64,000 bases of DNA from Terriglobia bacterium (lineage in GTDB: Bacteria; Acidobacteriota; Terriglobia; Acidiferrales; UBA7541). Position numbers and translations under genes: made by a program. Location of the stretch: NCBI GenBank assembly GCA_020073485.1, contig JAIQFB010000005.1:62001-126000 (forward strand), in the 5' to 3' direction. Positions 1-64,000 of the stretch are shown here, piece by piece (position 1 is the stretch's first letter; each line of letters opens with the position of its first letter). A model generated the notes under the pieces. That model ran no database searches, was not told where the DNA came from, and saw only the letters and a list, made by a program, of their open reading frames with translations.

Positions 1-19
1 ATAGGAAGACGCGGCGCAT
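1..19 (-). CDS. Start of a downstream gene, possibly endolytic transglycosylase MltG (partial)
   Basis: Only the first six codons are inside the window (reading M-R-R-V-F-L). The ATG lies one base after the ruvX stop codon, so the two genes are probably translated as one unit. mltG (yceG) often neighbours ruvX in bacteria and begins with a short basic cytoplasmic stretch before a membrane anchor, which is why MltG is suggested. The visible sequence is far too short to prove the family; the assignment rests on context. Confidence 0.35.
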
Positions 20-20
20 G

Positions 21-488
21 TCAGTCTCGCGCTCCGTCCTGGCGGCGCGCGCGTTGCAGGTAGTCCCGCAAGATGATCGCTGCGGCGACATCGTCGAGAG
101 GAGTTTTCTTTCTATTTTCAATGCGGGCCTGCGAGCCGCGAAGCGTCTGTCTGCGAGGCTCTGCGGCGGAGATGGTCTGCCTGGCTTCCCAGGAACTCAG
201 CCGCTCGTCCATCAGATCGACGGGAATGCCAAGAGCTTTTCTCACCCGCTCGGAAAAACCTTTCACTTCCTCGGACATTTCGCTCGGCGATCCGTCCAGA
301 TGAAGCGGCAGGCCGACGACGATTCGCCGCACCCGCTCATCCCGTACCAGGTCGCGCAAACGGCCCAGGTCGCGCCGGCGATTGGTCCGCTCCCAGGTGG
401 CGAATGGGCGCGAAGTGACACCGGATTCGTCGGAAAGAGCCAGGCCCAGCCTCTTCTTGCCGTAATCGATCGCCAGAATCACACCCAT
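21..488 (-). CDS. ruvX: RuvX/YqgF-type Holliday junction resolvase-like nuclease
   Basis: A 155-aa RNase H-fold protein of the YqgF/RuvX family, linked to pre-16S rRNA 5' end processing and Holliday junction resolution. It has the family's opening strand AIDYGKKRLGLALSD near residues 5-19 with the first catalytic Asp, a VVGLPLHLDG block in the middle, MDERLSSWEA, and the C-terminal DDVAAAIIL with the last acidic residue. I chose the internal ATG at 488 because the motif follows at once; a longer form starting at 536 adds 16 residues unlike the family. The downstream gene starts one base after its stop. Confidence 0.9.
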   Translation of the reverse strand: MGVILAIDYGKKRLGLALSDESGVTSRPFATWERTNRRRDLGRLRDLVRDERVRRIVVGLPLHLDGSPSEMSEEVKGFSERVRKALGIPVDLMDERLSSWEARQTISAAEPRRQTLRGSQARIENRKKTPLDDVAAAIILRDYLQRARRQDGARD

Positions 489-614
489 GGCGTGGGAAGT
501 GGCGGGCGACGGCGCAGCGCGATGCGGAATTTCCATAACGTTATTATAACGTGGAAGGATGGTTTTCTTTGGTGAGCCGGATGTCTTGCCACCCTCGTGG
601 TAACCCTTCGTACC

Positions 615-2189
615 TCAGGGTTGCCGTCCGCGTGCGCCCGATTCCCACAGCGGCCACAGGCCCGCGATCTTCATCTGCGCGTCCAGGCCTGTGGCTTTGA
701 GCAGCGATTCGATTTCGGGGCGCGACTGGCGCGGGCCCAGCGGCTCGGCGCGTTCGGCAGCGCCAAACGTGGTGACCGCGGCGATGGCCGTATTTACCTT
801 CAGTTGCAGCAAGTCCACTTTGTCGAGAGTGTCCGAGGCGGCGTGATAGTTGGGCAGGTAATTCGCCTCTTCCTGATTGGCGATGAGCGTCGGCACGCCC
901 TCGACCAGGAAATCGAAATTATCGGCGCCCAGGGGAGCATCGAACACGTGCTGATCGGCGCCCCACGAATCGAGTGGCTTCAACGCTTCGCGCACGCCGC
1001 TTTCGATATCGTGGCGTCCGCCGAGCATGTATCCGGTTACACGTCCGATTCCCATGTCGAAAATAATTGCGACTCGGGCGCGGTCCATTTCCGCTCGATG
1101 CGTGCGGACGTAAGCCCAGGAGCCGAGCATGCCTTGCTCTTCTCCGGTGAAGAGAACGAAACGAATGGAGCGGCGCGGGCGCTCGCCCGTGCGCAGGATG
1201 TCGCGCGCCGCTTCGACGACCATGGCGGCGTTGCAGCCGTTGTCGAGCGCTCCGTTACCGAGTTCCCAGGAATCCAGATGCGCGCCCAGCAGCACCCATT
1301 CGTCGGGTTTTTCGCGGCCGCGAATTTCGCCGACCACGTTTTCCTGTTCCGCAGGCCCGCCTACCTTATTCGGAATATCCAGGCGCACGCGCACATTTTT
1401 TCCGGCCACCAGAAACCGCTCGAGCCGCAACGCATCTTCGCGCGCCAGAATGGCCTGCGGAAGCGATTCAATGACGCCGGTGTATGTGTTGCTGTGGCGG
1501 TACAGCAGCATTCGTTCGCGCGTGGACATCCACAGGATGGCTGCGGCGCCCGCGGATTTCGCCCGGGAAATAATGCCTGGCGCATTCATGTATTCCTGAA
1601 ACAGATCGTCCCAGGTTCGCAGGGGCCCGGAGTGAACCAGGACAATCGCACCCTTTGCCGCGGAGCCGATTTTGGAGAAGTCGGCATCTGTGCCTTCTCC
1701 AACCGACACCACTCCGGATTCAAGGCCGCCGGCCGGCGTGCCGGCAGTCCACGCAACCGAAACCAGATGCACGGGAAACGGCGCGGGAGAGAGCACTTCC
1801 AGATGCGTCGCGCCTTCCGACCACGTGGCGGGAATCGTGTACTTTTCTGTGTGGACGTCAATGCCTGCTTCGCGAAATGCCGTAACACCCCAAGCCACGG
1901 CACGCGCCGCCGCAGGCGTGCCGCTCACGCGCCCGCCAATTTCGTCCGTCAGGCGGCGGAGATTTTCCGCGAGCGCCGATTCTCCCATCGCGTTCTGGAT
2001 CAGTCTTGGCGCCACCTGCGCGCACAACGATTCCCCTGTCGTGGAACACGCTTCCACATTCGACTTGGCGGCCTCGCGAATGCGCGCCAGTGGGTCGGAC
2101 TGCGCGCCGGGAAGTTGCGCGGTAGCGGGAAGGGCTCTGGCGAGGACGAAAGCCGCGACCCAGGTTGGGGAAAATCGAAAAGGCCGCAT
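615..2189 (-). CDS. Exported M28-family zinc metallopeptidase
   Basis: A 524-aa secreted aminopeptidase- or carboxypeptidase-like enzyme. An N-terminal signal peptide ends near residue 24 (ATAQ). A protease-associated (PA)-like region spans roughly 130-270. The M28 dizinc catalytic domain follows: His304 and Asp306 in GAHLDSW, Asp316 in LDNG, the Glu350-Glu351 pair in FTGEEQG, Asp378 in IFDMG, and a late His in NYHAASDT near 464. These match the expected metal ligands and general base. Probable role: periplasmic or extracellular peptide breakdown. It is transcribed toward ruvX, with a gap of about 125 bp. Confidence 0.88.
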   Translation of the reverse strand: MRPFRFSPTWVAAFVLARALPATAQLPGAQSDPLARIREAAKSNVEACSTTGESLCAQVAPRLIQNAMGESALAENLRRLTDEIGGRVSGTPAAARAVAWGVTAFREAGIDVHTEKYTIPATWSEGATHLEVLSPAPFPVHLVSVAWTAGTPAGGLESGVVSVGEGTDADFSKIGSAAKGAIVLVHSGPLRTWDDLFQEYMNAPGIISRAKSAGAAAILWMSTRERMLLYRHSNTYTGVIESLPQAILAREDALRLERFLVAGKNVRVRLDIPNKVGGPAEQENVVGEIRGREKPDEWVLLGAHLDSWELGNGALDNGCNAAMVVEAARDILRTGERPRRSIRFVLFTGEEQGMLGSWAYVRTHRAEMDRARVAIIFDMGIGRVTGYMLGGRHDIESGVREALKPLDSWGADQHVFDAPLGADNFDFLVEGVPTLIANQEEANYLPNYHAASDTLDKVDLLQLKVNTAIAAVTTFGAAERAEPLGPRQSRPEIESLLKATGLDAQMKIAGLWPLWESGARGRQP

Positions 2190-2352
2190 TGGGCTTTGCT
2201 CCGGGCAGTTCTATTATGAAAGCAAAATCAGGCCAAACGGGAGTATAGCCCATTGGGCGCGGAGGGGATTTATCAAAAGGGGCAGGCGCTTGCCTGCGAT
2301 CTTGTGTAGCGCGGCGTCGCCTGATAGTTCTGGTGTGGGGGAATCACGATCC

Positions 2353-2577
2353 ATGGCCAAGCCCGGAAAATCCGAATTGGAGAAAGTTCTTAAATTGATC
2401 GTGGATTCCGCCGAAAAGCGGCTTTCGCATTTGCCGCCGAAAGATGCGGCGGCGGTGCGCAAGAAAATTCGTCGGATTGCTTCGGCAACCGCTTCGCTCG
2501 GCCGTGTGAAGGCTCCCAAGCCCGCACGAACCCACGCGCGCGCGGCTTCCCGGCGGTCCCGCACAAGAATTGCCTAA
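2353..2577 (+). CDS. Small basic hypothetical protein
   Basis: Encodes 74 aa. The N-terminal half (ELEKVLKLIVDSAEKRLSHLPPKDAAAVRKKI) looks like an amphipathic helix pair, and the C-terminal third is Arg/Ala/Lys-rich, suggesting nucleic-acid contact. The open frame extends upstream to 1672, but that part overlaps the peptidase antisense and is shadow. The ATG at 2353 is the first start outside the peptidase gene and its promoter zone. No family is recognised; basic small proteins of this kind are common in related genomes. A real gene is likely but not certain. Confidence 0.5.
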   Translation: MAKPGKSELEKVLKLIVDSAEKRLSHLPPKDAAAVRKKIRRIASATASLGRVKAPKPARTHARAASRRSRTRIA

Positions 2578-2599
2578 CGTCCTTCGAGTAAAACCCCTT

Positions 2600-2712
2600 G
2601 GTTGTTATTCCGAACTTCGGCGGGAGCCGGGGTAAACTCCGTGAGGGATCTCGCTTCGGTCTAAATCCAAGAGGCATTCCTCGGCATGAGGCGTGCCTCG
2701 GAATGACGGCGG
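2600..2712. repeat. Palindromic intergenic repeat, family TCATTCCGAGG (copy 1)
   Basis: This gap holds an imperfect inverted-repeat element whose right part, read on the minus strand, begins GTCATTCCGAGGCACGCC and continues GCCGAGGAAT. The same word order recurs on the plus strand at 19713-19806. The left part carries ATTCCGAACTTCGG and GGGATCTCGCTTCGG. It has no coding potential. Confidence 0.7.
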
Positions 2713-2780
2713 TTTGAGGATTTCCGGAAATCGTCAAACGTTTGCCTGAAGCGAATCTTGCCTTCGCGAGGCCAATCTGA

Positions 2781-3662
2781 TCACCGGCCTGATGCGGCGT
2801 CGAGAATGGCGTCCGCCACGCGAGCGACGCGGGCGATCTCGGCAACGTCGTGCACGCGCACGATATGCGCTCCGCCCAGGATCGACGCGGTAACGGTGGC
2901 CGCCGTTCCCAGCAGCCGCTCTCCGGCCGGCAAGCCGGGTTCTCCCGCCCGGGCCATCGCTTTTCCCAGGAACGATTTTCGCGAGGTTCCGACCACCAAA
3001 GGGCAGCCCAGGCTGGCGAATTCCGGAAGCCGGGCGAGAATTTCAAAATTCTGCTCGTGGCTTTTGCCAAACCCGATACCCGGGTCGAGCAGGATCTGCG
3101 ATTTTGTGAGGCCCGCGTGGCGCGCACGCGCCAAAGCTTCGCGCAGGCCGGTCATCACGTTCCGGATCACATCGCGCGCGAAGGGCCCTCGCTGCATGGT
3201 TCGCGGCGCGCCGCGCATATGCATCAGGATCATGGGCGCTCGGGCGCGCGCCGCGATCTTCGCCAGGCGGGGATCCGCACGCAAGGCCGAGATATCGTTC
3301 AGAATTTCCGCGCCGGCGTCCAGCGCCGCTTGCGCTACTTCGGCCTTCTGCGTATCCACGGACATGGGAATGCGGAGCTTGCCGCGCAAAATTTCAATGA
3401 CGGGCAGAATCCGCCGAAGCTCTTCATCCGAATGAATGGGTGTTGCGCCGGGGCGCGTCGATTCGCCGCCGACGTCGAGGATGTCCGCGCCTTCGCGTTC
3501 GAGTTGCAACGCGCGGGCCACGGCCGCTTCCGAATCCAGATACGCTCCGCCGTCGGAGAAACTGTCAGGCGTGACGTTCAGCACGCCCATGACGAGCGTG
3601 CGCGGGCCCAGCAGCAGAGTGCGCGAGCGCAGGCGCAGGCGATACTGTTTGCGGCGAATCAT
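2781..3662 (-). CDS. folP: Dihydropteroate synthase
   Basis: A 293-aa cytoplasmic TIM-barrel enzyme of folate synthesis, condensing 4-aminobenzoate with 6-hydroxymethyl-7,8-dihydropterin pyrophosphate. The family signature MGVLNVTPDSFSDGG lies near residues 25-39 and the second signature DVGGESTRPGA near 62-72. MSVDTQKAEVA, NDISAL, the substrate-loop GTSRKSFLGK near 225 and the late RVHDVAEI are also present. Length is typical. It starts with ATG and diverges from the LolA-like gene across a gap of about 230 bp. No other folate gene is adjacent. Confidence 0.95.
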   Translation of the reverse strand: MIRRKQYRLRLRSRTLLLGPRTLVMGVLNVTPDSFSDGGAYLDSEAAVARALQLEREGADILDVGGESTRPGATPIHSDEELRRILPVIEILRGKLRIPMSVDTQKAEVAQAALDAGAEILNDISALRADPRLAKIAARARAPMILMHMRGAPRTMQRGPFARDVIRNVMTGLREALARARHAGLTKSQILLDPGIGFGKSHEQNFEILARLPEFASLGCPLVVGTSRKSFLGKAMARAGEPGLPAGERLLGTAATVTASILGGAHIVRVHDVAEIARVARVADAILDAASGR

Positions 3663-3890
3663 CCGGCAACGATCATACCGAAAGCGCCCGGAATTTCTAC
3701 GTGGGAATGAGCCGAGAGGAAGACCCGCGGCGTGGCATTAAGGAAATCGCAACCCCGGAAGAGCAAGAGGCATCAAATCAGGTATGGTAGGATGCCAGCA
3801 CGATAGGGGATAGCGCTTGGCCGGGCAATATCTCGCAAGAAATTGGGCCGTGGCAAACAAACAGGGGCGGATCAGGGGGAAGCTGCGTTG

Positions 3891-4604
3891 ATGAAGTGTT
3901 CAGGAATCGTTTGTGTCATGCTGGCAGTGGTCTGTGCGTTGGCCGGCCCCATGCTTATCTCCACTTCGGGAATGCCCACTTCCCAGCAGGCAAATTTGAC
4001 GCTGGAAAACGTTCTCAAGCAGATGGACGCGCAGGCGGCGGACTTCCACAGCCTGACGGCGGATCTGGAAAGAACCAAAGTGACTGTCGTGGTCAACGAC
4101 AAATCCACCGAATCCGGCCGGATCCTTGTGCGGCGCGACGACAAGATGCGCATCGAACTGACGCAGCCGGACGAGCGAACCATCCTGCGCGACGGCGACA
4201 ATTTCTATATCTATAATCCCAAAATCCGGCGCGTCGAGGAATACAATCTCGGCAAGAAGAAGTCCGTCGTCGACCAATTCCTGTTGCTGGGGTTCGGCAC
4301 TTCGGGGAAATCGCTGACGGAAAGCTACGCGATGACCCTCAAAGGCGAGGAAACGCTCGATAACAAAAAAGCCGTATTGCTTGAACTCGTGCCCAAGACC
4401 GACGAAGTGAAGCAGCAGTTGTCAAAAATTCAGCTGTGGCTCGATGAATCCACGTGGCTCCCCGTGCAGCAGCAGTTTTTCGAGACCGGGTCGGGCGATT
4501 ATTTCATCATCCGCTACAAGAACATGGCTCGGAACGTGCGCATTTCGGACGTCGAGTTCAAACCCCACTGGCCGCACGGCACCACGAAAATTCAGCCGCA
4601 ATAA
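3891..4604 (+). CDS. LolA-like outer-membrane lipoprotein-sorting protein
   Basis: A 237-aa exported protein of the LolA/LolB-type fold (half beta-barrel that carries lipid or lipoprotein acyl chains). The hydrophobic segment MLAVVCALAGPMLI forms a signal peptide. The body has the family pattern: helix DAQAADFHSLTADLERTK, then repeated strands such as GRILVRRDDKMRIELTQP, DGDNFYIYNPKIRRVEEY and the late KIQLWLDESTWLPVQQ. The ATG at 3891 has AGGGGGA about 10 bases upstream; an in-frame GTG at 3843 would bury the signal peptide. Which lipoproteins or lipids it handles cannot be told. Confidence 0.82.
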   Translation: MKCSGIVCVMLAVVCALAGPMLISTSGMPTSQQANLTLENVLKQMDAQAADFHSLTADLERTKVTVVVNDKSTESGRILVRRDDKMRIELTQPDERTILRDGDNFYIYNPKIRRVEEYNLGKKKSVVDQFLLLGFGTSGKSLTESYAMTLKGEETLDNKKAVLLELVPKTDEVKQQLSKIQLWLDESTWLPVQQQFFETGSGDYFIIRYKNMARNVRISDVEFKPHWPHGTTKIQPQ

Positions 4605-4649
4605 AGTTTCTCTTCTCATACGAGTCATTCTGTAACAGGGAGACTTGGC

Positions 4650-6041
4650 GTGCATCCGGTCAACGAGACTTCCGCGATTAATCCCACTTATCTGGAAGAC
4701 GCCTCGGGTTTTCGGGGCCACGCCGAGCGCCTGTTCGTTCCCGAAGACGAGCAGGGCGTTGCCGAAGTATTGCTGCGCGCCACGCGAGAGCGGATTCCCG
4801 TGACCATTTCCGGCGCCGGCACCGGCGTGACCGGCGGACGCGTGCCGCAGGGCGGCTGGCTCATATCATTGGAGAAATTCTCGCGCCTCGAGATCAAAAC
4901 CGGAACCGCCATTGCCGGCGCGGGAGTGCTGCTTCGCGATTTGCAGGCCGCTGCCTCGGCGACCCGGCAGTTCTATGCGCCCGATCCCACGGAAACCACC
5001 GCGTGCGTCGGCGGTACCATCGGCACGAACGCCAGCGGCTCGCGCAGTTTTAAATATGGCGCGACGCGACCGCATGTTCTGGCACTCCAGGTCGTCCTGG
5101 CAAATGGAGAAATCCTGCACGTTCGCCGCGGCGAGGCCGTTCGTTTTCCGGTTCCCTCGATTTCGATTCCGCGCAGCACAAAACACGCTGCCGGTTATAC
5201 CCTCACCGCAGGCATGGATTGGGTTGACTTATTTGTCGGCTCCGAAGGCACCCTGGGAGTCATCACCGAAGCAGAGCTGAAATTGCTGCCCGCTCCGGAA
5301 ACGATTCTGGCCGGCGTTATTTTTTTTGCCAGCGACGCGGACGCACTGGATGCCGTTGACGATTGGCGCACGAGCGCGGCCCCGCGGATGATTGAGTATT
5401 TTGATCAGCCTTCGCTGGAGCTCTTGCGCGCGCGCTTTCCGGAAATTCCCACAACGGCGGCCGCAGCTCTTCTTATCGAGCAGGAACTGAAGGGCGAAGA
5501 CGACCCCGAAATGCGGCGCTGGCTGGATCGCATGGCGCGGGCGAAAGCGCTCGTGGACGACTCCTGGTTCGGAACCTCAAACGCGGACCGCGAGAGGTTT
5601 CGAGTGTTCCGCCACAGTTTGCCCGAGATGGTGAACGAAACCTTGCGGCGCACCGGCTGCCTGAAAATGGGCTCCGATTGCGCTGTGCCGCTGGAACACA
5701 ACCGCGAGATGGTCGATTTTTACCGCGCACGGCTCGATGAGAAATTCCGCGGGCGTTATGTGATTTTCGGCCACATCGGGGACGCGCACCTGCACGTGAA
5801 TATTCTCCCCGCAAAAGAAGAATCGGCGCAGGCCGCTGAAATTCTGCTGGAATTTGCGCGCAAGGCCGTGGCACTCGGCGGCACGGTCTCGGCCGAGCAC
5901 GGTCTCGGCAAACGCAAGGCGCACTTGCTTCCCATCCAGTTTTCGCGGCAGGAAATCGAAGCGATGAGGGACGTCAAACGACGCCTGGACCCGGCCTGGA
6001 TCCTTGGGCGAGGAACTCTGTTTGCAGAGAAGGACGGTTAA
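4650..6041 (+). CDS. FAD-linked oxidase of the glycolate oxidase subunit GlcD / D-lactate dehydrogenase type
   Basis: A 463-aa flavoprotein probably oxidising a D-2-hydroxy acid. The N-terminal FAD_binding_4 (PCMH) domain shows GAGTGVTGGRVPQGG near 54-68 and later GGTIGTNASGS and GSEGTLGVITEAELKLLP. The C-terminal FAD-oxidase domain carries the metal/flavin signatures FGHIGDAHLHVN near 373 and EHGLGKRK near 419. The start is GTG at 4650 with AGGGAGA upstream. The iron-sulphur GlcF partner is not next to it. The stop overlaps the stop of ada on the other strand. Substrate is undetermined. Confidence 0.88.
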   Translation: MHPVNETSAINPTYLEDASGFRGHAERLFVPEDEQGVAEVLLRATRERIPVTISGAGTGVTGGRVPQGGWLISLEKFSRLEIKTGTAIAGAGVLLRDLQAAASATRQFYAPDPTETTACVGGTIGTNASGSRSFKYGATRPHVLALQVVLANGEILHVRRGEAVRFPVPSISIPRSTKHAAGYTLTAGMDWVDLFVGSEGTLGVITEAELKLLPAPETILAGVIFFASDADALDAVDDWRTSAAPRMIEYFDQPSLELLRARFPEIPTTAAAALLIEQELKGEDDPEMRRWLDRMARAKALVDDSWFGTSNADRERFRVFRHSLPEMVNETLRRTGCLKMGSDCAVPLEHNREMVDFYRARLDEKFRGRYVIFGHIGDAHLHVNILPAKEESAQAAEILLEFARKAVALGGTVSAEHGLGKRKAHLLPIQFSRQEIEAMRDVKRRLDPAWILGRGTLFAEKDG

Positions 6042-7168
6042 TCGCCTGCTGCGATCTTACGGACTTTTCCCGATCCCGGTTCACGCATCATACCGGCGCG
6101 TTCCTGTCGCAGCAAATGTTCCTTGCGCTTCAGACCCCAGCGGTATCCGCCGAGCGATCCGTCTTTGCGCACCACGCGATGGCACGGCACAACGATGGCG
6201 GCGGGATTGGTGGCGCACGCCCGGGCAACGGCTCGCGTCGCCTTCGGGTCTCCCAGCGCGCGCGCCATTTCCGAGTACGTCCGCGTCGCGCCTGACGGAA
6301 TCGCGCGCAGAGCCTCCCACACGCGCCGCTGGAAAGCCGTAGCGATTACATCCGTCGGCAGGTCGAGCCGGGGATTCTGCCCCGCAAGGTGGCGGACAAT
6401 CGCGCGCACCCATTCGGAATGTTCCCCCGGGGCGCGCCGGATTTCCGCGCAAGGATATTCCTCACGCAGCGCCGCAGTCAGGCGCGCGTCGTCATCGCCC
6501 AGGCTCACCGCGGAGATGCCGCGATTGGTGGCCGCCACCAGCACGCGGCCCAGCGCACTGTTCGCGATCGTATAGGTAATGTTCATTCCGAGGCCTCCAC
6601 GGCCGTAGGTGGCGGGCGTCATGCCCAGTTGCGCATTCGATTGCTCGTACAGGCGGCTCGCGGAGCCGTAGCCCGCTTCATACAATGCAGTGGTCACGTC
6701 AATTTCCTTTCTTAGATTGGATTTCAGCCGAGCCGCGCGAATCGCGTCGGCATATTGCCGGGGCGAAATGCCCAGGGCCTTGCGAAACGTACGCTGCAGG
6801 TGCGTGGCGCTGAGGCCTGCCACCGTGGCCAGGCGGCTCAGGCTGGCGCGGCCGTCCTCGCTCGTCTCGATTTCCCTGCACACCCGCTGGATCATGCCTG
6901 CTTGCGCGCCTTGCCGGTGTTCCTGCGGGTGGCAGCGCCGGCAGGCGCGGAATCCGGCGCGCTCCGCTTCGTCGGGCGTGGAGAAGAGCATTACGTGTTT
7001 GGCGTCCGGGCGCCGCGACGGACACGAAGGGCGGCAATAAATTCCCGTTGAACGCACGCCGTACACAAATGCGCCGTCGCTGTTCGCATCCCGGGAGGCT
7101 ACGGCGGCGAGGTACTTGCGGCGGACGCTCGCAGGAAAATTCGATGGTGCGCTAGAAATCGTGTTCAC
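6038..7168 (-). CDS. ada: Bifunctional AraC-type activator / O6-methylguanine-DNA methyltransferase Ada
   Basis: A 376-aa protein with the full architecture of the adaptive-response regulator. The zinc/methylphosphotriester domain has GIYCRPSCPSR (Cys45, Cys49) and FRACRRC near 80. The AraC helix-turn-helix lies near 100-185, and the Ogt-type methyltransferase domain carries the active-site VVPCHRVVRKDGSLGGYRWG near 338-357. The first cysteine is the methyl-phosphotriester acceptor that switches the protein into an activator; the C-terminal cysteine repairs O6-methylguanine. The upstream region holds two ACGCAA words about 25 bp apart that could be operator half-sites, but this is speculative. 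Confidence 0.95.
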   Translation of the reverse strand: MNTISSAPSNFPASVRRKYLAAVASRDANSDGAFVYGVRSTGIYCRPSCPSRRPDAKHVMLFSTPDEAERAGFRACRRCHPQEHRQGAQAGMIQRVCREIETSEDGRASLSRLATVAGLSATHLQRTFRKALGISPRQYADAIRAARLKSNLRKEIDVTTALYEAGYGSASRLYEQSNAQLGMTPATYGRGGLGMNITYTIANSALGRVLVAATNRGISAVSLGDDDARLTAALREEYPCAEIRRAPGEHSEWVRAIVRHLAGQNPRLDLPTDVIATAFQRRVWEALRAIPSGATRTYSEMARALGDPKATRAVARACATNPAAIVVPCHRVVRKDGSLGGYRWGLKRKEHLLRQERAGMMREPGSGKVRKIAAGD

Positions 7169-7404
7169 GGATCGGCTGGCTCCTTCTGCCTTGAAGATAT
7201 CGGAATTGCGTCCCGCGGTGCTATCCGAATCTTGCGTTCAAACTAGGGGCGGCCATGACGGCCATGGCAAGGTGGAGTCCGAGGGCTGAGCCGCAGGGAG
7301 TTGTGCGTTAGGACAATCCCAGCAGAACGCGAATTGACGGAGAGTTTAGCGCAAGGGATAGTGTCTGCCAGCAGTGCCAGAGGCGTTAAAAATAAGGGAG
7401 ACCT

Positions 7405-7935
7405 ATGCGCACTGCTCGACACACAAAAATCATGCACCATTCCGACTCCAGTCGAGGCGGCGAACCCGTCGCCATCAAGAAATTGTCCGCGAGTTCGGCG
7501 ACTTCTGTGGTGGAAACGCCGTCCTGGACCACGCGCGCCAAGCCGAAAGGGATGGCGCGGGTTCCCACGCATGCCGTGCGCCCGGTAGAGGAGCGGCGCA
7601 GCTACACGCGCGCGAAGCTCAGCCTGCCCCTGCGCCTGAAGCGCATTGCCGGGCAGCGCGGGCACCGGCACCAGTCCCTGCGGACCACCAACATCAGCTC
7701 GAGCGGCGTCCTTTTCCTTTGCCCGCAGCACATCGAGCCGGGAACTCCGCTGGAACTCGAAGTCTGCCTGGTGGACAGGCCTCTGGGCCGGGGCACGGTA
7801 AGAATGACGACCGAAGCCCACGTGGTACGGGCCGAACCCGCGTCTCGCTCCGGCTGGCATGCGGTCGCCGTGTGCTTCGACGACATTTCCTTTCACCGGG
7901 AAGAACCCATTCCCTCCCGCTTTCTCAAGCAGTAG
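7405..7935 (+). CDS. PilZ-domain protein (cyclic di-GMP receptor type)
   Basis: A 176-aa protein with an unstructured N-terminus and a PilZ domain from about residue 65. It contains both c-di-GMP binding motifs: the RxxxR element in ERRSYTRAK and the [D/N]xSxxG element in TTNISSSGVLF. It has no output domain, so it probably acts by protein contact. The ATG at 7405 is preceded by AAGGGAG. Linked c-di-GMP genes in the window are a second PilZ protein at 13119 and a GGDEF cyclase at 60344, both distant. The target process is unknown. Confidence 0.85.
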   Translation: MRTARHTKIMHHSDSSRGGEPVAIKKLSASSATSVVETPSWTTRAKPKGMARVPTHAVRPVEERRSYTRAKLSLPLRLKRIAGQRGHRHQSLRTTNISSSGVLFLCPQHIEPGTPLELEVCLVDRPLGRGTVRMTTEAHVVRAEPASRSGWHAVAVCFDDISFHREEPIPSRFLKQ

Positions 7936-8008
7936 CCCGCATTGCCGGCTCGGGATTCAAACTCATGCTGCCCTAGAGTGCGGCTCGCGTGGCGCACGCT
8001 GTTTCGTG

Positions 8009-8076
8009 GCGCCGGCGTCTCGCTGGCTGTCTTTCATCTTTTAGCCTGACAAAAATCGCCCGCGAGACGCCGGCGC
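8009..8076. repeat. Perfect 15-bp inverted repeat GCGCCGGCGTCTCGC
   Basis: The arms at 8009-8023 and 8062-8076 are exact reverse complements, separated by 38 bp. The gap of about 255 bp between the PilZ and HAD genes shows nothing else. The structure resembles a small mobile or REP-type palindrome rather than a terminator, as no T-run follows. Confidence 0.7.
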
Positions 8077-8190
8077 AACAAGCTCGCTTTGGAATCGCGT
8101 GTAATTTCATGCTACTTTTCTTTCGGTAGGAACGAAAAAAGTGGGTCAACTTCAGAAATAGCCACGGGGTTGATATCCCATCAGACGGCC

Positions 8191-8838
8191 ATGAACCGGA
8201 AAAATTCCACCGAAGGCATTTTGTTTGACTGGGACGGCACGCTCCTCAATTCCTTCGCGGCCGACGCGCAGGCGTACTTCAGTATGTTTGATGCGCTGGG
8301 GATGAGCTTTAGCATGGAAGAGCTCAAGCGGCATTATTCCCCGAACTGGCATAAGGTCTACCGCGCGGCGCGGCTGCCGCGCGCGAAATGGGAGCAAGCC
8401 GACCGCCTGTGGATGCGGTTTTATAAGCTGCAACAGCCGGAGTTGCAGCCCGGCGCCCTTCGCGTGTTGCGCACTCTGGAACGCCGATTCACACTGGCAT
8501 TGGTATCGAGCGGAAGCCGCGCGCGTGTGCGGCGGCAGCTTCGCGAGCATCGGGTTTCGGCGATGTTCCGCGCAAAGGTGTGCAGCGAAGACGCGCCGCG
8601 CCGCAAGCCGCATCCCGCCCCGCTGCGCATGGCGCTGGATCAGCTCCGCCTTGTCCCTGAAGTTTGCATCTACATCGGCGACGCACCCGAGGATATCGAA
8701 ATGGCGCATCGCGCCGGCGTGCGGGGCATCGGCGTTCTCGGCGGATCGCCCGTTCCGGAGCGGCTGCGCGCCGCTTCGCCCGATGCATTGATCGAAACCA
8801 TTGGCGAATTGCCGGCGGCGCTGAGGAAGTTCGCGTAG
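8191..8838 (+). CDS. HAD-superfamily phosphatase (phosphoglycolate phosphatase / PGMB-like)
   Basis: A 215-aa cytoplasmic hydrolase. Motif I is LFDWDGTLLNS (nucleophile and acid/base Asp near residues 11 and 13), followed by a helical cap. Motif II is the Ser in LVSSGSRARVRRQL, motif III the Lys in RRKPHPAPL, and motif IV is YIGDAPEDIEMA. This is the subfamily I Gph/PGMB layout, so it acts on a small phosphorylated metabolite that cannot be named. The ATG at 8191 is chosen because motif I follows after only a few residues; an open frame to 8089 adds no conserved sequence. Its stop codon TAG lies inside the first arm of the repeat beginning at 8835. Confidence 0.85.
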   Translation: MNRKNSTEGILFDWDGTLLNSFAADAQAYFSMFDALGMSFSMEELKRHYSPNWHKVYRAARLPRAKWEQADRLWMRFYKLQQPELQPGALRVLRTLERRFTLALVSSGSRARVRRQLREHRVSAMFRAKVCSEDAPRRKPHPAPLRMALDQLRLVPEVCIYIGDAPEDIEMAHRAGVRGIGVLGGSPVPERLRAASPDALIETIGELPAALRKFA

Positions 8839-8912
8839 GACGGGCTTTAGCCTGTCGGGTTTGGCGAGGGCCAACGAAGACCTAAACCAGACAGGCTGAA
8901 GCCTGTCCTACA
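8835..8912. repeat. Composite palindromic repeat, family GTAGGACAGGC (copy 1)
   Basis: Two arms of about 30 bp face each other. Left is GTAGGACGGGCTTTAGCCTG, and right on the minus strand is GTAGGACAGGCTTCAGCCTG, each extended by a TGTCNGGTTTRG-like tail. Each arm is itself a palindrome around GGCTNNAGCC. This gives a BIME-like double hairpin. Related copies lie at 30648 and 33511. Confidence 0.8.
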
Positions 8913-8971
8913 GGGACCCGCCCCTGTTCATTCCTTCCAAACCCGTACGAATTTGTCGCGTGAGGTTTGGG

Positions 8972-9514
8972 CTAACTCGTCTTCCCCGCATACTGCAGTT
9001 TCACGCGAGCGCTTTTTTCGGCCACAGATTTTGCCAGCTCTTCCTTGTATACCGTGAGCCGTTCGGAGACTTCGGCGTCGGACGTCGCCAGAATCTCCGC
9101 CGCAAAAATCGCAGCGTTGGTCGCGCCGGGCTTGTCGATGGCCATGGCCGCGACCGGAACTCCCGCGGGCATCTGCACGCTCGAAAGAAGCGAGTCGATG
9201 CCGGAAAGAACCGTGGTGGCCATTGGGACGGCGACCACCGGCAGAGTGGTGATGGCCGCTACGACGCCCGCCAGATGCGCCGCGCCGCCAGCCGCGACGA
9301 TCACCACTTTCAGCCCGCGGGATACCGCCGTCGACGCATATTCGTGCGTCCGCGCCGGCGAGCGGTGCGCCGAGGTCACTTCAATTTCGTAGGGAATGCC
9401 GAATTTCTCCAGCATCTTTGCCGATTCGCTCATCACCGGCAGATCCGTGTCCGATCCCATGATGATGCCCACCAGGGGCCTTCCGCCGTTTTTCGCTGAT
9501 TTTTGCGCGCTCAC
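8972..9514 (-). CDS. purE: N5-carboxyaminoimidazole ribonucleotide mutase
   Basis: A 180-aa class I PurE of purine synthesis, converting N5-CAIR to CAIR. Signatures are GIIMGSDTDLPVM near 16-28, EVTSAHRSP with the catalytic His, and the CO2/carboxylate loop AAGGAAHLAGVVAA. It starts at GTG 9514 with a good AAAGGAG seven to eight bases upstream. It lies downstream of purD and a MOSC gene on the same strand with a 54-bp gap, so the three may be cotranscribed. A purK partner is not seen nearby. Confidence 0.95.
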   Translation of the reverse strand: MSAQKSAKNGGRPLVGIIMGSDTDLPVMSESAKMLEKFGIPYEIEVTSAHRSPARTHEYASTAVSRGLKVVIVAAGGAAHLAGVVAAITTLPVVAVPMATTVLSGIDSLLSSVQMPAGVPVAAMAIDKPGATNAAIFAAEILATSDAEVSERLTVYKEELAKSVAEKSARVKLQYAGKTS

Positions 9515-9568
9515 CCGTTTGCTCCTTTGTGCAGTTCCGTTGTGTGGTTAATTTGATTCGTTCGTGGA

Positions 9569-10018
9569 CTAGTTTCGCGGCTCGCCATCCGGCGAGACAA
9601 CCTCGATCCGCCCGCCTCGGCGAATTTTCCCGGGCTCCATCACCCGGCACAAAATTCCGCGCCGCCCGCGAAGCTCTTCCTGCAGCCCCGCTCGAATTTC
9701 ATCCATCTGGCTGCACGGAGTACACGCATCGGTGATTTCCAGCAGCGCTTCTCCAACGCGGATGCGCTGGCCCAGCGCCAATCCTGAAAGTTCAATTCCT
9801 CGTGTGGTGATATTTTCCTTCGCGTGCCCCGGCGCAATCCCGAACTCTTCGAGCGTCTCGATGTCCATCAGCAGGACCTGCCGGCTACTGCCAGTGCGCC
9901 CATGCAGGCAGTCCTCGAAGCCTTTGTTTTCGACGGCCAGGACTTCGTCAAACTCCCGCACTGGCTCGCCGCGCGCGAGTGATTGAAACAGGTGCAGGAC
10001 TTCAGCCACGAGGCGCAT
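9569..10018 (-). CDS. MOSC-domain protein
   Basis: A 149-aa stand-alone MOSC (molybdenum cofactor sulfurase C-terminal) domain. Its core is a run of beta strands including ENITTRGIELSGLALGQRIRVGEALLEIT followed by CTPCSQM and a late GRRGILCRVM. The first Cys of the CTPC element is the position often conserved in the family and proposed to carry sulfur. Such proteins act in molybdenum-enzyme sulfur transfer or N-hydroxylated base detoxification. The start overlaps the purD 3' end by 17 bp, so translation is probably coupled. Its place between purD and purE is unusual. Confidence 0.82.
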   Translation of the reverse strand: MRLVAEVLHLFQSLARGEPVREFDEVLAVENKGFEDCLHGRTGSSRQVLLMDIETLEEFGIAPGHAKENITTRGIELSGLALGQRIRVGEALLEITDACTPCSQMDEIRAGLQEELRGRRGILCRVMEPGKIRRGGRIEVVSPDGEPRN

Positions 10019-11306
10019 CTCCCGCAGCGCACATTTTCTTCAACCCTTTCGCTCCGATGTCGGTGCGGTAGTGCGCCCCTTCAAAATGAATTTTGCCCAC
10101 CGCTTCATACGCCCGGGCGATGGCCGCATAGAGCGAGTCGGCCGTGGCCGTCACGCCCAGCACTCTTCCTCCACTGGTTACGATGGAACCGCCCTCGCGC
10201 TTGGTCCCCGCATGAAAAACGGCTACGCCAGGCAGCGCCTTCGCGTCCTCCAGGCCCTCGATCTTCTTTCCGGTTTCATAGGCCCCCGGATATCCTCCCG
10301 AAGCCATCACCACGCAAACGCTCGCGCCGGGCTTCCACGCGGGCTTGAAGATGTGCAATTTTCGCGTAGCCGCCGCCTCCAGCGCCAGCGCCAGGTCGAA
10401 ATCCATGCGCATCATCAGCGGCTGCGTTTCCGGGTCGCCCAGCCGGCAATTATATTCCAGCACCATGGGGCCACTGGCGGTCAGCATCAATCCGAAATAC
10501 AGGAAGCCCGTGTACGGGATCCCTTCCTCGGAAAGCCCTGCGATCGTCGGGCGCACAATATCCTTCACAATCATGGATTCATAGTGCGGCGTGATCATCC
10601 CGTCCGCGGTGTATGCGCCCATCCCGCCAGTATTGGGGCCGCGGTCGCCGTCGAGGGCGCGCTTGTGGTCCTGCGTGGTGGCCATTGGCAGGAACGACCG
10701 CCCGTCGGTCAGCACGATGAACGAAAGCTCCTCACCCTTGAGCGCTTTTTCAAGCAGGATCCGCGATCCGCCCGGGCCAAGTTCATGCTTTTGCAAAACG
10801 CGGCGGATAAACGCTTCCGCTTCCGCGCGCGTTTCCGCGACCAGCACGCCTTTTCCCGCGCACAATCCATCCGCTTTCACCACCACCGGCCAATCCACCG
10901 CGTCCAGCGCCCGTATAGCCTCTTGGGCGGAATCGAACGAGCCGTACAGCGTGGCGTTCGGAATCCGGTAACGGTCCATGAATTCCTTGGAAAATATCTT
11001 GCTGCCTTCCAGGCGCGCATCGCTGCGCGAAGGCCCGACCAGCCGCAGGCCGCGGCACTCAAACTTGTTTCGGATTCCGGCGACCAGCGGAGCCTCCGGC
11101 CCCGCCACGGTCATGTCCGGTTTCAATCGTTCGGCGAGCGACACCAGCCCGGCAACGTCGTCCGCGTTCACCGCGAGGCACTCGGCGTGTTCCGCGATCC
11201 CGGCGTTGCCCGGCGCGCACCAGATTTTTTCAACCGCGGGCGATTGGGCGAGCCGCCAGACCATGGCGTGCTCGCGTCCTCCGCTCCCAATCACGAGGAT
11301 TTTCAC
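10002..11306 (-). CDS. purD: Phosphoribosylamine-glycine ligase (GAR synthetase)
   Basis: A 434-aa ATP-grasp enzyme joining glycine to phosphoribosylamine in purine synthesis. It opens with KILVIGSGGREHAMVWRL and has APGNAGIAEHAE, PDMTVAGPEAPLVAG, the ATP-grasp lysine strand VVKADGLCAGKGVLVA near 140, DHKRALDGDRGPNTGGMGAY, and the Mg-binding EYNCRLGDPETQ. Length is typical and the ATG start is clear. It heads a minus-strand group with the MOSC gene (overlapping) and purE. Confidence 0.96.
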   Translation of the reverse strand: MKILVIGSGGREHAMVWRLAQSPAVEKIWCAPGNAGIAEHAECLAVNADDVAGLVSLAERLKPDMTVAGPEAPLVAGIRNKFECRGLRLVGPSRSDARLEGSKIFSKEFMDRYRIPNATLYGSFDSAQEAIRALDAVDWPVVVKADGLCAGKGVLVAETRAEAEAFIRRVLQKHELGPGGSRILLEKALKGEELSFIVLTDGRSFLPMATTQDHKRALDGDRGPNTGGMGAYTADGMITPHYESMIVKDIVRPTIAGLSEEGIPYTGFLYFGLMLTASGPMVLEYNCRLGDPETQPLMMRMDFDLALALEAAATRKLHIFKPAWKPGASVCVVMASGGYPGAYETGKKIEGLEDAKALPGVAVFHAGTKREGGSIVTSGGRVLGVTATADSLYAAIARAYEAVGKIHFEGAHYRTDIGAKGLKKMCAAGDAPRG

Positions 11307-11351
11307 AGTAGGGTCAAGATAGTCGGAGGGGTGTTGGCTGTCAACCCTTGG

Positions 11352-12362
11352 CTAACGCGCGGACCAAGCCACGCCGTCCGGATCGGTGCCGATGGCCAGG
11401 GTCCCCAGGATTTTGCGCGACGCCACCTCGATGAAGGTCAGTTCGTTGGCATTGGCATTGGTCACGTATGCGTGGCTGCCGTCAGAGGAGATGGAGACGC
11501 CGCTGGGCGCTTTGGAGAGCGTCAAATTGGCAAGCAGTTCGCGGCTGCGCGCGTCGAATACGGTCGCCTGATTGCTGCCATCATTCGTCACCCAGACCTG
11601 CGCTCCGTCCGGAGTGAACTGCATTCGTTTCGGGCCTTTCCCGCCGCTCGGAAAGGATGTTTCGATCGTGTCGGTGGCCGTCGAGATTATTTCGATCTTT
11701 GCGTCGGCGCGGCTGGCCGCCCATACCTCTTTGCCGTCGGGCGAAATCGCGATGCCTTCGGTGCCGGGTCCCGTGGCAAGAATTTTCACTTCGCCGCTGC
11801 CATGATCGATCACGCTCACGCTTCCCGAGACCGTGTTCGTCACGTAAAACTTTTTCTCGTCCGGAGTCACCACGATCATGTGGCTGCGCATCTGGTTGGT
11901 GTTCCACACGTGCAAAATCTTTCCCGTGGCCGAGTCCAGTTCGAGAACGGCTTGCGGCGTCTCGGATGTCACCCACAGGAATTTCCCGTCATGGCTCGCG
12001 GTCATCCCGTGGGGGCCGGTGTGCGTGCCGAGGTCGAACGTGGTTTTCACCTTCCGGTTCACTAGATCAACGACCGTGATGGTGTCGCCGGCTTTGTCGT
12101 GCTCCGTGTCTCCCGGCGGATACACGCTGTACCGGCCGAAGTTGCTGACGTACGCGGTGCGCCCGTCCGGCGAAACCGCCACTTCGTGCGGACCTTTTCC
12201 CGTCGGAAGCTTCATCAAAACTTTTTCGGTGAAAGGATCGACCAGCGCCAGTTGGAAATCCGATTTGCAGACTACCACGACGGTGTCCGCCCACGACCGC
12301 GGCGCGAATGTGCATACGGCCAGAACTGTCACTAGCAAAAATTCGGCGACATTTGTTTTCAT
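11352..12362 (-). CDS. Exported YncE-like seven-bladed beta-propeller protein
   Basis: A 336-aa protein with a signal peptide ending near residue 26 (SWADT). It is followed by regularly spaced blades, each containing a PDGxxxYV-type strand (VSPDGRTAYVSN, TPDEKKFYVTN, ISPDGKEVWA, TPDGAQVWVTN, SSDGSHAYVTN). This is the YVTN/cytochrome-D1-like propeller family, whose members bind partners or DNA in the periplasm or have no known function. It starts at ATG 12362 with AAGGGATGAG upstream. It lies 45 bp upstream of purD on the same strand. The role cannot be assigned from sequence. Confidence 0.82.
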   Translation of the reverse strand: MKTNVAEFLLVTVLAVCTFAPRSWADTVVVVCKSDFQLALVDPFTEKVLMKLPTGKGPHEVAVSPDGRTAYVSNFGRYSVYPPGDTEHDKAGDTITVVDLVNRKVKTTFDLGTHTGPHGMTASHDGKFLWVTSETPQAVLELDSATGKILHVWNTNQMRSHMIVVTPDEKKFYVTNTVSGSVSVIDHGSGEVKILATGPGTEGIAISPDGKEVWAASRADAKIEIISTATDTIETSFPSGGKGPKRMQFTPDGAQVWVTNDGSNQATVFDARSRELLANLTLSKAPSGVSISSDGSHAYVTNANANELTFIEVASRKILGTLAIGTDPDGVAWSAR

Positions 12363-12636
12363 CGGCTCATCCCTTGAGCGGTCCAAGATCCCGATTCACG
12401 CCCACGCCCGCGACCCTACTCCCGGCCATCCTCCCGTGTCAATCTCGTACCGTTCACGCCGCCTGGAGAGGGCAAGTGTGCTTCCCTTAGTTAGTTTTTA
12501 GTTAATCATTGTTGGTCGAAGGAAAGGCCTGAGCCTGAAATTGTGATATAGTCGCGCCATTATGCGCAAGGTGACGCTAATGCACACCTAATTGAAGAAG
12601 AGAGTAGTTTTTATTTGCGTTACCGGCTGCTGAGGT

Positions 12637-13074
12637 TTGCCTTTGCCAAAATCAACTGAGAGCGACATCTCGGACAAAAAGAAAAAAGTGCAGTCGGAAT
12701 CAAAGCCATTCGTCATGGCCGTGGACGACGATGCCGCTGTTCTTCGCGTCATTAAGACATTTCTTGAGCAAAACGATTATCTTGTGAAGACGGCTCTCAG
12801 CGGCGAAGAGGCATTCGCCATGCTGATCGAGGAGACTCCCGCGGTTCTGATTCTCGACGTGTTGATGCCCGGGGCTTCCGGATTTGATATTTGCCGGTTG
12901 ATCAAGCGCGATGTGCGTTTGAAGAACGTGCCCGTCATTTTCTTAACTTCCAAGAGCGAGCCGAAGGATTTTAAGGCGGGTCACGATCTGGGCGCGGTCA
13001 TTTATATGACCAAGCCGTTCAAGGTACAGAAGCTGTTGCATGTGGTTCAAATGCTGCATCCCGTTGCCGGATAG
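12637..13074 (+). CDS. CheY-like single-domain response regulator
   Basis: Encodes 145 aa: a 25-residue charged leader followed by a complete receiver domain. It shows the acidic pair in MAVDDDAAVL, the phosphoacceptor Asp in LILDVLMPGASG, the switch Thr in IFLTSKSE, and the conserved Lys in YMTKPF. There is no DNA-binding or enzymatic output domain and no adjacent histidine kinase, so it is an orphan. The start taken is TTG 12637 preceded by CTGAGG; ATG 12715 at the domain edge is the alternative. It converges on the PilZ gene at 13119. Confidence 0.85.
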   Translation: MPLPKSTESDISDKKKKVQSESKPFVMAVDDDAAVLRVIKTFLEQNDYLVKTALSGEEAFAMLIEETPAVLILDVLMPGASGFDICRLIKRDVRLKNVPVIFLTSKSEPKDFKAGHDLGAVIYMTKPFKVQKLLHVVQMLHPVAG

Positions 13075-13118
13075 CCATAGCGTAGCCCTTGCCGCGGTTC
13101 CCGGTTTCTTTCCCGCAG

Positions 13119-13523
13119 TCAGCGGAGAACGCCCGCCGGAGCCGCCCATATAGGCGCATCCGCCCTGGCAAACGATTCAAACGCCGAGCGCGTGACCGTG
13201 TCCAGCGCGGGGGCGGCATTCAGAATGCTGAGCAGCCGGACGGCCACGCCAAATTCACCTGTGGGCAATTGCTCGACACGCACCACCTCGCCTTCATATT
13301 CGCTGTTCAGGCACCCAAATGCAGGAATGGCCTGCACCAGCATCCCGGGCCGGTACGAACTATTTTCGGTCATGAAGTAAAAGCCCCAGTGGCCGAGGTC
13401 GCGCGTCGTCCGCAATTCTTCAAATGGCACGCCGTCCGGATCCGCCGCTTGTACGTACACTGGGCGGGCGATTCTTGCGCGGTGCTCCCGGCGGCGCTCT
13501 TTCCCTTGTGCAAGTTCTGACAC
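13119..13523 (-). CDS. PilZ-like domain protein with altered ligand motif
   Basis: A 134-aa protein. The N-terminal KERRREHRARIARP provides the RxxxR part of a PilZ site, but the second motif reads RDLGHWGFYF, with Gly where the usual [D/N]xSxxG has Ser, so c-di-GMP binding is uncertain. The start is GTG 13523, set by the strong GGAGGGAGGAAC just upstream; an open frame to 13601 lacks support. It is convergent with the receiver protein and divergent from the large spermidine-synthase fusion. Function is unknown beyond a likely c-di-GMP-related role. Confidence 0.72.
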   Translation of the reverse strand: MSELAQGKERRREHRARIARPVYVQAADPDGVPFEELRTTRDLGHWGFYFMTENSSYRPGMLVQAIPAFGCLNSEYEGEVVRVEQLPTGEFGVAVRLLSILNAAPALDTVTRSAFESFARADAPIWAAPAGVLR

Positions 13524-13785
13524 GGTGTTCCTCCCTCCTCCGACCTCAATACCAAATCGTACGGCTGGGAAACGGTCGTGTCGATGGAGCGAGAGTACCA
13601 CCGGCGATAGGAGATTCGGTTGTGCAGCGGACTGGATGGGCAGGCCGGCATGCGGGAACCGCCGATGAGCGTAAGTATTGTAATGGCGCTACACGCAGCT
13701 CTCGCCAAACAGCTTTTCCGATCCCCCTTATTCCGGCACTTCGAAATCAGGCCGGGATTTGACGCCCTTTCGCGGCCGGACTACC

Positions 13786-16700
13786 ATGCCGCCTGCCATG
13801 CCGGCACAGTCTCCCCGTCGTTATTTCATCCCCGCGTTGCTCGTGTGTTTTCTTCTGTCCGGAGCGGCCGGACTGATTGACCAGGTCGTCTGGAGCAAGT
13901 CTCTCGGCCTGATTTTCGGCCATACGGCGTACGCGGTCGCCACGGTCCTGGCCGTATTCATGGCCGGGCTGGCTTCGGGCAGCGCATGGATCGGGCGGCG
14001 GAGCGACGCTTGGAATCATCCCGTCGCGATCTACGGATGGATGGAACTTGGCGTGGCGGCGACGGCGGCCATTTCACTTGCCGGACTTGCAGGCGTTCGC
14101 GCGGCCTATGTGACCGCATATCCCCACGTCTCTGGAAACGGCGCGGTACTGCTCGCGCTCCGGTTTGCGGGCGCGGCGCTCGTGCTGTTCCTGCCCACAT
14201 TCCTGATGGGCGGCACGCTTCCCGTCCTGGTGCGGGGCCTCGCTCGAAGTTCTTCGAAACTGGCCTCGCGGCTTTCGCGGCTTTACTGGATCAATACGTC
14301 CGGCGCGGTGGCCGGAACGTTTGCCGCGGGCTTCCTGCTGCTGCCGGCGCTCGGCCTGCGTCGAACGCTCGCCATCGGCGTCGCGCTCAATTTGATTGCG
14401 GGCGCGCTCGCCCTTGGGCTTTCGCCCGGCGAACCAAGTGCCGCTCCGCAACGTCCGTATTCCTCTCCGGAAATTTCGGCGCAGGCGTCCCCTCGCCTTT
14501 CGCGCTTGCTCCTGGTTTGCTTCGCCGTAGTCGGCGCGTCAGCCATGTCGTACGAAATCGGCTGGACGAGATTGCTCTCCACGCAACTCGGCAGTTCGAC
14601 CTACGCGTTTACGCTGATGCTCGGAACGTTCCTTGCCGGAATCGTTTTGGGCAGTGCGTTGTTCGAGCGCTGGAGCCGCCGCCACGAAACAACTTCCGCG
14701 ACGTTTGCTCTCACGCAAACGCTCACCGCGCTTGCCGCGCTCGCGTTCCTGGTATTTTTCTCGCGCCTGATCGAAGTCCTGCCGCCGATCCTGCGCGCCA
14801 CGCACGAATCATTTCGTGGGCTGGTCCTCGCCCAATTTGCCACCAGCGCCCTGGCCATGCTGCCCACGGCAGTCGCTTTCGGATTCAATTTTCCGGCCGC
14901 CGTTCTGCTGATTGCCGGACCGCAATCTTCGCCGAGTTCCGAAGCGGATGCTGGAGCGGGTTCCAATGTGAAATCTGGAATAGGCTCGTCCGTCGGCCGT
15001 GCCTATGCCTGGAATACCCTCGGCGCAATCCTCGGCGCGGTCGCGGCCGGATTCTGGCTGCTGCCGAGGCTCGGAAGTTTTCATTTGATCGCTGTCACGG
15101 CAGCGGCGAATCTTGCGCTCGCCGCCGTTCTTTCCCTGCAATCCGGCTCACGGCGATTGAGGATCGTTGCCTTTGCCGCGAATCTTATTTTGATCGCTGC
15201 CGCCGGGGTGATCGGTTTCTCATCCTATTTTTACGATCCCGCCGTGGCGTCGTTCAACACCGTGATGTATTGGAACCTGTACGACCGGCCGCTGACGCTG
15301 CGCGAAAACGCTCACCTGGTGGACGTGGTGTATTTCAAGGATGGCCTCAACGCCACCATATCCGTGGCAAGAACCGAAGACTACATTTCGCTGCGCACCA
15401 ACGGAAAAGTCGACGCCTCCAACCACGACGTTGTCACGCAGCTTCTGGTCGGGCATATCGGAGCGCTGGCGCACCCGCCCAGGCGCGTCCTGCTGATCGG
15501 ATTCGGCAGCGGCATGACGGCTTCCGCTCTGGCCGGCTACTCGGAACTCGAGCGCCTGGACGTCGTTGAAATCGAGCCGGCAGTGATTGCCGCTGCGCCC
15601 CTGCTCACCCAGCTCAACCGCAGCGTCCTGCGCGACCCGCGCGTCCACGTCACCCTGGACGACGCGCGCAATTTTCTCTTCACCACGCGCGATCGCTACG
15701 ACTTGATTATTTCCGAACCTTCTAACCCGTGGATCGCCGGCGTGGCCACGCTTTTCACCAGCGAATTTTACCGCACCGTGCAGACGCGCCTGGCTTCCGG
15801 CGGCGTATTCGTGCAATGGGTGCAGGCGTATTCGCTTTATCCCGAAGACTTGAAAATGCTCGCGGCCACATTCCTGGGCGAATTTCACGGCGCAACCCTG
15901 TGGCACGGCGATGCCCCGGACCTCATCCTGATGGCTCCCAGTCCGCCGTCGGCTGAAATTCTCGGTCGTACGCGCGGCATTTTCGATCGCCCCAGCATGC
16001 GCGAGGATTTCCGGCAACTTGGAATGGAAAAAGCGGAGGGGCTGTTCGGCTTCTATATGCTGGATGACGCGGGCCTGCGGAAATTCGCTTCCGGCGCGCG
16101 AATCAATACCGACGATCTCACGCTGCTCGAATATCACGCGCCGCGTTCACTGCTGGCCCATGGCCTGGAAGATAAAAACCGGGATGCTATTCTGTTCCAT
16201 CAACAGGCCCCGCTGCCCGATGATCTTCCGGCGGAAGACCGCGATGATGCGCTTGCGGCTTCCGCCGCCACTTCCACGAATTTGGAGGATCCCGACAGCG
16301 CCGGCCGATTCCTCCGCGCCCTCGATACCCGCCCGGAAACCGCCGCCATCGCCGCCGCACGCGGGCGCGCCGCGCTCACCCAGTCCGATTTTCGGTCTGC
16401 CTATCATGCCTTCGACGCCGCCCTGGCCATCGATCCAAATTCCATTCCCGCTGCCTGGGGCCGCGCGGAGGCCGACCGCCGTTTTGGCAACAATGAAAAA
16501 GCGCGCCAGCAGTTTCAACGCATCCTGGAGCGCGATCCGAACAATGTCCCGGCTCTGCAATCGCTGAAACAACTGGATTCCGATTTTTCTCGATGGTCCG
16601 AAGCGGAGGACCTGCAGCGCCGTATCATCGCTGCGGATGCACATCCTGGGGCCGCGGCTTACGCTGATCTCGGCAGGATCTATTTGCGAGCCGGAAATAC

Positions 16701-16992
16701 GGACGAGGCGGAAAAAGCGATGCAGCAAGCCCTTGCGCTCGACCCCTACAATTACCAGGCGCACGTCGGCCTCGCCCAGCTATTCGCCGACCGGAAAAAA
16801 TGGGCCGAGGCGCGTCAACAACTGGAATTTGTCCGCCAATATTTTCCGGATGAGGATGCGGCCATTTATCCGTTGCTGTTTCAGGTTGACGATGCCCTCG
16901 GAGATTCGCGCGCGGCCGCCGAAGCCGTGCGCTTCGGCCTGCGCCTGTTTCCGGACGATTCCGATTTGCAGCGCCTGAAGTTGCTGCTGTAA
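13786..16992 (+). CDS. Fused membrane (MFS-like) / spermidine synthase-like / TPR protein
   Basis: Encodes 1068 aa. About residues 10-500 hold two blocks of hydrophobic helices of the fused MFS/spermidine-synthase type (SGAAGLIDQVVWSK and SAMSYEIGWTRLL starting the two halves). Residues of about 560-760 form a Rossmann aminopropyltransferase/methyltransferase-like domain with VLLIGFGSGMTASAL, VVEIEPAVIAAAP, DDARNFLF and ISEPSNPWIAG. The last 230 residues carry TPR-like helices (AAWGRAEADRRFGNN, AYADLGRIYLRAGNTDEAEKAM, AHVGLAQLFADRKKW). True spermidine synthase activity is doubtful for this family; a membrane-anchored transferase is a safer reading. ATG 13786 is chosen; 13798 is also possible. 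Confidence 0.85.
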   Translation: MPPAMPAQSPRRYFIPALLVCFLLSGAAGLIDQVVWSKSLGLIFGHTAYAVATVLAVFMAGLASGSAWIGRRSDAWNHPVAIYGWMELGVAATAAISLAGLAGVRAAYVTAYPHVSGNGAVLLALRFAGAALVLFLPTFLMGGTLPVLVRGLARSSSKLASRLSRLYWINTSGAVAGTFAAGFLLLPALGLRRTLAIGVALNLIAGALALGLSPGEPSAAPQRPYSSPEISAQASPRLSRLLLVCFAVVGASAMSYEIGWTRLLSTQLGSSTYAFTLMLGTFLAGIVLGSALFERWSRRHETTSATFALTQTLTALAALAFLVFFSRLIEVLPPILRATHESFRGLVLAQFATSALAMLPTAVAFGFNFPAAVLLIAGPQSSPSSEADAGAGSNVKSGIGSSVGRAYAWNTLGAILGAVAAGFWLLPRLGSFHLIAVTAAANLALAAVLSLQSGSRRLRIVAFAANLILIAAAGVIGFSSYFYDPAVASFNTVMYWNLYDRPLTLRENAHLVDVVYFKDGLNATISVARTEDYISLRTNGKVDASNHDVVTQLLVGHIGALAHPPRRVLLIGFGSGMTASALAGYSELERLDVVEIEPAVIAAAPLLTQLNRSVLRDPRVHVTLDDARNFLFTTRDRYDLIISEPSNPWIAGVATLFTSEFYRTVQTRLASGGVFVQWVQAYSLYPEDLKMLAATFLGEFHGATLWHGDAPDLILMAPSPPSAEILGRTRGIFDRPSMREDFRQLGMEKAEGLFGFYMLDDAGLRKFASGARINTDDLTLLEYHAPRSLLAHGLEDKNRDAILFHQQAPLPDDLPAEDRDDALAASAATSTNLEDPDSAGRFLRALDTRPETAAIAAARGRAALTQSDFRSAYHAFDAALAIDPNSIPAAWGRAEADRRFGNNEKARQQFQRILERDPNNVPALQSLKQLDSDFSRWSEAEDLQRRIIAADAHPGAAAYADLGRIYLRAGNTDEAEKAMQQALALDPYNYQAHVGLAQLFADRKKWAEARQQLEFVRQYFPDEDAAIYPLLFQVDDALGDSRAAAEAVRFGLRLFPDDSDLQRLKLLL

Positions 16993-17076
16993 CGCTTCTG
17001 CTATAGCTCGCCTGTTCAGAGGCGGGCAACAAAAACCAACCTCTCACCTTGAACACTCGGCAAGGTTGCATGCTGC

Positions 17077-17108
17077 AAAAAAAAAGAGGGCCCCCGGAAG
17101 GGCCCTCT
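17077..17108 (-). terminator. Rho-independent terminator
   Basis: A nine-bp GC-rich stem AGAGGGCCC / GGGCCCTCT with a six-base loop. On the minus strand it is followed by a run of nine T, 34 bases past the stop of the coiled-coil gene at 17142. It is a textbook intrinsic terminator for that gene. Confidence 0.92.
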
Positions 17109-17141
17109 CGTCGAACCAAACGCTTCGAGGTTTGGAACGGG

Positions 17142-17975
17142 TTAGTTTGCGGTGGCCGCCTTGGCAGACTGCGCCGCAGCCTTGGGCGAACTCAGGTAGC
17201 CCGAGATCTTGTTGTTGCTGACCTGGTTCACCACCAGTTCGGAAGCCTGGCGGGCTCCGCCGGAGTAGAAGTAGATCGGCTCGTTGATGGACCTGTTCTT
17301 CTCATCGTGACGAATGTCATCCACGGTGAGCGCCACCGTATATTGGTGCTTCTTGGCATTGACTCCGCGTAGTTCGATCACTGCCGAGCCGGCATGCTGC
17401 GTTTGGCCCTTGCCGGTCAGCGTGAACTCGAAGTAATCGCGTTCGCCCATGCGCTTGAGCTGCTCGAGTTCCTCGTGGTTCCGCGCGATCAGTTCGCCGT
17501 GCTCGCCGCGCAATTGTTGGATGCTGCCCTTGGTTGCGTCGAGGTCCGTCTTCACGCCGTTGACGTCCGTGCCCAGCGCCTTTACGTCATCGGTGCTGGC
17601 CTTGGTCGCTAGTGTGGTTTCCACCGCCGTGAGTTTCTTGGTGTAGTCGGCGCGGGTTTGTTTTACCTGCGTGCGCGCCGTGGCCAGCTGGTCCTGGGTC
17701 AGCTTCAGCTTGTCCGTAACCAGGTTCAGTTCGCCCTGCATTTGATTGTTGGTCTGCTCCGCCTGCGCGATGCGCTGCGTCAGCCCGTCTTCATTCTGCT
17801 GGAATGTCTTGTTTTGTGCGGCAAGCGCCTGCTGGGCGATATGCGCCTGGCTGCCGGCGTTCCACGCCATGCCCAGGCCTGCCAGTGAGAGCACCGCCAG
17901 CGCGACGACGGCCAGCCCCATCCACCGAGGTGCGCCTTCCGTAGTCGCCTGATAATTCTCTTGGTCGCCGATCAT
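17142..17975 (-). CDS. Membrane-anchored coiled-coil protein, paralogue of the gene at 58288
   Basis: Encodes 277 aa with a short cytoplasmic head, one transmembrane helix (about 19-38), a coiled coil of roughly 50-170 rich in Gln/Lys/Thr heptads, and a C-terminal globular domain of about 100 residues. The globular part contains GERDYFEFTL, ALTVDDIRHDEK, NEPIYFYS, LVVNQVSNNKISGYLSSPK. The same blocks occur in order in the 58288 protein, so this is a lineage-specific family. No known domain is recognised. The start is ATG 17975 with AAAGGAG seven bases upstream, and a strong terminator follows. Function is unknown; a periplasmic sensor or structural role is possible. Confidence 0.8.
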   Translation of the reverse strand: MIGDQENYQATTEGAPRWMGLAVVALAVLSLAGLGMAWNAGSQAHIAQQALAAQNKTFQQNEDGLTQRIAQAEQTNNQMQGELNLVTDKLKLTQDQLATARTQVKQTRADYTKKLTAVETTLATKASTDDVKALGTDVNGVKTDLDATKGSIQQLRGEHGELIARNHEELEQLKRMGERDYFEFTLTGKGQTQHAGSAVIELRGVNAKKHQYTVALTVDDIRHDEKNRSINEPIYFYSGGARQASELVVNQVSNNKISGYLSSPKAAAQSAKAATAN

Positions 17976-18265
17976 CGTAGTCTCCTTTGCAAATCCCTTG
18001 CCTGGTGGAGAAGTGCACGCGTCCGGCCAAATCCATCCTGCCTCTGACTAGCTACCGTATGCATATATAAACAAAGGAGTTAGTAGAATCTGATCGGACG
18101 GGGAACGAGAGCGGCAGGGCCGAGAAACGTGTAAGTTTTACGTCTTCATCGGCAATATGTATTGGGTAACTCATTGAATACAAAAGGTTTGATATTACGA
18201 CACATTTCTTCGCGGAGCCATAGACAAAAATGGGAATCCGGCAGGGTCTGATTTAGGCAGGCAGC

Positions 18266-18472
18266 TTAGGCGACGCGAGAGTTTCGCGCGTCGTGCGATG
18301 CGACTTCCCGGTCGAAATAGATCTCCAAGGTCAGCGCGGCAGCATCGAACACGGCGATGCAGTTCTTGCAAGAGCTAAGATGGCGTTGGACTTCGCTGGC
18401 GACCTCCGGGGCGAGGCGCCCTTCCAAATATTCGCAAATCAATCGGATTGTGGCCTTGCACGTCATGCTCAT
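18266..18472 (-). CDS. Stand-alone zf-HC2 (anti-sigma-type) zinc protein
   Basis: A 68-aa soluble protein with the HxxxCxxC zinc element QRHLSSCKNC, preceded by the helix typical of the zf-HC2/anti-sigma N-terminal domain (CEYLEGRLAPEVASEVQRHL). In ECF systems this zinc fold binds the sigma factor, often followed by a membrane helix, but none is present here and no sigma gene is adjacent. It may regulate a distant sigma factor or be an independent small regulator. The gaps on both sides (about 290 and 265 bp) are AT-richer and show no other gene. Confidence 0.7.
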   Translation of the reverse strand: MSMTCKATIRLICEYLEGRLAPEVASEVQRHLSSCKNCIAVFDAAALTLEIYFDREVASHDARNSRVA

Positions 18473-18737
18473 GGAGCCCCCCGTTTAGCTTGGGCCTCAT
18501 AGAATGTGCACGCCGTGAGCCAAAGTCACTCCAATCCCTAAAAATTTATATCTTACAGATAAATATAGCGTTAAAGGAATTTGATCAGGGCGTGAAACGG
18601 GCAGGGAACTCGACCTGGGCCGATAAAAATTTCATTCTGGGAATCATTCTTACAGCGGGAACCCGCAATTGTTTGCGGAATGGCGTCGCCAGAAAACAGG
18701 CCACAAATACGCATTCGATTGCACTTTCGAGATCCTC

Positions 18738-19595
18738 TTACCGGGTTACCGTCATGCTTCTCAGGACTGCAATTCGCTCCGATAGCGGCGGGTGCGTGCT
18801 GAACAGTCCGGAAAATACCTGCCCGGCGCTGAGCGGTGCGACGATGAACAGTGAAGCGGTGGCCGGAGAAACATCCATGGGGATTCGGCTGTTGTACGCT
18901 CCAAGCTTTTCCAGGGCGCTGATGAGTCCATTCGCATGCCCGACCATTCGCACTCCTGAGGCGTCGGCGGAAAATTCGCGCTGGCGGGAAATCCCCAACT
19001 GGATTAGCAGCGCGGCGATCGGCGCGACGATCAGCATGATCAGCGCGGCCAGCCCTCCCCCGCCCCGGTCGTCATCGCGGGAGCCGCCAAAGCCGCCAAA
19101 GATCATGGCCCAGCGCCCCATGGAGGCAATCCAGGTAATTGCGCCGGCCAGCGTGGCGGCAATCGACGTGATCAGGATGTCGTAGTTGCGAACGTGCGAC
19201 AACTCGTGCGCAATCACGCCTTCCAGTTCGTCGTCATTCATCAATTCCATCAACCCCGCAGTAACTGCGACCGATGCGTGCGCGGGATTTCGGCCGGTCG
19301 CAAACGCGTTAGGCGCCGCTTGCGGAATCGCATACAGCTTGGGCATCGGCAAATGAGCCTTCGCTGTAAGGCGCTCCATCACAGTGTACAGGCGCGGCAT
19401 CTGTTCCCGGGAAACCGGCTGCGCCCCGCTGGACATCAATGCAATCTTGTCGGAAAAGAAATACGCTCCGCCATTCATGACCACGGCCATGAGCAGGGCG
19501 AAGGTCATGCCGCGCTGTCCGGCAATGGCTTCTCCGCCGAGGACCAAAAGCAAGGTTAGCGCGGTCAAAAGGAATAATGTTTTTACGGCTCTCAT
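18738..19595 (-). CDS. htpX: Membrane zinc metalloprotease HtpX
   Basis: A 285-aa M48-family protease in the inner membrane that degrades damaged membrane proteins under stress. It has two N-terminal hydrophobic helices (about 7-28 and 32-50), the cytosolic zinc motif in VIAHELSHVRNYD near 130, another hydrophobic helix pair, and the third ligand region in RQREFSADASGVRM. ARNPAHASVAVTAGLMELM is the usual substrate-cleft strand. Length and layout match the family. It sits just downstream of the clpB/hsp20 group, separated by a repeat element. Confidence 0.93.
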   Translation of the reverse strand: MRAVKTLFLLTALTLLLVLGGEAIAGQRGMTFALLMAVVMNGGAYFFSDKIALMSSGAQPVSREQMPRLYTVMERLTAKAHLPMPKLYAIPQAAPNAFATGRNPAHASVAVTAGLMELMNDDELEGVIAHELSHVRNYDILITSIAATLAGAITWIASMGRWAMIFGGFGGSRDDDRGGGGLAALIMLIVAPIAALLIQLGISRQREFSADASGVRMVGHANGLISALEKLGAYNSRIPMDVSPATASLFIVAPLSAGQVFSGLFSTHPPLSERIAVLRSMTVTR

Positions 19596-19712
19596 AAGTC
19601 CACCTATAAATATATACGCAAAATCAGTCTAGAAGTTTCGGCCGTGTGCGTCAACTTGCGGCGTGTTCCTTCGCGCGGCCTGGTCGCAACAGGCTTCGGA
19701 AAAGAATCAAAG

Positions 19713-19806
19713 CGTTGTCATTCCGAGGCATGCCTTTTGCCGAGGAATCTCTCATTCCTCTTTAGACTAGATCCCGGGGAGATTCCTCGCTTCGCTCGGA
19801 ATGACA
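19713..19806. repeat. Palindromic intergenic repeat, family TCATTCCGAGG (copy 2)
   Basis: Runs from TTGTCATTCCGAGGCATGCC to GCTTCGCTCGGAATGACACT, giving terminal inverted repeats of about 11 bp (TCATTCCGAGC-like). The inner words GCCGAGGAATC, TTTAGACTAGATCC and GAGATTCCTCGC are shared with the copy at 2600-2712 in the opposite orientation. It fills much of the gap between htpX and clpB. Confidence 0.78.
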
Positions 19807-19825
19807 CTAAAATTGATAAGTGCCA

Positions 19826-22495
19826 TCACTTCCGCCGCTCGGATTTTCCCGCCGTCGCCACCGTTTCAGCCGCTTCTGCCACCGGCGCCTGCGCGGCTTT
19901 TCCCTCCACGCGGACGAACCGCATGGCGTCTTTTTCCGGATCGATGTTCACCCGCACCAGGTCTCCCGGCAACACGCTGCCGTCGAGGATGCGCATGGCC
20001 AGCGGATCCTGCACCAGCCGCTGCACGGTTCGCCGCAGCGGCCGCGCACCGTAGGCCGGATCGTATCCTTCGTGCACCAGCCGTTCCCGCGCCGCGGGCG
20101 TCAGTTCGATGCGCACGTTGCGTTCGGCGAGCAGTCGCATCACCTTGGCCAGCTCCAGGTCCACGATCTTGTTGAGCTGTTCCACCGCGAGCGGATTGAA
20201 CAGGACAATGTCGTCGATGCGGTTGATGAACTCCGGCCGGAACGCCTGCCGCAACGCTTCCATGGCTTCTTTCCGGGCGCGCTCGGGATCTTTCCCGGCC
20301 AGGTCAAACAACGCCGACGATCCCACGTTGGACGTCATCACCAGCACAGCGTTCCGGAAATCGACGGTGCGGCCCTTGCCGTCGGTCAGACGGCCGTCTT
20401 CGAGAATCTGCAGCAAAATGTTGAACACGTCCGGGTGCGCCTTTTCGATTTCGTCGAACAGGATCACCGAGTACGGATGCCGGCGGACCTGTTCGGTCAG
20501 CTGCCCGCCTTCTTCGTAGCCCACATATCCTGGAGGCGCTCCGATCATTCTGGAGACCGAGTGCTTCTCCATGTATTCGGACATGTCCAGGCGAACCATG
20601 GAGTGCTCGTCGTCGAACAAAAATTCCGCGAGAGCCCGGGCAAGCTCGGTTTTTCCCACGCCGGTGGGGCCCAGGAAAATGAACGAGCCAATGGGCCGGT
20701 TGGGGTCGGATAGCCCCGCGCGGTTGCGGCGTATCGAGTTGGCCACGCGTTCCAGGGCCGAGTCCTGGCCAATGACGCGCTGATTCAGGCGCGCTTCCAT
20801 GGTCACCAGCTTCTGCGCCTCGCCTTCGAGCAGACGCCCGACGGGAATTCCCGTCCACTTGGCCACCAGCTTGGCGATGTCTTCCTCGCCCACTTCTTCC
20901 TTGAGCATCCCGCCGTCTTTTTGCACTTCATGCAGATTCTTCTGTGCGGCAGCGAGTTCACGTTCCGCGGTCCCCAGCTTCCCGTAGCGGATTTCGGCGA
21001 CGCGTGCAAGGTCCCCGGTGCGTTCCAGGCGCTGTTCCTCGGCCTTAAGCTGTTCGATCTGCTCTTTCAATTTGCGGATTTTTCCGACGGCCTCTTTTTC
21101 GACTTGCCATTGCGCTTTTTTCGCGTTGGATTCCTCGCGCAGGCCGCCGAGTTCCACTTCAAGCTCCTTCAGGCGCTCTTTCGAGTGCGCGTCGGATTCG
21201 CGCAGCAACGCCTGGCGCTCGATTTCCAGGTGCAGGATGCGCCGCTCGATTTCGTCGATTTCCACGGGCAGCGAATCCAGCTGCATGCGCAGGCTCGCGG
21301 CGGACTCATCGATCAGGTCGATGGCCTTGTCCGGAAGAAACCGGTCGGTGATGTAGCGGTTCGAAAGCGTGGCCGCCGCAAGAATCGCGGCGTCCTGGAT
21401 GCGCACACCGTGGTGCAGTTCGTAGCGCTCCTTTAGTCCACGCAAGATCGCGATCGTGTCGGTCACCGAAGGCTCGGCAATCAGCACGGGCTGGAAACGG
21501 CGCTCGAGCGCCGGATCCTTCTCGATGTATTTGCGATATTCGTTCAGCGTGGTGGCGCCGATGGCCCGCAATTCGCCGCGTGCCAGTGCAGGCTTCAGCA
21601 TGTTGGAGGCGTCCATCGCCCCTTCGGCCGCGCCCGCTCCCACCAGGGTGTGCAATTCGTCGATGAACAGAATGATCTGTCCCTCGGATTCGGTGATTTC
21701 CTTCAGCACGGCTTTCAAGCGGTCTTCAAATTCGCCGCGGTACTTCGCGCCGGCCACCATGGCCGCAAGATCCAAGGCAACCACGCGCTTGGGACGCAGC
21801 ACCTCCGGCACATCTCCGGCAACGATGCGCTGCGCGAGGCCTTCGACGACGGCCGTCTTGCCGACGCCAGGTTCTCCGATCAGCACGGGATTATTTTTCG
21901 TGCGCCGCGCGAGAATCTGCATGACGCGGCGAATTTCGTCGTCGCGGCCGATGACGGGATCGAGTTTGCCGCGGCGCGCCAGTTCAATCAGGTCGCGGCC
22001 GTATTGTTCCAGCGCGCGGAACGTGGATTCGGGATTTTGCGACGTCACGCGGTGGCTCCCGCGCACACTCGTCAGCGCCTGTAGAATGGCTTCGCGCGAG
22101 GCGCCATGCTTGGCCAGAAGCTCGGCCGCCGGATCTTTTTGGATCGTGGCAATGGCCAGAAGAATATGCTCTGTCGAAACAAATTCATCCTTGAACGTTT
22201 CCGCTTCAACGAACGCGCCTTCCAGGACTTTGTTGGCTGCCGCGCTCAAATGCTGCTGCGCCGCGCCGGTCACTTTCGGGAAACGCCCCATCCGTTCTTC
22301 GATCTCGCTCGCCAGGGTTTCCGGGCGCACGCCCAGACGCGCCAGCAGCGGCGGCACGATCCCGTCGTGCTGCGCCACGAGCGCGCCCAATAGATGCAGC
22401 GGCTCAACCTGTTGCTGGTCGTGCCGCGCGGCAATATCCTGCGCCGATTGGAAGGCTTCCTGCGCCTTGAGGGTCAGTTTGTCGAAGCGGATCAT
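19826..22495 (-). CDS. clpB: Protein disaggregase chaperone ClpB
   Basis: An 889-aa Hsp100 AAA+ hexameric unfoldase that resolves aggregates together with DnaK and small heat-shock proteins. Domains in order: Clp-N repeats (1-150); nucleotide domain 1 with Walker A GEPGVGKT near 205 and [16 protein letters not shown]; the long middle coiled-coil insertion (about 400-530) that distinguishes ClpB from ClpA/C; nucleotide domain 2 with GPTGVGKT near 610, [16 protein letters not shown] and a sensor-2 region GARPLRR. The ATG start is clear. It lies 116 bp downstream of hsp20 on the same strand, probably in one transcript. Confidence 0.97.
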
Positions 22496-22611
22496 ATTGT
22501 CTTTACCGTCCTTTTTCTAAGGGCTGTTGCTAAAACCAAGGGGCCGGCTTACCACCGGCCCCAGGGCAGATCACGCAGCATCCATTTCCACCAGCGGGCG
22601 AATATGGACGC

Positions 22612-23073
22612 TTACTTCACGTTCGATGCGGAGGTCACGTTCACCTTCACCTGGCGCGGCTTGGACTCTTCCCGCTTGGGAAGGTTCACGGTCAATACGC
22701 CGTTCTTGTACTCCGCGCGAATGGATTCCGGGCTCACGGTGTTCGGCAACGAAAAGCTGCGGCTGAAGGTGCCGTAGGTGCGTTCGATGCGCAGGTAGTT
22801 ATCCTCCGCCACCGACTTGTCAAACTTACGCTCCCCGCGGATGGTGAGCAAGTTGTTCTCGACGCGCACATCGATGTCCTTCTCATCCACATCCGGCAGA
22901 TCGGCCTTCACCACCAATTCGTTGGGTGTCTCGTAGATGTCGACCGACGGTGCCCAGGCCGTCAAAGCGGACTCATCCCCCTGGCTGCGCACGGTCTCGT
23001 TAAAAATGCGGTTTACCTGATCTTGCAGGGCGGAAAAACCGCGAAAAGGCTGGAGTCTGGTGATTGTGGTCAT
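22612..23073 (-). CDS. Small heat-shock protein (Hsp20/alpha-crystallin family)
   Basis: A 153-aa ATP-independent holdase. The alpha-crystallin domain spans about residues 45-140, with the strands PNELVVKADLPDVDEKDIDVRVENNLLTIRGER and the late ESIRAEYKNGVLTVNLPK, and the conserved A-x-x-x-n-G-V-L motif. The C-terminal tail ends VKVNVTSA. The start is ATG with AAGGGGGAA upstream. It is likely cotranscribed with clpB, a natural partner that extracts proteins from sHsp complexes. A promoter is visible upstream; no CIRCE element is seen. Confidence 0.94.
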   Translation of the reverse strand: MTTITRLQPFRGFSALQDQVNRIFNETVRSQGDESALTAWAPSVDIYETPNELVVKADLPDVDEKDIDVRVENNLLTIRGERKFDKSVAEDNYLRIERTYGTFSRSFSLPNTVSPESIRAEYKNGVLTVNLPKREESKPRQVKVNVTSASNVK

Positions 23074-23119
23074 GATTAAGGTTCCCCCTTCTTTTCGTTA
23101 ATTTTATTACTGCGTGCAA

Positions 23120-23148
23120 AGCATATAATATGCGTGTAATATAGTCAA
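23120..23148 (-). promoter_or_regulatory. Sigma-70-type promoter upstream of hsp20
   Basis: On the minus strand TTGACT (23148-23143) and TATGCT (23125-23120) are spaced by 17 bp, about 47 bases before the hsp20 start, in locally AT-rich DNA. No heat-shock inverted repeat was found next to it. Confidence 0.55.
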
Positions 23149-23277
23149 GTTATTTTTGCAGCTCCCGAATGAAAGGTGAATTCTTTATATCGCCTTATTA
23201 TAGTTAGGTTTAGGAGTTCATCCACCAGGCCTGTTGCGCGAATGCTCCCGGTTGATCTATAGTCTTGGTGCTCAATC

Positions 23278-24393
23278 ATGCGCCTATCAGATTTCGATTT
23301 TCACCTGCCCCCGGAACGGATCGCGCAGCGGCCTCTGGCCCAGCGTGACGCTTCCCGCATGCTGCTTTTGGACCGCGCAAGCCAGACCTGGGAAGATGCC
23401 TTGTTTTCAAGCTTTCCCGTTCGCCTGCGGGGGGACGAGTTGATCGTTGTGAACAACGCGCGCGTCATCCCAGCGCGTCTGTTTGGCCGCCGCCTGGGGG
23501 TTCGCGCGGAAAAGCCCGGAAAGAATCGCCGCGCGGCGCAGGAATTCCTGTCCTCCGAAATCGAAGTTCTGCTGACCAGGCAAATTTCCAGCGATGAATG
23601 GGAGGCCCTGGTCCGCCCGGGAAAAAAAATGCGCGTCGGTGAGCGCGTGGAATTCGGCGAGGGGGAACTTTTTGCCGAAGTATTGGACCGCGGAGAGTAC
23701 GGCCTGCGCCGGATCCGCCTCTCCGCTAAGGGAGATCTGAATCAGGCCATTGAGCGCCTGGGCCATATTCCGCTGCCTCCGTACATTGCGCGCGAAGACG
23801 ACTCGGCCGACCGCGAGCGCTACCAGACGATTTTCGCGGACCGCCCCGGAGCCGTGGCGGCGCCCACCGCCGGCCTGCATTTTTCGCCGGCGATTCTGGA
23901 AAAATTGCGGGATCGAAAAATCGAAGTGGCCACGATTACGCTGGACGTCGGCCTCGGAACGTTCCAGCCCATCCACGAGGAAGAGATCGAGCAACACAAA
24001 ATTCATTCCGAGCGCTACGAAATCTCGGAACAAGCGGCTGCGGCAATTTGTGGCGCGCGCCGCGCGGGCCGTCCCATCCTGGCCGTGGGAACTACGGTGG
24101 TGCGTGCCTTGGAAGACGCCGCGGCGAAATCGGCCTTGCACCACGGCGCAGACGTCGGCGCGTCAGCGCCACTGGTGGAAGCCGGCGCGGCGGAAGCCGA
24201 CATTTTTATCAAACCCGGCCACGCGTTTCGCGTGGTCAACCAACTCCTCACCAACTTCCATCTGCCGCAATCCACGCTGCTCGTGCTGGTCAGCGCCTTT
24301 GCCGGCCGCGAGCTGATTCTGCGCGCTTACCGCCACGCCGTGGAATCCGAGTACCGCTTTTACAGCTACGGCGATTGCATGTGGATCCGGTAG
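23278..24393 (+). CDS. queA: S-adenosylmethionine:tRNA ribosyltransferase-isomerase
   Basis: A 371-aa enzyme of queuosine biosynthesis that moves the ribosyl part of SAM onto preQ1-modified tRNA, giving epoxyqueuosine. It opens with MRLSDFDFHLPPERIAQRPLAQRDASRMLLLDR, and has VNNARVIPARLFG, the active-site region GHIPLPPYI and APTAGLHFS, VTLDVGLGTFQPI-like (here ITLDVGLGTFQP), AVGTTVVRALE, and the final HLPQSTLLVLVSAF. Length is slightly above the usual 340-350 because of a short insert near residue 80 (EKPGKNRRAAQEFL). It stands alone. Confidence 0.96.
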   Translation: MRLSDFDFHLPPERIAQRPLAQRDASRMLLLDRASQTWEDALFSSFPVRLRGDELIVVNNARVIPARLFGRRLGVRAEKPGKNRRAAQEFLSSEIEVLLTRQISSDEWEALVRPGKKMRVGERVEFGEGELFAEVLDRGEYGLRRIRLSAKGDLNQAIERLGHIPLPPYIAREDDSADRERYQTIFADRPGAVAAPTAGLHFSPAILEKLRDRKIEVATITLDVGLGTFQPIHEEEIEQHKIHSERYEISEQAAAAICGARRAGRPILAVGTTVVRALEDAAAKSALHHGADVGASAPLVEAGAAEADIFIKPGHAFRVVNQLLTNFHLPQSTLLVLVSAFAGRELILRAYRHAVESEYRFYSYGDCMWIR

Positions 24394-24585
24394 ATTTTTC
24401 GGGGGCTCGCCAGTTTCCAGGAATACACTTCATCAAGCGGGATCCATCGTTATTGGCTTGCGATTTTTCTGAGGAATGCGATCTGGCCGTTTAAACGAGG
24501 TGTTGGCCCCGGGCGCTTTGCGTGATACCCTCCGCAAATCAAGCCGCACCAGAAAGCATGAATCCCGCTCGAAAGGAGCCAACCA

Positions 24586-25497
24586 ATGGATCCGACGAGA
24601 CCCAAAATACCGGTCGAGGCCGTGGAACTCTACAACCTGTTCATTCACGGCGTGATCAGCCGCCGCGCGTTTTTGGACAACGTGCAGAAGTTCGCAGTCG
24701 GAGGCCTAGCAGCGTCCGCGATTATTGAGGCGCTGATGCCGAAGTACGCAGAGGCGCAGCAGGTCTCCAGGACCGACGAGCGCATCAAAGCCTCGTACGT
24801 GACCATTCCTTCGCCGCAAGGGAACGGAATGATCAAGGGATATTTCGTCCGGCCCTCCAGCGCCGACACGCGGGACGCGACGCCGGCGAAACTGCCCGGC
24901 ATTATCGTCGTCCACGAAAATCGCGGTCTGAATCCGCATATCGAGGATATCGCCCGGCGGCTCGCCCTGGTGAATTTCATGGCGTTTGCACCCGACGGGC
25001 TCACTTCGCTGGGCGGATTTCCTGGTGACGACTACACCGGCGGCCAGATGTTCGGCAAAGTCGACAGCAAGAAGATGACGGAAGATTTCGTGGCCGCCGC
25101 CAGGTGGCTGAAGGCGCGCCCGGATTGTACCGGCAAGATCGGCGCAACCGGTTTCTGTTACGGAGGAACGATCTCCAATACACTGGCCGTCCGCCTCGGA
25201 GCCGATATCTCGGCCGCAGTGCCTTACTATGGCGGCCCTCCGGCCGCGGAGGACATTCCGAAAATCAAGGCCGCGGTTCTGGCACATCACGGAGAGCTCG
25301 ACACGCGGCTTGCTTCGACGTGGCCGGCATACAACACGGCCCTGACGGCCGCAGGCGTTCCCCACGAAGGTTACATCTACCCCGGCGCGGTTCACGGATT
25401 CAATTGTGACGCGACGCCCGAACGCTACAACAAAACCGCGGCCGATCTGGCGTGGCAGCGCACGGTAGATTGGTTCAACAAATACACGCGTGCCTGA
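24586..25497 (+). CDS. Tat-exported dienelactone hydrolase-family protein
   Basis: A 303-aa alpha/beta hydrolase. An N-terminal extension carries a twin-arginine signal, ISRRAFLDNVQKF near residues 23-35, then a hydrophobic stretch and an AEA-type cleavage site near 57, so the enzyme is probably exported folded. The catalytic triad is visible: the nucleophile Cys in GATGFCYGG, the Asp region HHGELDTR, and the late His in GAVHGFNCD. A Cys nucleophile is the mark of dienelactone hydrolases, which open lactone rings in aromatic breakdown, but the substrate here is unknown. The ATG has AAAGGAG upstream. Confidence 0.88.
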   Translation: MDPTRPKIPVEAVELYNLFIHGVISRRAFLDNVQKFAVGGLAASAIIEALMPKYAEAQQVSRTDERIKASYVTIPSPQGNGMIKGYFVRPSSADTRDATPAKLPGIIVVHENRGLNPHIEDIARRLALVNFMAFAPDGLTSLGGFPGDDYTGGQMFGKVDSKKMTEDFVAAARWLKARPDCTGKIGATGFCYGGTISNTLAVRLGADISAAVPYYGGPPAAEDIPKIKAAVLAHHGELDTRLASTWPAYNTALTAAGVPHEGYIYPGAVHGFNCDATPERYNKTAADLAWQRTVDWFNKYTRA

Positions 25498-25789
25498 TTT
25501 CTTTCATACTTCACAAAAATAAGAAGCCGCCAACTTCACCGCGAGCAATCCGGGTGCGAGTTCTGATCTTACGCCGCGTCCGCGCATGACGAGGCCCCTC
25601 GTGTGTCCTCTGGCGATCCGGAAATTGCTTGCTGGAATTTGAAAATTGTCTTTGGGCTCCGCTCCCCAGGCAAATTCGTTGTGTTGCAGGCTGGGTGAGC
25701 GTACGATGCGCCAGTCACTGGTCCAAATCAGAGGTTCCAATTTGCGCAAGGCGCGAGACCGGCATTCGCATTTACGAAATGAGGGACCC

Positions 25790-26323
25790 ATGGCGTATTC
25801 ACAGAGCAACAAGTCGATGATTACTCGCTCAACATTCTTGGGATTCTTGTGCGCCTTCGTATTTCTGGGATGCAATTCCGCGCCGCAGCCGCCAGCGGCG
25901 GCGCCGGACACGCGGGCCGCCGATGAAGCGGCAGTCCGAAAAGCCGACGAGGATTGGTCGGCGGCCGCCAAGGCCAATCAAGTCGATGCATGGATCGCAT
26001 TTTATTCGGATGACGCCGTGGTCTTCCCACCCAATGATGCCATGGCATCGGGCAAAGACAGTATCCGTAAGGCCATTGGCGAGTTCCTGGCCATGCCCGG
26101 TCTTTCGGTCAGCTGGAAGACCACGAAGGTGGAAGCGGCGCGTTCGGGAGAGATGGCCTACTCCTATGGAGCGTATGAAATGACCGCGAAGGGTCCCAAG
26201 GGCAAACCCATGCAAGACCATGGGAAGTACGTGGAGATCTGGAAGAAGCAACCGGACGGCAGCTGGAAGTGCTCGGAAGATATCTGGAATTCGGATCTGC
26301 CCGCCACGCCGCCCGCGAAGTGA
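25790..26323 (+). CDS. Lipoprotein of the DUF4440 / SnoaL-like fold
   Basis: A 177-aa protein. The signal segment FLGFLCAFVFLGC ends in a lipobox with the lipid-anchor Cys followed by N-S, so it is a predicted lipoprotein. The mature part has the NTF2/SnoaL-like pattern: helix ADEAAVRKADEDWSAAAKANQVDAWIAFYSDDAVVFPP, then KDSIRKAIGEFLAM and the strands WKTTKVEAARSGEMAYSYGAYEMT and GKYVEIWKKQPDGSWKC. Members are often called ketosteroid-isomerase-like; activity is unknown. The start is ATG 25790 with GAGGGA before it; ATG 25817 is possible. The preceding 290 bp hold nothing recognisable. Confidence 0.82.
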   Translation: MAYSQSNKSMITRSTFLGFLCAFVFLGCNSAPQPPAAAPDTRAADEAAVRKADEDWSAAAKANQVDAWIAFYSDDAVVFPPNDAMASGKDSIRKAIGEFLAMPGLSVSWKTTKVEAARSGEMAYSYGAYEMTAKGPKGKPMQDHGKYVEIWKKQPDGSWKCSEDIWNSDLPATPPAK

Positions 26324-26417
26324 ATGACCGATTGGCAGCGAAGGCGGCTCGCCGGGACAACGATAGTGGCGCCCGCCCCGCGGCTATTTTCCTGGTCATG
26401 AAGCCAAGGAGGAACCC

Positions 26418-26732
26418 ATGAAGTGGTATCACTACATCGCTTACTTCTTCGGCGGCGCTTTCCTGGTGAATTCGGTTCCGCATTTCACGAACGGTGTCTC
26501 GGGCCGCCCGTTTCCCAGTCCCTTCGCCACGCCGCCGGGCCAGGGGCTTTCTCCCGCGTGGGTGAACGTTCTGTGGGGCCTTTTCAATTTGCTGATCGGG
26601 TATCTGCTCGTGTGCCGCGTGGGAGATTTCAGTCTGCGGAAAACACGCGACGTAGCCGTCGCCGGAATCGGCGCGCTGGCCATGGCCCTGATGCTGGCGC
26701 AGGCATTCGCGCGGGTCTACACAGGCCGGTAG
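26418..26732 (+). CDS. Small integral membrane protein, unknown
   Basis: A 104-aa protein with three likely membrane helices: IAYFFGGAFLVNSVPHF (about 7-23), VNVLWGLFNLLIGYLLV (about 48-65) and VAVAGIGALAMALMLAQAF (about 76-95). The polar loop after helix 1 contains NGVSGRPFPSPFATPPG. The ATG at 26418 is preceded by AAGGAGGAA, a strong ribosome-binding site. Similar short hydrophobic proteins occur in many soil bacteria without known function. It lies 94 bp downstream of the DUF4440 lipoprotein. Confidence 0.75.
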   Translation: MKWYHYIAYFFGGAFLVNSVPHFTNGVSGRPFPSPFATPPGQGLSPAWVNVLWGLFNLLIGYLLVCRVGDFSLRKTRDVAVAGIGALAMALMLAQAFARVYTGR

Positions 26733-26900
26733 CCTGAGCAAGTCGCAACTGTGGCCGTGTTGCAGGAAGTCCGTTTCTTGGAAAACGGGGCTTTCCCCCG
26801 GGCGCTGCATGCGCCACTCTTGTCGGATTCCGTGTGCCGGGCGATAGCCCCCGGTAGCAATTCTAATTGTGAGCGGAATTCCTTCTACGCGCTTCCATCA

Positions 26901-27716
26901 TCAATTCAGGAGTCGAAAAGTAATTTCCACCGGGACCCTCATTTCAAGTGTCTGTCCATTTGGATCCCTGGCCGGAGTAAACCGCCAGTTTTTTACTGCC
27001 TTGACGGCCTGCTCGTCCAGCTCATGGCCCAGCCCGCTTACGGCAACCAAGTCCTTTGGCCGTCCGTTGACCGAAACCGTCGCCAGCATGGACACAGTCC
27101 CTTCGATACCCTTTTTCCTCGCTTCAAACGAAAAATTCGGACTCGCACATGCCAAACATGATGGCATTTTAAAGGATTTGCCGGGATCCGAAGAGCCTTC
27201 AACTTTTATGCTTATACCCGACTCAGGATCCACCCAAATTGGAGGCAGCGGTGCGGCGTCGCCCGACAGCCTGGCTCCGAATTCCTCAAATTCCCGTTGC
27301 TCATACACGAGAATGGAAACACGGTTATCTCCCGTGACCTTGTATTCGATCAATATGTTCGCGTTCAAATTTCGCGTAACACGTGTGACAGCGGCGGGAA
27401 AGTACCGGTCAACAGGGAGAAAGCCTTGCGCGGTCAATGCCGATGTGAGTGCATCCTCCGGGACGATTCGCAAGTCCCGATCCGTTGCCACCAGAGCCGC
27501 GCGTACGATGGCGTCCAATTTGCTGCAGGATGAAAGCTGTCGAATGCATGGGGAAGGCATGGCGACGGCAATATGAAGCTCCGGGACATTTGAGAGTGCG
27601 CGGGAGAGGAGCGGAGTCAGTTGCTGGATTTGAGAATCTTCTTGCGAAAATAAAGGCAACCCTCCAGCGCGGGGAATCAGCAAAGCGAGGACGAAAACAA
27701 GCCTGGTGGTCCGCAT
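26901..27716 (-). CDS. Exported protein with TonB-like C-terminal domain
   Basis: A 271-aa protein with a signal peptide (MRTTRLVFVLALLIPRAGG), a central domain of unrecognised type (about 30-185) and a TonB_C-like end: KKGIEGTVSMLATVSVNGRPKDL, SGLGHELDEQAVKAVKNWRFTPA, and PVEITFRLL. The usual TonB membrane anchor and Pro-rich periplasmic spacer are missing, so energising an outer-membrane receptor is doubtful; many soil bacteria have such detached TonB_C proteins of unknown role. ATG 27716 is chosen for the AAAGAGGGC ahead of it and the signal peptide that follows. Confidence 0.75.
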   Translation of the reverse strand: MRTTRLVFVLALLIPRAGGLPLFSQEDSQIQQLTPLLSRALSNVPELHIAVAMPSPCIRQLSSCSKLDAIVRAALVATDRDLRIVPEDALTSALTAQGFLPVDRYFPAAVTRVTRNLNANILIEYKVTGDNRVSILVYEQREFEEFGARLSGDAAPLPPIWVDPESGISIKVEGSSDPGKSFKMPSCLACASPNFSFEARKKGIEGTVSMLATVSVNGRPKDLVAVSGLGHELDEQAVKAVKNWRFTPARDPNGQTLEMRVPVEITFRLLN

Positions 27717-27864
27717 GCCCTCTTTCATATCACGAAATTTGGGTATCATGGGCGGTAGCGCCCCAAAAGCTACCGCCCCGATGCGGCGTCCGGTTTGCAT
27801 GAGCTCTCAATATTTCTTTAAGGTGAAGGATTTGAGGCCAAAAGACCAATCGCGCCCCCAGCCC

Positions 27865-28149
27865 TCACGCGATTTGCAGAATTTCCCGCGTGCCGGTCAC
27901 GTACAGATCCGTGTAGCCTTTCATTTTGTCTCGGAACGCCGCATTGGTACCGTAGTCCTTCAGTTGAGCTTCAAATCCGGCTACGTTTTCCACTTCAAAT
28001 TCCAGGATGACGCGGTTGAATTCACCGGTCAGGTCGGTCAGCACGCGATGGCGCGAAATTTTGGCCGCCGCGGCCGCTTCCTTGATTTGAGCGGCGAGCT
28101 TACTTGCGCTTCCCGGCTTGGCCGTGAAGCAATTGCGCACGACTAGCAT
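27865..28149 (-). CDS. NIPSNAP-like / dimeric alpha-beta barrel protein
   Basis: A 94-aa protein with a ferredoxin-like alpha-beta pattern: strand MLVVRNCFTAKPGSASKL, helix, strand HRVLTDLTGEFNRVILEFEVEN, helix FEAQLKDYG and a final YTDLYVTGTREILQI. This fits the NIPSNAP / antibiotic-biosynthesis-monooxygenase superfamily of small dimeric barrels. No catalytic residue can be named. The start is ATG with GAGGAGGATC just upstream. It stands alone. Confidence 0.68.
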   Translation of the reverse strand: MLVVRNCFTAKPGSASKLAAQIKEAAAAAKISRHRVLTDLTGEFNRVILEFEVENVAGFEAQLKDYGTNAAFRDKMKGYTDLYVTGTREILQIA

Positions 28150-28617
28150 GGATCCTCCTCTTTGTATTTCCTGGGAAATGTCCTCTGCGTGGGGCAGAGC
28201 GCGCAGATCATACTACTGGGACGCGGTTGCAAGCCAAATATACTTCGCCGGGGCGCCAACGGTCATGTCGAACAAGGTTTTTTACTTAGACCTGCGCCAA
28301 ATGAATTCCGAGCGGGTCAGGTTTGCCGTCCATCGCTGGTGTGTCATCAATCCAGGCGCTATCCCGGTAACAGACTCGCGCTTGCCGTGCCGATTGCGCG
28401 AGAAGTCCCGGATTCGTGCTGTTGCGAGGGATCACTGTATCTCGTACTGATACTCCTAGTACGGACAAATCTAATTCGACGGTTTGGCCCTATTTCAACT
28501 TGACATGGGGAGATGGACCATCTATGAACACTGCTCGGAAAATCAAACCAATCATGGGAGAGGTGCGATCTCGCTTCCATGGGAAATAACTGTTCTGAAA
28601 AATTTTCGGAGGAGACA
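28150..28617. other. 468-bp divergent intergenic region
   Basis: The gap lies between the NIPSNAP-like gene and the copper-protein operon. Apart from the ribosome-binding site of the former and the promoter noted at 28500, it shows only a short imperfect palindrome around 28441-28461 (GTACTGATACTCCTAGTAC), which could be an operator. No reading frame is convincing. Confidence 0.5.
28500..28528 (+). promoter_or_regulatory. Putative promoter of the cupredoxin-SCO operon
   Basis: TTGACA (28500-28505), a 17-bp spacer and TATGAA (28523-28528), about 90 bases upstream of the cupredoxin start. The -35 hexamer is perfect and the -10 matches four of six positions. Confidence 0.5.
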
Positions 28618-29880
28618 ATGAAACGCATTCTGTTCCCAGCCAGCATATGCGGGCTGTTGTTAGCAGCGATTATGATTACTCCGTCCCCGGCAAAAGCGGC
28701 GACAACTTACAACGCGAACGTTGGAGCCGAGACCCGGGACCAGGCCGTCCAGGCGGACGCTTTTCTCCCGAATGAGCTTTGGATATTCGAAGGCGACAGC
28801 ATCAAGTGGACCTTTGTTCCCAAGAACGAGATCCACACGGTTACGCTTCTGAAGCCGGGGCAGATCCGTCCGTCGGCGCCTCCACCGGCCGGGCCGCCTT
28901 TTGTGGTTCAGGGCGTGAACTGCGGGCCCGCGGCCAGCTATGACGGCAGCGCATGCGTATCCACTCCAACGGGCATGAACGGTGGGGCCACCTTTACGGT
29001 GACGTTTCCGAAAGCAGGAAACTACAAGCTGGTGTGTCTGGTGCACACGGATATGACCGGTTCGGTTCACGTCCTGGTCAACAACGCAGCCAATGCCGCT
29101 CTGGTTCGCAGCCAGCGGTTCATTGACGACAAGGCACGTGACGAAGCCCGAGCGATCCTTTCCGACGGCGATCGTCAAGGCGACGATCATCATGACGGGG
29201 ATTATCATGACGGGGATTATCATGACGGGGATCATCATGACGAGGATCATCGCGGATGGGACGATCGCAGAGATCACGATAATGCAGTGACCGCCGGCAT
29301 CGGTGAGATCGTCGCGACCGGAGGGGGAACGCAGTACCGCACCGTCGTGCGATTCTTGCCCGGAACGATCCGAATTCATGCAGGGGAATCCGTGGTGTGG
29401 ACGAACCTGGATCCGACCGAGCCGCACACGGTGACGTTTGGGACCGAGCCCGCCGGTTTTGTTCCAACTCTCTACTCACTACCGCCGGCGCTGGTGCCGG
29501 TTCCCGGGCCGCCCATTCCCAATCCGCCTGTTCCGTGCTCTTCTTTGGTGACGACGGATTGCACGGATCCGGACACCGGCACGGTGGTCGGCACGATTAA
29601 TTGCACTACGACTCCGGCGGCCACTGCCGGGACGACTCCGTGCAATGCCGCATTTACTCCGCAGGTGGACTCGGTTTCTCCGCCGCCGCCGCCCTTCGCG
29701 AAATTCAGTTTCCTGAACTCCGGATTTCTGCAGGCCGCGGAACCGGACCGCGTCGGATCCGCGCAGGTGCCTCCGGGGACCACGCGAATCCGCATCACCT
29801 TCCCAAAAAAGGGAACTTACTACTACCACTGCGCCCTTCACGATGTGGACGGCATGGTCGGCGCGGTAATTGTTGAGTAA
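28618..29880 (+). CDS. Exported double-cupredoxin protein with His/Asp repeat linker
   Basis: A 420-aa protein with a signal peptide ending near residue 27 (AKA/AT). Cupredoxin domain 1 (about 28-160) has blue-copper-type ligands: His in NEIHTVTLL, then Cys, His and Met in KLVCLVHTDMTG. A charged linker holds four 5-residue HDGDY-like repeats (about 192-211) plus further His and Asp. Domain 2 (about 225-420) has His in EPHTVTFG and Cys, His, Met in YYYHCALHDVDGM. Both sites look intact, so two copper centres and an extra metal-sequestering linker are likely. ATG 28618 has GGAGGAG upstream. It precedes a SCO-type copper chaperone. Confidence 0.85.
   Translation: MKRILFPASICGLLLAAIMITPSPAKAATTYNANVGAETRDQAVQADAFLPNELWIFEGDSIKWTFVPKNEIHTVTLLKPGQIRPSAPPPAGPPFVVQGVNCGPAASYDGSACVSTPTGMNGGATFTVTFPKAGNYKLVCLVHTDMTGSVHVLVNNAANAALVRSQRFIDDKARDEARAILSDGDRQGDDHHDGDYHDGDYHDGDHHDEDHRGWDDRRDHDNAVTAGIGEIVATGGGTQYRTVVRFLPGTIRIHAGESVVWTNLDPTEPHTVTFGTEPAGFVPTLYSLPPALVPVPGPPIPNPPVPCSSLVTTDCTDPDTGTVVGTINCTTTPAATAGTTPCNAAFTPQVDSVSPPPPPFAKFSFLNSGFLQAAEPDRVGSAQVPPGTTRIRITFPKKGTYYYHCALHDVDGMVGAVIVE
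29191..29250 (+). repeat. In-frame 15-bp tandem repeat in the cupredoxin gene
   Basis: Four consecutive 15-bp units of the form CATGACGGGGATTAT, the last two diverged at one to three bases. They encode HDGDY, HDGDY, HDGDH and HDEDH. The high DNA identity suggests recent expansion by slippage. Confidence 0.92.
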
Positions 29881-29896
29881 GGTCGCGCCGGGTCAG

Positions 29897-30559
29897 ATGA
29901 AAGCACGATTCTTCCGCGGAATGTTGCCGGCACTGTTATTTCTCGCAGGGTCGGTTCACCTCGGGCGGGCTCAGGCGCCGAAAAACGCGCCTGGGCCCGC
30001 CGCAGCGGGCCCCGCAAAAGCGGAATACAACGGCGGGATGGTTTCCCCGCCCCTGCCAAAACCGAAATTTACGCTCACCGATACGTCCGGCGCCGCGTTC
30101 GATTTCGCGGCGAGAACGCAGGGATACACCACGCTGCTTTTCTTCGGATACACGCACTGCCCGGATATGTGCCCCCTCGAGATGTTCACTATCGCCGAGG
30201 CGTTCAAGAAGATACCCCCGGCCTATGCCGATCGATTCAAGGTCGTATTTGTGACTACTGATCCCGGACGAGACACTCCCCAGGCGCTGCGCGCGTGGCT
30301 CGATCATTTCGATAAACGATTTATTGGTCTCACGGGAAGCCAGGCAGCGATTGACGCCGCGCAGGTTGCCGCGAACCTTTCGCCCGCGAAAAAATCGGCC
30401 GTCCGCGCGGACGGAAATTATGAAGTAGGCCACTCGACCTTTGTCTTCGCCTACACAAAGGACAATCTGGCGCACCTGGTTTACCCCGGCGGGGTGAAGG
30501 TGGATGACTGGGCGCACGACTTGCCATACCTCGCGACAGAAACCTGGGCGAATCGCTGA
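29897..30559 (+). CDS. SCO1/SenC-family copper chaperone / thiol reductase
   Basis: A 220-aa exported thioredoxin-fold protein. The signal peptide is MLPALLFLAGSVHLGRAQA. The copper/redox motif CPDMCP occurs in GYTHCPDMCPLEM, followed by FVTTDPGRDTP and the third ligand His in EVGHSTFVFA near 187. SCO proteins deliver copper to the CuA centre of cytochrome oxidase or act as reductases. It lies 16 bp after the double-cupredoxin gene, so a copper-handling pair is likely; no oxidase subunits are adjacent. ATG 29897 is chosen because the signal peptide starts there. Confidence 0.92.
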   Translation: MKARFFRGMLPALLFLAGSVHLGRAQAPKNAPGPAAAGPAKAEYNGGMVSPPLPKPKFTLTDTSGAAFDFAARTQGYTTLLFFGYTHCPDMCPLEMFTIAEAFKKIPPAYADRFKVVFVTTDPGRDTPQALRAWLDHFDKRFIGLTGSQAAIDAAQVAANLSPAKKSAVRADGNYEVGHSTFVFAYTKDNLAHLVYPGGVKVDDWAHDLPYLATETWANR

Positions 30560-30647
30560 AGCGATACAGCTTAGTTCGATTCCCCTAAAGACCTCACGGG
30601 ACCTGAAGAATTTCGAGTTGCGGATCAATTTGCTCCGACCACAATTC

Positions 30648-30690
30648 CAGTAGGACAGGCATACGCCGCGGCGGATGCCTGTCCTACCCT
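30648..30690. repeat. Palindromic repeat, family GTAGGACAGGC (copy 2)
   Basis: AGGACAGGCAT and ATGCCTGTCCT flank the palindrome CGCCGCGGCG. The long hairpin lies between the convergent SCO and NHL genes and could end transcription from both sides, although no T-run follows. Confidence 0.8.
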
Positions 30691-30701
30691 GCGTTCCGCT
30701 C

Positions 30702-31946
30702 TTACCGCTTCGGCGCCAAATCCGCTTCGGTTAGCGCGTTGGGCGGCAGTGTCGATGACATTCCTTTGAAAATAAATCGCTGGGCTCGTGCACCGGGCGC
30801 GACTTCCGCGGCGTAGAGATTTCCTTTGGAATCGACCGCGATGTGATGGATGCCCTGAAACTCTCCCGGCGCGGCGCCTCGTTTGCCGAACTGGTAAAGA
30901 ATTTCCAGCTTCTTGCGATCTACCACCACGACGTGGGAATTGCCGTAGTCGGAAATGTACAGGAAGCGCTGCTCCTTATCCGGCGAGAACGCCAGACCGG
31001 ACGCCGATCCGGATGCGGGGCCCGCGCGGTTGATGAAAATTTGTTTGAGGTACTCGCCCGCGGGCGTAAAAAGCTGCACGCGCCGGTTGGAGCGGTCGAC
31101 GACGTACACGATGTCATCGTTCGATACGAGCACACCGTGCACGGGGCTCGCAAACGCAGGCGACCCTTCGCCTTCGGTGTCGAGGGCGCGCCGGCCTCCT
31201 CCGCCTTCCGCCGTGTCGCTGGTTCCTCCGTGCCCTCCGGATGGGCCCGGCCCGCCCGAATTCGCGTCATCCACCGGCAGCTTGCCGAACGCGCCCCACA
31301 TGCGCTTGAACGCTCCGGTATCCGCATCGAAAACAATCAGGCGGCGGTTGCCGTAGCCGTCCGAGACATACAGCTCATTCGTCTTGGGAGAAACGAACAG
31401 GTCGCCGGGCTTGTTCACGCTCTTGGGGTCCGTGCTTCCTTGGCTCACGCTTCGCCCGCCAATCTGCATCAGGAATTTTCCGCTGTTGGTGAACTTGAGC
31501 ACCATGTCGTCGGACCGCTTCGTTTTCGATTGGCCGCTCGGGCTGCTCCCGCTGATCCAGACGTTGTCCTTGTAGTCCACGAACACGTTGTGCTCGGCGT
31601 CGGGCCAATCGTACCCAGCGGCTTCTCCACCCCACGCCTGCACGAATTTTCCGTTCGTGTCCAGTTCCACGACGGGCGGCGCGGGAGTCTTGTCCGTGGG
31701 AACGGTGCGCGGCCGGTGGATCAGCCACACGTTATCGTGCCGGTCGACCGCGATCTTGGAGACGTTGCCGAGGACCCAGTTGTTGGGAAGCTTTGGCCAA
31801 GCGGTGTCGGGCTCGAACACGGGAAATTGGTCTTTCGTGGAACTTTGCGCGGCCGACGAGCGAACAAGCATCCACGGGCTCACGCCAAGTGCGATCAAGA
31901 GTGCGGCCAGGACGAAATTTCGCAGCGAATTGCTTTTCGTTGTCAT
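30702..31946 (-). CDS. Exported NHL-repeat six-bladed beta-propeller protein
   Basis: A 414-aa protein with a signal peptide (NFVLAALLIALGVSPWMLV...SSAAQS) and NHL-type blades. Characteristic strands include KIAVDRHDNVWLIHRP, VDYKDNVWISG, VSPKTNELYVSDGYGNRRLIVFD, HGVLVSNDDIVYVVDRSNRRVQLF and HHIAVDSKGNLYAAEV. The fold is shared with peptidyl-alpha-hydroxyglycine alpha-amidating lyases, but lyase activity is not shown by sequence. A Gly/Pro-rich loop near 235-260 interrupts one blade. ATG 31946 has GGAGGAA upstream, which decides against the longer frame. Confidence 0.84.
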   Translation of the reverse strand: MTTKSNSLRNFVLAALLIALGVSPWMLVRSSAAQSSTKDQFPVFEPDTAWPKLPNNWVLGNVSKIAVDRHDNVWLIHRPRTVPTDKTPAPPVVELDTNGKFVQAWGGEAAGYDWPDAEHNVFVDYKDNVWISGSSPSGQSKTKRSDDMVLKFTNSGKFLMQIGGRSVSQGSTDPKSVNKPGDLFVSPKTNELYVSDGYGNRRLIVFDADTGAFKRMWGAFGKLPVDDANSGGPGPSGGHGGTSDTAEGGGGRRALDTEGEGSPAFASPVHGVLVSNDDIVYVVDRSNRRVQLFTPAGEYLKQIFINRAGPASGSASGLAFSPDKEQRFLYISDYGNSHVVVVDRKKLEILYQFGKRGAAPGEFQGIHHIAVDSKGNLYAAEVAPGARAQRFIFKGMSSTLPPNALTEADLAPKR

Positions 31947-32326
31947 CGCGTTCCTCCTCGGAAGCTGTGTCACAGCCAATGCCGATCACTCGTAGTGGCG
32001 CAAGCCACACGGAATTCCCGTGCCCCGCTCCGAAGGCTGGTTGTGCAGGATTCGCCGTTCTTGTGGCCCCCTTGTAGCAAGCTACTCGTGTGTTTGGCAA
32101 CTCGCATTTTCATGCGCGTCATTGCGCGCAGAAGATGCTATTTCCCCGGCACGATTTGTTCAGCGCGGGCACGATCCCCGTGCCGTTGTCCCCGGCTATT
32201 CACCTTCGCTCAGACGGCGCGGCGCAATGCAGGAGTTTCATGGGGAGAAGACTGCCATCAAACGATTTATCAGGAGGCTGCTGTTCTAATTCGGGGAAAG
32301 GAGCCGGCGGATGGGCGGCGCGGTGT
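31947..32326. other. 380-bp region without a supported gene
   Basis: The sequence between the NHL gene start and the zinc-ribbon gene contains no convincing frame. A 20-codon frame starting at 32227 has no codon bias or family match. Nothing repetitive was recognised. Confidence 0.4.
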
Positions 32327-32521
32327 TCAGAGATACCTCGAAACCACCGCCCGCAGATCAAAAGTCGTTCCGCAGCTTTCGCAAAAAGAAATCAGGTCTT
32401 CGTCCGTGATTTTCGACAAATTAAAAGTCTTCAGACTATGGCATTGAGGGCAGTGATTGGTGGCGAATTCAGCCAGCGAGTGGCAACAATCACAGGGCGG
32501 AAATATTTGTTTTCTGTTCAT
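32327..32521 (-). CDS. Small zinc-ribbon-like protein
   Basis: A 64-aa protein with paired cysteine motifs: CDCCH near the start, then CPQCH, and CESCG near residue 50, a spacing that could hold one or two zinc ions. The middle helix is KTFNLSKITDEDLIS. The start at ATG 32521 is set by the beginning of the Cys-rich part; the frame continues upstream without conserved sequence and without a good ribosome-binding site. Codon use is less GC-biased than in neighbours. A small zinc protein is plausible, a chance frame is not excluded. Confidence 0.5.
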   Translation of the reverse strand: MNRKQIFPPCDCCHSLAEFATNHCPQCHSLKTFNLSKITDEDLISFCESCGTTFDLRAVVSRYL

Positions 32522-32761
32522 GGCGAAAAAGTCTAGCACACGAAAGTATTTGGAATAAACGGAGTTTCGCACGGCTGTGGAAAATTGGGAGTGGACGCAC
32601 GCATGCGGCATGCGGCGTCACTTTTTCCGCCCGCGGTCTGTCCGAATGAGAAGGCGTGCCGGAGGACATCCCGCCGGCCATTTCCCGCGCGGCGCATGCA
32701 CAACGTCGGATTTCGTCTATAATGTCGCGGGCTGGGGAGCGCCTCGAATTCTTCGTTCACC

Positions 32762-33505
32762 ATGCGATTTCTGATACTCAGCGACATCCACGCGAATGTC
32801 ACGGCGCTCGATGCATCGCTCGCCGCGGTCCAAGGAAGGTATGAGCGCGTATTTTGCCTCGGCGATCTGGTCGATTACGGCCCCGATCCCAATGAAGTGA
32901 CCGACCGTGTGAAGACGCTCGATCCGGTCATCATTCGCGGCAATCACGATAAGGCCGTGGCAGGGCTTTCGGACCTGGAAGATTTCAACCCCGTGGCGCA
33001 GATTGCCGCGAAATGGACGCGCGAACAGCTTCGACCCGAAACTCTGACATACATTTCGCAATTACCGGTGGGCCCGGCGTCAGCGGAAAATGTCACGCTC
33101 ATTCATGGCTCTTATCACGATGAGGATGAGTATGTCTTCGTGCCGGGCCAGGCGATGGGCGGACTGCTGGATTCGCCCACGGAGATTACATTTTTCGGGC
33201 ACACCCATTATCAGGGCGGATTTTCCTATCGGGCGGGGCATATCGGCGTCATTCAGCTGAAGCCCGAACCGGGACCGAATTTTGCAGCCCTGCGCCTGGA
33301 GACCGGGACGCGCTACCTGCTCAATCCCGGATCGATTGGTCAGCCGCGTGACGGCGACCCGCGCGCCGCGTTCGCCATCGCGGACCTGGGCCATCATGTC
33401 ATTGAATTCTGGCGTGTGCCGTACGACGTTGCCGCCGTGCAGGGCCGTATGCGCGACGCCGGCTTGCCTTTTCCGCTGGTCGAGCGCATCGGCGCCGGGC
33501 GGTAG
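32762..33505 (+). CDS. Calcineurin-like metallophosphoesterase (YfcE/MJ0936-type)
   Basis: A 247-aa phosphodiesterase or phosphatase with all dimetal motifs in order: DIHAN (residues 8-12), GDLVDYGPDP near 38, RGNHD near 60, HGSYHDEDEY near 115, and GHTHYQGGF near 145. The C-terminal part resembles the MJ0936 subfamily. Substrate is not determinable. A perfect TATAAT at 32717-32722 lies 39 bp upstream of the ATG and is a likely -10 element; no clear -35 hexamer is seen. It is followed by a palindromic repeat region. Confidence 0.9.
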   Translation: MRFLILSDIHANVTALDASLAAVQGRYERVFCLGDLVDYGPDPNEVTDRVKTLDPVIIRGNHDKAVAGLSDLEDFNPVAQIAAKWTREQLRPETLTYISQLPVGPASAENVTLIHGSYHDEDEYVFVPGQAMGGLLDSPTEITFFGHTHYQGGFSYRAGHIGVIQLKPEPGPNFAALRLETGTRYLLNPGSIGQPRDGDPRAAFAIADLGHHVIEFWRVPYDVAAVQGRMRDAGLPFPLVERIGAGR

Positions 33506-33510
33506 AAATA

Positions 33511-33618
33511 GTAGGACAGGCTCTTGTGGTGAGCGCATGCGAACCATCAGCCTGTCGGGTTTCGATTTGCACTAGCGGCGAAAGATCGACAGCCCGCCGC
33601 GGCGGGTTGTCCTACCAG
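33511..33618. repeat. Palindromic repeat cluster, family GTAGGACAGGC (copy 3)
   Basis: AGTAGGACAGGCTC begins the element, CAGCCTGTCGGGTTT follows, and it ends in a palindrome GACAGCCCGCCGCGGCGGGTTGTCCTACC-like hairpin at about 33589-33616. It combines the arm types of copies 1 and 2 and fills the gap after the phosphoesterase gene. Confidence 0.75.
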
Positions 33619-33631
33619 GAGGACGCACCAC

Positions 33632-34108
33632 TTGATCCCTCAAGCAGAACGCAGCCGGCTTCCCATCGCCTTTCTCATCGGCATTGCGATCGTGGCGGTG
33701 CTGGTCAGCGGCGCCGTGCTGTATAGCCGCTACGCGGCGCCCGACGACTCGCAGGTCGAAAAGCCTTTGCCCATGGGTCCCGCCGAACTGGCCTACGCGC
33801 CGCAAATTCATTTCCTGGAACCGAAAATGAGCCGGGCGGCGAATTTTCTCAATCAGGAAGTGACCTTTGTATTCGGAACCGTCGAGAATGGCGGAGACCG
33901 CAAAGTGAAGCAAATCGAAATTATTCTGGAATTTCACGACCCCTTCAATCAGGTGGTCTTGCGCGACACGCAGCGCCTGTTCCTGCCGAACGCCGCCCCA
34001 ATGCTTCCCGGACAGCAACGCGATTTTCAAGTCGGCTACGAGCATCTCCCCGCGCAGTGGAATAATGGATATCCCTCAATCCGCGTGTCCGGCCTCTCGT
34101 TCAAGTAG
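33632..34108 (+). CDS. Membrane-anchored hypothetical protein with an immunoglobulin-like domain
   Basis: A 158-aa protein with one N-terminal helix (IAFLIGIAIVAVLVSGAVLY, about 12-31) and an extracytoplasmic beta-rich domain: EVTFVFGTVENGGDRKVKQIEIILEFHD, QVVLRDTQRLFL, and a final GYPSIRVSGLSF. The pattern fits a DUF2393- or FxLYD-like beta-sandwich, though the family is not certain. Start is TTG 33632, preceded by AGGAGGA; no ATG lies before the helix. The next gene begins 86 bp later. Confidence 0.68.
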   Translation: MIPQAERSRLPIAFLIGIAIVAVLVSGAVLYSRYAAPDDSQVEKPLPMGPAELAYAPQIHFLEPKMSRAANFLNQEVTFVFGTVENGGDRKVKQIEIILEFHDPFNQVVLRDTQRLFLPNAAPMLPGQQRDFQVGYEHLPAQWNNGYPSIRVSGLSFK

Positions 34109-34180
34109 TCGCACCGATTACAGTCGGGAAAGATGGCACGAAAGGTGACAATTTCATGCCATTCGCCGCCTGGAATCGCA

Positions 34181-34186
34181 TATAAT
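34181..34186 (+). promoter_or_regulatory. Perfect -10 box placed for a leaderless transcript
   Basis: TATAAT ends nine bases before the ATG at 34195, and no ribosome-binding site is present between them. Transcription would start at or one to two bases before the ATG. No good -35 hexamer was found at 17 bp. Confidence 0.45.
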
Positions 34187-34194
34187 CCGCGGGC

Positions 34195-35673
34195 ATGGAA
34201 TTGGCCGCGGAACTTCGGCGGGCTCTGGACGGCGTGTGCGCCGCCGGCGCGCCTGAAGTGCGCGAAAACGGCGAGTGGATTGCGGCGCTGGATGGTGTGC
34301 ACTATGAGGTCCGTGCACAGGGCGAAGCGGCGCTGCTACATCTGTGGAGCGCGCAGCAAAGCCTCGTCCGGCGCGTGGTAAGTCTCGCCGAGGAGTCTCG
34401 CGAGCGCGTGGTCGTGGAGGTGGTCCGCTTTGGACACACGCGCCGCGCGCGCCTGGAATTTGTGGCCGCCGAGGCGCGCGAACCACGTCACGTGGATCGC
34501 GCTCAATTTTCCGACCGCCTGCGCCAGATTCTCAGCGACCGCTTTCCCGACGAGAACGTCGATTCGCTGCTGACTTCCGCCGACCTGCGCCACTCGATTT
34601 CCGGATCCTACACGCGAGGCCTGACGCACCGGGGTTCCGAGGCGTTTGCCGTGCTCGGCGCGTCCCCCAACGAAGACGCCGCAACAATCGATGGCATTCT
34701 GACGTTCGGGCTGATCTGGCTGCAGCAGACGAGGGATCGAGCCAAGCGCCACTCAGTTTGGGGGTTACGGCTGTTCCTTCCGCGGGGCAAAGCCGCAATC
34801 ACGTCCCACAGGCTGAACGCGCTGGCGGCGCCGCAGGAAGTCGAGCTGTATGAATACGATCCGCTCTACTGGCGCGTCCGGAGGGTGGCTCTGTCGGACG
34901 CCGGCAACCTGGCCACCTGGATTGTGCCGCGCCGCGAAATCGAGCAGGCCATCGCCGCCGCGCTACCGCACGCGGAGCGCATTCGCCTGCTCGCCCCCGA
35001 AGCGATTGGCATCGGGGTGGCTCCGGCGACGCAGGAAGTGACATTGCGTTTTCGCGGCCTCGAATTCGCGCGCTGGAGACTGGGCGCCATGTGGTTCGGG
35101 TTGGGTGACCACCAAGATGTTTTGACCCCCGAAAAATGGCCTGCCCTGGAAACGCTGGTCCGCCAGCTCGACGCGCGCCGCCACCCGCTAGCGTCCGACA
35201 CCAAGCACCGGCTGTACCGGGCGCAGCCCGAGCGCTGGCTGGAAACCATGGTGGCGGCCGACCTGGCCCGGATCGATGCGCGCCTCGATCCTAGGCAAAT
35301 CTATACCCAGGTTCCGGCGTTTTCCTCCGGAGACCGCGGCATCATCGATCTGCTCGCGGCCACTCGCGACGGGCGCCTCGCCGTGCTGGAATTGAAAGCC
35401 TTCGAGGATATTCACCTGGTTATGCAGGCCGTCGACTACTGGCTGCGCGTGCGCTGGCATCAGGACCGGGACGACTTTCGCCGCTTCGGATATTTTCCGG
35501 ACACGCCGCTAAAGGCCAAGCCGCCGCTTCTGTATCTTGTGGCTCCCGGGTTCCGGTTTCATCCCGCCCTTGATATCGTATTACGATATTTATCGCCGGA
35601 GATTGAAGTGTCGCGCACCGGCCTGGCGGAGAATTGGCGCAGGGGACTAAAGGTGGTCTTCAGGCAGCAGTAG
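34195..35673 (+). CDS. Uncharacterised protein with PD-(D/E)XK-like C-terminal nuclease motif
   Basis: Encodes 492 aa with no recognised full-length family. The last 150 residues resemble a restriction-endonuclease fold: helix QPERWLETMVAADLARID, then VPAFSSGDRGIIDLLAATRDGRLAVLELKAFED with Asp385, Glu399 and Lys401 forming D-x13-ExK, and a Tyr/Trp helix QAVDYWLRVRW. The first 340 residues mix alpha and beta, with many Arg and acidic stretches and no membrane helix. A DNA-binding or repair role is possible. It stands alone on the strand, with no methylase or helicase next to it, so it is not an ordinary restriction gene. Confidence 0.7.
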   Translation: MELAAELRRALDGVCAAGAPEVRENGEWIAALDGVHYEVRAQGEAALLHLWSAQQSLVRRVVSLAEESRERVVVEVVRFGHTRRARLEFVAAEAREPRHVDRAQFSDRLRQILSDRFPDENVDSLLTSADLRHSISGSYTRGLTHRGSEAFAVLGASPNEDAATIDGILTFGLIWLQQTRDRAKRHSVWGLRLFLPRGKAAITSHRLNALAAPQEVELYEYDPLYWRVRRVALSDAGNLATWIVPRREIEQAIAAALPHAERIRLLAPEAIGIGVAPATQEVTLRFRGLEFARWRLGAMWFGLGDHQDVLTPEKWPALETLVRQLDARRHPLASDTKHRLYRAQPERWLETMVAADLARIDARLDPRQIYTQVPAFSSGDRGIIDLLAATRDGRLAVLELKAFEDIHLVMQAVDYWLRVRWHQDRDDFRRFGYFPDTPLKAKPPLLYLVAPGFRFHPALDIVLRYLSPEIEVSRTGLAENWRRGLKVVFRQQ

Positions 35674-35748
35674 GGGCACGGTCCGCCGCGGCGGATGCCC
35701 CTGAGTAGGAACATGCAAAATAGCTTGGAAAAAGAGCCCTAAAATAGA

Positions 35749-35779
35749 GAAGCAGCCTTGGCAGAGCCAACGCTGCTTC
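35749..35779. terminator. Strong hairpin, possible terminator of the comF-HNH transcript
   Basis: GAAGCAGC pairs with GCTGCTTC, one mismatch, then TTGGC with GCCAA around a three-base loop. On the minus strand the tail TCTATTTTAGGG is only moderately T-rich, and the distance from the HNH stop is about 140 bp, so the role is uncertain. The gap around it has no gene. Confidence 0.5.
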
Positions 35780-35917
35780 CCGGGGTGTGTCCTTGAAGTG
35801 GTTTGTCTAATTAGACGCCGGATATATGAAAAGGTTGTCCGGATTAGAAAAATTTTAAGTTAAAGACGGTTCGGACCGGGATGGAAAGAGCGAAAAAACG
35901 CAGCGGAGACGCAACCC

Positions 35918-36541
35918 TTAGTAAAATAAATACTTGCGCCACTTCTCGTCTTTGTTCCCGATCAGACGCATCAGTTGCCGGGAGGTATGCAGCGTAAAAG
36001 GACGTGGCCGCCGCGCCAGGGCAAACCCAGCCTCTTCCGGCGTCCGATCGCCCTTGCTGTTGTTGCACTGATAGCAGCAGGCCACCAGATTTTCCCACGA
36101 CGAACGGCCCCCTCGCGATCGAGGCACCACATGATCCAGCGTCAGCTCGGAAGCCGGCAGGATGCGGCTGCAGAACTGGCACGTATTACGGTCGCGCAGG
36201 AGAATGTTTTTCCTGGAAAGCGCCCGGGTTTGCTGTGGGATATGCCGGTAAGCGAGCAAACGGATAACCGATGGCACCGGCAGCGCCCGCGACGCGGAAT
36301 GGACCTGGGTATGGTTTACTTCTTCGGCCTGCGCAACGCCCTTGATCATCAGGACCATCGCGCGCCGCACGGCGGTAACATTGATGGGTTCAAAAGTAGC
36401 GTTCAGGACGAGGACCGGTTCCTGCATGATGGCCGGTTTCCGGGCCACAGGGGGGAGCGAGCCTGCGGGGCGCTTTTCTCCCCGGGCTTCCGGCAGTTGA
36501 TTCGGCCGGGGAGGTCTTCCGCTTTGGCCAAATGGTTTCAT
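35918..36541 (-). CDS. HNH endonuclease-family protein
   Basis: Encodes 207 aa. The N-terminal part has [23 protein letters not shown], typical of the stand-alone HNH family seen in many bacteria. The nuclease core has a zinc pair CQFC, the catalytic His in [13 protein letters not shown], Asn in SWENLVACC and a second pair CYQC, followed by [13 protein letters not shown]. The stop of comF overlaps the first ATG by four bases (ATGA), so translation from 36541 is likely coupled; an internal ATG at 36427 starts the conserved part. Role unknown; many members act on damaged or foreign DNA. Confidence 0.85.
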
Positions 36542-37359
36542 TCCCCAAGGTTCTGGTGCAACGGAGCCGCCCCCGGGTTTCCAAACTGAGGCAAAGCTCT
36601 GGCAACAGTCAGACCCACCACCCGGGCCGCCCCGGCTTGTCTTAGGGCTTTGGAACAGGCATCTAGCGTCGCCCCGGTGGTGAATACATCATCTACCAGC
36701 AAAACGCGCAGTTTGTCAACTTTAGCCCTTTGATGTGTAGCATAAGCGCCACGAACGGTCTCCCAGCGCTCCAGCCGGGTTAGACGCAGCTTGTTGGGCC
36801 GGGGTCTCGTCCGAACCAGCAAATAAGACCGAAAAGGGATACCGAGGAGACGTGCGAGGGGGCGGGCGATCAGTTCCGCCTGGTTGTAGCCGCGTTCACG
36901 CTGGCGGGTCGAGTCCAGAGGCACTGGCACCACAGCATCCGCGGCAAATGAGCCGGGGTTCCGGTCGACCACCCGCGCCAGAAACCCCGCGAACCAGGCC
37001 CCCAGCGGAATGACGCTCTCGTATTTAAGCATCAGGATCGCGCGCGCCATCGATTGAGTGTAGGCGCCGTAGCTTCGCGCCACGTCAAAGCTATACGCCC
37101 CGCGACGGCACATGTGGCAAAGGCGCTCCCCGGCATTCTGGCCTGCGGCAGTGGAGACAACCGGCCGGCCGCATTGCGCGCAAAGTGGGCCGGGAAGGGT
37201 TCTCATCAGCCCGACGATACACACCTGGCAAAACGGGACGCGCATGCCGGTATCCAGCATCTGGCCGCAGATGCGGCAGGGCGCGGGAAATACCAGCGAC
37301 GCGAGGGCTTCGCGGATCCCGCGCCATTGCGAACTTAGTGAAGAGTCGATCCAGGGCAC
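36538..37359 (-). CDS. ComF-family phosphoribosyltransferase-like protein
   Basis: A 273-aa protein homologous to ComFC/GntX, used in DNA uptake in competent bacteria. An N-terminal four-cysteine zinc region (CRICG, CQVC, CAQCG, CHMC, about 29-85) is followed by [46 protein letters not shown] and the PRPP-loop [21 protein letters not shown] near 218-238. The family binds PRPP but a reaction is not established. It overlaps the HNH gene, so both are likely cotranscribed. No competence pilus genes are nearby. Confidence 0.92.
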
Positions 37360-37523
37360 AATGGTCCCAGCCTACTTCGGCCGGGAGCTTCGGGAAAGGG
37401 AAAAGTGGCGCGCCTGACACGAATAGTGACACGGGCGCGGAAGCCGGCGCCCAGCCGGCCCGCGAAGTGCGCGTCAGAAGAAATGAAATCCGGGCGGCAG
37501 ACCGTGGGTAGGGAAATGCGGAG

Positions 37524-37877
37524 TTAAAGCAGGCCCTGCTCGTGTTTTTCCGCGCAGCTCACGCAATAGCGAGCCCAAGGCACCGCTTCCAGACGTTTCT
37601 GCTGGAGCTCCTCTTCGCACTCGACGCACGTGCCGTAATTGCCTGAGCGGATGCGCGCCAGGGCCTGATCGATCAATTGCAAAATGGCCCGGTCGGTATT
37701 GGTCTGGCCGAACAAAAATTCCTTGGTGTAGGAATTGGCGGCCTTGTCGGCGAGATCCACGGTCGGATCGTCATCCGCGGCGCGGCCTTCTTCCTCGGTC
37801 CGGGTGATGGTCCTGGCCAGTTCGTCGCGCCGGGTCTGCAACTTCTTTTTATAGTAATCGAGACGCTTCTTATCCAT
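37524..37877 (-). CDS. TraR/DksA-family zinc-finger protein
   Basis: A 117-aa protein with the DksA pattern: coiled-coil helices KKRLDYYKKKLQTRRDELARTI and a C-terminal four-Cys zinc finger CVECEEELQQKRLEAVPWARYCVSC. The acidic tip (DDDPTVDLADKA) corresponds to the DksA loop that reaches into the secondary channel of RNA polymerase. Such proteins modify transcription initiation, often with ppGpp. It starts at ATG 37877; an upstream in-frame GTG at 37898 is less likely. It may also be a YbiI/YocK-type protein. Confidence 0.88.
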   Translation of the reverse strand: MDKKRLDYYKKKLQTRRDELARTITRTEEEGRAADDDPTVDLADKAANSYTKEFLFGQTNTDRAILQLIDQALARIRSGNYGTCVECEEELQQKRLEAVPWARYCVSCAEKHEQGLL

Positions 37878-38029
37878 AGTCGGAGCCCCAACATTCACCC
37901 AATCGTGCCAGTTACAAACGGGTGATTGTAGGCCTGCTCTTCGGAACTGTCAAGGAAGGCCCTGCTGCGCGCGACTCCTCACATTTTCTACTGGCATTTC
38001 GGGGCGTGGTGGCATAGAAAGACCCGACA

Positions 38030-38320
38030 ATGAATAAACCGTTGTCCATGGTGGCCTTTGCGCTCGCTTCGATTGCCCTTGCCGGTGGTGGTCTCCTATT
38101 ATCCATCCGCGCGGATTCTGTCCCCCACGCCAATCTGGGGGCGCCAGCGCTCGTGGCATTTCCCTTCGGCGTTGGATGGAGCATTTGCGTTTATGTCGCA
38201 TACAGGCTGCATGGCAGGCGCGCAGCGTGGCTACTTCTGGGTTTTCCTTTCGCGTGGTTCTACCCAATTCTAACCGCCCTATTTGTTATTGGTCACGTTC
38301 TACAGGGCGGCGGGGTATAA
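38030..38320 (+). CDS. Small membrane protein, unknown
   Basis: A 96-aa protein with three hydrophobic segments: VAFALASIALAGGGLLLSI (about 8-26), APALVAFPFGVGWSICVYVAY (about 38-58) and WLLLGFPFAWFYPILTALFVIGHVL (about 67-91). No family is recognised. It begins at ATG 38030, 152 bp upstream of DksA on the other strand, and ends just 21 bp before the MFS transporter, so it could be cotranscribed with it. No clear ribosome-binding site is seen. Confidence 0.6.
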   Translation: MNKPLSMVAFALASIALAGGGLLLSIRADSVPHANLGAPALVAFPFGVGWSICVYVAYRLHGRRAAWLLLGFPFAWFYPILTALFVIGHVLQGGGV

Positions 38321-38341
38321 AGCAGCTATTTTCATTTGCGC

Positions 38342-39721
38342 ATGATCGGTTCTCTGGAACCCTCCGCCTCTTCTCCGCGTGTAAGCCCTGCGGGAAGTGT
38401 GGTAAAAGCAACGGGCACCGTGAATTCCGAACCCACATCATTGGATGTCGGACGCCGCACCCAGCGTCGCATCGCGCGGCGCCTGCTGCCCTTTCTTTTC
38501 ATTCTTTATCTCATCGCTTATCTGGACCGGGTCAATGTGGGCTTCGCCGGCCTGGAAATGTCCCTCAATCTGGGATTCACCGACCGCGTATTCGGCCTTG
38601 GCGCGGGGATTTTCTTTGCCGGATATTTTCTGTTTGAAATTCCCGGCGCGATCATTGTGGAGCGCTGGAGCGCGCGGAAGTGGATTGCGCGCATCCTCAT
38701 CAGTTGGGGACTTGTGACTGTTCTGGTGGCGATGGTCCGGACGCCGGCGCAATTCTACGGGGCGCGGTTTTTCCTGGGCGCGGCGGAAGCGGGTTTCTTT
38801 CCTGGGATCGTCGTCTACTTGACGCATTGGTTCCGGCATGAAGACCGGGCCCGCGCCGGAGCCTTGTTCTTCTCGGCGATCCCCATTGCCAATGTGATCG
38901 GGTCGCCGTTCGCCGGATTCCTTCTAGGGGTGCACTGGTTCGGCATCCCGGGGTGGAGGTGGCTGTTCATCTTGGAGGGGATTCCGGCTGTCGCGTTGGG
39001 CATAATCACGCTGTTTTACCTGACCGACTGGCCCGCGGAGGCCAAGTGGTTGACTCGGCCAGAGCGGGAGTGGATTTCTGGCGAGCTGCAACGGGAAAAG
39101 GCGGCGAAGTCCGAAACAGGATCGCTTACCGTAAGGCAAGCACTCGCCCAACGTGACGTCATACTGCTTGCGTTGATTTATTTTCTCGCCCTGGTCGGCC
39201 TCTATGGCTTCAACTTCTGGTTCCCCACGATCCTCAAACGGGCTACCGGCCTGCCGAATCTGAGCGTGACGCTGATCGCCGCGCTGCCCTACCTACTGGG
39301 CGCCTTTGTAATGGTCTGGAACGGCTGGGACTCCGATCGCACGGGAGAACGCCGCTGGCATACGGCCGGAATCCTCGGATTCTGCGGAATATTCATGGCG
39401 TTTTCCGTGGGCTTGGGCGGCCATCTCTGGGCCAGCCTCGCCTTTCTGATCTTGTCCGGCGCCTGCACCACGGCCTTCATGCCCAGTTTCTGGCAACTGC
39501 CGACGGCCTTTCTGAGCGAATCCGCCGCCGCCGCTTCGATCGGACTGATCAACTCGGTCGGAGGTCTGGGGGGGTTCGTGGGGCCCTATGTGGTGGGTTA
39601 CCTCCGGAACCGCACGGGTTCCTTCACCTCCAGCATGATTTTCATGATCGTGGCGCCGCTGCTTTCCGCTGCTTTGGTTTTCACCCTTCGAGTCAGGCTG
39701 GCCGGAAATCCGAAACCTTGA
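38342..39721 (+). CDS. MFS transporter, anion:cation symporter (ACS) type
   Basis: A 459-aa inner-membrane transporter with 12 predicted helices. Signatures of the ACS subgroup that imports organic acids such as galactonate, tartrate or phthalate: LIAYLDRVNVGFAGLEM early on, GIFFAGYFLFEIPGAIIVERWSARKWIARI between helices 2 and 4, and the FYGARFFLGAAEAGFFPGIVVYL helix. The middle loop is the usual charged stretch PEREWISGELQREK. Substrate cannot be assigned. The ATG at 38342 follows an in-frame TTG at 38336. It converges with no neighbour; lpd follows downstream on the same strand after about 220 bp. Confidence 0.9.
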   Translation: MIGSLEPSASSPRVSPAGSVVKATGTVNSEPTSLDVGRRTQRRIARRLLPFLFILYLIAYLDRVNVGFAGLEMSLNLGFTDRVFGLGAGIFFAGYFLFEIPGAIIVERWSARKWIARILISWGLVTVLVAMVRTPAQFYGARFFLGAAEAGFFPGIVVYLTHWFRHEDRARAGALFFSAIPIANVIGSPFAGFLLGVHWFGIPGWRWLFILEGIPAVALGIITLFYLTDWPAEAKWLTRPEREWISGELQREKAAKSETGSLTVRQALAQRDVILLALIYFLALVGLYGFNFWFPTILKRATGLPNLSVTLIAALPYLLGAFVMVWNGWDSDRTGERRWHTAGILGFCGIFMAFSVGLGGHLWASLAFLILSGACTTAFMPSFWQLPTAFLSESAAAASIGLINSVGGLGGFVGPYVVGYLRNRTGSFTSSMIFMIVAPLLSAALVFTLRVRLAGNPKP

Positions 39722-39942
39722 AAGCCGGGCGTGATTTCGCAGGCTGTGAATCGCGTTTCTCCCGCCCGTCATCCAATCTCGGCGTAGGAATGCGGCTACA
39801 GCGCCGTTGTGTTGCGACGCATCTGGGCCGCTGATAGAATCGGCTGGCGGAATATCCGCTTCATTTCCGCTGAATTGAAGTAAAACCTGCATCCGAACCT
39901 TTGCTTGAGAAGAGCGGCGCTCCTGCCTGCCGCGGAGGACAC

Positions 39943-41340
39943 TTGGCTAAATACGATCTCGTCATTATAGGTAGCGGTCCGGGGGGGTATAACACCGCCA
40001 TCCGGGCGGCGCAGTGGGGGCTGAAAACGCTGGTCGTCGAGAAAGACGGATACCTGGGCGGCACGTGCCTGCACGTCGGCTGCATCCCGACGAAGGTGCT
40101 GTTGCACCACGCCGAAATCTACGACACGTTCAAGAAGGCCAAGGAGTTCGGCATCGACGTGAAGGAATTTTCGCTGAACTGGCCGGCCGTGCTGGCGCGC
40201 AAGGAAAAAATCGTCAACAAACACGCCAAAGGCATCGAGTTCCTGTTCCGCAAGAACAAGGTCGAGGGCATGACGGGCTGGGGCCGCTGGGCGGGGCCGG
40301 GCCTGGTGACCGTGGAGAACGCGGGAAAGGTCACCGAGGTCGAAGCCACGCACATCATGTTCGCGACGGGTTCCACGGCGCGTTCCCTGCCAGGCATCGA
40401 AATCGACGGCACGACGATCCTGAGCAACATCGAGATTCTGAAGCTGCCTGCGGTGCCAAAATCGCTGGTGATTGTGGGAGCCGGCGCGGTAGGCGTCGAG
40501 TTCGCGTCGGTGTTTAATTCCTTCGGCACGCAGGTTACGGTGCTCGAAATGCTCCCGCGCGTCACCCCGGTCGAAGACGATGAAATTTCCGCGGAACTCG
40601 AGAAATCCCTGAAAAAGAAAGGCATTCAGATTTTCACCGAAGCTAAAGTCGAATCGGTGAAGAAAGACGCGCAGGGCGCCACCGTTTCGTTCACCGACAA
40701 ATCGGGAAAAGTGCAGAGCTTGTCCGCCGAACGCGTGCTCATGGCCGTCGGGCGCATGCCGAAAACGGAAAATATGGGGCTCGAAAAATCGAAAGCGAAA
40801 ATCGAGCGGGGTTTCATTCACGTGGGCCCGTACATGGAAAGCGCCGAGCCGCGGCTGTATGCGATCGGCGACATTGTCGCCGGAATGCCGCAACTGGCGC
40901 ATGCGGCGTCCATGGAAGGCATCAGCTGCGTGGCGAAAATTACGGGCAAGTCCATGCCGCCCATCGAAAAGACACGCATTCCGAACGCAACGTATTGCGA
41001 GCCGCAAGTCGCGTCGATCGGCCTGACCGAGCGCGCGGCGCGCGAGGCCGGCTACGCCGTGAAGACCGGGAAATTCCCGTTTATTGGAAACAGCAAGGCC
41101 ACGATCCTGGGACATCACGAGGGTTTCATTAAAGTGGTCACCGACGAAAAGTTCGGCGAGATTCTCGGGGTGCACATCATCGGGCCATTCGCCACGGAAA
41201 TTATCGCCGAATCGGTGGCCGCGCTGCAGTTGGAGGCGACCGTGGACGATTTGATGTCCACTGTGCACGCACATCCAACCGTGTGGGAAGCCATGTCCGA
41301 CGCCGTGGCGGCCGTGCGCGGGCTTTCTATCAACGCGTAA
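39943..41340 (+). CDS. lpdA: Dihydrolipoyl dehydrogenase (E3)
   Basis: A 465-aa flavoenzyme that reoxidises dihydrolipoyl groups for the pyruvate or other 2-oxo acid complexes, passing electrons to NAD+. It opens AKYDLVIIGSGPGGYN (FAD-binding), with the redox disulphide in GGTCLHVGCIPTKV, the NAD-binding VIVGAGAVGVEFASVF, YAIGDIVAGMPQLAH, and the C-terminal catalytic His/Glu pair in HAHPTVWEAM. The start is TTG 39943, with GGAGG six bases upstream; an earlier TTG at 39901 is unsupported. It is the first gene of the pyruvate-dehydrogenase locus. Confidence 0.96.
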   Translation: MAKYDLVIIGSGPGGYNTAIRAAQWGLKTLVVEKDGYLGGTCLHVGCIPTKVLLHHAEIYDTFKKAKEFGIDVKEFSLNWPAVLARKEKIVNKHAKGIEFLFRKNKVEGMTGWGRWAGPGLVTVENAGKVTEVEATHIMFATGSTARSLPGIEIDGTTILSNIEILKLPAVPKSLVIVGAGAVGVEFASVFNSFGTQVTVLEMLPRVTPVEDDEISAELEKSLKKKGIQIFTEAKVESVKKDAQGATVSFTDKSGKVQSLSAERVLMAVGRMPKTENMGLEKSKAKIERGFIHVGPYMESAEPRLYAIGDIVAGMPQLAHAASMEGISCVAKITGKSMPPIEKTRIPNATYCEPQVASIGLTERAAREAGYAVKTGKFPFIGNSKATILGHHEGFIKVVTDEKFGEILGVHIIGPFATEIIAESVAALQLEATVDDLMSTVHAHPTVWEAMSDAVAAVRGLSINA

Positions 41341-41412
41341 GGGCAGTCGAGAGTTCGGACGCGAGGTCAGATCATTCTGGTCGAAATCCGGCGGCGAGAG
41401 GGGGGACCGGCC

Positions 41413-41925
41413 ATGCAGGAGACGGTGCAGGAGTACATCAAACGAATTGAGACTCAGCTGGGCGGGCAGGACCCGATGAAGGTGCAGACCGCGACGCCGA
41501 AAAAAATCGAGAGGCTGATCAAGGGCGTGCCGGCGTCGAAATTGCGGAAGCCGCCGGCACCGGGAAAATGGTCGGTCGGAGAAATCTTGGCGCATCTGGC
41601 GGATTGCGAAATCGTCACCGGATGGAGGGTGCGCCAGATTCTGGGCGCGCCGGGAACGCCGATCCAGCCGTTCGATCAGGATGCCTGGGCCGCGGCGGGC
41701 CATTACGCGAAGCGCGACCCGCGCAAATCCTTCGAGCTGTTTGCCGCCCTGCGCGCCGGAAACCTGGCGCTGTTGAAATCGCTTTCGCCGGAACAATGGA
41801 AGCAGCACGGCATGCATGCCGAACGCGGCGTGGAGACGGTCGAGCGCATCCTCCAGATGATGGCCGGGCACGACATCAATCACACCAAGCAGATCGAGAA
41901 GATCGTGTCGGCGAAGAAGATTTGA
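41413..41925 (+). CDS. DinB-family protein
   Basis: A 170-aa four-helix-bundle protein of the DinB/YfiT superfamily. Metal ligands fit the usual three-His pattern: His in LAHLADCE near 60, His near 137 (GMHAERG) and the late His in GHDINHTKQIE near 160. Many members are metal-dependent thiol-dependent transferases such as glutathione- or bacillithiol-dependent enzymes; the substrate is unknown. It has ATG 41413 after GGGGGAC. Its place between lpdA and lipB has no obvious metabolic sense. Confidence 0.84.
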   Translation: MQETVQEYIKRIETQLGGQDPMKVQTATPKKIERLIKGVPASKLRKPPAPGKWSVGEILAHLADCEIVTGWRVRQILGAPGTPIQPFDQDAWAAAGHYAKRDPRKSFELFAALRAGNLALLKSLSPEQWKQHGMHAERGVETVERILQMMAGHDINHTKQIEKIVSAKKI

Positions 41926-41973
41926 AATTCGATAGTGGGAAGTTCTCGGCTCCGAGTTGAAAGTTTGCATGCC

Positions 41974-42735
41974 ATGAAAGAGCTGCTGGTCGTCGATCTC
42001 GGCCTGGTGGAATACAGCGCCGCGTGGGAATTGCAGCGGCGCGTTGTGGCCGCGCGCAAGGCCGGAGCCATGCCCGATGTGTTGCTTCTATGCGAGCACC
42101 CGCACGTGATCACTCTGGGCCGCAATGGAAAACGCGCGAATCTTCTCGCCCCCGATCGCGTGCTGGGCCAGATGGGCGTCTCGTTTTTTGAAACCAATCG
42201 CGGCGGGGACATCACCTACCACGGCCCCGGGCAACTCGTCGGCTATCCCATCCTGAATCTTTCCGAAATCCGGCGCGACGTGGGCTGGTATGTGCGCAGC
42301 CTCGAGGAAGCCATGATCCGCGCAAGCGCCGAGTTTGGCGTTTCCGGGCGGCGCGTCGCGGGGCGGACCGGAGTCTGGGTGGATGGGGGAAAGGAAGTGA
42401 AGGAAGCGAAGGAAGCTGAGGAAGTAAAGGACGAAGAAAAACTCGCCGCCATTGGCGTGCATATCAGCCGATGGGTCACTTCACATGGCTTTGCCTACAA
42501 TGTGTCGACGGACCTGCGCTATTTCGATCTGATCGTGCCGTGCGGGATTGCCGGGAAACGCGCGACCTCGCTGGAAAAACTGCTGGGCCACCGCGTGGAA
42601 ATCAGGGAAGTTGCTCCCCGTATCGCCGCGCACCTGGGCGCCATTTTCGGCCTGGAATTGCGCACCACCGCCCCTGATGCGCTTCAAGCAATGCTTCGCC
42701 AATTTGAAGACCAGCCTGTCGGAGCAACCGCGTAA
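41974..42735 (+). CDS. lipB: Octanoyl-[acyl-carrier-protein]:protein N-octanoyltransferase, with an inserted charged repeat
   Basis: A 253-aa enzyme that attaches octanoate from ACP to lipoyl domains such as the E2 subunit encoded nearby. Signatures are PHVITLGRNGKRANLL, GDITYHGPGQLVGYPIL, and the catalytic Cys in VPCGIAGKRATSLEK. Lys156 and Cys190 keep the 34-residue spacing of E. coli Lys135/Cys169. Directly before Lys156 sits a block of about 20 Glu/Lys/Val/Ala residues encoded by a GAAGGAAGN repeat, absent from usual LipB. The start ATG 41974 is in the right place for the family. Confidence 0.94.
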   Translation: MKELLVVDLGLVEYSAAWELQRRVVAARKAGAMPDVLLLCEHPHVITLGRNGKRANLLAPDRVLGQMGVSFFETNRGGDITYHGPGQLVGYPILNLSEIRRDVGWYVRSLEEAMIRASAEFGVSGRRVAGRTGVWVDGGKEVKEAKEAEEVKDEEKLAAIGVHISRWVTSHGFAYNVSTDLRYFDLIVPCGIAGKRATSLEKLLGHRVEIREVAPRIAAHLGAIFGLELRTTAPDALQAMLRQFEDQPVGATA

Positions 42736-42781
42736 AATAGCAGCGGCGGGTGGCGCAAGCCCCCGAGGGTTTGGAGCAAGA

Positions 42782-44002
42782 ATGGCCTCCAGCTTAACTC
42801 GCGAACAACACCTCGACCTCTACTACTACATGCGCCTCAATCGCGATCTTGAGGAGCAGATGGTACGGCTGTTCCGCCAGAATAAAATCGTCGGCGGAGT
42901 GTATTCCAGCCTCGGTCAGGAAGCGATTTCCGTGGGCACGGCGTACTCGCTGGGCCCGGGAGACTGGATCGCGCCGATGATCCGCAACATCGGCTCGCTG
43001 CTGGTGCGCGGATTCAAGCCGCGCGACATTCTGACGCAGCACATGGCGCGTTACACCTCGCCCACGCTCGGCAAAGACGGAACCAGCCATTTCGGCGACC
43101 TGAAAACGCGGCACGTGGTTTCGCCCATCTCCATGCTCGGCGATCTGATCCCAGTGATGACCGGCATCGCCATGGCCGGCCGTTATCTCGGCCAGAAAAT
43201 TGTGGCCATGACTTGGATCGGCGACGGCGGCGCGTCCACGGGCGTATTTCACGAAGCGTTGAATCTTGCCGCTGTTCAGAAAGCCGCGCTGGTCCTGATT
43301 GTGGAAAATAATCATTGGGCCTACTCGACCCCGACCGAGAGGCAAACGGCGTTGCGGGACCTGGCCGACCGCGCCAAAGCTTACGGGATCGAAGGCGCGA
43401 TCGTAGACGGCAATGACGTCGTCGCCGTCGAACGCACGGCCCGCGAAGCGGTGGCACACGCGCGAGCCGGCCACGGCCCGGTATTGATCGAAGCCAAGAC
43501 CATGCGCATGCGCGGCCACGCGCAGCACGACCCGGCGGAGTACGTGCCAAAGGAAATGATCGAAGAGTGGAAAAGGTGCGATCCGCTGGACCGGCACGAA
43601 AAATTTCTTACCGAAAATAAACTCTGGAACGCAAAAACAAAACAGGAAATCGACCAGCGCATCGCTCGTGAACTTCAGGCCGACGTGGAATTTGCCGAGA
43701 ACTCGCCGTTTCCTCCGCCGGAACTTGCCGCCGAGGGCGTCTATTGCGAGGGCTGCCATACGATCGAGGCGGATTGGAAACGTCCCAAGGAAGAAGTGAT
43801 GCCGCCGCGCTCGAGCGTCGTGGCGAAATGGCAAATAAAGAATCCTAACGCCGCCGAAGGGCCTTCGAAGCGAACGCCCGCCTCCACGCACTCGCCGTCC
43901 GGAAACGGCGCCCGTCCGGCGCCTTCCGCCAAAACTTCGGCAAAACCGAAACACGCGAAAAAATCGAAGGGTGCGCGAGTCCCGGTAAAGGCGGGGCATT
44001 AG
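42782..44002 (+). CDS. pdhA: Pyruvate dehydrogenase E1 component, alpha subunit
   Basis: A 406-aa thiamine-diphosphate subunit that decarboxylates pyruvate. The ThDP/Mg motif is GDGGASTGVFHEALNLAA near 155, ending in ENNHWAYS near 179. MRMRGHAQHDPAEYVP and the GGVYSSLGQEAISVG entry loop also fit. The last 50 residues form an odd Lys/Ala/Pro/Ser tail not needed for catalysis. It may instead act on branched-chain 2-oxo acids; the order with E1 beta and E2 favours pyruvate but does not prove it. ATG 42782 is 46 bases after the lipB stop. Confidence 0.9.
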   Translation: MASSLTREQHLDLYYYMRLNRDLEEQMVRLFRQNKIVGGVYSSLGQEAISVGTAYSLGPGDWIAPMIRNIGSLLVRGFKPRDILTQHMARYTSPTLGKDGTSHFGDLKTRHVVSPISMLGDLIPVMTGIAMAGRYLGQKIVAMTWIGDGGASTGVFHEALNLAAVQKAALVLIVENNHWAYSTPTERQTALRDLADRAKAYGIEGAIVDGNDVVAVERTAREAVAHARAGHGPVLIEAKTMRMRGHAQHDPAEYVPKEMIEEWKRCDPLDRHEKFLTENKLWNAKTKQEIDQRIARELQADVEFAENSPFPPPELAAEGVYCEGCHTIEADWKRPKEEVMPPRSSVVAKWQIKNPNAAEGPSKRTPASTHSPSGNGARPAPSAKTSAKPKHAKKSKGARVPVKAGH

Positions 44003-44004
44003 CC

Positions 44005-44979
44005 ATGGCCGAGACCACATACCTCGAAGCCATCCGCCAGGCGATGTCCGAGGAAATGGACCGCGATCCCGCCGTCGTCCTGATCGGCGAGGACGTGGGC
44101 GTTTACGGCGGCGCGTTTAAGGCCTCCGAAGGGCTGCTGGAGAGATTCGGCTGGGAGCGCGTGATCGATACGCCCATCAGCGAGTCCGCGATTGTGGGCG
44201 CGGCGATCGGCATGGGCTACGCCGGATTGCGGCCGCTGGCGGAGATGCAGTTCATCGACTTCATCGCTTGCGCCTTCAACCAGATCACGAATTTCGCGGC
44301 GAAATCGCATTACCGCTGGGGCGCTCCGGTGCCCCTGGTTCTGCGCGGCCCCTGCGGCGGAGGAGTGCACGGCGGCCCGTTCCATTCGGCCAATCCGGAA
44401 ATGTATTTCGTGCACACGCCCGGTCTCAAGGTCATCTGCCCGGCAACCGCGTATGACGCCAAGGGCCTGCTGAAATCGGCGATCCGCGACAACAATCCCG
44501 TGCTGTTTTTCGAGCACAAGTTTCTGTACCGGCGCATCAAGGAAGACCTGCCGGAAGACGACTACACCGTGCCGATCGGAAAAGCGTCGGTGCGGCGCCA
44601 GGGGCGCGACCTCACCATTATCAGTTACGCGGCCATGCTGCACACGTCGCTCGAAGCCGCGGCCGAGCTGGCAAAGGAAGGCATCGAGGCCGAGGTCGTG
44701 GATTTGCGCACGCTGCTGCCGCTCGACACCGAAACGATTCTGGCGTCGGTCCGCAAAACCAATAAGCTGCTGGTGGTGCACGAGGACACGCGCACCGGGG
44801 GCATCGCCGGCGAAATCGCGGCCCTGGTTACGGAAAACGCCTTCGAGCACCTCGATGGTCCGATTCGCCGCGTGACCTCGCTCGACACGCCCGTGCCCTA
44901 CGCGCCGCCTCTCGAGGAATATTTTCTGCCCAGCGTCGCAAAGGTTGTCTCCGCGGCCCGGGAACTGGCACACTATTAG
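44005..44979 (+). CDS. pdhB: Pyruvate dehydrogenase E1 component, beta subunit
   Basis: A 324-aa partner of E1 alpha in the alpha2beta2 enzyme. It has GEDVGVYGGAFKASEGL near 28, TPISESAIVGAAIGMGYAGLRP, the ThDP-contacting Glu in LAEMQFIDF, GAPVPLVLRGPCGGGVHGGPFHS, KVICPATAYDAKGLL, and the C-terminal transketolase domain with LLVVHEDTRTGGIAGEI near 254. Length is the standard 320-330 residues. The ATG begins two bases after the E1 alpha stop, so the pair is translated together. Confidence 0.95.
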   Translation: MAETTYLEAIRQAMSEEMDRDPAVVLIGEDVGVYGGAFKASEGLLERFGWERVIDTPISESAIVGAAIGMGYAGLRPLAEMQFIDFIACAFNQITNFAAKSHYRWGAPVPLVLRGPCGGGVHGGPFHSANPEMYFVHTPGLKVICPATAYDAKGLLKSAIRDNNPVLFFEHKFLYRRIKEDLPEDDYTVPIGKASVRRQGRDLTIISYAAMLHTSLEAAAELAKEGIEAEVVDLRTLLPLDTETILASVRKTNKLLVVHEDTRTGGIAGEIAALVTENAFEHLDGPIRRVTSLDTPVPYAPPLEEYFLPSVAKVVSAARELAHY

Positions 44980-44982
44980 GGA

Positions 44983-45208
44983 TGTGATTTGTGAGTCGTG
45001 ATTCGTAAGTCGTGGGGGACTCGACAGTCGACAGTTTAGAGTCGAGAGTTCATCGGGACCGGCCTCGCTTGGTTCGTTTGGTTTCAGATCTCAACTCTTG
45101 ACTGTCGACTTTCGACTTCGCCTGGTCTGTACGAGACACGCTTCACGTCACGAATTACGAATCACCCGCCTTCGGCGGGAATCACGAGCTTCGAGTCGCG
45201 AATCACGG
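44983..45208. repeat. Nested inverted-repeat region between E1 beta and E2 genes
   Basis: The 242-bp gap is made of degenerate words: GTGATTTGTGAGTCGTGATT on the left and CACGAATTACGAATCAC and GCGAATCACGG on the right, with an inner pair around ACTCGACAGTCGACAG and ACTGTCGACTTTCGAC. A stable hairpin CCCGCCTTCGGCGGG lies at 45165-45179. On the transcript it could form long stems and tune E2 expression relative to E1. Confidence 0.7.
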
Positions 45209-45221
45209 AAAGAGGAGAAAT

Positions 45222-46586
45222 ATGGCCGTCGACGTCATCATGCCCCAGATGGGGGAGAGCATTTTTGAAGGCACGATCACCAAGTGGCTGAAGAAGCCGG
45301 GCGACCGCATCGAGCGGGATGAGCCGCTGTTCGAGATCTCGACCGATAAGGTGGACGCCGAGATTCCGGCGCCGTCGGCCGGAGTGCTCAAGGAAATCAA
45401 GGTATCCGAGGGGCAGACGGTGCCCATTCAGACGGTGGTTGCGGTGATCGACGCCGCTGGGGCCGCGGCCTCTGCTCCTGCTGCTGCACCGGCCACCCCG
45501 CCGGCGCCGGAAAAGGCGGCTGTGCCCAAGGCTGCCGCTCCCGTGCCCCCCGCCCCGGCCGCTGCTGCTCCCGTTGCAGCCCCTGCCGTACGCGAGAACG
45601 GACAGAAAGTCCGCAGCTCTCCGCTGGTCCGGAAGCTGGCGAAGGAACACAACCTGGATCTGACTGAACTCGAGGGCAGCGGCGCCGGAGGGCGCGTCAG
45701 CAAGAAAGACATTCTCGCGGCGCTGGAATCCGGCGTGACAAAATCCACGGCCCCCGCTGCAGCTCCGGCTGCGGTTGCTCCGGCTACACCCACGCCATCC
45801 GTTGCGGCAAGCCCGTCGGCGCCCCCCGCAACCGGCGGCGCGGTGTTCCACGCCGCTCTCGAAAACGCCGTGCCGCGCGAGCGGATGTATTTCGGAAGCT
45901 ACGAAGCCCAGCCCATGAGCGTGATGCGGCAGCGCATCGCCGAGCACATGGTGGCCTCCAAACACGTGTCTCCCCACGTGTACTCCATCGACGAAGCGGA
46001 CATGACGCGCATCGCCAAAATCCGCGAGCGCTCGAAAGCCGCATTCGAGGCCAAGTACGGCACCAAGCTGACCTACATGCCGTTCTTCGTGCGCGCCTGT
46101 GTCGAAGGCCTGCGCGCATTTCCCACCGTAAACGCTTCGGCCGACGGCTCGACCATGGTACTGCACCGCGAAATCAACGTGGGCATCGCCGTGGCCCTGG
46201 ATTGGGGCCTCATCGTTCCGGTTCTGAAAAATTCCGAGGAAAAGAATTTTCTGGGCTTGGCGCGCGGCATCAACGACCTGGCGGAACGCGCCCGCGCCAA
46301 AAAACTGAAGCCCGAGGAGGTGCAGGAGGGAACCTTCTCCATCACCAACCCGGGAATCTACGGAGGGCTGATGGGGCTTCCGGTCATCAACCAGCCGAAC
46401 GTGGCCATCCTGGGCATCGGCGCGATCCAGAAGCGGCCGATGGTGATCGATGACGCGATTGCCGTGCGCTCCATGGTTTACTTGACTCTGTCCTACGATC
46501 ACCGCGTGGTGGACGGAGCGATCGCGCACCAGTTTGTGGCCAAGGTGAAGGCGTATCTGGAAAACTGGAGCGAAGAGGTTTTGTAG
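45222..46586 (+). CDS. 2-oxo acid dehydrogenase E2 (dihydrolipoamide acyltransferase)
   Basis: A 454-aa core enzyme, probably the acetyltransferase of the pyruvate complex. One lipoyl domain with the modified lysine in ISTDKVDAEIP (Lys43) is followed by an Ala/Pro linker, a peripheral-subunit-binding domain VRSSPLVRKLAKEHNLDLTE (about 128-165), a second Ala/Pro linker and the catalytic domain (about 225-454) with the active-site SYDHRVVDGA near 427. ATG 45222 is preceded by GAGGAGA. It completes the locus; it could serve branched-chain acids instead. Confidence 0.93.
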   Translation: MAVDVIMPQMGESIFEGTITKWLKKPGDRIERDEPLFEISTDKVDAEIPAPSAGVLKEIKVSEGQTVPIQTVVAVIDAAGAAASAPAAAPATPPAPEKAAVPKAAAPVPPAPAAAAPVAAPAVRENGQKVRSSPLVRKLAKEHNLDLTELEGSGAGGRVSKKDILAALESGVTKSTAPAAAPAAVAPATPTPSVAASPSAPPATGGAVFHAALENAVPRERMYFGSYEAQPMSVMRQRIAEHMVASKHVSPHVYSIDEADMTRIAKIRERSKAAFEAKYGTKLTYMPFFVRACVEGLRAFPTVNASADGSTMVLHREINVGIAVALDWGLIVPVLKNSEEKNFLGLARGINDLAERARAKKLKPEEVQEGTFSITNPGIYGGLMGLPVINQPNVAILGIGAIQKRPMVIDDAIAVRSMVYLTLSYDHRVVDGAIAHQFVAKVKAYLENWSEEVL

Positions 46587-46608
46587 TTTCGAGGCTGCCG
46601 GGCCGGGA

Positions 46609-47910
46609 CTACAGCGTGAAATTCGTGAACACGGACGTGCGCAGCGCGGGCGTGAACAGATCGATCGACCAGTAGCGGGAGAACCGCCAGCCGATTTCCC
46701 AGCGGCTGCTGATGCGCTTCATTTTGTAGACGAACTGCGCGTCGAATTCCCGCCCGTAGTGCACGTGCAGATTGTCCGAATGGTAGTCGTAGAAAATCAC
46801 CGTGGCCACGGTTCCGTCCAGAAACTGGACGGGGCCGCTGGCGTTCAGGTAGCGCGCCTCCAGCCCGTTTCCTCCCGCTGCGCTCGGATTCAAGAAGAAT
46901 AAATCGGTATAGCCGTTGAACGGCGGCGACAGCGGCGTCGAGAGCTTGTCAGTCAGCGTGCGGCCCCCCAGCAGGGCGTAGCCGGCCTTCAGGCCGAACC
47001 CGCGCCACTCCGGGCCCAGTTCCCCCAAGTAGTAATTGGCATCGACGCGCGCGGGATTGGTGCCGTAGTTCTTCTGCTTGGCGTACTCCGCGGTGTAAAT
47101 CAGTTTCCAATCCTTGCTGAAGGCGTATGGGCCGTTCGTGCGCACACCGTAGGTTTGCGTGGACATGTTGAATTGCGCGGGGGCCTGGTAGTTGAGCAGA
47201 AGGCCATAAAAGGCGACACGCGCGCGGTCAGGCTTGTTCCAGACCAGATTCCACATGTGGGTGTGCATCAGGGGATGGCCGTCGGTGGCTTCGTAGCCCA
47301 CCTGCCGGTAGAAGCGATTGATGTACGCATAGGTGAAGGAAAGATGCAGGGGGAGTTCGGCTTCGGCTCGCGCGGCATCGAAGGAGCCGTGCACTTGGCG
47401 CCAGGCGGAATAATTCAGAAAGCGCCCGTCATTGAGCGTGATTTCCTGCCGGCCGACAGTGACCGCCAGATTGCGGCTGGCAATGCGGCGCGTCCAGCGC
47501 ACGTATCCCTGGCTCAGTTCCAGGCTCTTGGGGTCGTTGATGACCGGCAGGTCGGGGTGAACCTGCGAAGGGAGAGTGGGAATGTTGTAGTCGGCGGCTC
47601 CGGTGACGATCACGGCTTCACCCTGGGCGAAAGCGGTGAATCCTTGAAACTCTGGAGTCTGGTAGCCCAGCGCGAGCCGCAGCGTGGGCGCGTACGCGGG
47701 GGCCGTAAAGGGGGCGCCGTCCCGCTGGAAGGTCTCAAAACGAAACCGGGCGTTAAAGGAGAGTTTCCCTTCCTTGGCCAGCGACCAGAGCGAGTGCGGG
47801 GCCGGCGTTGCGGGCGGCGCGTCCTGCGCGAACCCTTTTCCTCGGGCGGCCACCAGGAGCGCGGCGCACGCGGACAAGACAAGAAAATTTCTTTGCCAAT
47901 TCGACATCAT
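46609..47910 (-). CDS. Outer-membrane porin of the alginate-export type
   Basis: A 433-aa protein with a signal peptide (FLVLSACAALLVAARGKGFA/QD). The body is a regular run of amphipathic strands ending in aromatic residues, e.g. KLSFNARFRFETFQRD, GFTAFAQGEAVIV, QGYVRWTRRI, NLAVTVGRQEITLNDGRFLNY, NLVWNKPDRARVAFYGLLLNY, with a final SVFTNFTL ending in a hydrophobic residue for barrel assembly. The fold fits the Alginate_exp family, which exports or imports polymers; substrate unknown. The initiation codon at 47910 precedes the signal peptide directly. It converges with E2. Confidence 0.83.
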   Translation of the reverse strand: MMSNWQRNFLVLSACAALLVAARGKGFAQDAPPATPAPHSLWSLAKEGKLSFNARFRFETFQRDGAPFTAPAYAPTLRLALGYQTPEFQGFTAFAQGEAVIVTGAADYNIPTLPSQVHPDLPVINDPKSLELSQGYVRWTRRIASRNLAVTVGRQEITLNDGRFLNYSAWRQVHGSFDAARAEAELPLHLSFTYAYINRFYRQVGYEATDGHPLMHTHMWNLVWNKPDRARVAFYGLLLNYQAPAQFNMSTQTYGVRTNGPYAFSKDWKLIYTAEYAKQKNYGTNPARVDANYYLGELGPEWRGFGLKAGYALLGGRTLTDKLSTPLSPPFNGYTDLFFLNPSAAGGNGLEARYLNASGPVQFLDGTVATVIFYDYHSDNLHVHYGREFDAQFVYKMKRISSRWEIGWRFSRYWSIDLFTPALRTSVFTNFTL

Positions 47911-48501
47911 GGTCGCATGGCCCTTTTCATTCCAAATAAGATTTCTATGCCGGCGGCATCCCGGGAACGGGGGACAGAAATCGCCGCACGCGGTACTAAT
48001 AAATGGTTTTATCTTTTTGATTTTCCCGGAGTGCAAACCGCGCCTCGGGCCGTTTCCCACCGCCGGCCCCCGATGCCGAAACTCCGGGCATGCGCCGCAA
48101 ACTTCAGGGAACGATCATTATCGCTCAGAAGCGCGCCGTTGTCTCCGGCGGATCCGGTTTGGCATAGGAAAGGATCATCGTATCCCCCTAGTGGAACTGA
48201 AGTGCATGTGTCCGAAGCGGGTGAAGGAGTTGGATTTGTATTTGGGTTTGGGGCGCGCGGCCGGGAGTTGCATTGCGATCGCGGCCGGCAGGAATCCGCG
48301 GCGCGCCTCCCTGCCCGAACAGCGGCCAAGGACGCGAGCCGGGAAAACTCAAATTTGAAATTTCAAATCAAAACCGCAAAGCAGCAACCGCGATTCGCGA
48401 TTTACGATTCCTTATTTAAGAATCATGCTCCCCGAATCGTGATTCACGATCCATGATTTGGAAATCACTCTTGCCGAATCTCGATTCGCAAATCACGCCT
48501 C
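47911..48501. other. 591-bp gene-free region
   Basis: Lies between the DUF3037 stop and the porin start. The right part from about 48380 on is made of degenerate GATTCGYGATT words (see repeat at 48383). The left part holds no coding frame, no recognisable promoter and no conserved RNA fold that I can identify. Confidence 0.5.
48383..48500. repeat. Degenerate GATTCGTGATT repeat tract
   Basis: Words such as CGCGATTCGCGATTTACGATT, AATCGTGATTCACGATCCATGATT and CGAATCTCGATTCGCAAATCACG follow one another. The same style of sequence occurs at 44983-45208, 57737-57783 and 59340-59368. Confidence 0.65.
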
Positions 48502-49323
48502 CTACCCGGCCTCGGCGCGCAGCACGGGTGCGACATCGTGGGCCCACCGGCGCAATTCCGGAAGAGGCAGGACGCGGATGCCGTTTTCCGAGAGCACGCC
48601 GGAGACAAACTGGTCGCGCACGTTGCCGGGGGCGGGCTCGCGCTCGGTGATGGCCAGGAATTCGGAGTGTGGGACGCGCCCGCGGATGGAGTCGGCGGTA
48701 AAGGCCAGCAGCTTGGCTTGTCCAGGGTCGCGGCCCAGGGCCACGGCGTGCACGAAGCCGCGCGTGCCATTGCGGCGGTAGGCGAAGTCGATGCGCATGG
48801 GGTCGCCGGGGACGGTGAATTCCTCGACGCGCACCGAGCGCTGCATCAGGCGCAGGATCTTTTCAGTGCGGAAATAATCCGCGGCCATGGAGCGCAGGTC
48901 GTTGCGCGTGCGGATCTCGGCCGTGCCGCGCCGCGCTTCGCGCAGCGGCTCTACTTGCTCCTGGAAAATGCGGTCGAGTTCCGCGTCCGGGTCCCGGGCC
49001 AGCAGGCCCTTGCGCGGCGAAAGCTGCACGGCGTTGGAAAGCGTCTGGTCGAATTTCTCGAGGATGGCCGCCGAGTCTAGTTCGCGCCCGGCAAACTGAC
49101 GGTCGAATTCCGCGGGCAGGCGCAGCAGCAGTTCCTCATCGGCCGCCGGATGCAAACGGCGCAGCCGGGCGAAGTCCGCGGGCTCGTCGAGCCAGCGCTG
49201 GCGGACGCGGCCGGATGCGGGGTCGAGCAGGAGTACGCCGATATTGACCCACTCGTCGCGGATCAGGTTGGGCTGGTAGCGCACCACGTGGTACGCGCAG
49301 GGTTGCAGCATTTCCTCAGGCAT
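48502..49323 (-). CDS. DUF3037-family protein
   Basis: A 273-aa protein opening with CAYHVVRYQPNLIRDEWVNIGVLLLD, the hallmark of DUF3037, followed by helical and charged parts (ADFARLRRLHPAADEELLL, QTLSNAVQLSPRKG, AADYFRTEKILRLMQRSVRVEEF). A C-terminal nuclease-like strand pattern occurs in DFAYRRNGTRGFVHAVAL. Function is unknown. Its start overlaps the 3' end of the HipA-like kinase gene by 8 bp, an arrangement seen repeatedly for these two families, so they probably act together. Confidence 0.88.
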   Translation of the reverse strand: MPEEMLQPCAYHVVRYQPNLIRDEWVNIGVLLLDPASGRVRQRWLDEPADFARLRRLHPAADEELLLRLPAEFDRQFAGRELDSAAILEKFDQTLSNAVQLSPRKGLLARDPDAELDRIFQEQVEPLREARRGTAEIRTRNDLRSMAADYFRTEKILRLMQRSVRVEEFTVPGDPMRIDFAYRRNGTRGFVHAVALGRDPGQAKLLAFTADSIRGRVPHSEFLAITEREPAPGNVRDQFVSGVLSENGIRVLPLPELRRWAHDVAPVLRAEAG

Positions 49324-50242
49324 GTCGCACCTTCCAGTTGGGAAACGGATCGCGGCCCGAGTTGCGGGCCGAAAGAATCAATTCACGCAGGCGCGTGCGG
49401 CGGGCATAGAGCCGCTCGATCAGGCGCTCGAGTGCATTCCAGTCGTCGCCGTACCACTCCGGCGGAATGTGCCCGGCCTCTTCGCCCAGCGCGGCTTCGG
49501 TCATGTGTTTTTCCACGCGCCCGAGCCACGGCTCAAAGGAATCCATTCCCTGCACATTCTGGTACACGCGATGCCGCGCGTACAATCCGCGCAAGGGAGC
49601 GTCCGGGAAATCCCACTCGCCGGCGTTAAAACAGAATCCGTGATCGATCATCATAGCCGTGTAAGGGTTTGGAATCGGGGCGCTCGAAGGGGCGGGGTAG
49701 AGCGCCGCGTACGCGTCGTTGCGCGCGGCCGGCGGCGGGACGGGGGAGGGAGCCGGTTCCCACACCGGGCCGGAAGTTTCGTCCGGATCGCGATAAAAAA
49801 TCGCCTGCCGGCCGTTTGTGTTGCACGTCCACTTGTCAAATACAAAAATGCCGAGAAAGTCCGAAAGATTCCGCACCGCGACCAGCTCTTCGTCCGGCAA
49901 GAAATCGTGCACCGCCATCCGCGCCGGATGCCCGGGGAATTGCGAGCCGAACTGCTTTCCCGGGGCGCACGGTTTTCTGCCGAGGCCGAGTTGAATCACC
50001 AGATCGGAACTGTAGGCGATCAACTCCGGACGAACCTCGACCACCTCGATTTGCGGCACGCACAATCCCATTCGCGCCGCCAGTCTGGTAGCAAGCATTT
50101 CGTTTGCCAGAATCCTTAAATGTTGAGGATTGTTTTTAAATTTAACGATGTAGTACCCGCCGTCGTCGCAGCGCATCAGGTGGGCTTGCGCCCCGCCCCT
50201 CATGCGCCGCACGTGTTCCACAGCGAGTCTCATGCGCGCCAT
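49316..50242 (-). CDS. HipA-like kinase-family protein (HipA_2)
   Basis: A 308-aa protein of the HipA-like kinase superfamily. The N-terminal ligand-binding region reads GGYYIVKFKNNPQHLRILANEMLATRLA, with the Lys expected in an ATP-binding strand. VRNLSDFLGIFVFDKWTCNTNGRQ supplies the catalytic-loop Asp and Asn, and AMMIDHGFCF contains the metal-binding Asp. It lacks the N-terminal HipB-binding part of classical HipA. The start is ambiguous: ATG 50242 is chosen, GTG 50284 possible. It is paired with DUF3037. Confidence 0.84.
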   Translation of the reverse strand: MARMRLAVEHVRRMRGGAQAHLMRCDDGGYYIVKFKNNPQHLRILANEMLATRLAARMGLCVPQIEVVEVRPELIAYSSDLVIQLGLGRKPCAPGKQFGSQFPGHPARMAVHDFLPDEELVAVRNLSDFLGIFVFDKWTCNTNGRQAIFYRDPDETSGPVWEPAPSPVPPPAARNDAYAALYPAPSSAPIPNPYTAMMIDHGFCFNAGEWDFPDAPLRGLYARHRVYQNVQGMDSFEPWLGRVEKHMTEAALGEEAGHIPPEWYGDDWNALERLIERLYARRTRLRELILSARNSGRDPFPNWKVRHA

Positions 50243-50365
50243 GCTATGCAGTCGAAGGTCAGGCCGCAAGCAGTATTGTTCCACTCCGGCACGGGCGAGT
50301 CACGATTCCGGACAACTGGCCGCCACTGCACCAAAACGGGGCAGCTCGAATTTGGATCGAAAAGC

Positions 50366-50402
50366 GAAAAACAAAAAGCCCGGGAATCGCTTCCCGGGCT
50401 TT
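50366..50402 (-). terminator. Intrinsic terminator, possibly bidirectional
   Basis: Stem GCCCGGGAA / TTCCCGGGC with a four-base loop, extended by three A-T pairs. The A-rich flank 50366-50377 gives a T-run on the minus strand; the plus-strand side is T-rich as well. It would end the transcript from the histone-like gene at 50632, after the tandem repeat. Confidence 0.82.
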
Positions 50403-50442
50403 CTTGGTTCGTCTTTCCTTATTCTTGTTCTAGAGCAGAACG

Positions 50443-50629
50443 GGTCTGGGCTGTACTTTTACGCTGAACGCTTCCAGTGAAGCGTGGAGCCCAGCGAAGA
50501 ACAAGTCTGGGCTCTACTTTCACGCTGAAGGCTTCCAGTGAAGCGTGGAGCCCGGAGCAGAAAAAGTCCGGGCCGTACATCTACGCTCTACGTCCCCACA
50601 GGGAAGGGACTCGGTGCCAAGCGTGGAGC
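50443..50629. repeat. 61-bp tandem repeat, about three units
   Basis: Units starting at 50444, 50505 and 50566 share GTCTGGGCTSTACTTT, ACGCTGAA and CTTCCAGTGAAGCGTGGAGC. The first two are nearly identical; the third has diverged in the middle. Each unit holds an inverted repeat GGGCTNNAC...GTGGAGCCC. A further single copy lies at 57075-57121. Confidence 0.85.
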
Positions 50630-50631
50630 AA

Positions 50632-50964
50632 CTAGCGCCTCTTGCCGCGCTTAGCCGGTTTCTTTGCCGCCTTTTTCGCCTTCTTTGCTTTCTTCTTTGC
50701 TTTCTTTGGAGCGGCCTTGGCCTTTTTCTTCGGTGGCGCTTTCTTCGCCGCTTTCTTGGCCGGTTTGGCCGCGGCTTTTTTCGGCGCGGGCTTCCGGGCG
50801 GCCGCGGGGGGTTGCGGTACCGCTGCAACATCCGGGCGTTCGGTGATGACCAGCTCCTCTTCGCCTTCCTCTTCTATAATTTCTTCCGGGTCGCCGCCGA
50901 GTTCTTCTTCCTCAAAATGCACGAACTCGGTCTCGTCTCCCTGGTCTTCTTTTTCGTAGGCCAT
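50632..50964 (-). CDS. Histone H1-like basic protein with acidic N-terminus
   Basis: A 110-aa protein with two opposite halves. Residues 1-45 are strongly acidic (EDQGDETEFVHFEEEE, EEEGEEEL). Residues 55-110 are made of Lys/Ala/Pro repeats (APKKAAAKPAKKAAKK and similar), like the C-terminal tail of eukaryotic histone H1 or bacterial Hc1/HctB-like and AlgP-like proteins. Such tails bind DNA or RNA without sequence preference. ATG 50964 is preceded by AAGGGAGAA. A strong promoter lies upstream at 51029-51058. Confidence 0.82.
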   Translation of the reverse strand: MAYEKEDQGDETEFVHFEEEELGGDPEEIIEEEGEEELVITERPDVAAVPQPPAAARKPAPKKAAAKPAKKAAKKAPPKKKAKAAPKKAKKKAKKAKKAAKKPAKRGKRR

Positions 50965-51028
50965 CTGGGTTCTCCCTTCGATTCGCCGCCCTTTTGAGGA
51001 AGCATTCGGCACTTCAAGCCACCGCGGG

Positions 51029-51058
51029 CTTATAAACGGAACCCGGCACCTTTGTCAA
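51029..51058 (-). promoter_or_regulatory. Sigma-70 promoter of the histone-like gene
   Basis: On the minus strand TTGACA (51058-51053), 17 or 18 bp, then TTATAA / TATAAG (51035-51029). The -35 box is perfect. It ends about 65 bases before the start codon. Confidence 0.7.
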
Positions 51059-51264
51059 GCACTTGCCGGGGCGATTCGCGCCGCGCCCGCTTACCCGCGA
51101 TCGCCGCACCGCGATTCGTCCGCGCGCCCGCCCCACTATAGGGACAATCCGGAAAAAAAAGCAAGATGGGAGTGAGCCGCGCCGCCAAAACCGGCCGCGG
51201 CAGCCGCACGAATCGGGTTCGGAAGCGAAGGTTTTCTAGAGTGCTTTGTGGACGGGAGTGCGGG

Positions 51265-53199
51265 CTACTGCGCGGAAAGAATCGTGAGCGTATCGCCCAC
51301 CTGAAGCGGACGGCTGAACAAATAGCGGTTTCCGGATTGAATGGCCTCGACCGTGGTGCGGTAGGCCCGCGCGATGGACCAGAGCGTCTCGCCTTGCTTG
51401 ACGCGGTGCACGACCGGGCTCGAGGCCGGCCCCATGACCGTGACGTCCCGGGGGCCGTCACGCCGGGCCATGACCGTGCCGGGAGCGGCGCCCTGGGCCT
51501 TGGCTTGCGTTGCCGGAGGGGTCATTCCGCCCGGATAGATCCGCAGGGACATTCCGCGCACCACGCGGTCCGAGCGCAGGTGATTCCATTTGCGCAACTC
51601 GGCCGTGGTGACGTCAAATTCGTCGGCAATAGATGTGGCCGTGTCCGTCCGGCGCACCCGGTAGCGGATCACTTTCCCGGTGGCCGCCTCGCTGCGCGCC
51701 GCGGCCGGGATAATCAGCTTTTCTCCCTCTTCCAGGGGCGATCCCGTGGGCAGGCTGTTCGCGTCCGCAATTTCCGCCGGCAGGACGTGATACTGCTTGG
51801 CGATCGTCGAGAGCGTCTCGCCCTCCTCCACCTTGTGGCGGCGCCAGCTGACCCATTTTTCCGGAGGAATGTCGGCGATTTCGGCAAAGAAACGTTCCGC
51901 GGTGCCTTCGGGAATGCGCAGGACGAAATCAGGATCGGCCGGGGTCACCAGGCGCAAAAGTTCAGGGTTCAGGCTGCGCAAGGTGTCGAGATCGCTGTCG
52001 ATGGTTTCGGCCACCAGGCGCAGATCGATGGGCTGTCCCGGTTTCACCGTGTCGGCCTTGAGTGGCGGCTCCGGCTCAAACTCGATGCCGTACCGCGCCG
52101 GATCCTTCGAGATCAGCGTCAGAGCCAGGATGATGGGGACGTAATTCTGCGTTTCCTTTGGAAGGACGTTGCGGCGGTACAGTTCCCAGAAATCGGAGTA
52201 GCCGGTCCTCTCGATGGCGTGTTGCACGGTACCCGCGCCGGAGTTATACGCGGCCATGGCCAGGTACCAGTCGCCGAACTGGTCGTAGAGATCGCGAAGG
52301 TCCCGCGCGGCGGCGTGCGTCGCTTTTTCCGGGTCCTGGCGCTCATCGAGCCACCAGCTCTTTTGCAGGCCGTACTTATGGCCGGCGTAGGACATGAATT
52401 GCCACATCCCGCGGGCGCCCGCTTTCGAGACTGCCTGGGGCTGGAATGCGCTTTCCGCCTGGGCCAGATAAATCAAATCCTGCGGCATGCCCTCGTCCTG
52501 CAGGACGCGCTGCACCATCGCGCGATAACGCCCGGCGCGGCGCAGCCCGGTTTCCACGATGGCGCTGCCGCGCGGGGTCTTGAAATAATTCAGGTAGGCA
52601 AGAACCGGATCGTTCACCGTGAGCGGAAGATCGTGGCTGATGGCCCCCACTTCGCCCTCCGCGCGCCCGCGAAGGTTGGGATCGAAGGCTTCGGGCTGCG
52701 GAATGGGCTCTTCTGCGATTTCATCGATCGCAGCCGGCGTGGGTTTCTGCTCGCGGAATCCGTCGCCGTCGCGGAACGCATTGAGTTCGTCCTGGCTGAC
52801 GCTATCCACAATGTGCCGGTACAAATCGTTAAGGTGACGATCGCTTTCCAGGTCGAATCCGCTGGCCAGCAAAATGTCGAGCGCATCATCAAATTCTTCC
52901 CGGGCTTTTCCCAGATGGCCGGCCCGGAAATCCAGTTCCCCGGCGTCAAACGCGGCCTGGCTTTCGGCCGCAATCCACTCCGGTCCGTTGGGCTTCCTCA
53001 GGCTCAAGACCGCCATGGAGCGGTGACCCGCGTTCAGCGCCAGGTCGGGCAGAGGTTCCTGTTTTGCGCTGGGAGAGGCGATCTGGACCGGCTTGACTTG
53101 AACAGTGTGCCGGACTGAATCATCGCATCCCGCACACACGGTGAGAACGGCTACGGCTGACAATGCCCATACCGCCGATTTTTGTATTCTAGAATTCAT
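51265..53199 (-). CDS. MltD-like lytic transglycosylase lipoprotein with three LysM domains
   Basis: A 644-aa murein hydrolase. The signal ALSAVAVLTVCAGC gives a lipobox Cys, so it is probably membrane-anchored. The SLT catalytic domain (about 230-400) contains the catalytic Glu in LAQAESAFQPQAVSKAGARGMWQFM, then AMAAYNSGAGTVQHAI and the conserved NYVPIILAL. Three LysM domains close the protein (about 495-540, 555-600, 600-644; e.g. HRVKQGETLWSIARAYRTT) to hold peptidoglycan. Start ATG 53199 is set by the signal peptide; an open frame to 53334 is ignored. Confidence 0.92.
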   Translation of the reverse strand: MNSRIQKSAVWALSAVAVLTVCAGCDDSVRHTVQVKPVQIASPSAKQEPLPDLALNAGHRSMAVLSLRKPNGPEWIAAESQAAFDAGELDFRAGHLGKAREEFDDALDILLASGFDLESDRHLNDLYRHIVDSVSQDELNAFRDGDGFREQKPTPAAIDEIAEEPIPQPEAFDPNLRGRAEGEVGAISHDLPLTVNDPVLAYLNYFKTPRGSAIVETGLRRAGRYRAMVQRVLQDEGMPQDLIYLAQAESAFQPQAVSKAGARGMWQFMSYAGHKYGLQKSWWLDERQDPEKATHAAARDLRDLYDQFGDWYLAMAAYNSGAGTVQHAIERTGYSDFWELYRRNVLPKETQNYVPIILALTLISKDPARYGIEFEPEPPLKADTVKPGQPIDLRLVAETIDSDLDTLRSLNPELLRLVTPADPDFVLRIPEGTAERFFAEIADIPPEKWVSWRRHKVEEGETLSTIAKQYHVLPAEIADANSLPTGSPLEEGEKLIIPAAARSEAATGKVIRYRVRRTDTATSIADEFDVTTAELRKWNHLRSDRVVRGMSLRIYPGGMTPPATQAKAQGAAPGTVMARRDGPRDVTVMGPASSPVVHRVKQGETLWSIARAYRTTVEAIQSGNRYLFSRPLQVGDTLTILSAQ

Positions 53200-53390
53200 T
53201 TTGATTTCAGGCAAAGTATGAACTTGCGCCTCCGGGACTTCTATTTGCTGGGCTCCAGATCGAGCCACACACAGTAGACAGCAAGGCGCTTGCCAAATGA
53301 GACGCGGGGTCCCCCACACGGGAACCCGCACCATCTTATCTTAAATCAGGTGGCCCCGAGGGGGTCAATAGAGAATGTGAATGCCTGTTA

Positions 53391-53415
53391 ATTTTTCATT
53401 AACCCAATGAAAAAT
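53391..53415 (-). other. AT-rich hairpin after the PLP-enzyme gene
   Basis: ATTTTTCATT and AATGAAAAAT form a perfect ten-bp stem with a five-base loop, seven bases past the stop on the minus strand. It is too AT-rich for a classical terminator but may stabilise the 3' end of the mRNA. Confidence 0.45.
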
Positions 53416-53421
53416 AATACT

Positions 53422-54606
53422 TTAGGAGAGTGCCTGCTGGACGTCTGCGATCAGATCCACGGCGTCTTCAAGGCCCACCGAAACGCGAACCATGCCAGGG
53501 GAAATTCCGGCGGCCGCCAGTTCCGTTGTACCCATTCGGTGGTGTGATGTGTAGATTGGGAGCACTATGAGTGATTCAACGCCACCCAGGCTTGCCGCTA
53601 AAAGAAAGATTTTTGCCCGGTCACAAAACCGCCGCGCTGCGGGCAACCCGCCCTTGAGGTCAAACGCCAGCATTCCGCCGAAGCCTCCGGCCATTTGCCG
53701 CCGCGCAAGCCGGCGATCAGGGTGAGATTTGAGTCCCGGATAGTGCACGCGCGCGATTTTCGGATGGCGCTCGAGAAACCGCGCCAGTTCCAAGGCTGTC
53801 GCGCACTGGCGATGCACACGAAGTTCCAGCGTCTTCAAGCCGCGAATCAGCAAATACCCGGCGTCCGGATCCATCGACCCGCCTAGGCGGATCATCATCT
53901 CGCGCACTTTCGAGATCCGGGCACGGCTGCCGGCCGCCACGCCGGCCACGATGTCGGAATGGCCCGCCAGGTACTTGGTGGCGCTGTGCAGCACCAGGTC
54001 GAATCCCAGGTCCAGCGGCTTCTGCAGCACCGGGGACCCAAACGTGCTGTCGACCATCGAGACCAGTTTGTGCTTCCTCGCCAGCGCGGCGGCTTTTTTC
54101 AAATCGACCAGCTGCAGCGTGGGATTGGCGGGCGACTCCACATAGAGAACGCGGGTTTTCGCATTTACCAGCCGGTCCACGCCCTCCAGGCTTGTCTCCA
54201 CGAAATGCGTGCGAATCCCCAGGCGCGGCAGCGTATCCCGGAAGAAATTGAACGACCCGCCATAGATCTGCCGCGTGGCGATCACCTCATCGCCGGATTG
54301 CAAAGCCGCCAGCAGGGCGCTGGCGATCGCCGCCGTCCCCGAAGCGGTCACCAGCGCCGCCTCCGCGTTTTCGAGGTCGGCAATCTTGGCCTCGGCCACG
54401 GACAAGGTGGGATTCCCGTAGCGCGTGTAGAGGTAGGCCTTGGATTTGCCTTCGGCAAACCGTTTTAATTCGGCGGTATCGGCAAAATTGAAATTCGAGG
54501 TTCGGATAATCGGCGTGGTGACCGGAACATTCAAACCGTGCCGGGGTTCACCACTGTGAATCGCGCGGGTAGCGTCGGACCATCGGGGAACTAATTTCTT
54601 GGGCAT
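53422..54606 (-). CDS. Cys/Met-metabolism PLP-dependent enzyme (cystathionine gamma-synthase/lyase or methionine gamma-lyase type)
   Basis: A 394-aa fold-type I enzyme. The PLP lysine lies in DLVLHSATKYLAGHSDIVAG near 208; YTRYGNPTLSVAEAKIADLE, ALVTASGTAAI, the phosphate-binding ATRQIYGGS and the late SLGGVESLIVLPIYTSH are family-specific. Which sulfur amino acid step it performs (synthase, beta- or gamma-lyase) cannot be told from these motifs. No methionine or cysteine genes are adjacent. It is separated by about 110 bp from the upstream EF-G gene on the same strand. Confidence 0.92.
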   Translation of the reverse strand: MPKKLVPRWSDATRAIHSGEPRHGLNVPVTTPIIRTSNFNFADTAELKRFAEGKSKAYLYTRYGNPTLSVAEAKIADLENAEAALVTASGTAAIASALLAALQSGDEVIATRQIYGGSFNFFRDTLPRLGIRTHFVETSLEGVDRLVNAKTRVLYVESPANPTLQLVDLKKAAALARKHKLVSMVDSTFGSPVLQKPLDLGFDLVLHSATKYLAGHSDIVAGVAAGSRARISKVREMMIRLGGSMDPDAGYLLIRGLKTLELRVHRQCATALELARFLERHPKIARVHYPGLKSHPDRRLARRQMAGGFGGMLAFDLKGGLPAARRFCDRAKIFLLAASLGGVESLIVLPIYTSHHRMGTTELAAAGISPGMVRVSVGLEDAVDLIADVQQALS

Positions 54607-54719
54607 AGTGAGGCAATTGTTTCACGTGGAACCCGCGGGACAACCTCCAATTTGGCCCGGAATGACGCCATTCCAGACCCTCCTCGCCTCCCTGCCTCTT
54701 TGCTTCCTGCCTCCAGTCT

Positions 54720-56897
54720 CTAGCCCTCCGCTTCCTCCACGACAGTCCCCCGGGCCGCCTTCGCCGCCGCGATCACCTTTTCGGCAATCTCTCCGGGCAC
54801 GTAATCGTAGTGCGAAAACTCCATCGAATAACTGGCCCGACCCTGCGTCAGCGACGTCAGCGTGGTCGCGTAGTTCAGCATCTCGGCGAACGGAACCTGC
54901 GCCTTGATCACCACGCTGGGACCGCGCGCCTCGCTGCCGCTGATGCGCCCGCGGCGCGAGCTCAGGTCGCCCATGATGTCGCCCGAAAACTGCTCGGGCG
55001 CATAGACCTCGACGTGCATCACCGGCTCGAGCAGCGCCGGCTTGGCCTGCTTCATGGCTTCCTTGAAGGCCAGCGACCCGGCGATCTTGAAGGCCATGTC
55101 GGAGCTGTCCACGTCGTGATACTTGCCGTCGTAAAGCGTGGCGCGGAAGTCCACCACCGGAAATCCAGCGAGGTAACCGCGTTCGGCCGAGGCGCGAATC
55201 CCCTTTTCGACCGAGGGAATCCAGTTCTTGGGAATCGCTCCGCCGAAAATGTCGTCCACAAATTCGACGCCCGCGCCGCGCGAGGCGGGCTCCATGCGGA
55301 TCCGGCACACGCCGAATTGGCCATGGCCGCCGGTCTGCTTCTTATGCTTGCCCTCGGCGTCGGCCTTGCCGCGAATCGTCTCGCGATAGGGCACCTTGGG
55401 CGGGTGCAGCGTCAGGTCCACGTGATATCGTTTGTGAAGCTTGGCGACCACGATCTCGATATGCTGCTGCCCGGAGCCGGACAGCAAGAATTCCTTGGTC
55501 TGCGGATCGCGCGAAAAATGCAGCGACGGGTCTTCTTCCAGTATTTTGTGAATGGCGGGGCCGATGCGGTCCTCGTCGGCGCGCGTCTTGGGCTCGACCG
55601 CAAAGGTGATGGAGGGCTCGGGCAGGTGCGGCAGCGGGTAATGAATCGGCGCGGCTTTGTCGCCCAGGGTGTCGCCGGTCAGCGTGTCCTTTAATTTCGC
55701 GATCGCGCCCAGGTCCCCGGCATGCAACTCCGGGACGCCCGTCGCCGTTTTCCCTTGCATCACCTGGATATGCTGCAGGCGTTCGGCGGTTCCGCGCGTG
55801 AAGTTCTGCAGTGTCGCGTCATTCTTGAGCACGCCGGACATCACCTTGAAATAACTGATGCGCCCGGAAAAAGGGTCGGCCAGGGTCTTGTAGACGAAAA
55901 TGGACACCGGCTCGGAATCGCTGATTTTCCGCTGCACCTCGTTGCCCTTGCTGGAGGTTTCGCTATGGCCAATGGCCAGGCCGCGCTTGGCCGGATGGGG
56001 AAACACTTCCGCCAGCAGATCCAGCAGCGTTGCGGTACCGATATTATGCAGCGCTGAAGTAAGCACCACCGGATAAATGCGCTTGGCAAAAAAGGCGTCG
56101 CGCAGGCCTTTCATCAGGTCTTCCATGGGCAGCGTGCCCTTCTCGAAAAATTCCTCCATCAGCGCGTCATCGCCCTCGGCCACCATTTCCACAAGCGCCT
56201 CGTGCGCGATTTTCGCGGCCTCGGCCAGGTCGGTGGGAATCTCTTCGATCTTGCGCGTGCCGTCGCCGTCCGGGGTATAGATGTGCGCCTTCATGGTGAT
56301 CAGATCGACCACGCCCCGAAACGATTTCTCCGCGCCGATCGGCAATTGCAGCGGCACAACGTTGCGGCCGAACACGTGTACGATCGATTCCATGGCGTGA
56401 TCGAAATTCGCCAGCTCGCGGTCCATCCAGTTGATGGCGAAAGCCCTTGGCAAATCGTACTCGGTGGCATAGTCCCAGACTTTTTCCGTGCCCACCTGCA
56501 CGCCCGCCAGCGCATCCACCAGGATCAGCGCCGCGTCCGCGGCCACCAGCGACGCGCGCGTATCGTTCAGAAACGTGCTGTGGCCCGGCGTGTCCAGAAA
56601 ATTGATTTTTATTTTTTCGGGAGCCTTTTCGGCAACTTTTTCCGCGGTCCAATCGTGAGAAGATCCCGCATGCACCGAGGGCGCCCATTCGGCGTAGGCC
56701 TGCCCCGTGTGAATGGTGATCTTCCGGGCGATTTCCTCTTCGTCCCAGTCGGTGACCGTGCTGCCCTCGGCGACCTTTCCCAGCCGGGTGGTCATCCCCG
56801 CGGTAAACAGCAACGACGACACCAGCTGGGTTTTCCCCGTGTCGCCGTGGCCGGCAATGCCGACGTTGCGTATGGATTGCGTTGCATAGGCTTTCAT
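54720..56897 (-). CDS. Divergent elongation factor G paralogue (EF-G2-like)
   Basis: A 725-aa translational GTPase with EF-G domains I-V. G1 is GHGDTGKT (residues 16-23, usually AHIDAGKT), G3 DTPGH near 102, but the G4 motif reads N156-W-M-D159 instead of NKxD. About 25 extra residues lie between switch I and G3 (SVHAGSSHDWTAEKVAEKAP region). Domain IV keeps TGGHGQFGVCRIRMEP. This is the class of EF-G-like proteins that often lack full translocase activity. It has ATG 56897. The repeat at 57075 lies upstream. No ribosomal genes are adjacent, which also argues against the main fusA. Confidence 0.9.
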   Translation of the reverse strand: MKAYATQSIRNVGIAGHGDTGKTQLVSSLLFTAGMTTRLGKVAEGSTVTDWDEEEIARKITIHTGQAYAEWAPSVHAGSSHDWTAEKVAEKAPEKIKINFLDTPGHSTFLNDTRASLVAADAALILVDALAGVQVGTEKVWDYATEYDLPRAFAINWMDRELANFDHAMESIVHVFGRNVVPLQLPIGAEKSFRGVVDLITMKAHIYTPDGDGTRKIEEIPTDLAEAAKIAHEALVEMVAEGDDALMEEFFEKGTLPMEDLMKGLRDAFFAKRIYPVVLTSALHNIGTATLLDLLAEVFPHPAKRGLAIGHSETSSKGNEVQRKISDSEPVSIFVYKTLADPFSGRISYFKVMSGVLKNDATLQNFTRGTAERLQHIQVMQGKTATGVPELHAGDLGAIAKLKDTLTGDTLGDKAAPIHYPLPHLPEPSITFAVEPKTRADEDRIGPAIHKILEEDPSLHFSRDPQTKEFLLSGSGQQHIEIVVAKLHKRYHVDLTLHPPKVPYRETIRGKADAEGKHKKQTGGHGQFGVCRIRMEPASRGAGVEFVDDIFGGAIPKNWIPSVEKGIRASAERGYLAGFPVVDFRATLYDGKYHDVDSSDMAFKIAGSLAFKEAMKQAKPALLEPVMHVEVYAPEQFSGDIMGDLSSRRGRISGSEARGPSVVIKAQVPFAEMLNYATTLTSLTQGRASYSMEFSHYDYVPGEIAEKVIAAAKAARGTVVEEAEG

Positions 56898-57390
56898 CTG
56901 CTACCCCCTGTTCGCCGCTGGCGGGGCGAGGTCGCCCGCCGCGGCGGGCGGCCGCACCGGGGAAAAGGTAGCGGCGTAGTTGCTTCTTCTCGCGGACCCG
57001 GCGTTTCCCCTTCACCTCCGTGAAGGTAAAACGTCGCACTCTAAAAAATTGAAGCCCGATCTTCGCTTACCGCGGGCCCCACGCTTCCCTTGAAGCGTTC
57101 ATCGTAAAAGTAGAGCCCACACCCTGTCGGAAGGATGGAGGATCGCGTTTCCAGGAGCCTGACCGCGCCCCCATTGCGCGGATGCTAGCACGGAGCCGCC
57201 CGGCGGGCAATCGGTCTTGGTTCGCCGATGCGGCAGGCGGGTACAAATTGCGGGACCCCGATCTTTCCCCTGTCCCCAGGGCCAGCTATATCTTTGGACA
57301 GTCCCGTCCTTTGAAACAGGATGCAGGGACCGCGCGGATAGGTACCCTACAATCCCTGCCCGAAAAATTTCATCTTGGAGGAACCTCGCC
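56898..57390. other. 493-bp divergent region between EF-G2 and DUF4282 genes
   Basis: Holds the palindrome CCCGCCGCGGCGGG near 56937, a copy of the 61-bp repeat unit at 57075-57121 and otherwise unrecognised sequence. It must carry both promoters, but none stands out. Confidence 0.5.
57075..57121. repeat. Solitary copy of the 61-bp repeat unit
   Basis: On the minus strand GTGGGCTCTACTTTTACG, ATGAACGCTTC and AAGCGTGGGGCCC follow the same order as the tandem units at 50443-50629, 6.5 kb away. Confidence 0.75.
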
Positions 57391-57714
57391 ATGGCTACCG
57401 CACCTTCGTACGTCGAGCAACAAGCCATCCCCCGGGAAAAAACGTTGGTCGAAAATTTGATGGATTTTTCCTTCGAGCGGCTGGTAACGCCCCGGATGTT
57501 GAAACTGCTTTATAGCGTACACCTCTTAATTGGCCTGATCGCCGCGGTCTGGTTCGTGTTCAGCGGTTTCCAGACGTCCACGTCGAACGGGCTGCTGGCG
57601 TTGATACTCGGGCTTGCCGCGATGATGTTGTGGATCGTCTATTGCCGGATCGTCGTGGAATTGCTGGCCGCGGTGTTTCGCGCGGCGGCGGTGATCACGA
57701 ATTCGCAGGGGTGA
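57391..57714 (+). CDS. DUF4282-family membrane protein
   Basis: A 107-aa protein with the DUF4282 pattern: FSFERLVTPRMLKLLYSVHLLIGLIAAVWFVFSGF (helix 1) then NGLLALILGLAAMMLWIVYCRIVVELLAAVFRAA (helices 2-3). The Arg-Ile-Val-Val-Glu-Leu segment in the last helix is characteristic. Function unknown; found widely in bacteria as a small inner-membrane protein. ATG 57391 has TTGGAGGAA upstream. It precedes the second coiled-coil protein after a 573-bp gap. Confidence 0.86.
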   Translation: MATAPSYVEQQAIPREKTLVENLMDFSFERLVTPRMLKLLYSVHLLIGLIAAVWFVFSGFQTSTSNGLLALILGLAAMMLWIVYCRIVVELLAAVFRAAAVITNSQG

Positions 57715-58287
57715 TGCACTCCGTCGGCTGGCGGCGGCTCGAAAATCGTGATTCTTGATTTGCAATTCGTGAATCGTGGTTTGTGCGGGCCGCCGGTGGC
57801 GCCGGTGATGGCGGAAACTCTCATCGTCACAGCGTTGATTAGCCTTCTACACGATTGATTGTCCGATTTCGTCATCTCCGCCCCACAAGCTAACGCCTTT
57901 CCCGCGCAAATCTACAAATTCCGACAACTCCTTTCCCATCTCCATTGGCATGTTCCGCCAGAAAATCGTGTCAAACTCGCCTCACCAGAAAAAACAGACA
58001 CGGACCGGGCAAGAATTTCGGGACTAGTACTCGCGCAAATTTCTTCCCGCGGGCGCGGGCCGAATGCCTAACTTGCTGCAGTGTGTGCGTTTACCGAGGC
58101 GCAGCCGTTTGGGTCATGAATGGAACGCTTCGTGCTCTCTGCAGAGCGAAGGCAGAAAAAAGAATTCTCCCGGGCATGGGGGGACGAGCGGGCTACTGAT
58201 ACTTCGTGCATTTCCTATTCCCGCCCGCTTGCCATCTTAACTTCGCGGCGATTTGAAACCGCGGCGAAGAAATCTGGAGTGGACGAC
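57715..58287. other. 573-bp gene-free region
   Basis: Begins with a degenerate GATTCGTGATT tract at 57737-57783 and continues with sequence lacking a credible frame; the frame open from 58120 in phase with the next gene has a low-quality composition. No structured RNA is recognised. Confidence 0.5.
57737..57783. repeat. Degenerate GATTCGTGATT tract (copy 3)
   Basis: Words AATCGTGATTCTTGATTTGC, AATTCGTGAATCGTGGTTTG follow directly after the DUF4282 gene. Same sequence style as at 44983 and 48383. Confidence 0.6.
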
Positions 58288-59265
58288 ATGGAAGACCATC
58301 TGAACGAGGAAAAGCAGAATTTGAAATGGGAGGATCGCGCGCCCAGCGCCGCGACCCGGTGGCTGGTGATCGTGAGCGTGACGTTATTTGCCATAACGAT
58401 TTTTGCCGTGGGCTATGCCTACGAGCGAGCGACGGCCGCCAGCGCGCTGAGCGACCAGAACCAGATGATGCGCACCGCGGAGACGCAGATGCGCGGGCAG
58501 ATCGACCTGCTCACCGCGAAGATCAATGAGATGACTGCACCGCAGCCGGGCGCGGCTCCCGACGCAAAGCCGGCCGTTGCTGCGGGCGCAACCGGCGCGA
58601 CTGCCACCGGGAAATCAGCCGCAAAACACACGGCCTCGGCGGGCTCCTCCACGCAAGATCGCCGCATCCGGCAGATGCAATCGCAGCTCGCCGCTCAGCA
58701 GAAGCAATTGAAACAGACCGAGGACGAAATTGCCGGCACGCGATCCAATCTGGAGGGAAAACTGGGATCGACGCGTGACGAGCTGAACGGCTCGATCGCC
58801 CGCACCCACGACGAACTGGTGGCGCTCGAAAAGCGCGGCGAACGGAATTACTTCGAATTCGACCTTTCCAAATCAAAGGGTTTTCAGCATGAGGGGCCGA
58901 TCCAGATTTCACTGCGCAAGGCCGACTCCAAACATCAGAGTTACGACCTGATGATGCTGGTGGACGACCACCATCTCTCCAAAAAGAAGGTGGATCTCTA
59001 CGAGCCCATCTGGCTGCACCAGGCCGACCAGCCGCAACCCGTGCAGATCGTCGTGAATCAGATCGACAAGAACCACGTCCACGGCTATATCAGCGCGCCC
59101 AAATACAGGGAGTCGGAACTTGCCTCCAATGCGGCGCAGCCGTCCACCGAACTGAATGCGAGACCATGTTCAACGCCATCCACGGATTCTTCCTCGTACT
59201 CCGCCTCCCACACCTCCTCAGTTCCCGCGACCGCGTCCCAGGCGCAGCCTCGGCCCGTCGACTGA
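58288..59265 (+). CDS. Membrane-anchored coiled-coil protein, paralogue of the gene at 17142
   Basis: Encodes 325 aa: charged head, one transmembrane helix (WLVIVSVTLFAITIFAVGYAY, about 25-45), Ala/Thr-rich linker, coiled coil (about 130-190: RRIRQMQSQLAAQQKQLKQT, LEGKLGSTRDELNG) and a globular C-terminal domain with GERNYFEFDL, MMLVDDHHLSKKK, YEPIWLHQ and IVVNQIDKNHVHGYISAPK, matching the 17142 protein block by block. The Ser/Thr-rich last 45 residues have no counterpart. ATG 58288 is chosen; a frame open from 58120 lacks support. The two are lineage-specific; function unknown. Confidence 0.78.
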   Translation: MEDHLNEEKQNLKWEDRAPSAATRWLVIVSVTLFAITIFAVGYAYERATAASALSDQNQMMRTAETQMRGQIDLLTAKINEMTAPQPGAAPDAKPAVAAGATGATATGKSAAKHTASAGSSTQDRRIRQMQSQLAAQQKQLKQTEDEIAGTRSNLEGKLGSTRDELNGSIARTHDELVALEKRGERNYFEFDLSKSKGFQHEGPIQISLRKADSKHQSYDLMMLVDDHHLSKKKVDLYEPIWLHQADQPQPVQIVVNQIDKNHVHGYISAPKYRESELASNAAQPSTELNARPCSTPSTDSSSYSASHTSSVPATASQAQPRPVD

Positions 59266-59288
59266 CGGCTCGCGAATCCTCATTCACC

Positions 59289-59320
59289 GTGCGGAGCGGA
59301 CTCACACCGAGTCTGCTCCG
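59289..59320. other. Strong hairpin after the coiled-coil gene
   Basis: GCGGAGC and GCTCCGC enclose ACTC/GAGT with a short loop. It lies about 25 bp past the stop codon. No T-run follows, so a terminator role is uncertain. A degenerate GATTCGTGATT word set follows at 59340-59368. Confidence 0.5.
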
Positions 59321-59506
59321 CGAACCTCTGTCTGGGGAGCATGATTTGTGGATCGTGAATTGTGATTCGGGAAGAGCCGGTTGTGTCCGGCTTGGCCCGT
59401 TCACGCCGGAAATGCTTCTTAAAGGGTGAGATTGATTAGAAGGATAGCTCTCCGCGGGAACGGCAACGCATCCGTATGCGACTTTCTGTGAGACAGAAAA
59501 AACCGG

Positions 59507-59986
59507 CTACACGTCTTCGTGGATGGTTTTCAGGCGGACGACTTCAAATTCCTTGATTCCCGCGGGGGTTTGCACTTTCACTTCATCGCCGACGTTTCGC
59601 CCCAGCAGGGCTTTGCCGATCGGCGACGTGGTCGAGATCAATCCTTGCGCGGCGTCGGCTTCTTCCGAGGTCACCAGCTTGTATTCGACCTCGACGGATT
59701 TCTTGATGTCCAACAGCCAGACGCGCGAACCGTATCCGGCACGGTCGCTGGGAATATTGCTCAGGTTCAGCATGCCGATGTCGCCGAGGCGCTTCTTCAG
59801 CTGCCCGAGGCGCGCGGACACATAGCCCTGGCGCTCCTTGGCGTACTTGTACTCCGCGTTTTCCGAAAGGTCGCCGTGCGCGCGGGCCTTCATCAACTCC
59901 TTCGGCAGCTCGACGTTCATCTCATGTTCGAGCGTCGTAATCTCGTCCTGTAATTTTTTCTTAACGTTTGTCAGTGCGTCGGTCAT
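59507..59986 (-). CDS. greA: Transcription elongation factor GreA
   Basis: A 159-aa factor that rescues backtracked RNA polymerase by stimulating transcript cleavage. The N-terminal coiled coil contains EHEMNVELPKELMKARAHGDLSENAEYKYAKERQG, with the acidic tip residues Asp and Glu (DLSENAEY) that coordinate Mg. The C-terminal FKBP-like domain has SPIGKALLGRNVGDEVKVQTPAG. ATG 59986 begins the conserved protein; the open frame extends far upstream to 60196 without similarity. Its product pairs functionally with RNA polymerase; neighbours are unrelated. Confidence 0.95.
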   Translation of the reverse strand: MTDALTNVKKKLQDEITTLEHEMNVELPKELMKARAHGDLSENAEYKYAKERQGYVSARLGQLKKRLGDIGMLNLSNIPSDRAGYGSRVWLLDIKKSVEVEYKLVTSEEADAAQGLISTTSPIGKALLGRNVGDEVKVQTPAGIKEFEVVRLKTIHEDV

Positions 59987-60343
59987 ATCGGGTTTTCGGC
60001 CATCGCGCCAGAACCAAATCTTCCCGGATGGCGAGGTCCAATGTACACGGAAGTATGCGCGGGGATCAAGCGGGGCCATGGCGGGTCGCGGCATTTGTCC
60101 GCGGATTCCCTGGGGGATTGGGGCCAGGGTCACCGCGTGATGTTGTTTCAAACTGGCACTCTGCGAAAGGCGCATGAAAGTGTGCCAAAGGCGCATTCCA
60201 TTTGCGCCGGCAACGATTTATGTTGGCCACGGAATGCGCTTGTGTGCTAGCGTTGTGTTGATACTCGTTCGGAGAACTCGCTCCTAGCTGAATCCGAACC
60301 CCTCCCCCGGGCCCTGTGTTGCAAGGGAACCTCTCTCCCTTTA
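59987..60343. other. 357-bp divergent region upstream of greA and the GGDEF gene
   Basis: Contains a 9-bp perfect inverted repeat, GCGCATTCC at 60191-60199 and GGAATGCGC at 60231-60239, with AAAGGCGCAT present twice beside it. These may be operator half-sites for the GGDEF gene. No gene or clear promoter otherwise. Confidence 0.5.
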
Positions 60344-61315
60344 ATGCGAGAGGTTATGTTCACAAACCAAGTTGTCCGCCCAGTCCCACCGGATTTTTCC
60401 GGGACAGAGGACTTGCTCCAATTGCAAGTCGCTGCCCTGGAAGCCGCCGCGAATCCTATTCTCATCAGCAGGCGGGATGGCACCATCATTTGGGTCAACC
60501 ATGCATTTGAGCAGCTCTCTGGCTATGTCCGGGCAGAGGTGCTTGGTCAAAATACCCGTCTGCTCAAATCAGGGAAGCAAGCTCCGGCCATTTACAAGGA
60601 CCTTTGGGAGACGGTCCTTTCGGGCCAGAAGTGGCGGGGAGAACTGGTCAACCAGCGCAAGAATGGAAGTCTCTACCAGGAAGAGATGACCGTGACGCCG
60701 GTGAAAAACGCCTCCGGAGAAATCACCCACTTCATCGCCATCAAGCTGGACATTACCGAGCGGAAAAAGGCCGAGGAACAGATCCGCACGCTGGCCTTGT
60801 CGGACCCACTCACGGGACTGGCCAACTACCGGCGGCTTCTGGAAGTGCTGGATTCGGAAATCAGGAGGTATGACCGCACCGAGCGTCCTTTTTCCGTCCT
60901 GCTGCTCGACCTGGACGAATTAAAGAAAATCAACGATGTCTACGGGCATCTGACGGGAAGCCGCGCGATCGCCCGTGTTGCGGACGTGCTGCGCATGCAA
61001 CTCCGCGAAATCGATACCCCGGCGCGATACGGCGGCGACGAATTCGTGGTGGTCCTGCCGGAAACGGGGAGCGAGGCGATTCGCAAAGTGGTGAGGCGTA
61101 TTTCCGAGCGGCTGAGAGAAGACCCCGAGGAACCGCGTATTTCCGTGAGCTCGGGTGCGGCCATATTTACGGAAAATGGAAAGAACATCGACGAGCTGCT
61201 GGCTGCGGCGGACCGGGCCCTGTACCGTGAGAAGCGCGCTACCAAGAGGCTGCCCCCTCGAAGGCGCGTGCGGTCCCTGGTTCCACAGCTGCGCGGGCCC
61301 ATTGTCCCGAGTTGA
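60344..61315 (+). CDS. PAS-GGDEF diguanylate cyclase
   Basis: A 323-aa cytoplasmic protein. A PAS domain (about 25-145) includes GTIIWVNHAFEQLSGYVRAEVLGQNTRLL and a PAC motif KNASGEITHFIAIKLDITERKKAEEQ. The GGDEF domain (about 155-300) has the active-site YGGDEF near 232 and the allosteric I-site RxxD five residues before it (REIDTPAR), so it should make cyclic di-GMP and be inhibited by it. No membrane helix. It matches the PilZ proteins in the same window, though these are not adjacent. Start ATG 60344; an in-frame ATG at 60356 is also possible. Confidence 0.9.
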   Translation: MREVMFTNQVVRPVPPDFSGTEDLLQLQVAALEAAANPILISRRDGTIIWVNHAFEQLSGYVRAEVLGQNTRLLKSGKQAPAIYKDLWETVLSGQKWRGELVNQRKNGSLYQEEMTVTPVKNASGEITHFIAIKLDITERKKAEEQIRTLALSDPLTGLANYRRLLEVLDSEIRRYDRTERPFSVLLLDLDELKKINDVYGHLTGSRAIARVADVLRMQLREIDTPARYGGDEFVVVLPETGSEAIRKVVRRISERLREDPEEPRISVSSGAAIFTENGKNIDELLAAADRALYREKRATKRLPPRRRVRSLVPQLRGPIVPS

Positions 61316-61407
61316 TTCCGGCTGCACCCTTGATTCTTGCTTTTTCGTTCCTGCGTAACCTTGCGCGCAACTATTCGATTGGGGAGCGGCGCCAACGCGC
61401 TAGAAAA

Positions 61408-62565
61408 TCAAGCGTTCGCAGCGCTTTCCGGGGGCGTACCGGCGTTGAAGATAGCTTCAGCGGGCGGCAGGCATTGAATTTGAATCAATTGCGACGAAGG
61501 GAAGGGCTGCGAGGACGCTTTCTTCGATTTCAGATTCTCGGATGCGATCCCGGTCCGCGCAAAAGATTTTTCGCAATCCTGATAGGAAGGCCCGCGCATA
61601 TTTCCTTCGAGGTAAGCCAGCCCCGGACAGCGCGTGCAGGTTCCGCCGTGCGTGCACTGGGAACAGGCAGGCATATCGCGGAGGGTGATGGAGCGAACCT
61701 CGTTGAGTTGAGGGGAATGCCGCCAAATGTCCGCGAATTTCACGCTCCGCACATTCCCGCTGGGCAGGGGAAACTGCACGCAAGGATAGACGTCTCCGTA
61801 CGGAGAGACGTAGCAAGCCGTGTGGCCAGCGCTGCACGGCAGCGAGTCCAGTGCGTCCGCGTCCGGGCCTTGCGGGGGCGCGCAAAATTCCTCTGCGTTC
61901 CCGACCAGGGCTTCGTTCCGGAATACCTCCCGCAGAGCCGCTTCGTCCACATTCAAATCGAGGATGGACCGGTCGCCATCCATCATCGGCGTGATTGTCG
62001 GGTCCAGAATGAACTGCGCGCCGAGCCCGGCTGCCAGGGCCTTCACGCCGGAATAGTCCCGGACGTTTTGCCGCATGAGCACATTGGCAAAGATCACCTG
62101 CACTCCACGCTCGCGTAACAAACGCGCCGCCCGGATCGACTGCCGCAGCGAGCCCGGCATTTTCGTGACGGCGTCGTGGACCTCGGGGCGATGCGAATAA
62201 ATGCTGATCTGCACTGATTGCACGCCCAGCGCGTGGATGCGTTCGGCTTGTGCGGCGCGAATCAGGACTCCGTTGGTCTTAAGCTTCACGCAGAACGTGC
62301 GGGCGCGCGCGTGCTCCAGAATTTCAAAGAAATCCTTGCGCATCATGATCTCGCCCCCGCTGATGGTGAGATAGAAGACGCCGGCAGCGGCCATCTGATC
62401 CAGAAGGTCCAGGATTTCCGCGGTGGCCATCTCGCCGTGATCGCGATGATCGAGGTAGCAGTGAACGCACCGCTCGTTGCAGCGATAGGTCAGGTCGAGT
62501 TGCACGCTGAGCGGGATGCCCATCTGGAGGGCCTTGGCGGCCATTTCCGCGGCCAATGCGCTCAT
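61408..62565 (-). CDS. Radical SAM/SPASM peptide-modifying enzyme
   Basis: A 385-aa enzyme. The radical SAM cluster is CNERCVHC near 29-36, followed by GGEI in the SAM site. The C-terminal SPASM domain shows seven cysteines as CX12GX4C, gap, CX2CX5CX2CX17C, close to the canonical pattern, thus holding two auxiliary Fe-S clusters. SPASM enzymes typically modify peptides, as in PqqE or sactipeptide and mycofactocin systems. It overlaps the PqqD-like gene by four bases (ATGA). The last 45 residues after the final Cys are Ser/Pro-rich and unusual. The substrate peptide is not visible. Confidence 0.9.
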   Translation of the reverse strand: MSALAAEMAAKALQMGIPLSVQLDLTYRCNERCVHCYLDHRDHGEMATAEILDLLDQMAAAGVFYLTISGGEIMMRKDFFEILEHARARTFCVKLKTNGVLIRAAQAERIHALGVQSVQISIYSHRPEVHDAVTKMPGSLRQSIRAARLLRERGVQVIFANVLMRQNVRDYSGVKALAAGLGAQFILDPTITPMMDGDRSILDLNVDEAALREVFRNEALVGNAEEFCAPPQGPDADALDSLPCSAGHTACYVSPYGDVYPCVQFPLPSGNVRSVKFADIWRHSPQLNEVRSITLRDMPACSQCTHGGTCTRCPGLAYLEGNMRGPSYQDCEKSFARTGIASENLKSKKASSQPFPSSQLIQIQCLPPAEAIFNAGTPPESAANA

Positions 62566-62882
62566 CGGGTTTCCCGCGGGGAACTATTGGCGGCGGCCAA
62601 GGGTTTGTCGGAAATCAGCAGGATGCCGTGTCCGGCGAGTTGCTGGATGAAATTTTCGGCGTCCCGCAGGGCAACGTCCGGCGGAATGTCATACCGCGCG
62701 CAGATTTTGTTCCGGACGATTTCGTCCAGGGGGGTCACTCCGTCCGCCGATTCCCAGAGCAGCGTCGCGATTTCGTCCAGTGTGAACAGCGTGGAACTGG
62801 CCGCGGACATGACCATGGTCTCGTCGCCCAGCGGGCGCGAAGCGATCGCCGCGCTGCGCGCCATATAGCGTGTGTCATTCAT
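62562..62882 (-). CDS. PqqD-family peptide-binding protein
   Basis: A 106-aa protein with the PqqD/RiPP recognition element pattern: ETMVMSAASSTLFTLDEIATLLWESADGVTPLDEIV, in which the strand-turn-helix region forms the peptide-binding wing, and a helical C-terminus (DAENFIQQLAGHGIL). It overlaps the kinase-like gene by four bases on its 5' side and the radical SAM gene by four bases on its 3' side, so all are translated in step. PqqD proteins present a precursor peptide to the radical SAM enzyme. Confidence 0.88.
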   Translation of the reverse strand: MNDTRYMARSAAIASRPLGDETMVMSAASSTLFTLDEIATLLWESADGVTPLDEIVRNKICARYDIPPDVALRDAENFIQQLAGHGILLISDKPLAAANSSPRETR

Positions 62883-63694
62883 ACCAGCAACTCCCAGACC
62901 GAAGCATTCGGAACAAAGGTCAAGCGGCGCACGGGCACGCGGCCGGCGAAATCCAAGGCCGCATCGAAGACCATGCGCACGAATTCAGGATCCCGCGCAA
63001 AGAAAAGAATATTTCCCAGCAATCCGCGGACGGCATCGGCCACGGCGAGCGGCTCGATTTTATTTTCCGGGCCTTTGGCGAGCAGGTACAAAGCCTCGAT
63101 GGGGGCGCGCAGGTTTTCTCCCGCCCTCGCCAGTTCGCCGTAAAACGGAGTGCCCACGGCGAGATAGCCGCCGCCCTGCCGGATCACGTACGAAATCTCG
63201 TCGGTCAGCAGGGCGGCGTCCGGGGGAGCGAGCCTGGCCATGGTCGTCTTGCCCGCGCCGGAAACGCCCGAAAATAAAAACGCGCGGCCGTTGCGAATGG
63301 CGCTGGACGCGTGCAGCAGGAAGCCGCCCTTGCCGGCCAGCAGCAGCGTATGCACGATGCGCAGCACGGAATCGAGCGCATAGGGATTGATGGTCTGCCG
63401 GATGCTCCCGAGCGCGGTCGCCGGATTCCATTCCGCGCGAAAATCGCCGCGCTGCATCAGCCAGCGACCCGAATCCCAGCTCACGCGCACGTCTTCGTCC
63501 CGCGAGGCGGTGCCGCGGGGGGCCAGTTCGATATCGAAGTGGAAACTCGGTTTGCTCGACGAGGTCACGTAGCCTGCATAGCGTTCTTCAATCTGTTGAA
63601 CGAAGGCAGGGTCGCCGCAGCGCAGGCGGATCGGCAGGCCGCCGATATCGACCACCACGTCCGAAACTCGCGCCCGCCCAGGTAAACCCGTCAT
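62879..63694 (-). CDS. HPr kinase-like (HprK-related) P-loop protein
   Basis: A 271-aa protein. The second half has the HprK C-terminal pattern: LLLHASSAIRNG, the P-loop FSGVSGAGKTT (about 141-151), LLTDEISYVI and GTPFYGEL. The first half is a beta-rich domain of unknown role. In several peptide-modifying clusters such HprK-related kinases phosphorylate the precursor or a Ser residue rather than HPr, and no PTS genes are present here, so a peptide-directed kinase is the better guess. Start ATG 63694 is set by overlap (ATGA) with the upstream gene. Confidence 0.85.
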   Translation of the reverse strand: MTGLPGRARVSDVVVDIGGLPIRLRCGDPAFVQQIEERYAGYVTSSSKPSFHFDIELAPRGTASRDEDVRVSWDSGRWLMQRGDFRAEWNPATALGSIRQTINPYALDSVLRIVHTLLLAGKGGFLLHASSAIRNGRAFLFSGVSGAGKTTMARLAPPDAALLTDEISYVIRQGGGYLAVGTPFYGELARAGENLRAPIEALYLLAKGPENKIEPLAVADAVRGLLGNILFFARDPEFVRMVFDAALDFAGRVPVRRLTFVPNASVWELLV

Positions 63695-64000
63695 TTTGTC
63701 TCCTTCCCAAGGAACGTCCGCCGGAAAGCGGCCAGCCGGAGGTAGAGAAAAGTCGCGCGATCCGAAGCCAGCAACAGGCGGACGACCCACTGGCCGGATC
63801 CATGGGCACGGGCCGCGAATTCGATTTTCCGGTTGCCGCGCTCGACCGAAACCACGCGTCCCAGCAATTCCCGTTTATGGACGGGAGGATCGTCATGAGC
63901 AAGACGGTCGCCGCGGGTAATCAGGCAAAATTCCTCGAGACCCGGCGCACCGCTCAAACCTTTTCGGTCCACAACCCGGTGGACAAACAATCTCCCCCTC
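63691..64000 (-). CDS. S24/S26-type peptidase, C-terminal part (gene continues beyond the window)
   Basis: The last 100 or so codons of a gene running off the right edge. GRLFVHRVVD, LITRGDRLAHDDPPVHKRELLGRVVSV are typical of the catalytic core of S24/S26 signal-peptidase-like proteins, where the first block contributes to the active site and the TRGD block is conserved. The C-terminus ends RRTFLGKETK. It overlaps the kinase-like gene by four bases and shares its operon. The N-terminus with the nucleophile Ser is outside the window, so function is inferred. Confidence 0.75.
   Translation of the reverse strand, partial: RGRLFVHRVVDRKGLSGAPGLEEFCLITRGDRLAHDDPPVHKRELLGRVVSVERGNRKIEFAARAHGSGQWVVRLLLASDRATFLYLRLAAFRRTFLGKETK

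Follow-up and report, generated by a model that had tools for sequence, protein, structure and literature searches.

PQQ is derived from the peptide PqqA and mycofactocin from MftA, and both pathways use a PqqD-like chaperone and a radical SAM (rSAM)/SPASM enzyme on a short precursor. A similar parts list is found in SynChlorMet (Scm, NCBIfam), which includes an HprK-like ScmC, a PqqD-like ScmD and the radical SAM proteins ScmE and ScmF. Phosphorylated or glycosylated lasso peptides such as paeninodin and pseudomycoidin combine a PqqD-like RRE, a YxxP-type leader, an HprK-like kinase, a C-terminal Ser and often a nucleotidyltransferase gene. In lasso precursors the C-terminal Ser is the phosphorylation target of HprK homologues, which show little other specificity, and hexose addition to the Ser phosphate of pseudomycoidin requires an annotated nucleotidyltransferase (PMC8498205, PMC9266682). 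The gamma subunit of quinohemoprotein amine dehydrogenase (QHNDH; QhpC/QhpD/QhpE) illustrates that a small rSAM-modified peptide can become the subunit of an exported enzyme, by way of a leader-bearing peptide, an rSAM/SPASM cross-link, leader removal by a serine protease and association with exported subunits (PMC7876137).

The cassette described here lies at the end of a 64,000-nucleotide stretch of Terriglobia DNA (the window) and resembles all of these systems in its predicted parts. As compared to the PQQ and mycofactocin pathways, it has a different precursor and adds a kinase and an S26 peptidase; its rSAM and chaperone scores are all below NCBIfam cut-off, and membership in either pathway was rejected. 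The cassette has one rSAM protein whereas Scm has two, and it was rejected as a SynChlorMet cassette on scores below the cut-offs for ScmC (32 vs 125 bits), ScmD (20 vs 100 bits) and ScmE (110 vs 400 bits). It differs from lasso clusters in its two conserved core Cys and in having an rSAM/SPASM enzyme with an S26 peptidase where those have the B2 protease and cyclase C. A strict lasso peptide was rejected because neither the cassette nor its flanking genes include the B2 transglutaminase-like protease or the Asn-synthetase-like cyclase C; a separate cluster (L032) of the same genome does have them. The predicted likeness to Qhp extends to the small leader-bearing peptide, its cross-linking, proteolysis and export, but the cassette protease is of S26 type whereas that of Qhp is subtilisin-like, the cassette adds a kinase, and no qhp homologue was noticed. 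A QHNDH gamma subunit was also rejected, since the precursor core has no conserved Trp for the CTQ cofactor (alignment A1).

The cassette unites two usually separate RiPP toolkits, namely rSAM/SPASM core chemistry and lasso-type RRE/kinase/nucleotidyltransferase tailoring, and adds to both a soluble signal-peptidase-like protease. The gene set as a whole fits none of the curated families that the searches turned up; its novelty is unproven given the limited open-access literature, in which no paper was found on the role of SynChlorMet, on PF14907 or on a radical SAM protein with PqqD and HPr kinase.

Organization of the cassette

The four minus-strand genes overlap at three ATGA junctions (63694-63691, 62882-62879 and 62565-62562), as claimed by the first-pass annotation. 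These overlaps are not due to chance, as relatives show: the 4-bp overlap of HprK and PqqD genes recurs in nearly every complete locus and that of PqqD and rSAM genes in most. The S26 reading frame stops at 63691 and is open at the window edge, which cut the cassette. A precursor had been predicted upstream of 64000, and the contig extension indeed holds a conserved 56-codon ORF there, ending 4 bp ahead of the GTG start of the S26 gene; the gene of a secreted propeller ends 87 bp ahead of this ORF (Table 1). The gap of 92 bp given for the downstream side of the rSAM gene is right in size and reaches up to a convergent ORF (60344-61315, + strand). This ORF encodes a putative PAS/GGDEF-like protein and adjoins the cassette in the close relative L020 too.

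Comparison across genomes, which the annotation had proposed, revealed that the neighbourhood is kept in many genomes of two phyla, in two gene orders. Type A, that of the window, runs propeller, precursor, S26, HprK, PqqD and rSAM. Type B runs HprK, PqqD, rSAM, precursor and then S26, with a CBM96 or Disaggr_repeat plus PQQ-like propeller protein between precursor and S26 in about half of the loci. The two types separate cleanly in the rSAM tree.

Table 1 Features of the cassette in coordinates of the window (G000:C39:62001-126000; window position = L002 position + 59000). Coordinates above 64000 are extrapolated window coordinates, the contig having been read on past the window end (L002).
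Feature	Position	Strand	Evidence
Radical SAM/SPASM maturase P0005	61408..62565	-	PF04055 (radical SAM) and PF13186 (SPASM) matches, invariant cluster Cys
PqqD-like peptide-binding protein / RRE P0004	62562..62882	-	PF05402; profile match to TbiB1
HprK-like kinase P0003	62879..63694	-	Invariant motifs; structure model; PEPCK/HPr-kinase fold
S26-type peptidase P0002, Ser-His type	63691..64000 in window, full gene 63691-64209	-	Motifs; SEC11A profile match
Precursor peptide P0001, 56 aa, MIDRKNPDEKAPESKKQKRPYKTPSLKFERVFEVSALACGKVFSTEGGCRVSRKAS	64214-64384 (L002:5214-5384), outside window	-	Conserved family
Exported beta-propeller P0006, from Met53	64472-66334 (L002:5472-7334), outside window	-	N-terminal hydrophobic stretch; PQQ-like/BamB profile

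Precursor peptide family

Almost every informative locus has a relative of P0001 next to the cassette, and a profile search places the precursor in 46 of the 299 genomes of the class. The loci inspected yielded 60 distinct peptides from Acidobacteriota and a few Pseudomonadota. The alignment of the family displays a variable N-terminal part, a YxxP leader motif, an invariant Glu, a [FY]ETxALxCGK core, a second Cys and, at the end, a Ser; the conserved stretch spans ∼25 residues and includes the two Cys and this Ser. In 59 of the 60 peptides Ser is the last residue, and all six Ser codons are used for it, so that the residue is kept and not just the DNA. The sole peptide ending otherwise (L112) stands alone, without a cassette, and looks broken. 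Two Cys follow YxxP in 48 of the distinct peptides and three in 11. Distant relatives in other Acidobacteriota lineages retain YxxP, Cys and the terminal Ser. The precursor is conserved and under purifying selection, with a dN/dS of 0.18 against its nearest relative, L020. No NCBIfam or Pfam match was obtained for the 22 members searched, i.e. the precursor and 21 relatives.

Predicted maturation enzymes

The family assignments of the first reading agree with the searches, which placed the components in the PqqD/RRE, HPr-kinase/PEPCK-fold, radical SAM/SPASM and S26-peptidase families; no cassette protein reaches any NCBIfam cut-off. The CxxxCxxC motif and the SPASM cysteines of P0005 are invariant in 17 homologues. 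No NCBIfam equivalog matches this enzyme at cut-off, the best score being that of mycofact_rSAM (156.9 vs 265 bits), and the PqqE model gives 109 bits against a cut-off of 381. The PqqD-like P0004 matches PF05402 (2.4e-14), and the nearest PDB match of its profile is the lasso B1 RRE TbiB1 (5v1u, 4.9e-7); it scores 12 vs 46 bits with the NCBIfam PqqD model and 25 bits with the lasso PqqD models (cut-off 80). A conserved short precursor ORF stands by the RRE and an rSAM/SPASM gene, which is the gene content of a RiPP with an rSAM/SPASM maturase.

Among homologues of the kinase P0003, His128, the P-loop GxSxAGKTT and TDExS are invariant. No Pfam HprK model matches P0003; its structure model (pLDDT 87) was placed in the PEPCK/HPr-kinase fold (Foldseek, VIA), with a Z of 15.6 over 236 residues for PEPCK. 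The protein has the HPr-kinase/PEPCK fold together with a P-loop and the catalytic His and acidic residues.

P0002 has the Ser-His-Asp active-site motifs of the S26B signal-peptidase family (SMxP, HR and GD...D), which are invariant; its profile is nearest to Sec11 (SEC11A, 2.3e-8) and it matches PF00717 with 27.3 bits (cut-off 23.3). A housekeeping signal peptidase has a membrane anchor, whereas P0002 is without a membrane segment (maximum 19-residue hydropathy 1.14), and the anchor is absent in 16 homologues as well (maximum 19-residue Kyte-Doolittle 0.55-1.54). The case that the first-pass annotation had named as speaking against it, an ordinary signal peptidase with no precursor nearby, is not found here, P0002 having no membrane segment and the precursor ORF lying close by.

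Association with an exported beta-propeller

One specific exported protein goes with the type-A precursor gene. In the genome of the window this protein, P0006, is present as a single copy and carries an N-terminal hydrophobic stretch; its sequence profile matches PQQ-like/BamB propellers in the PDB, and its identity rests on this profile and not on Foldseek matches, the structure model being too poor (pLDDT 50). The profile of the type-A propeller matched 33 of the 299 genomes, comprising 30 of the 31 genomes with a type-A precursor as compared to 3 of the 268 others (Fisher p ∼1e-36, kinship between genomes ignored), the type of genomes without a fully read locus having been set by profile score alone. 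In the sole type-A-precursor genome without the propeller (G074), the rSAM is divergent and the peptide shortened. Among the three other propeller genomes, two have loci without a precursor beside the propeller and the third locus is located where its contig ends.

In G003, G008, G162, G246 and G261 propeller and precursor are unlinked, so the link between them does not come from operon drift alone. Where there are tandem duplicates (L105, L124), the precursor and the exported protein stay side by side. Two precursors are present in L105 and also in L110; behind each of those in L105 comes a separate exported propeller protein. In L124 (1404-12049) there are two tandem pairs of an exported protein of 1620-1689 aa and a precursor-like ORF ending ...SGPISS, and a C25 peptidase domain is present in the first exported protein, the one of the two that was scanned.

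Several observations count against a partnership: no propeller adjoins the cassette in L021, L023, L052, L090-L092 and L094, several propellers accompany a single precursor in G162, and the exported proteins paired with type-B and more distant loci are different ones. In the type-B loci L029, L102 and L103, the interval from precursor to S26 gene showed no exported protein. Most orphan RiPP clusters lack a functional lead such as the near-exclusive pairing seen here with a single exported propeller.

Proposed pathway and alternatives

The cassette probably makes a small, chemically modified peptide, cross-linked and phosphorylated, as judged from its genes. The guess of a peptide-maturation pathway made by the first-pass annotation largely holds, although the exported beta-propeller, the nucleotidyltransferase and the likeness to lasso tailoring were absent from it. 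The gene content, the precursor family, the conserved catalytic motifs and the co-occurrence of the propeller are observed; each chemical step (cross-link, phosphorylation, cleavage site), export and what the peptide does with the propeller are inferred. The YxxP leader of the 56-aa precursor would be held by the PqqD-like RRE. The conserved C-terminal core (CGK...C) would be the target of the rSAM/SPASM enzyme, with a Cys-based cross-link as the most likely modification. The HprK-like kinase would phosphorylate the C-terminal Ser, a step that gains support from the conservation of this residue, the predicted kinase substrate, which also makes the kinase hypothesis directly testable. The phospho-Ser could then be decorated in many genomes by an NTP_transf_5 nucleotidyltransferase, and the leader would be removed by the soluble Ser-His S26 peptidase. 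The mature peptide would act with the exported beta-propeller, its likeliest role being that of a small subunit or a prosthetic peptide, by analogy with QhpC/QhpD/QhpE. To this reading as a whole, a radical-SAM RiPP cassette in which recognition and tailoring are of lasso type and whose peptide acts with an exported propeller, we give an even chance. Its more specific form is put forward tentatively, the balance leaning against it: an rSAM-modified, C-terminally phosphorylated or phosphoglycosylated peptide, matured by a lasso-like RRE/kinase set, would serve a new class of exported beta-propellers as prosthetic small subunit, and would represent a new protein-partnered kind of RiPP that spread through Acidobacteriota and was handed on to Pseudomonadota.

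The same enzymes could instead make a free secreted RiPP, a signal or antibiotic, with the propeller as receptor, immunity protein or surface protein carried along. Free lasso peptides are known to receive such tailoring by kinase and nucleotidyltransferase (PMC8498205, PMC9266682), and ABC transporter genes, recognized by sequence only, lie near some loci (L021, L039). This explanation is a serious one that falls somewhat short of an even chance; in two phyla the core is conserved, without diversification (dN/dS 0.18), the conserved cassette includes no dedicated transporter or immunity gene, and propeller and precursor co-occur even when unlinked.

Complete degradation of the peptide to a small diffusible redox cofactor, like PQQ or mycofactocin, for use by the propeller would agree with the PQQ-like sequence of the latter, with the mycofactocin maturase as best NCBIfam score of the rSAM enzyme and with the several propellers that one precursor can accompany (G162). 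It is nevertheless improbable: no curated cut-off is reached (156.9 vs 265 bits), the conserved cassette has no dehydrogenase or further cofactor gene, and ∼25 conserved residues with two Cys and a terminal Ser exceed the needs of a two-residue cofactor. Although every family also has members in other roles, an ordinary operon made up of unrelated housekeeping genes (for a signal peptidase, a kinase and a radical SAM protein) and yielding no common peptide product is very unlikely indeed and was rejected because of the conserved precursor and the gene set, the latter being the same in two phyla and two gene orders; the coupled overlaps and the S26 protein without a membrane segment, unlike a housekeeping signal peptidase, also stand against it.

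Distribution and neighbouring genes

The cassette is carried by soil Acidobacteria, and the plasmid search returned a single weak rSAM match. Thermomonas beijingensis (L050) is an example of a host that has been cultured. The Pseudomonadota members nest inside Acidobacteriota and their copies also have the propeller, which suggests that the cassette was transferred to Pseudomonadota together with its propeller. A distant relative (L126) has the order NTP_transf_5, HprK, PqqD, rSAM, precursor and S26; a second, predicted radical SAM gene with a B12-binding look (L126:6200-7618, - strand) is located between its precursor and S26 genes.

NTP_transf_5 genes occur near ∼20 type-A and 6 type-B loci, and the only one in the window's own genome sits in the separate lasso-type cluster (L032; G000:C45, ∼381-390 kb). 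This cluster encodes PqqD, Transglut_core3 (B2), Asn synthase (C) and an HprK-like protein, along with a Cupin_8/JmjC protein, a PRMT-like methyltransferase and the NTP_transf_5. Genes for O-antigen ligase (Wzy_C), TPR and glycosyltransferase proteins lie downstream of rSAM in L021, L051 and L053 (those of L051 recognized only from sequence likeness), a hint that the setting involves the envelope or an exopolysaccharide.
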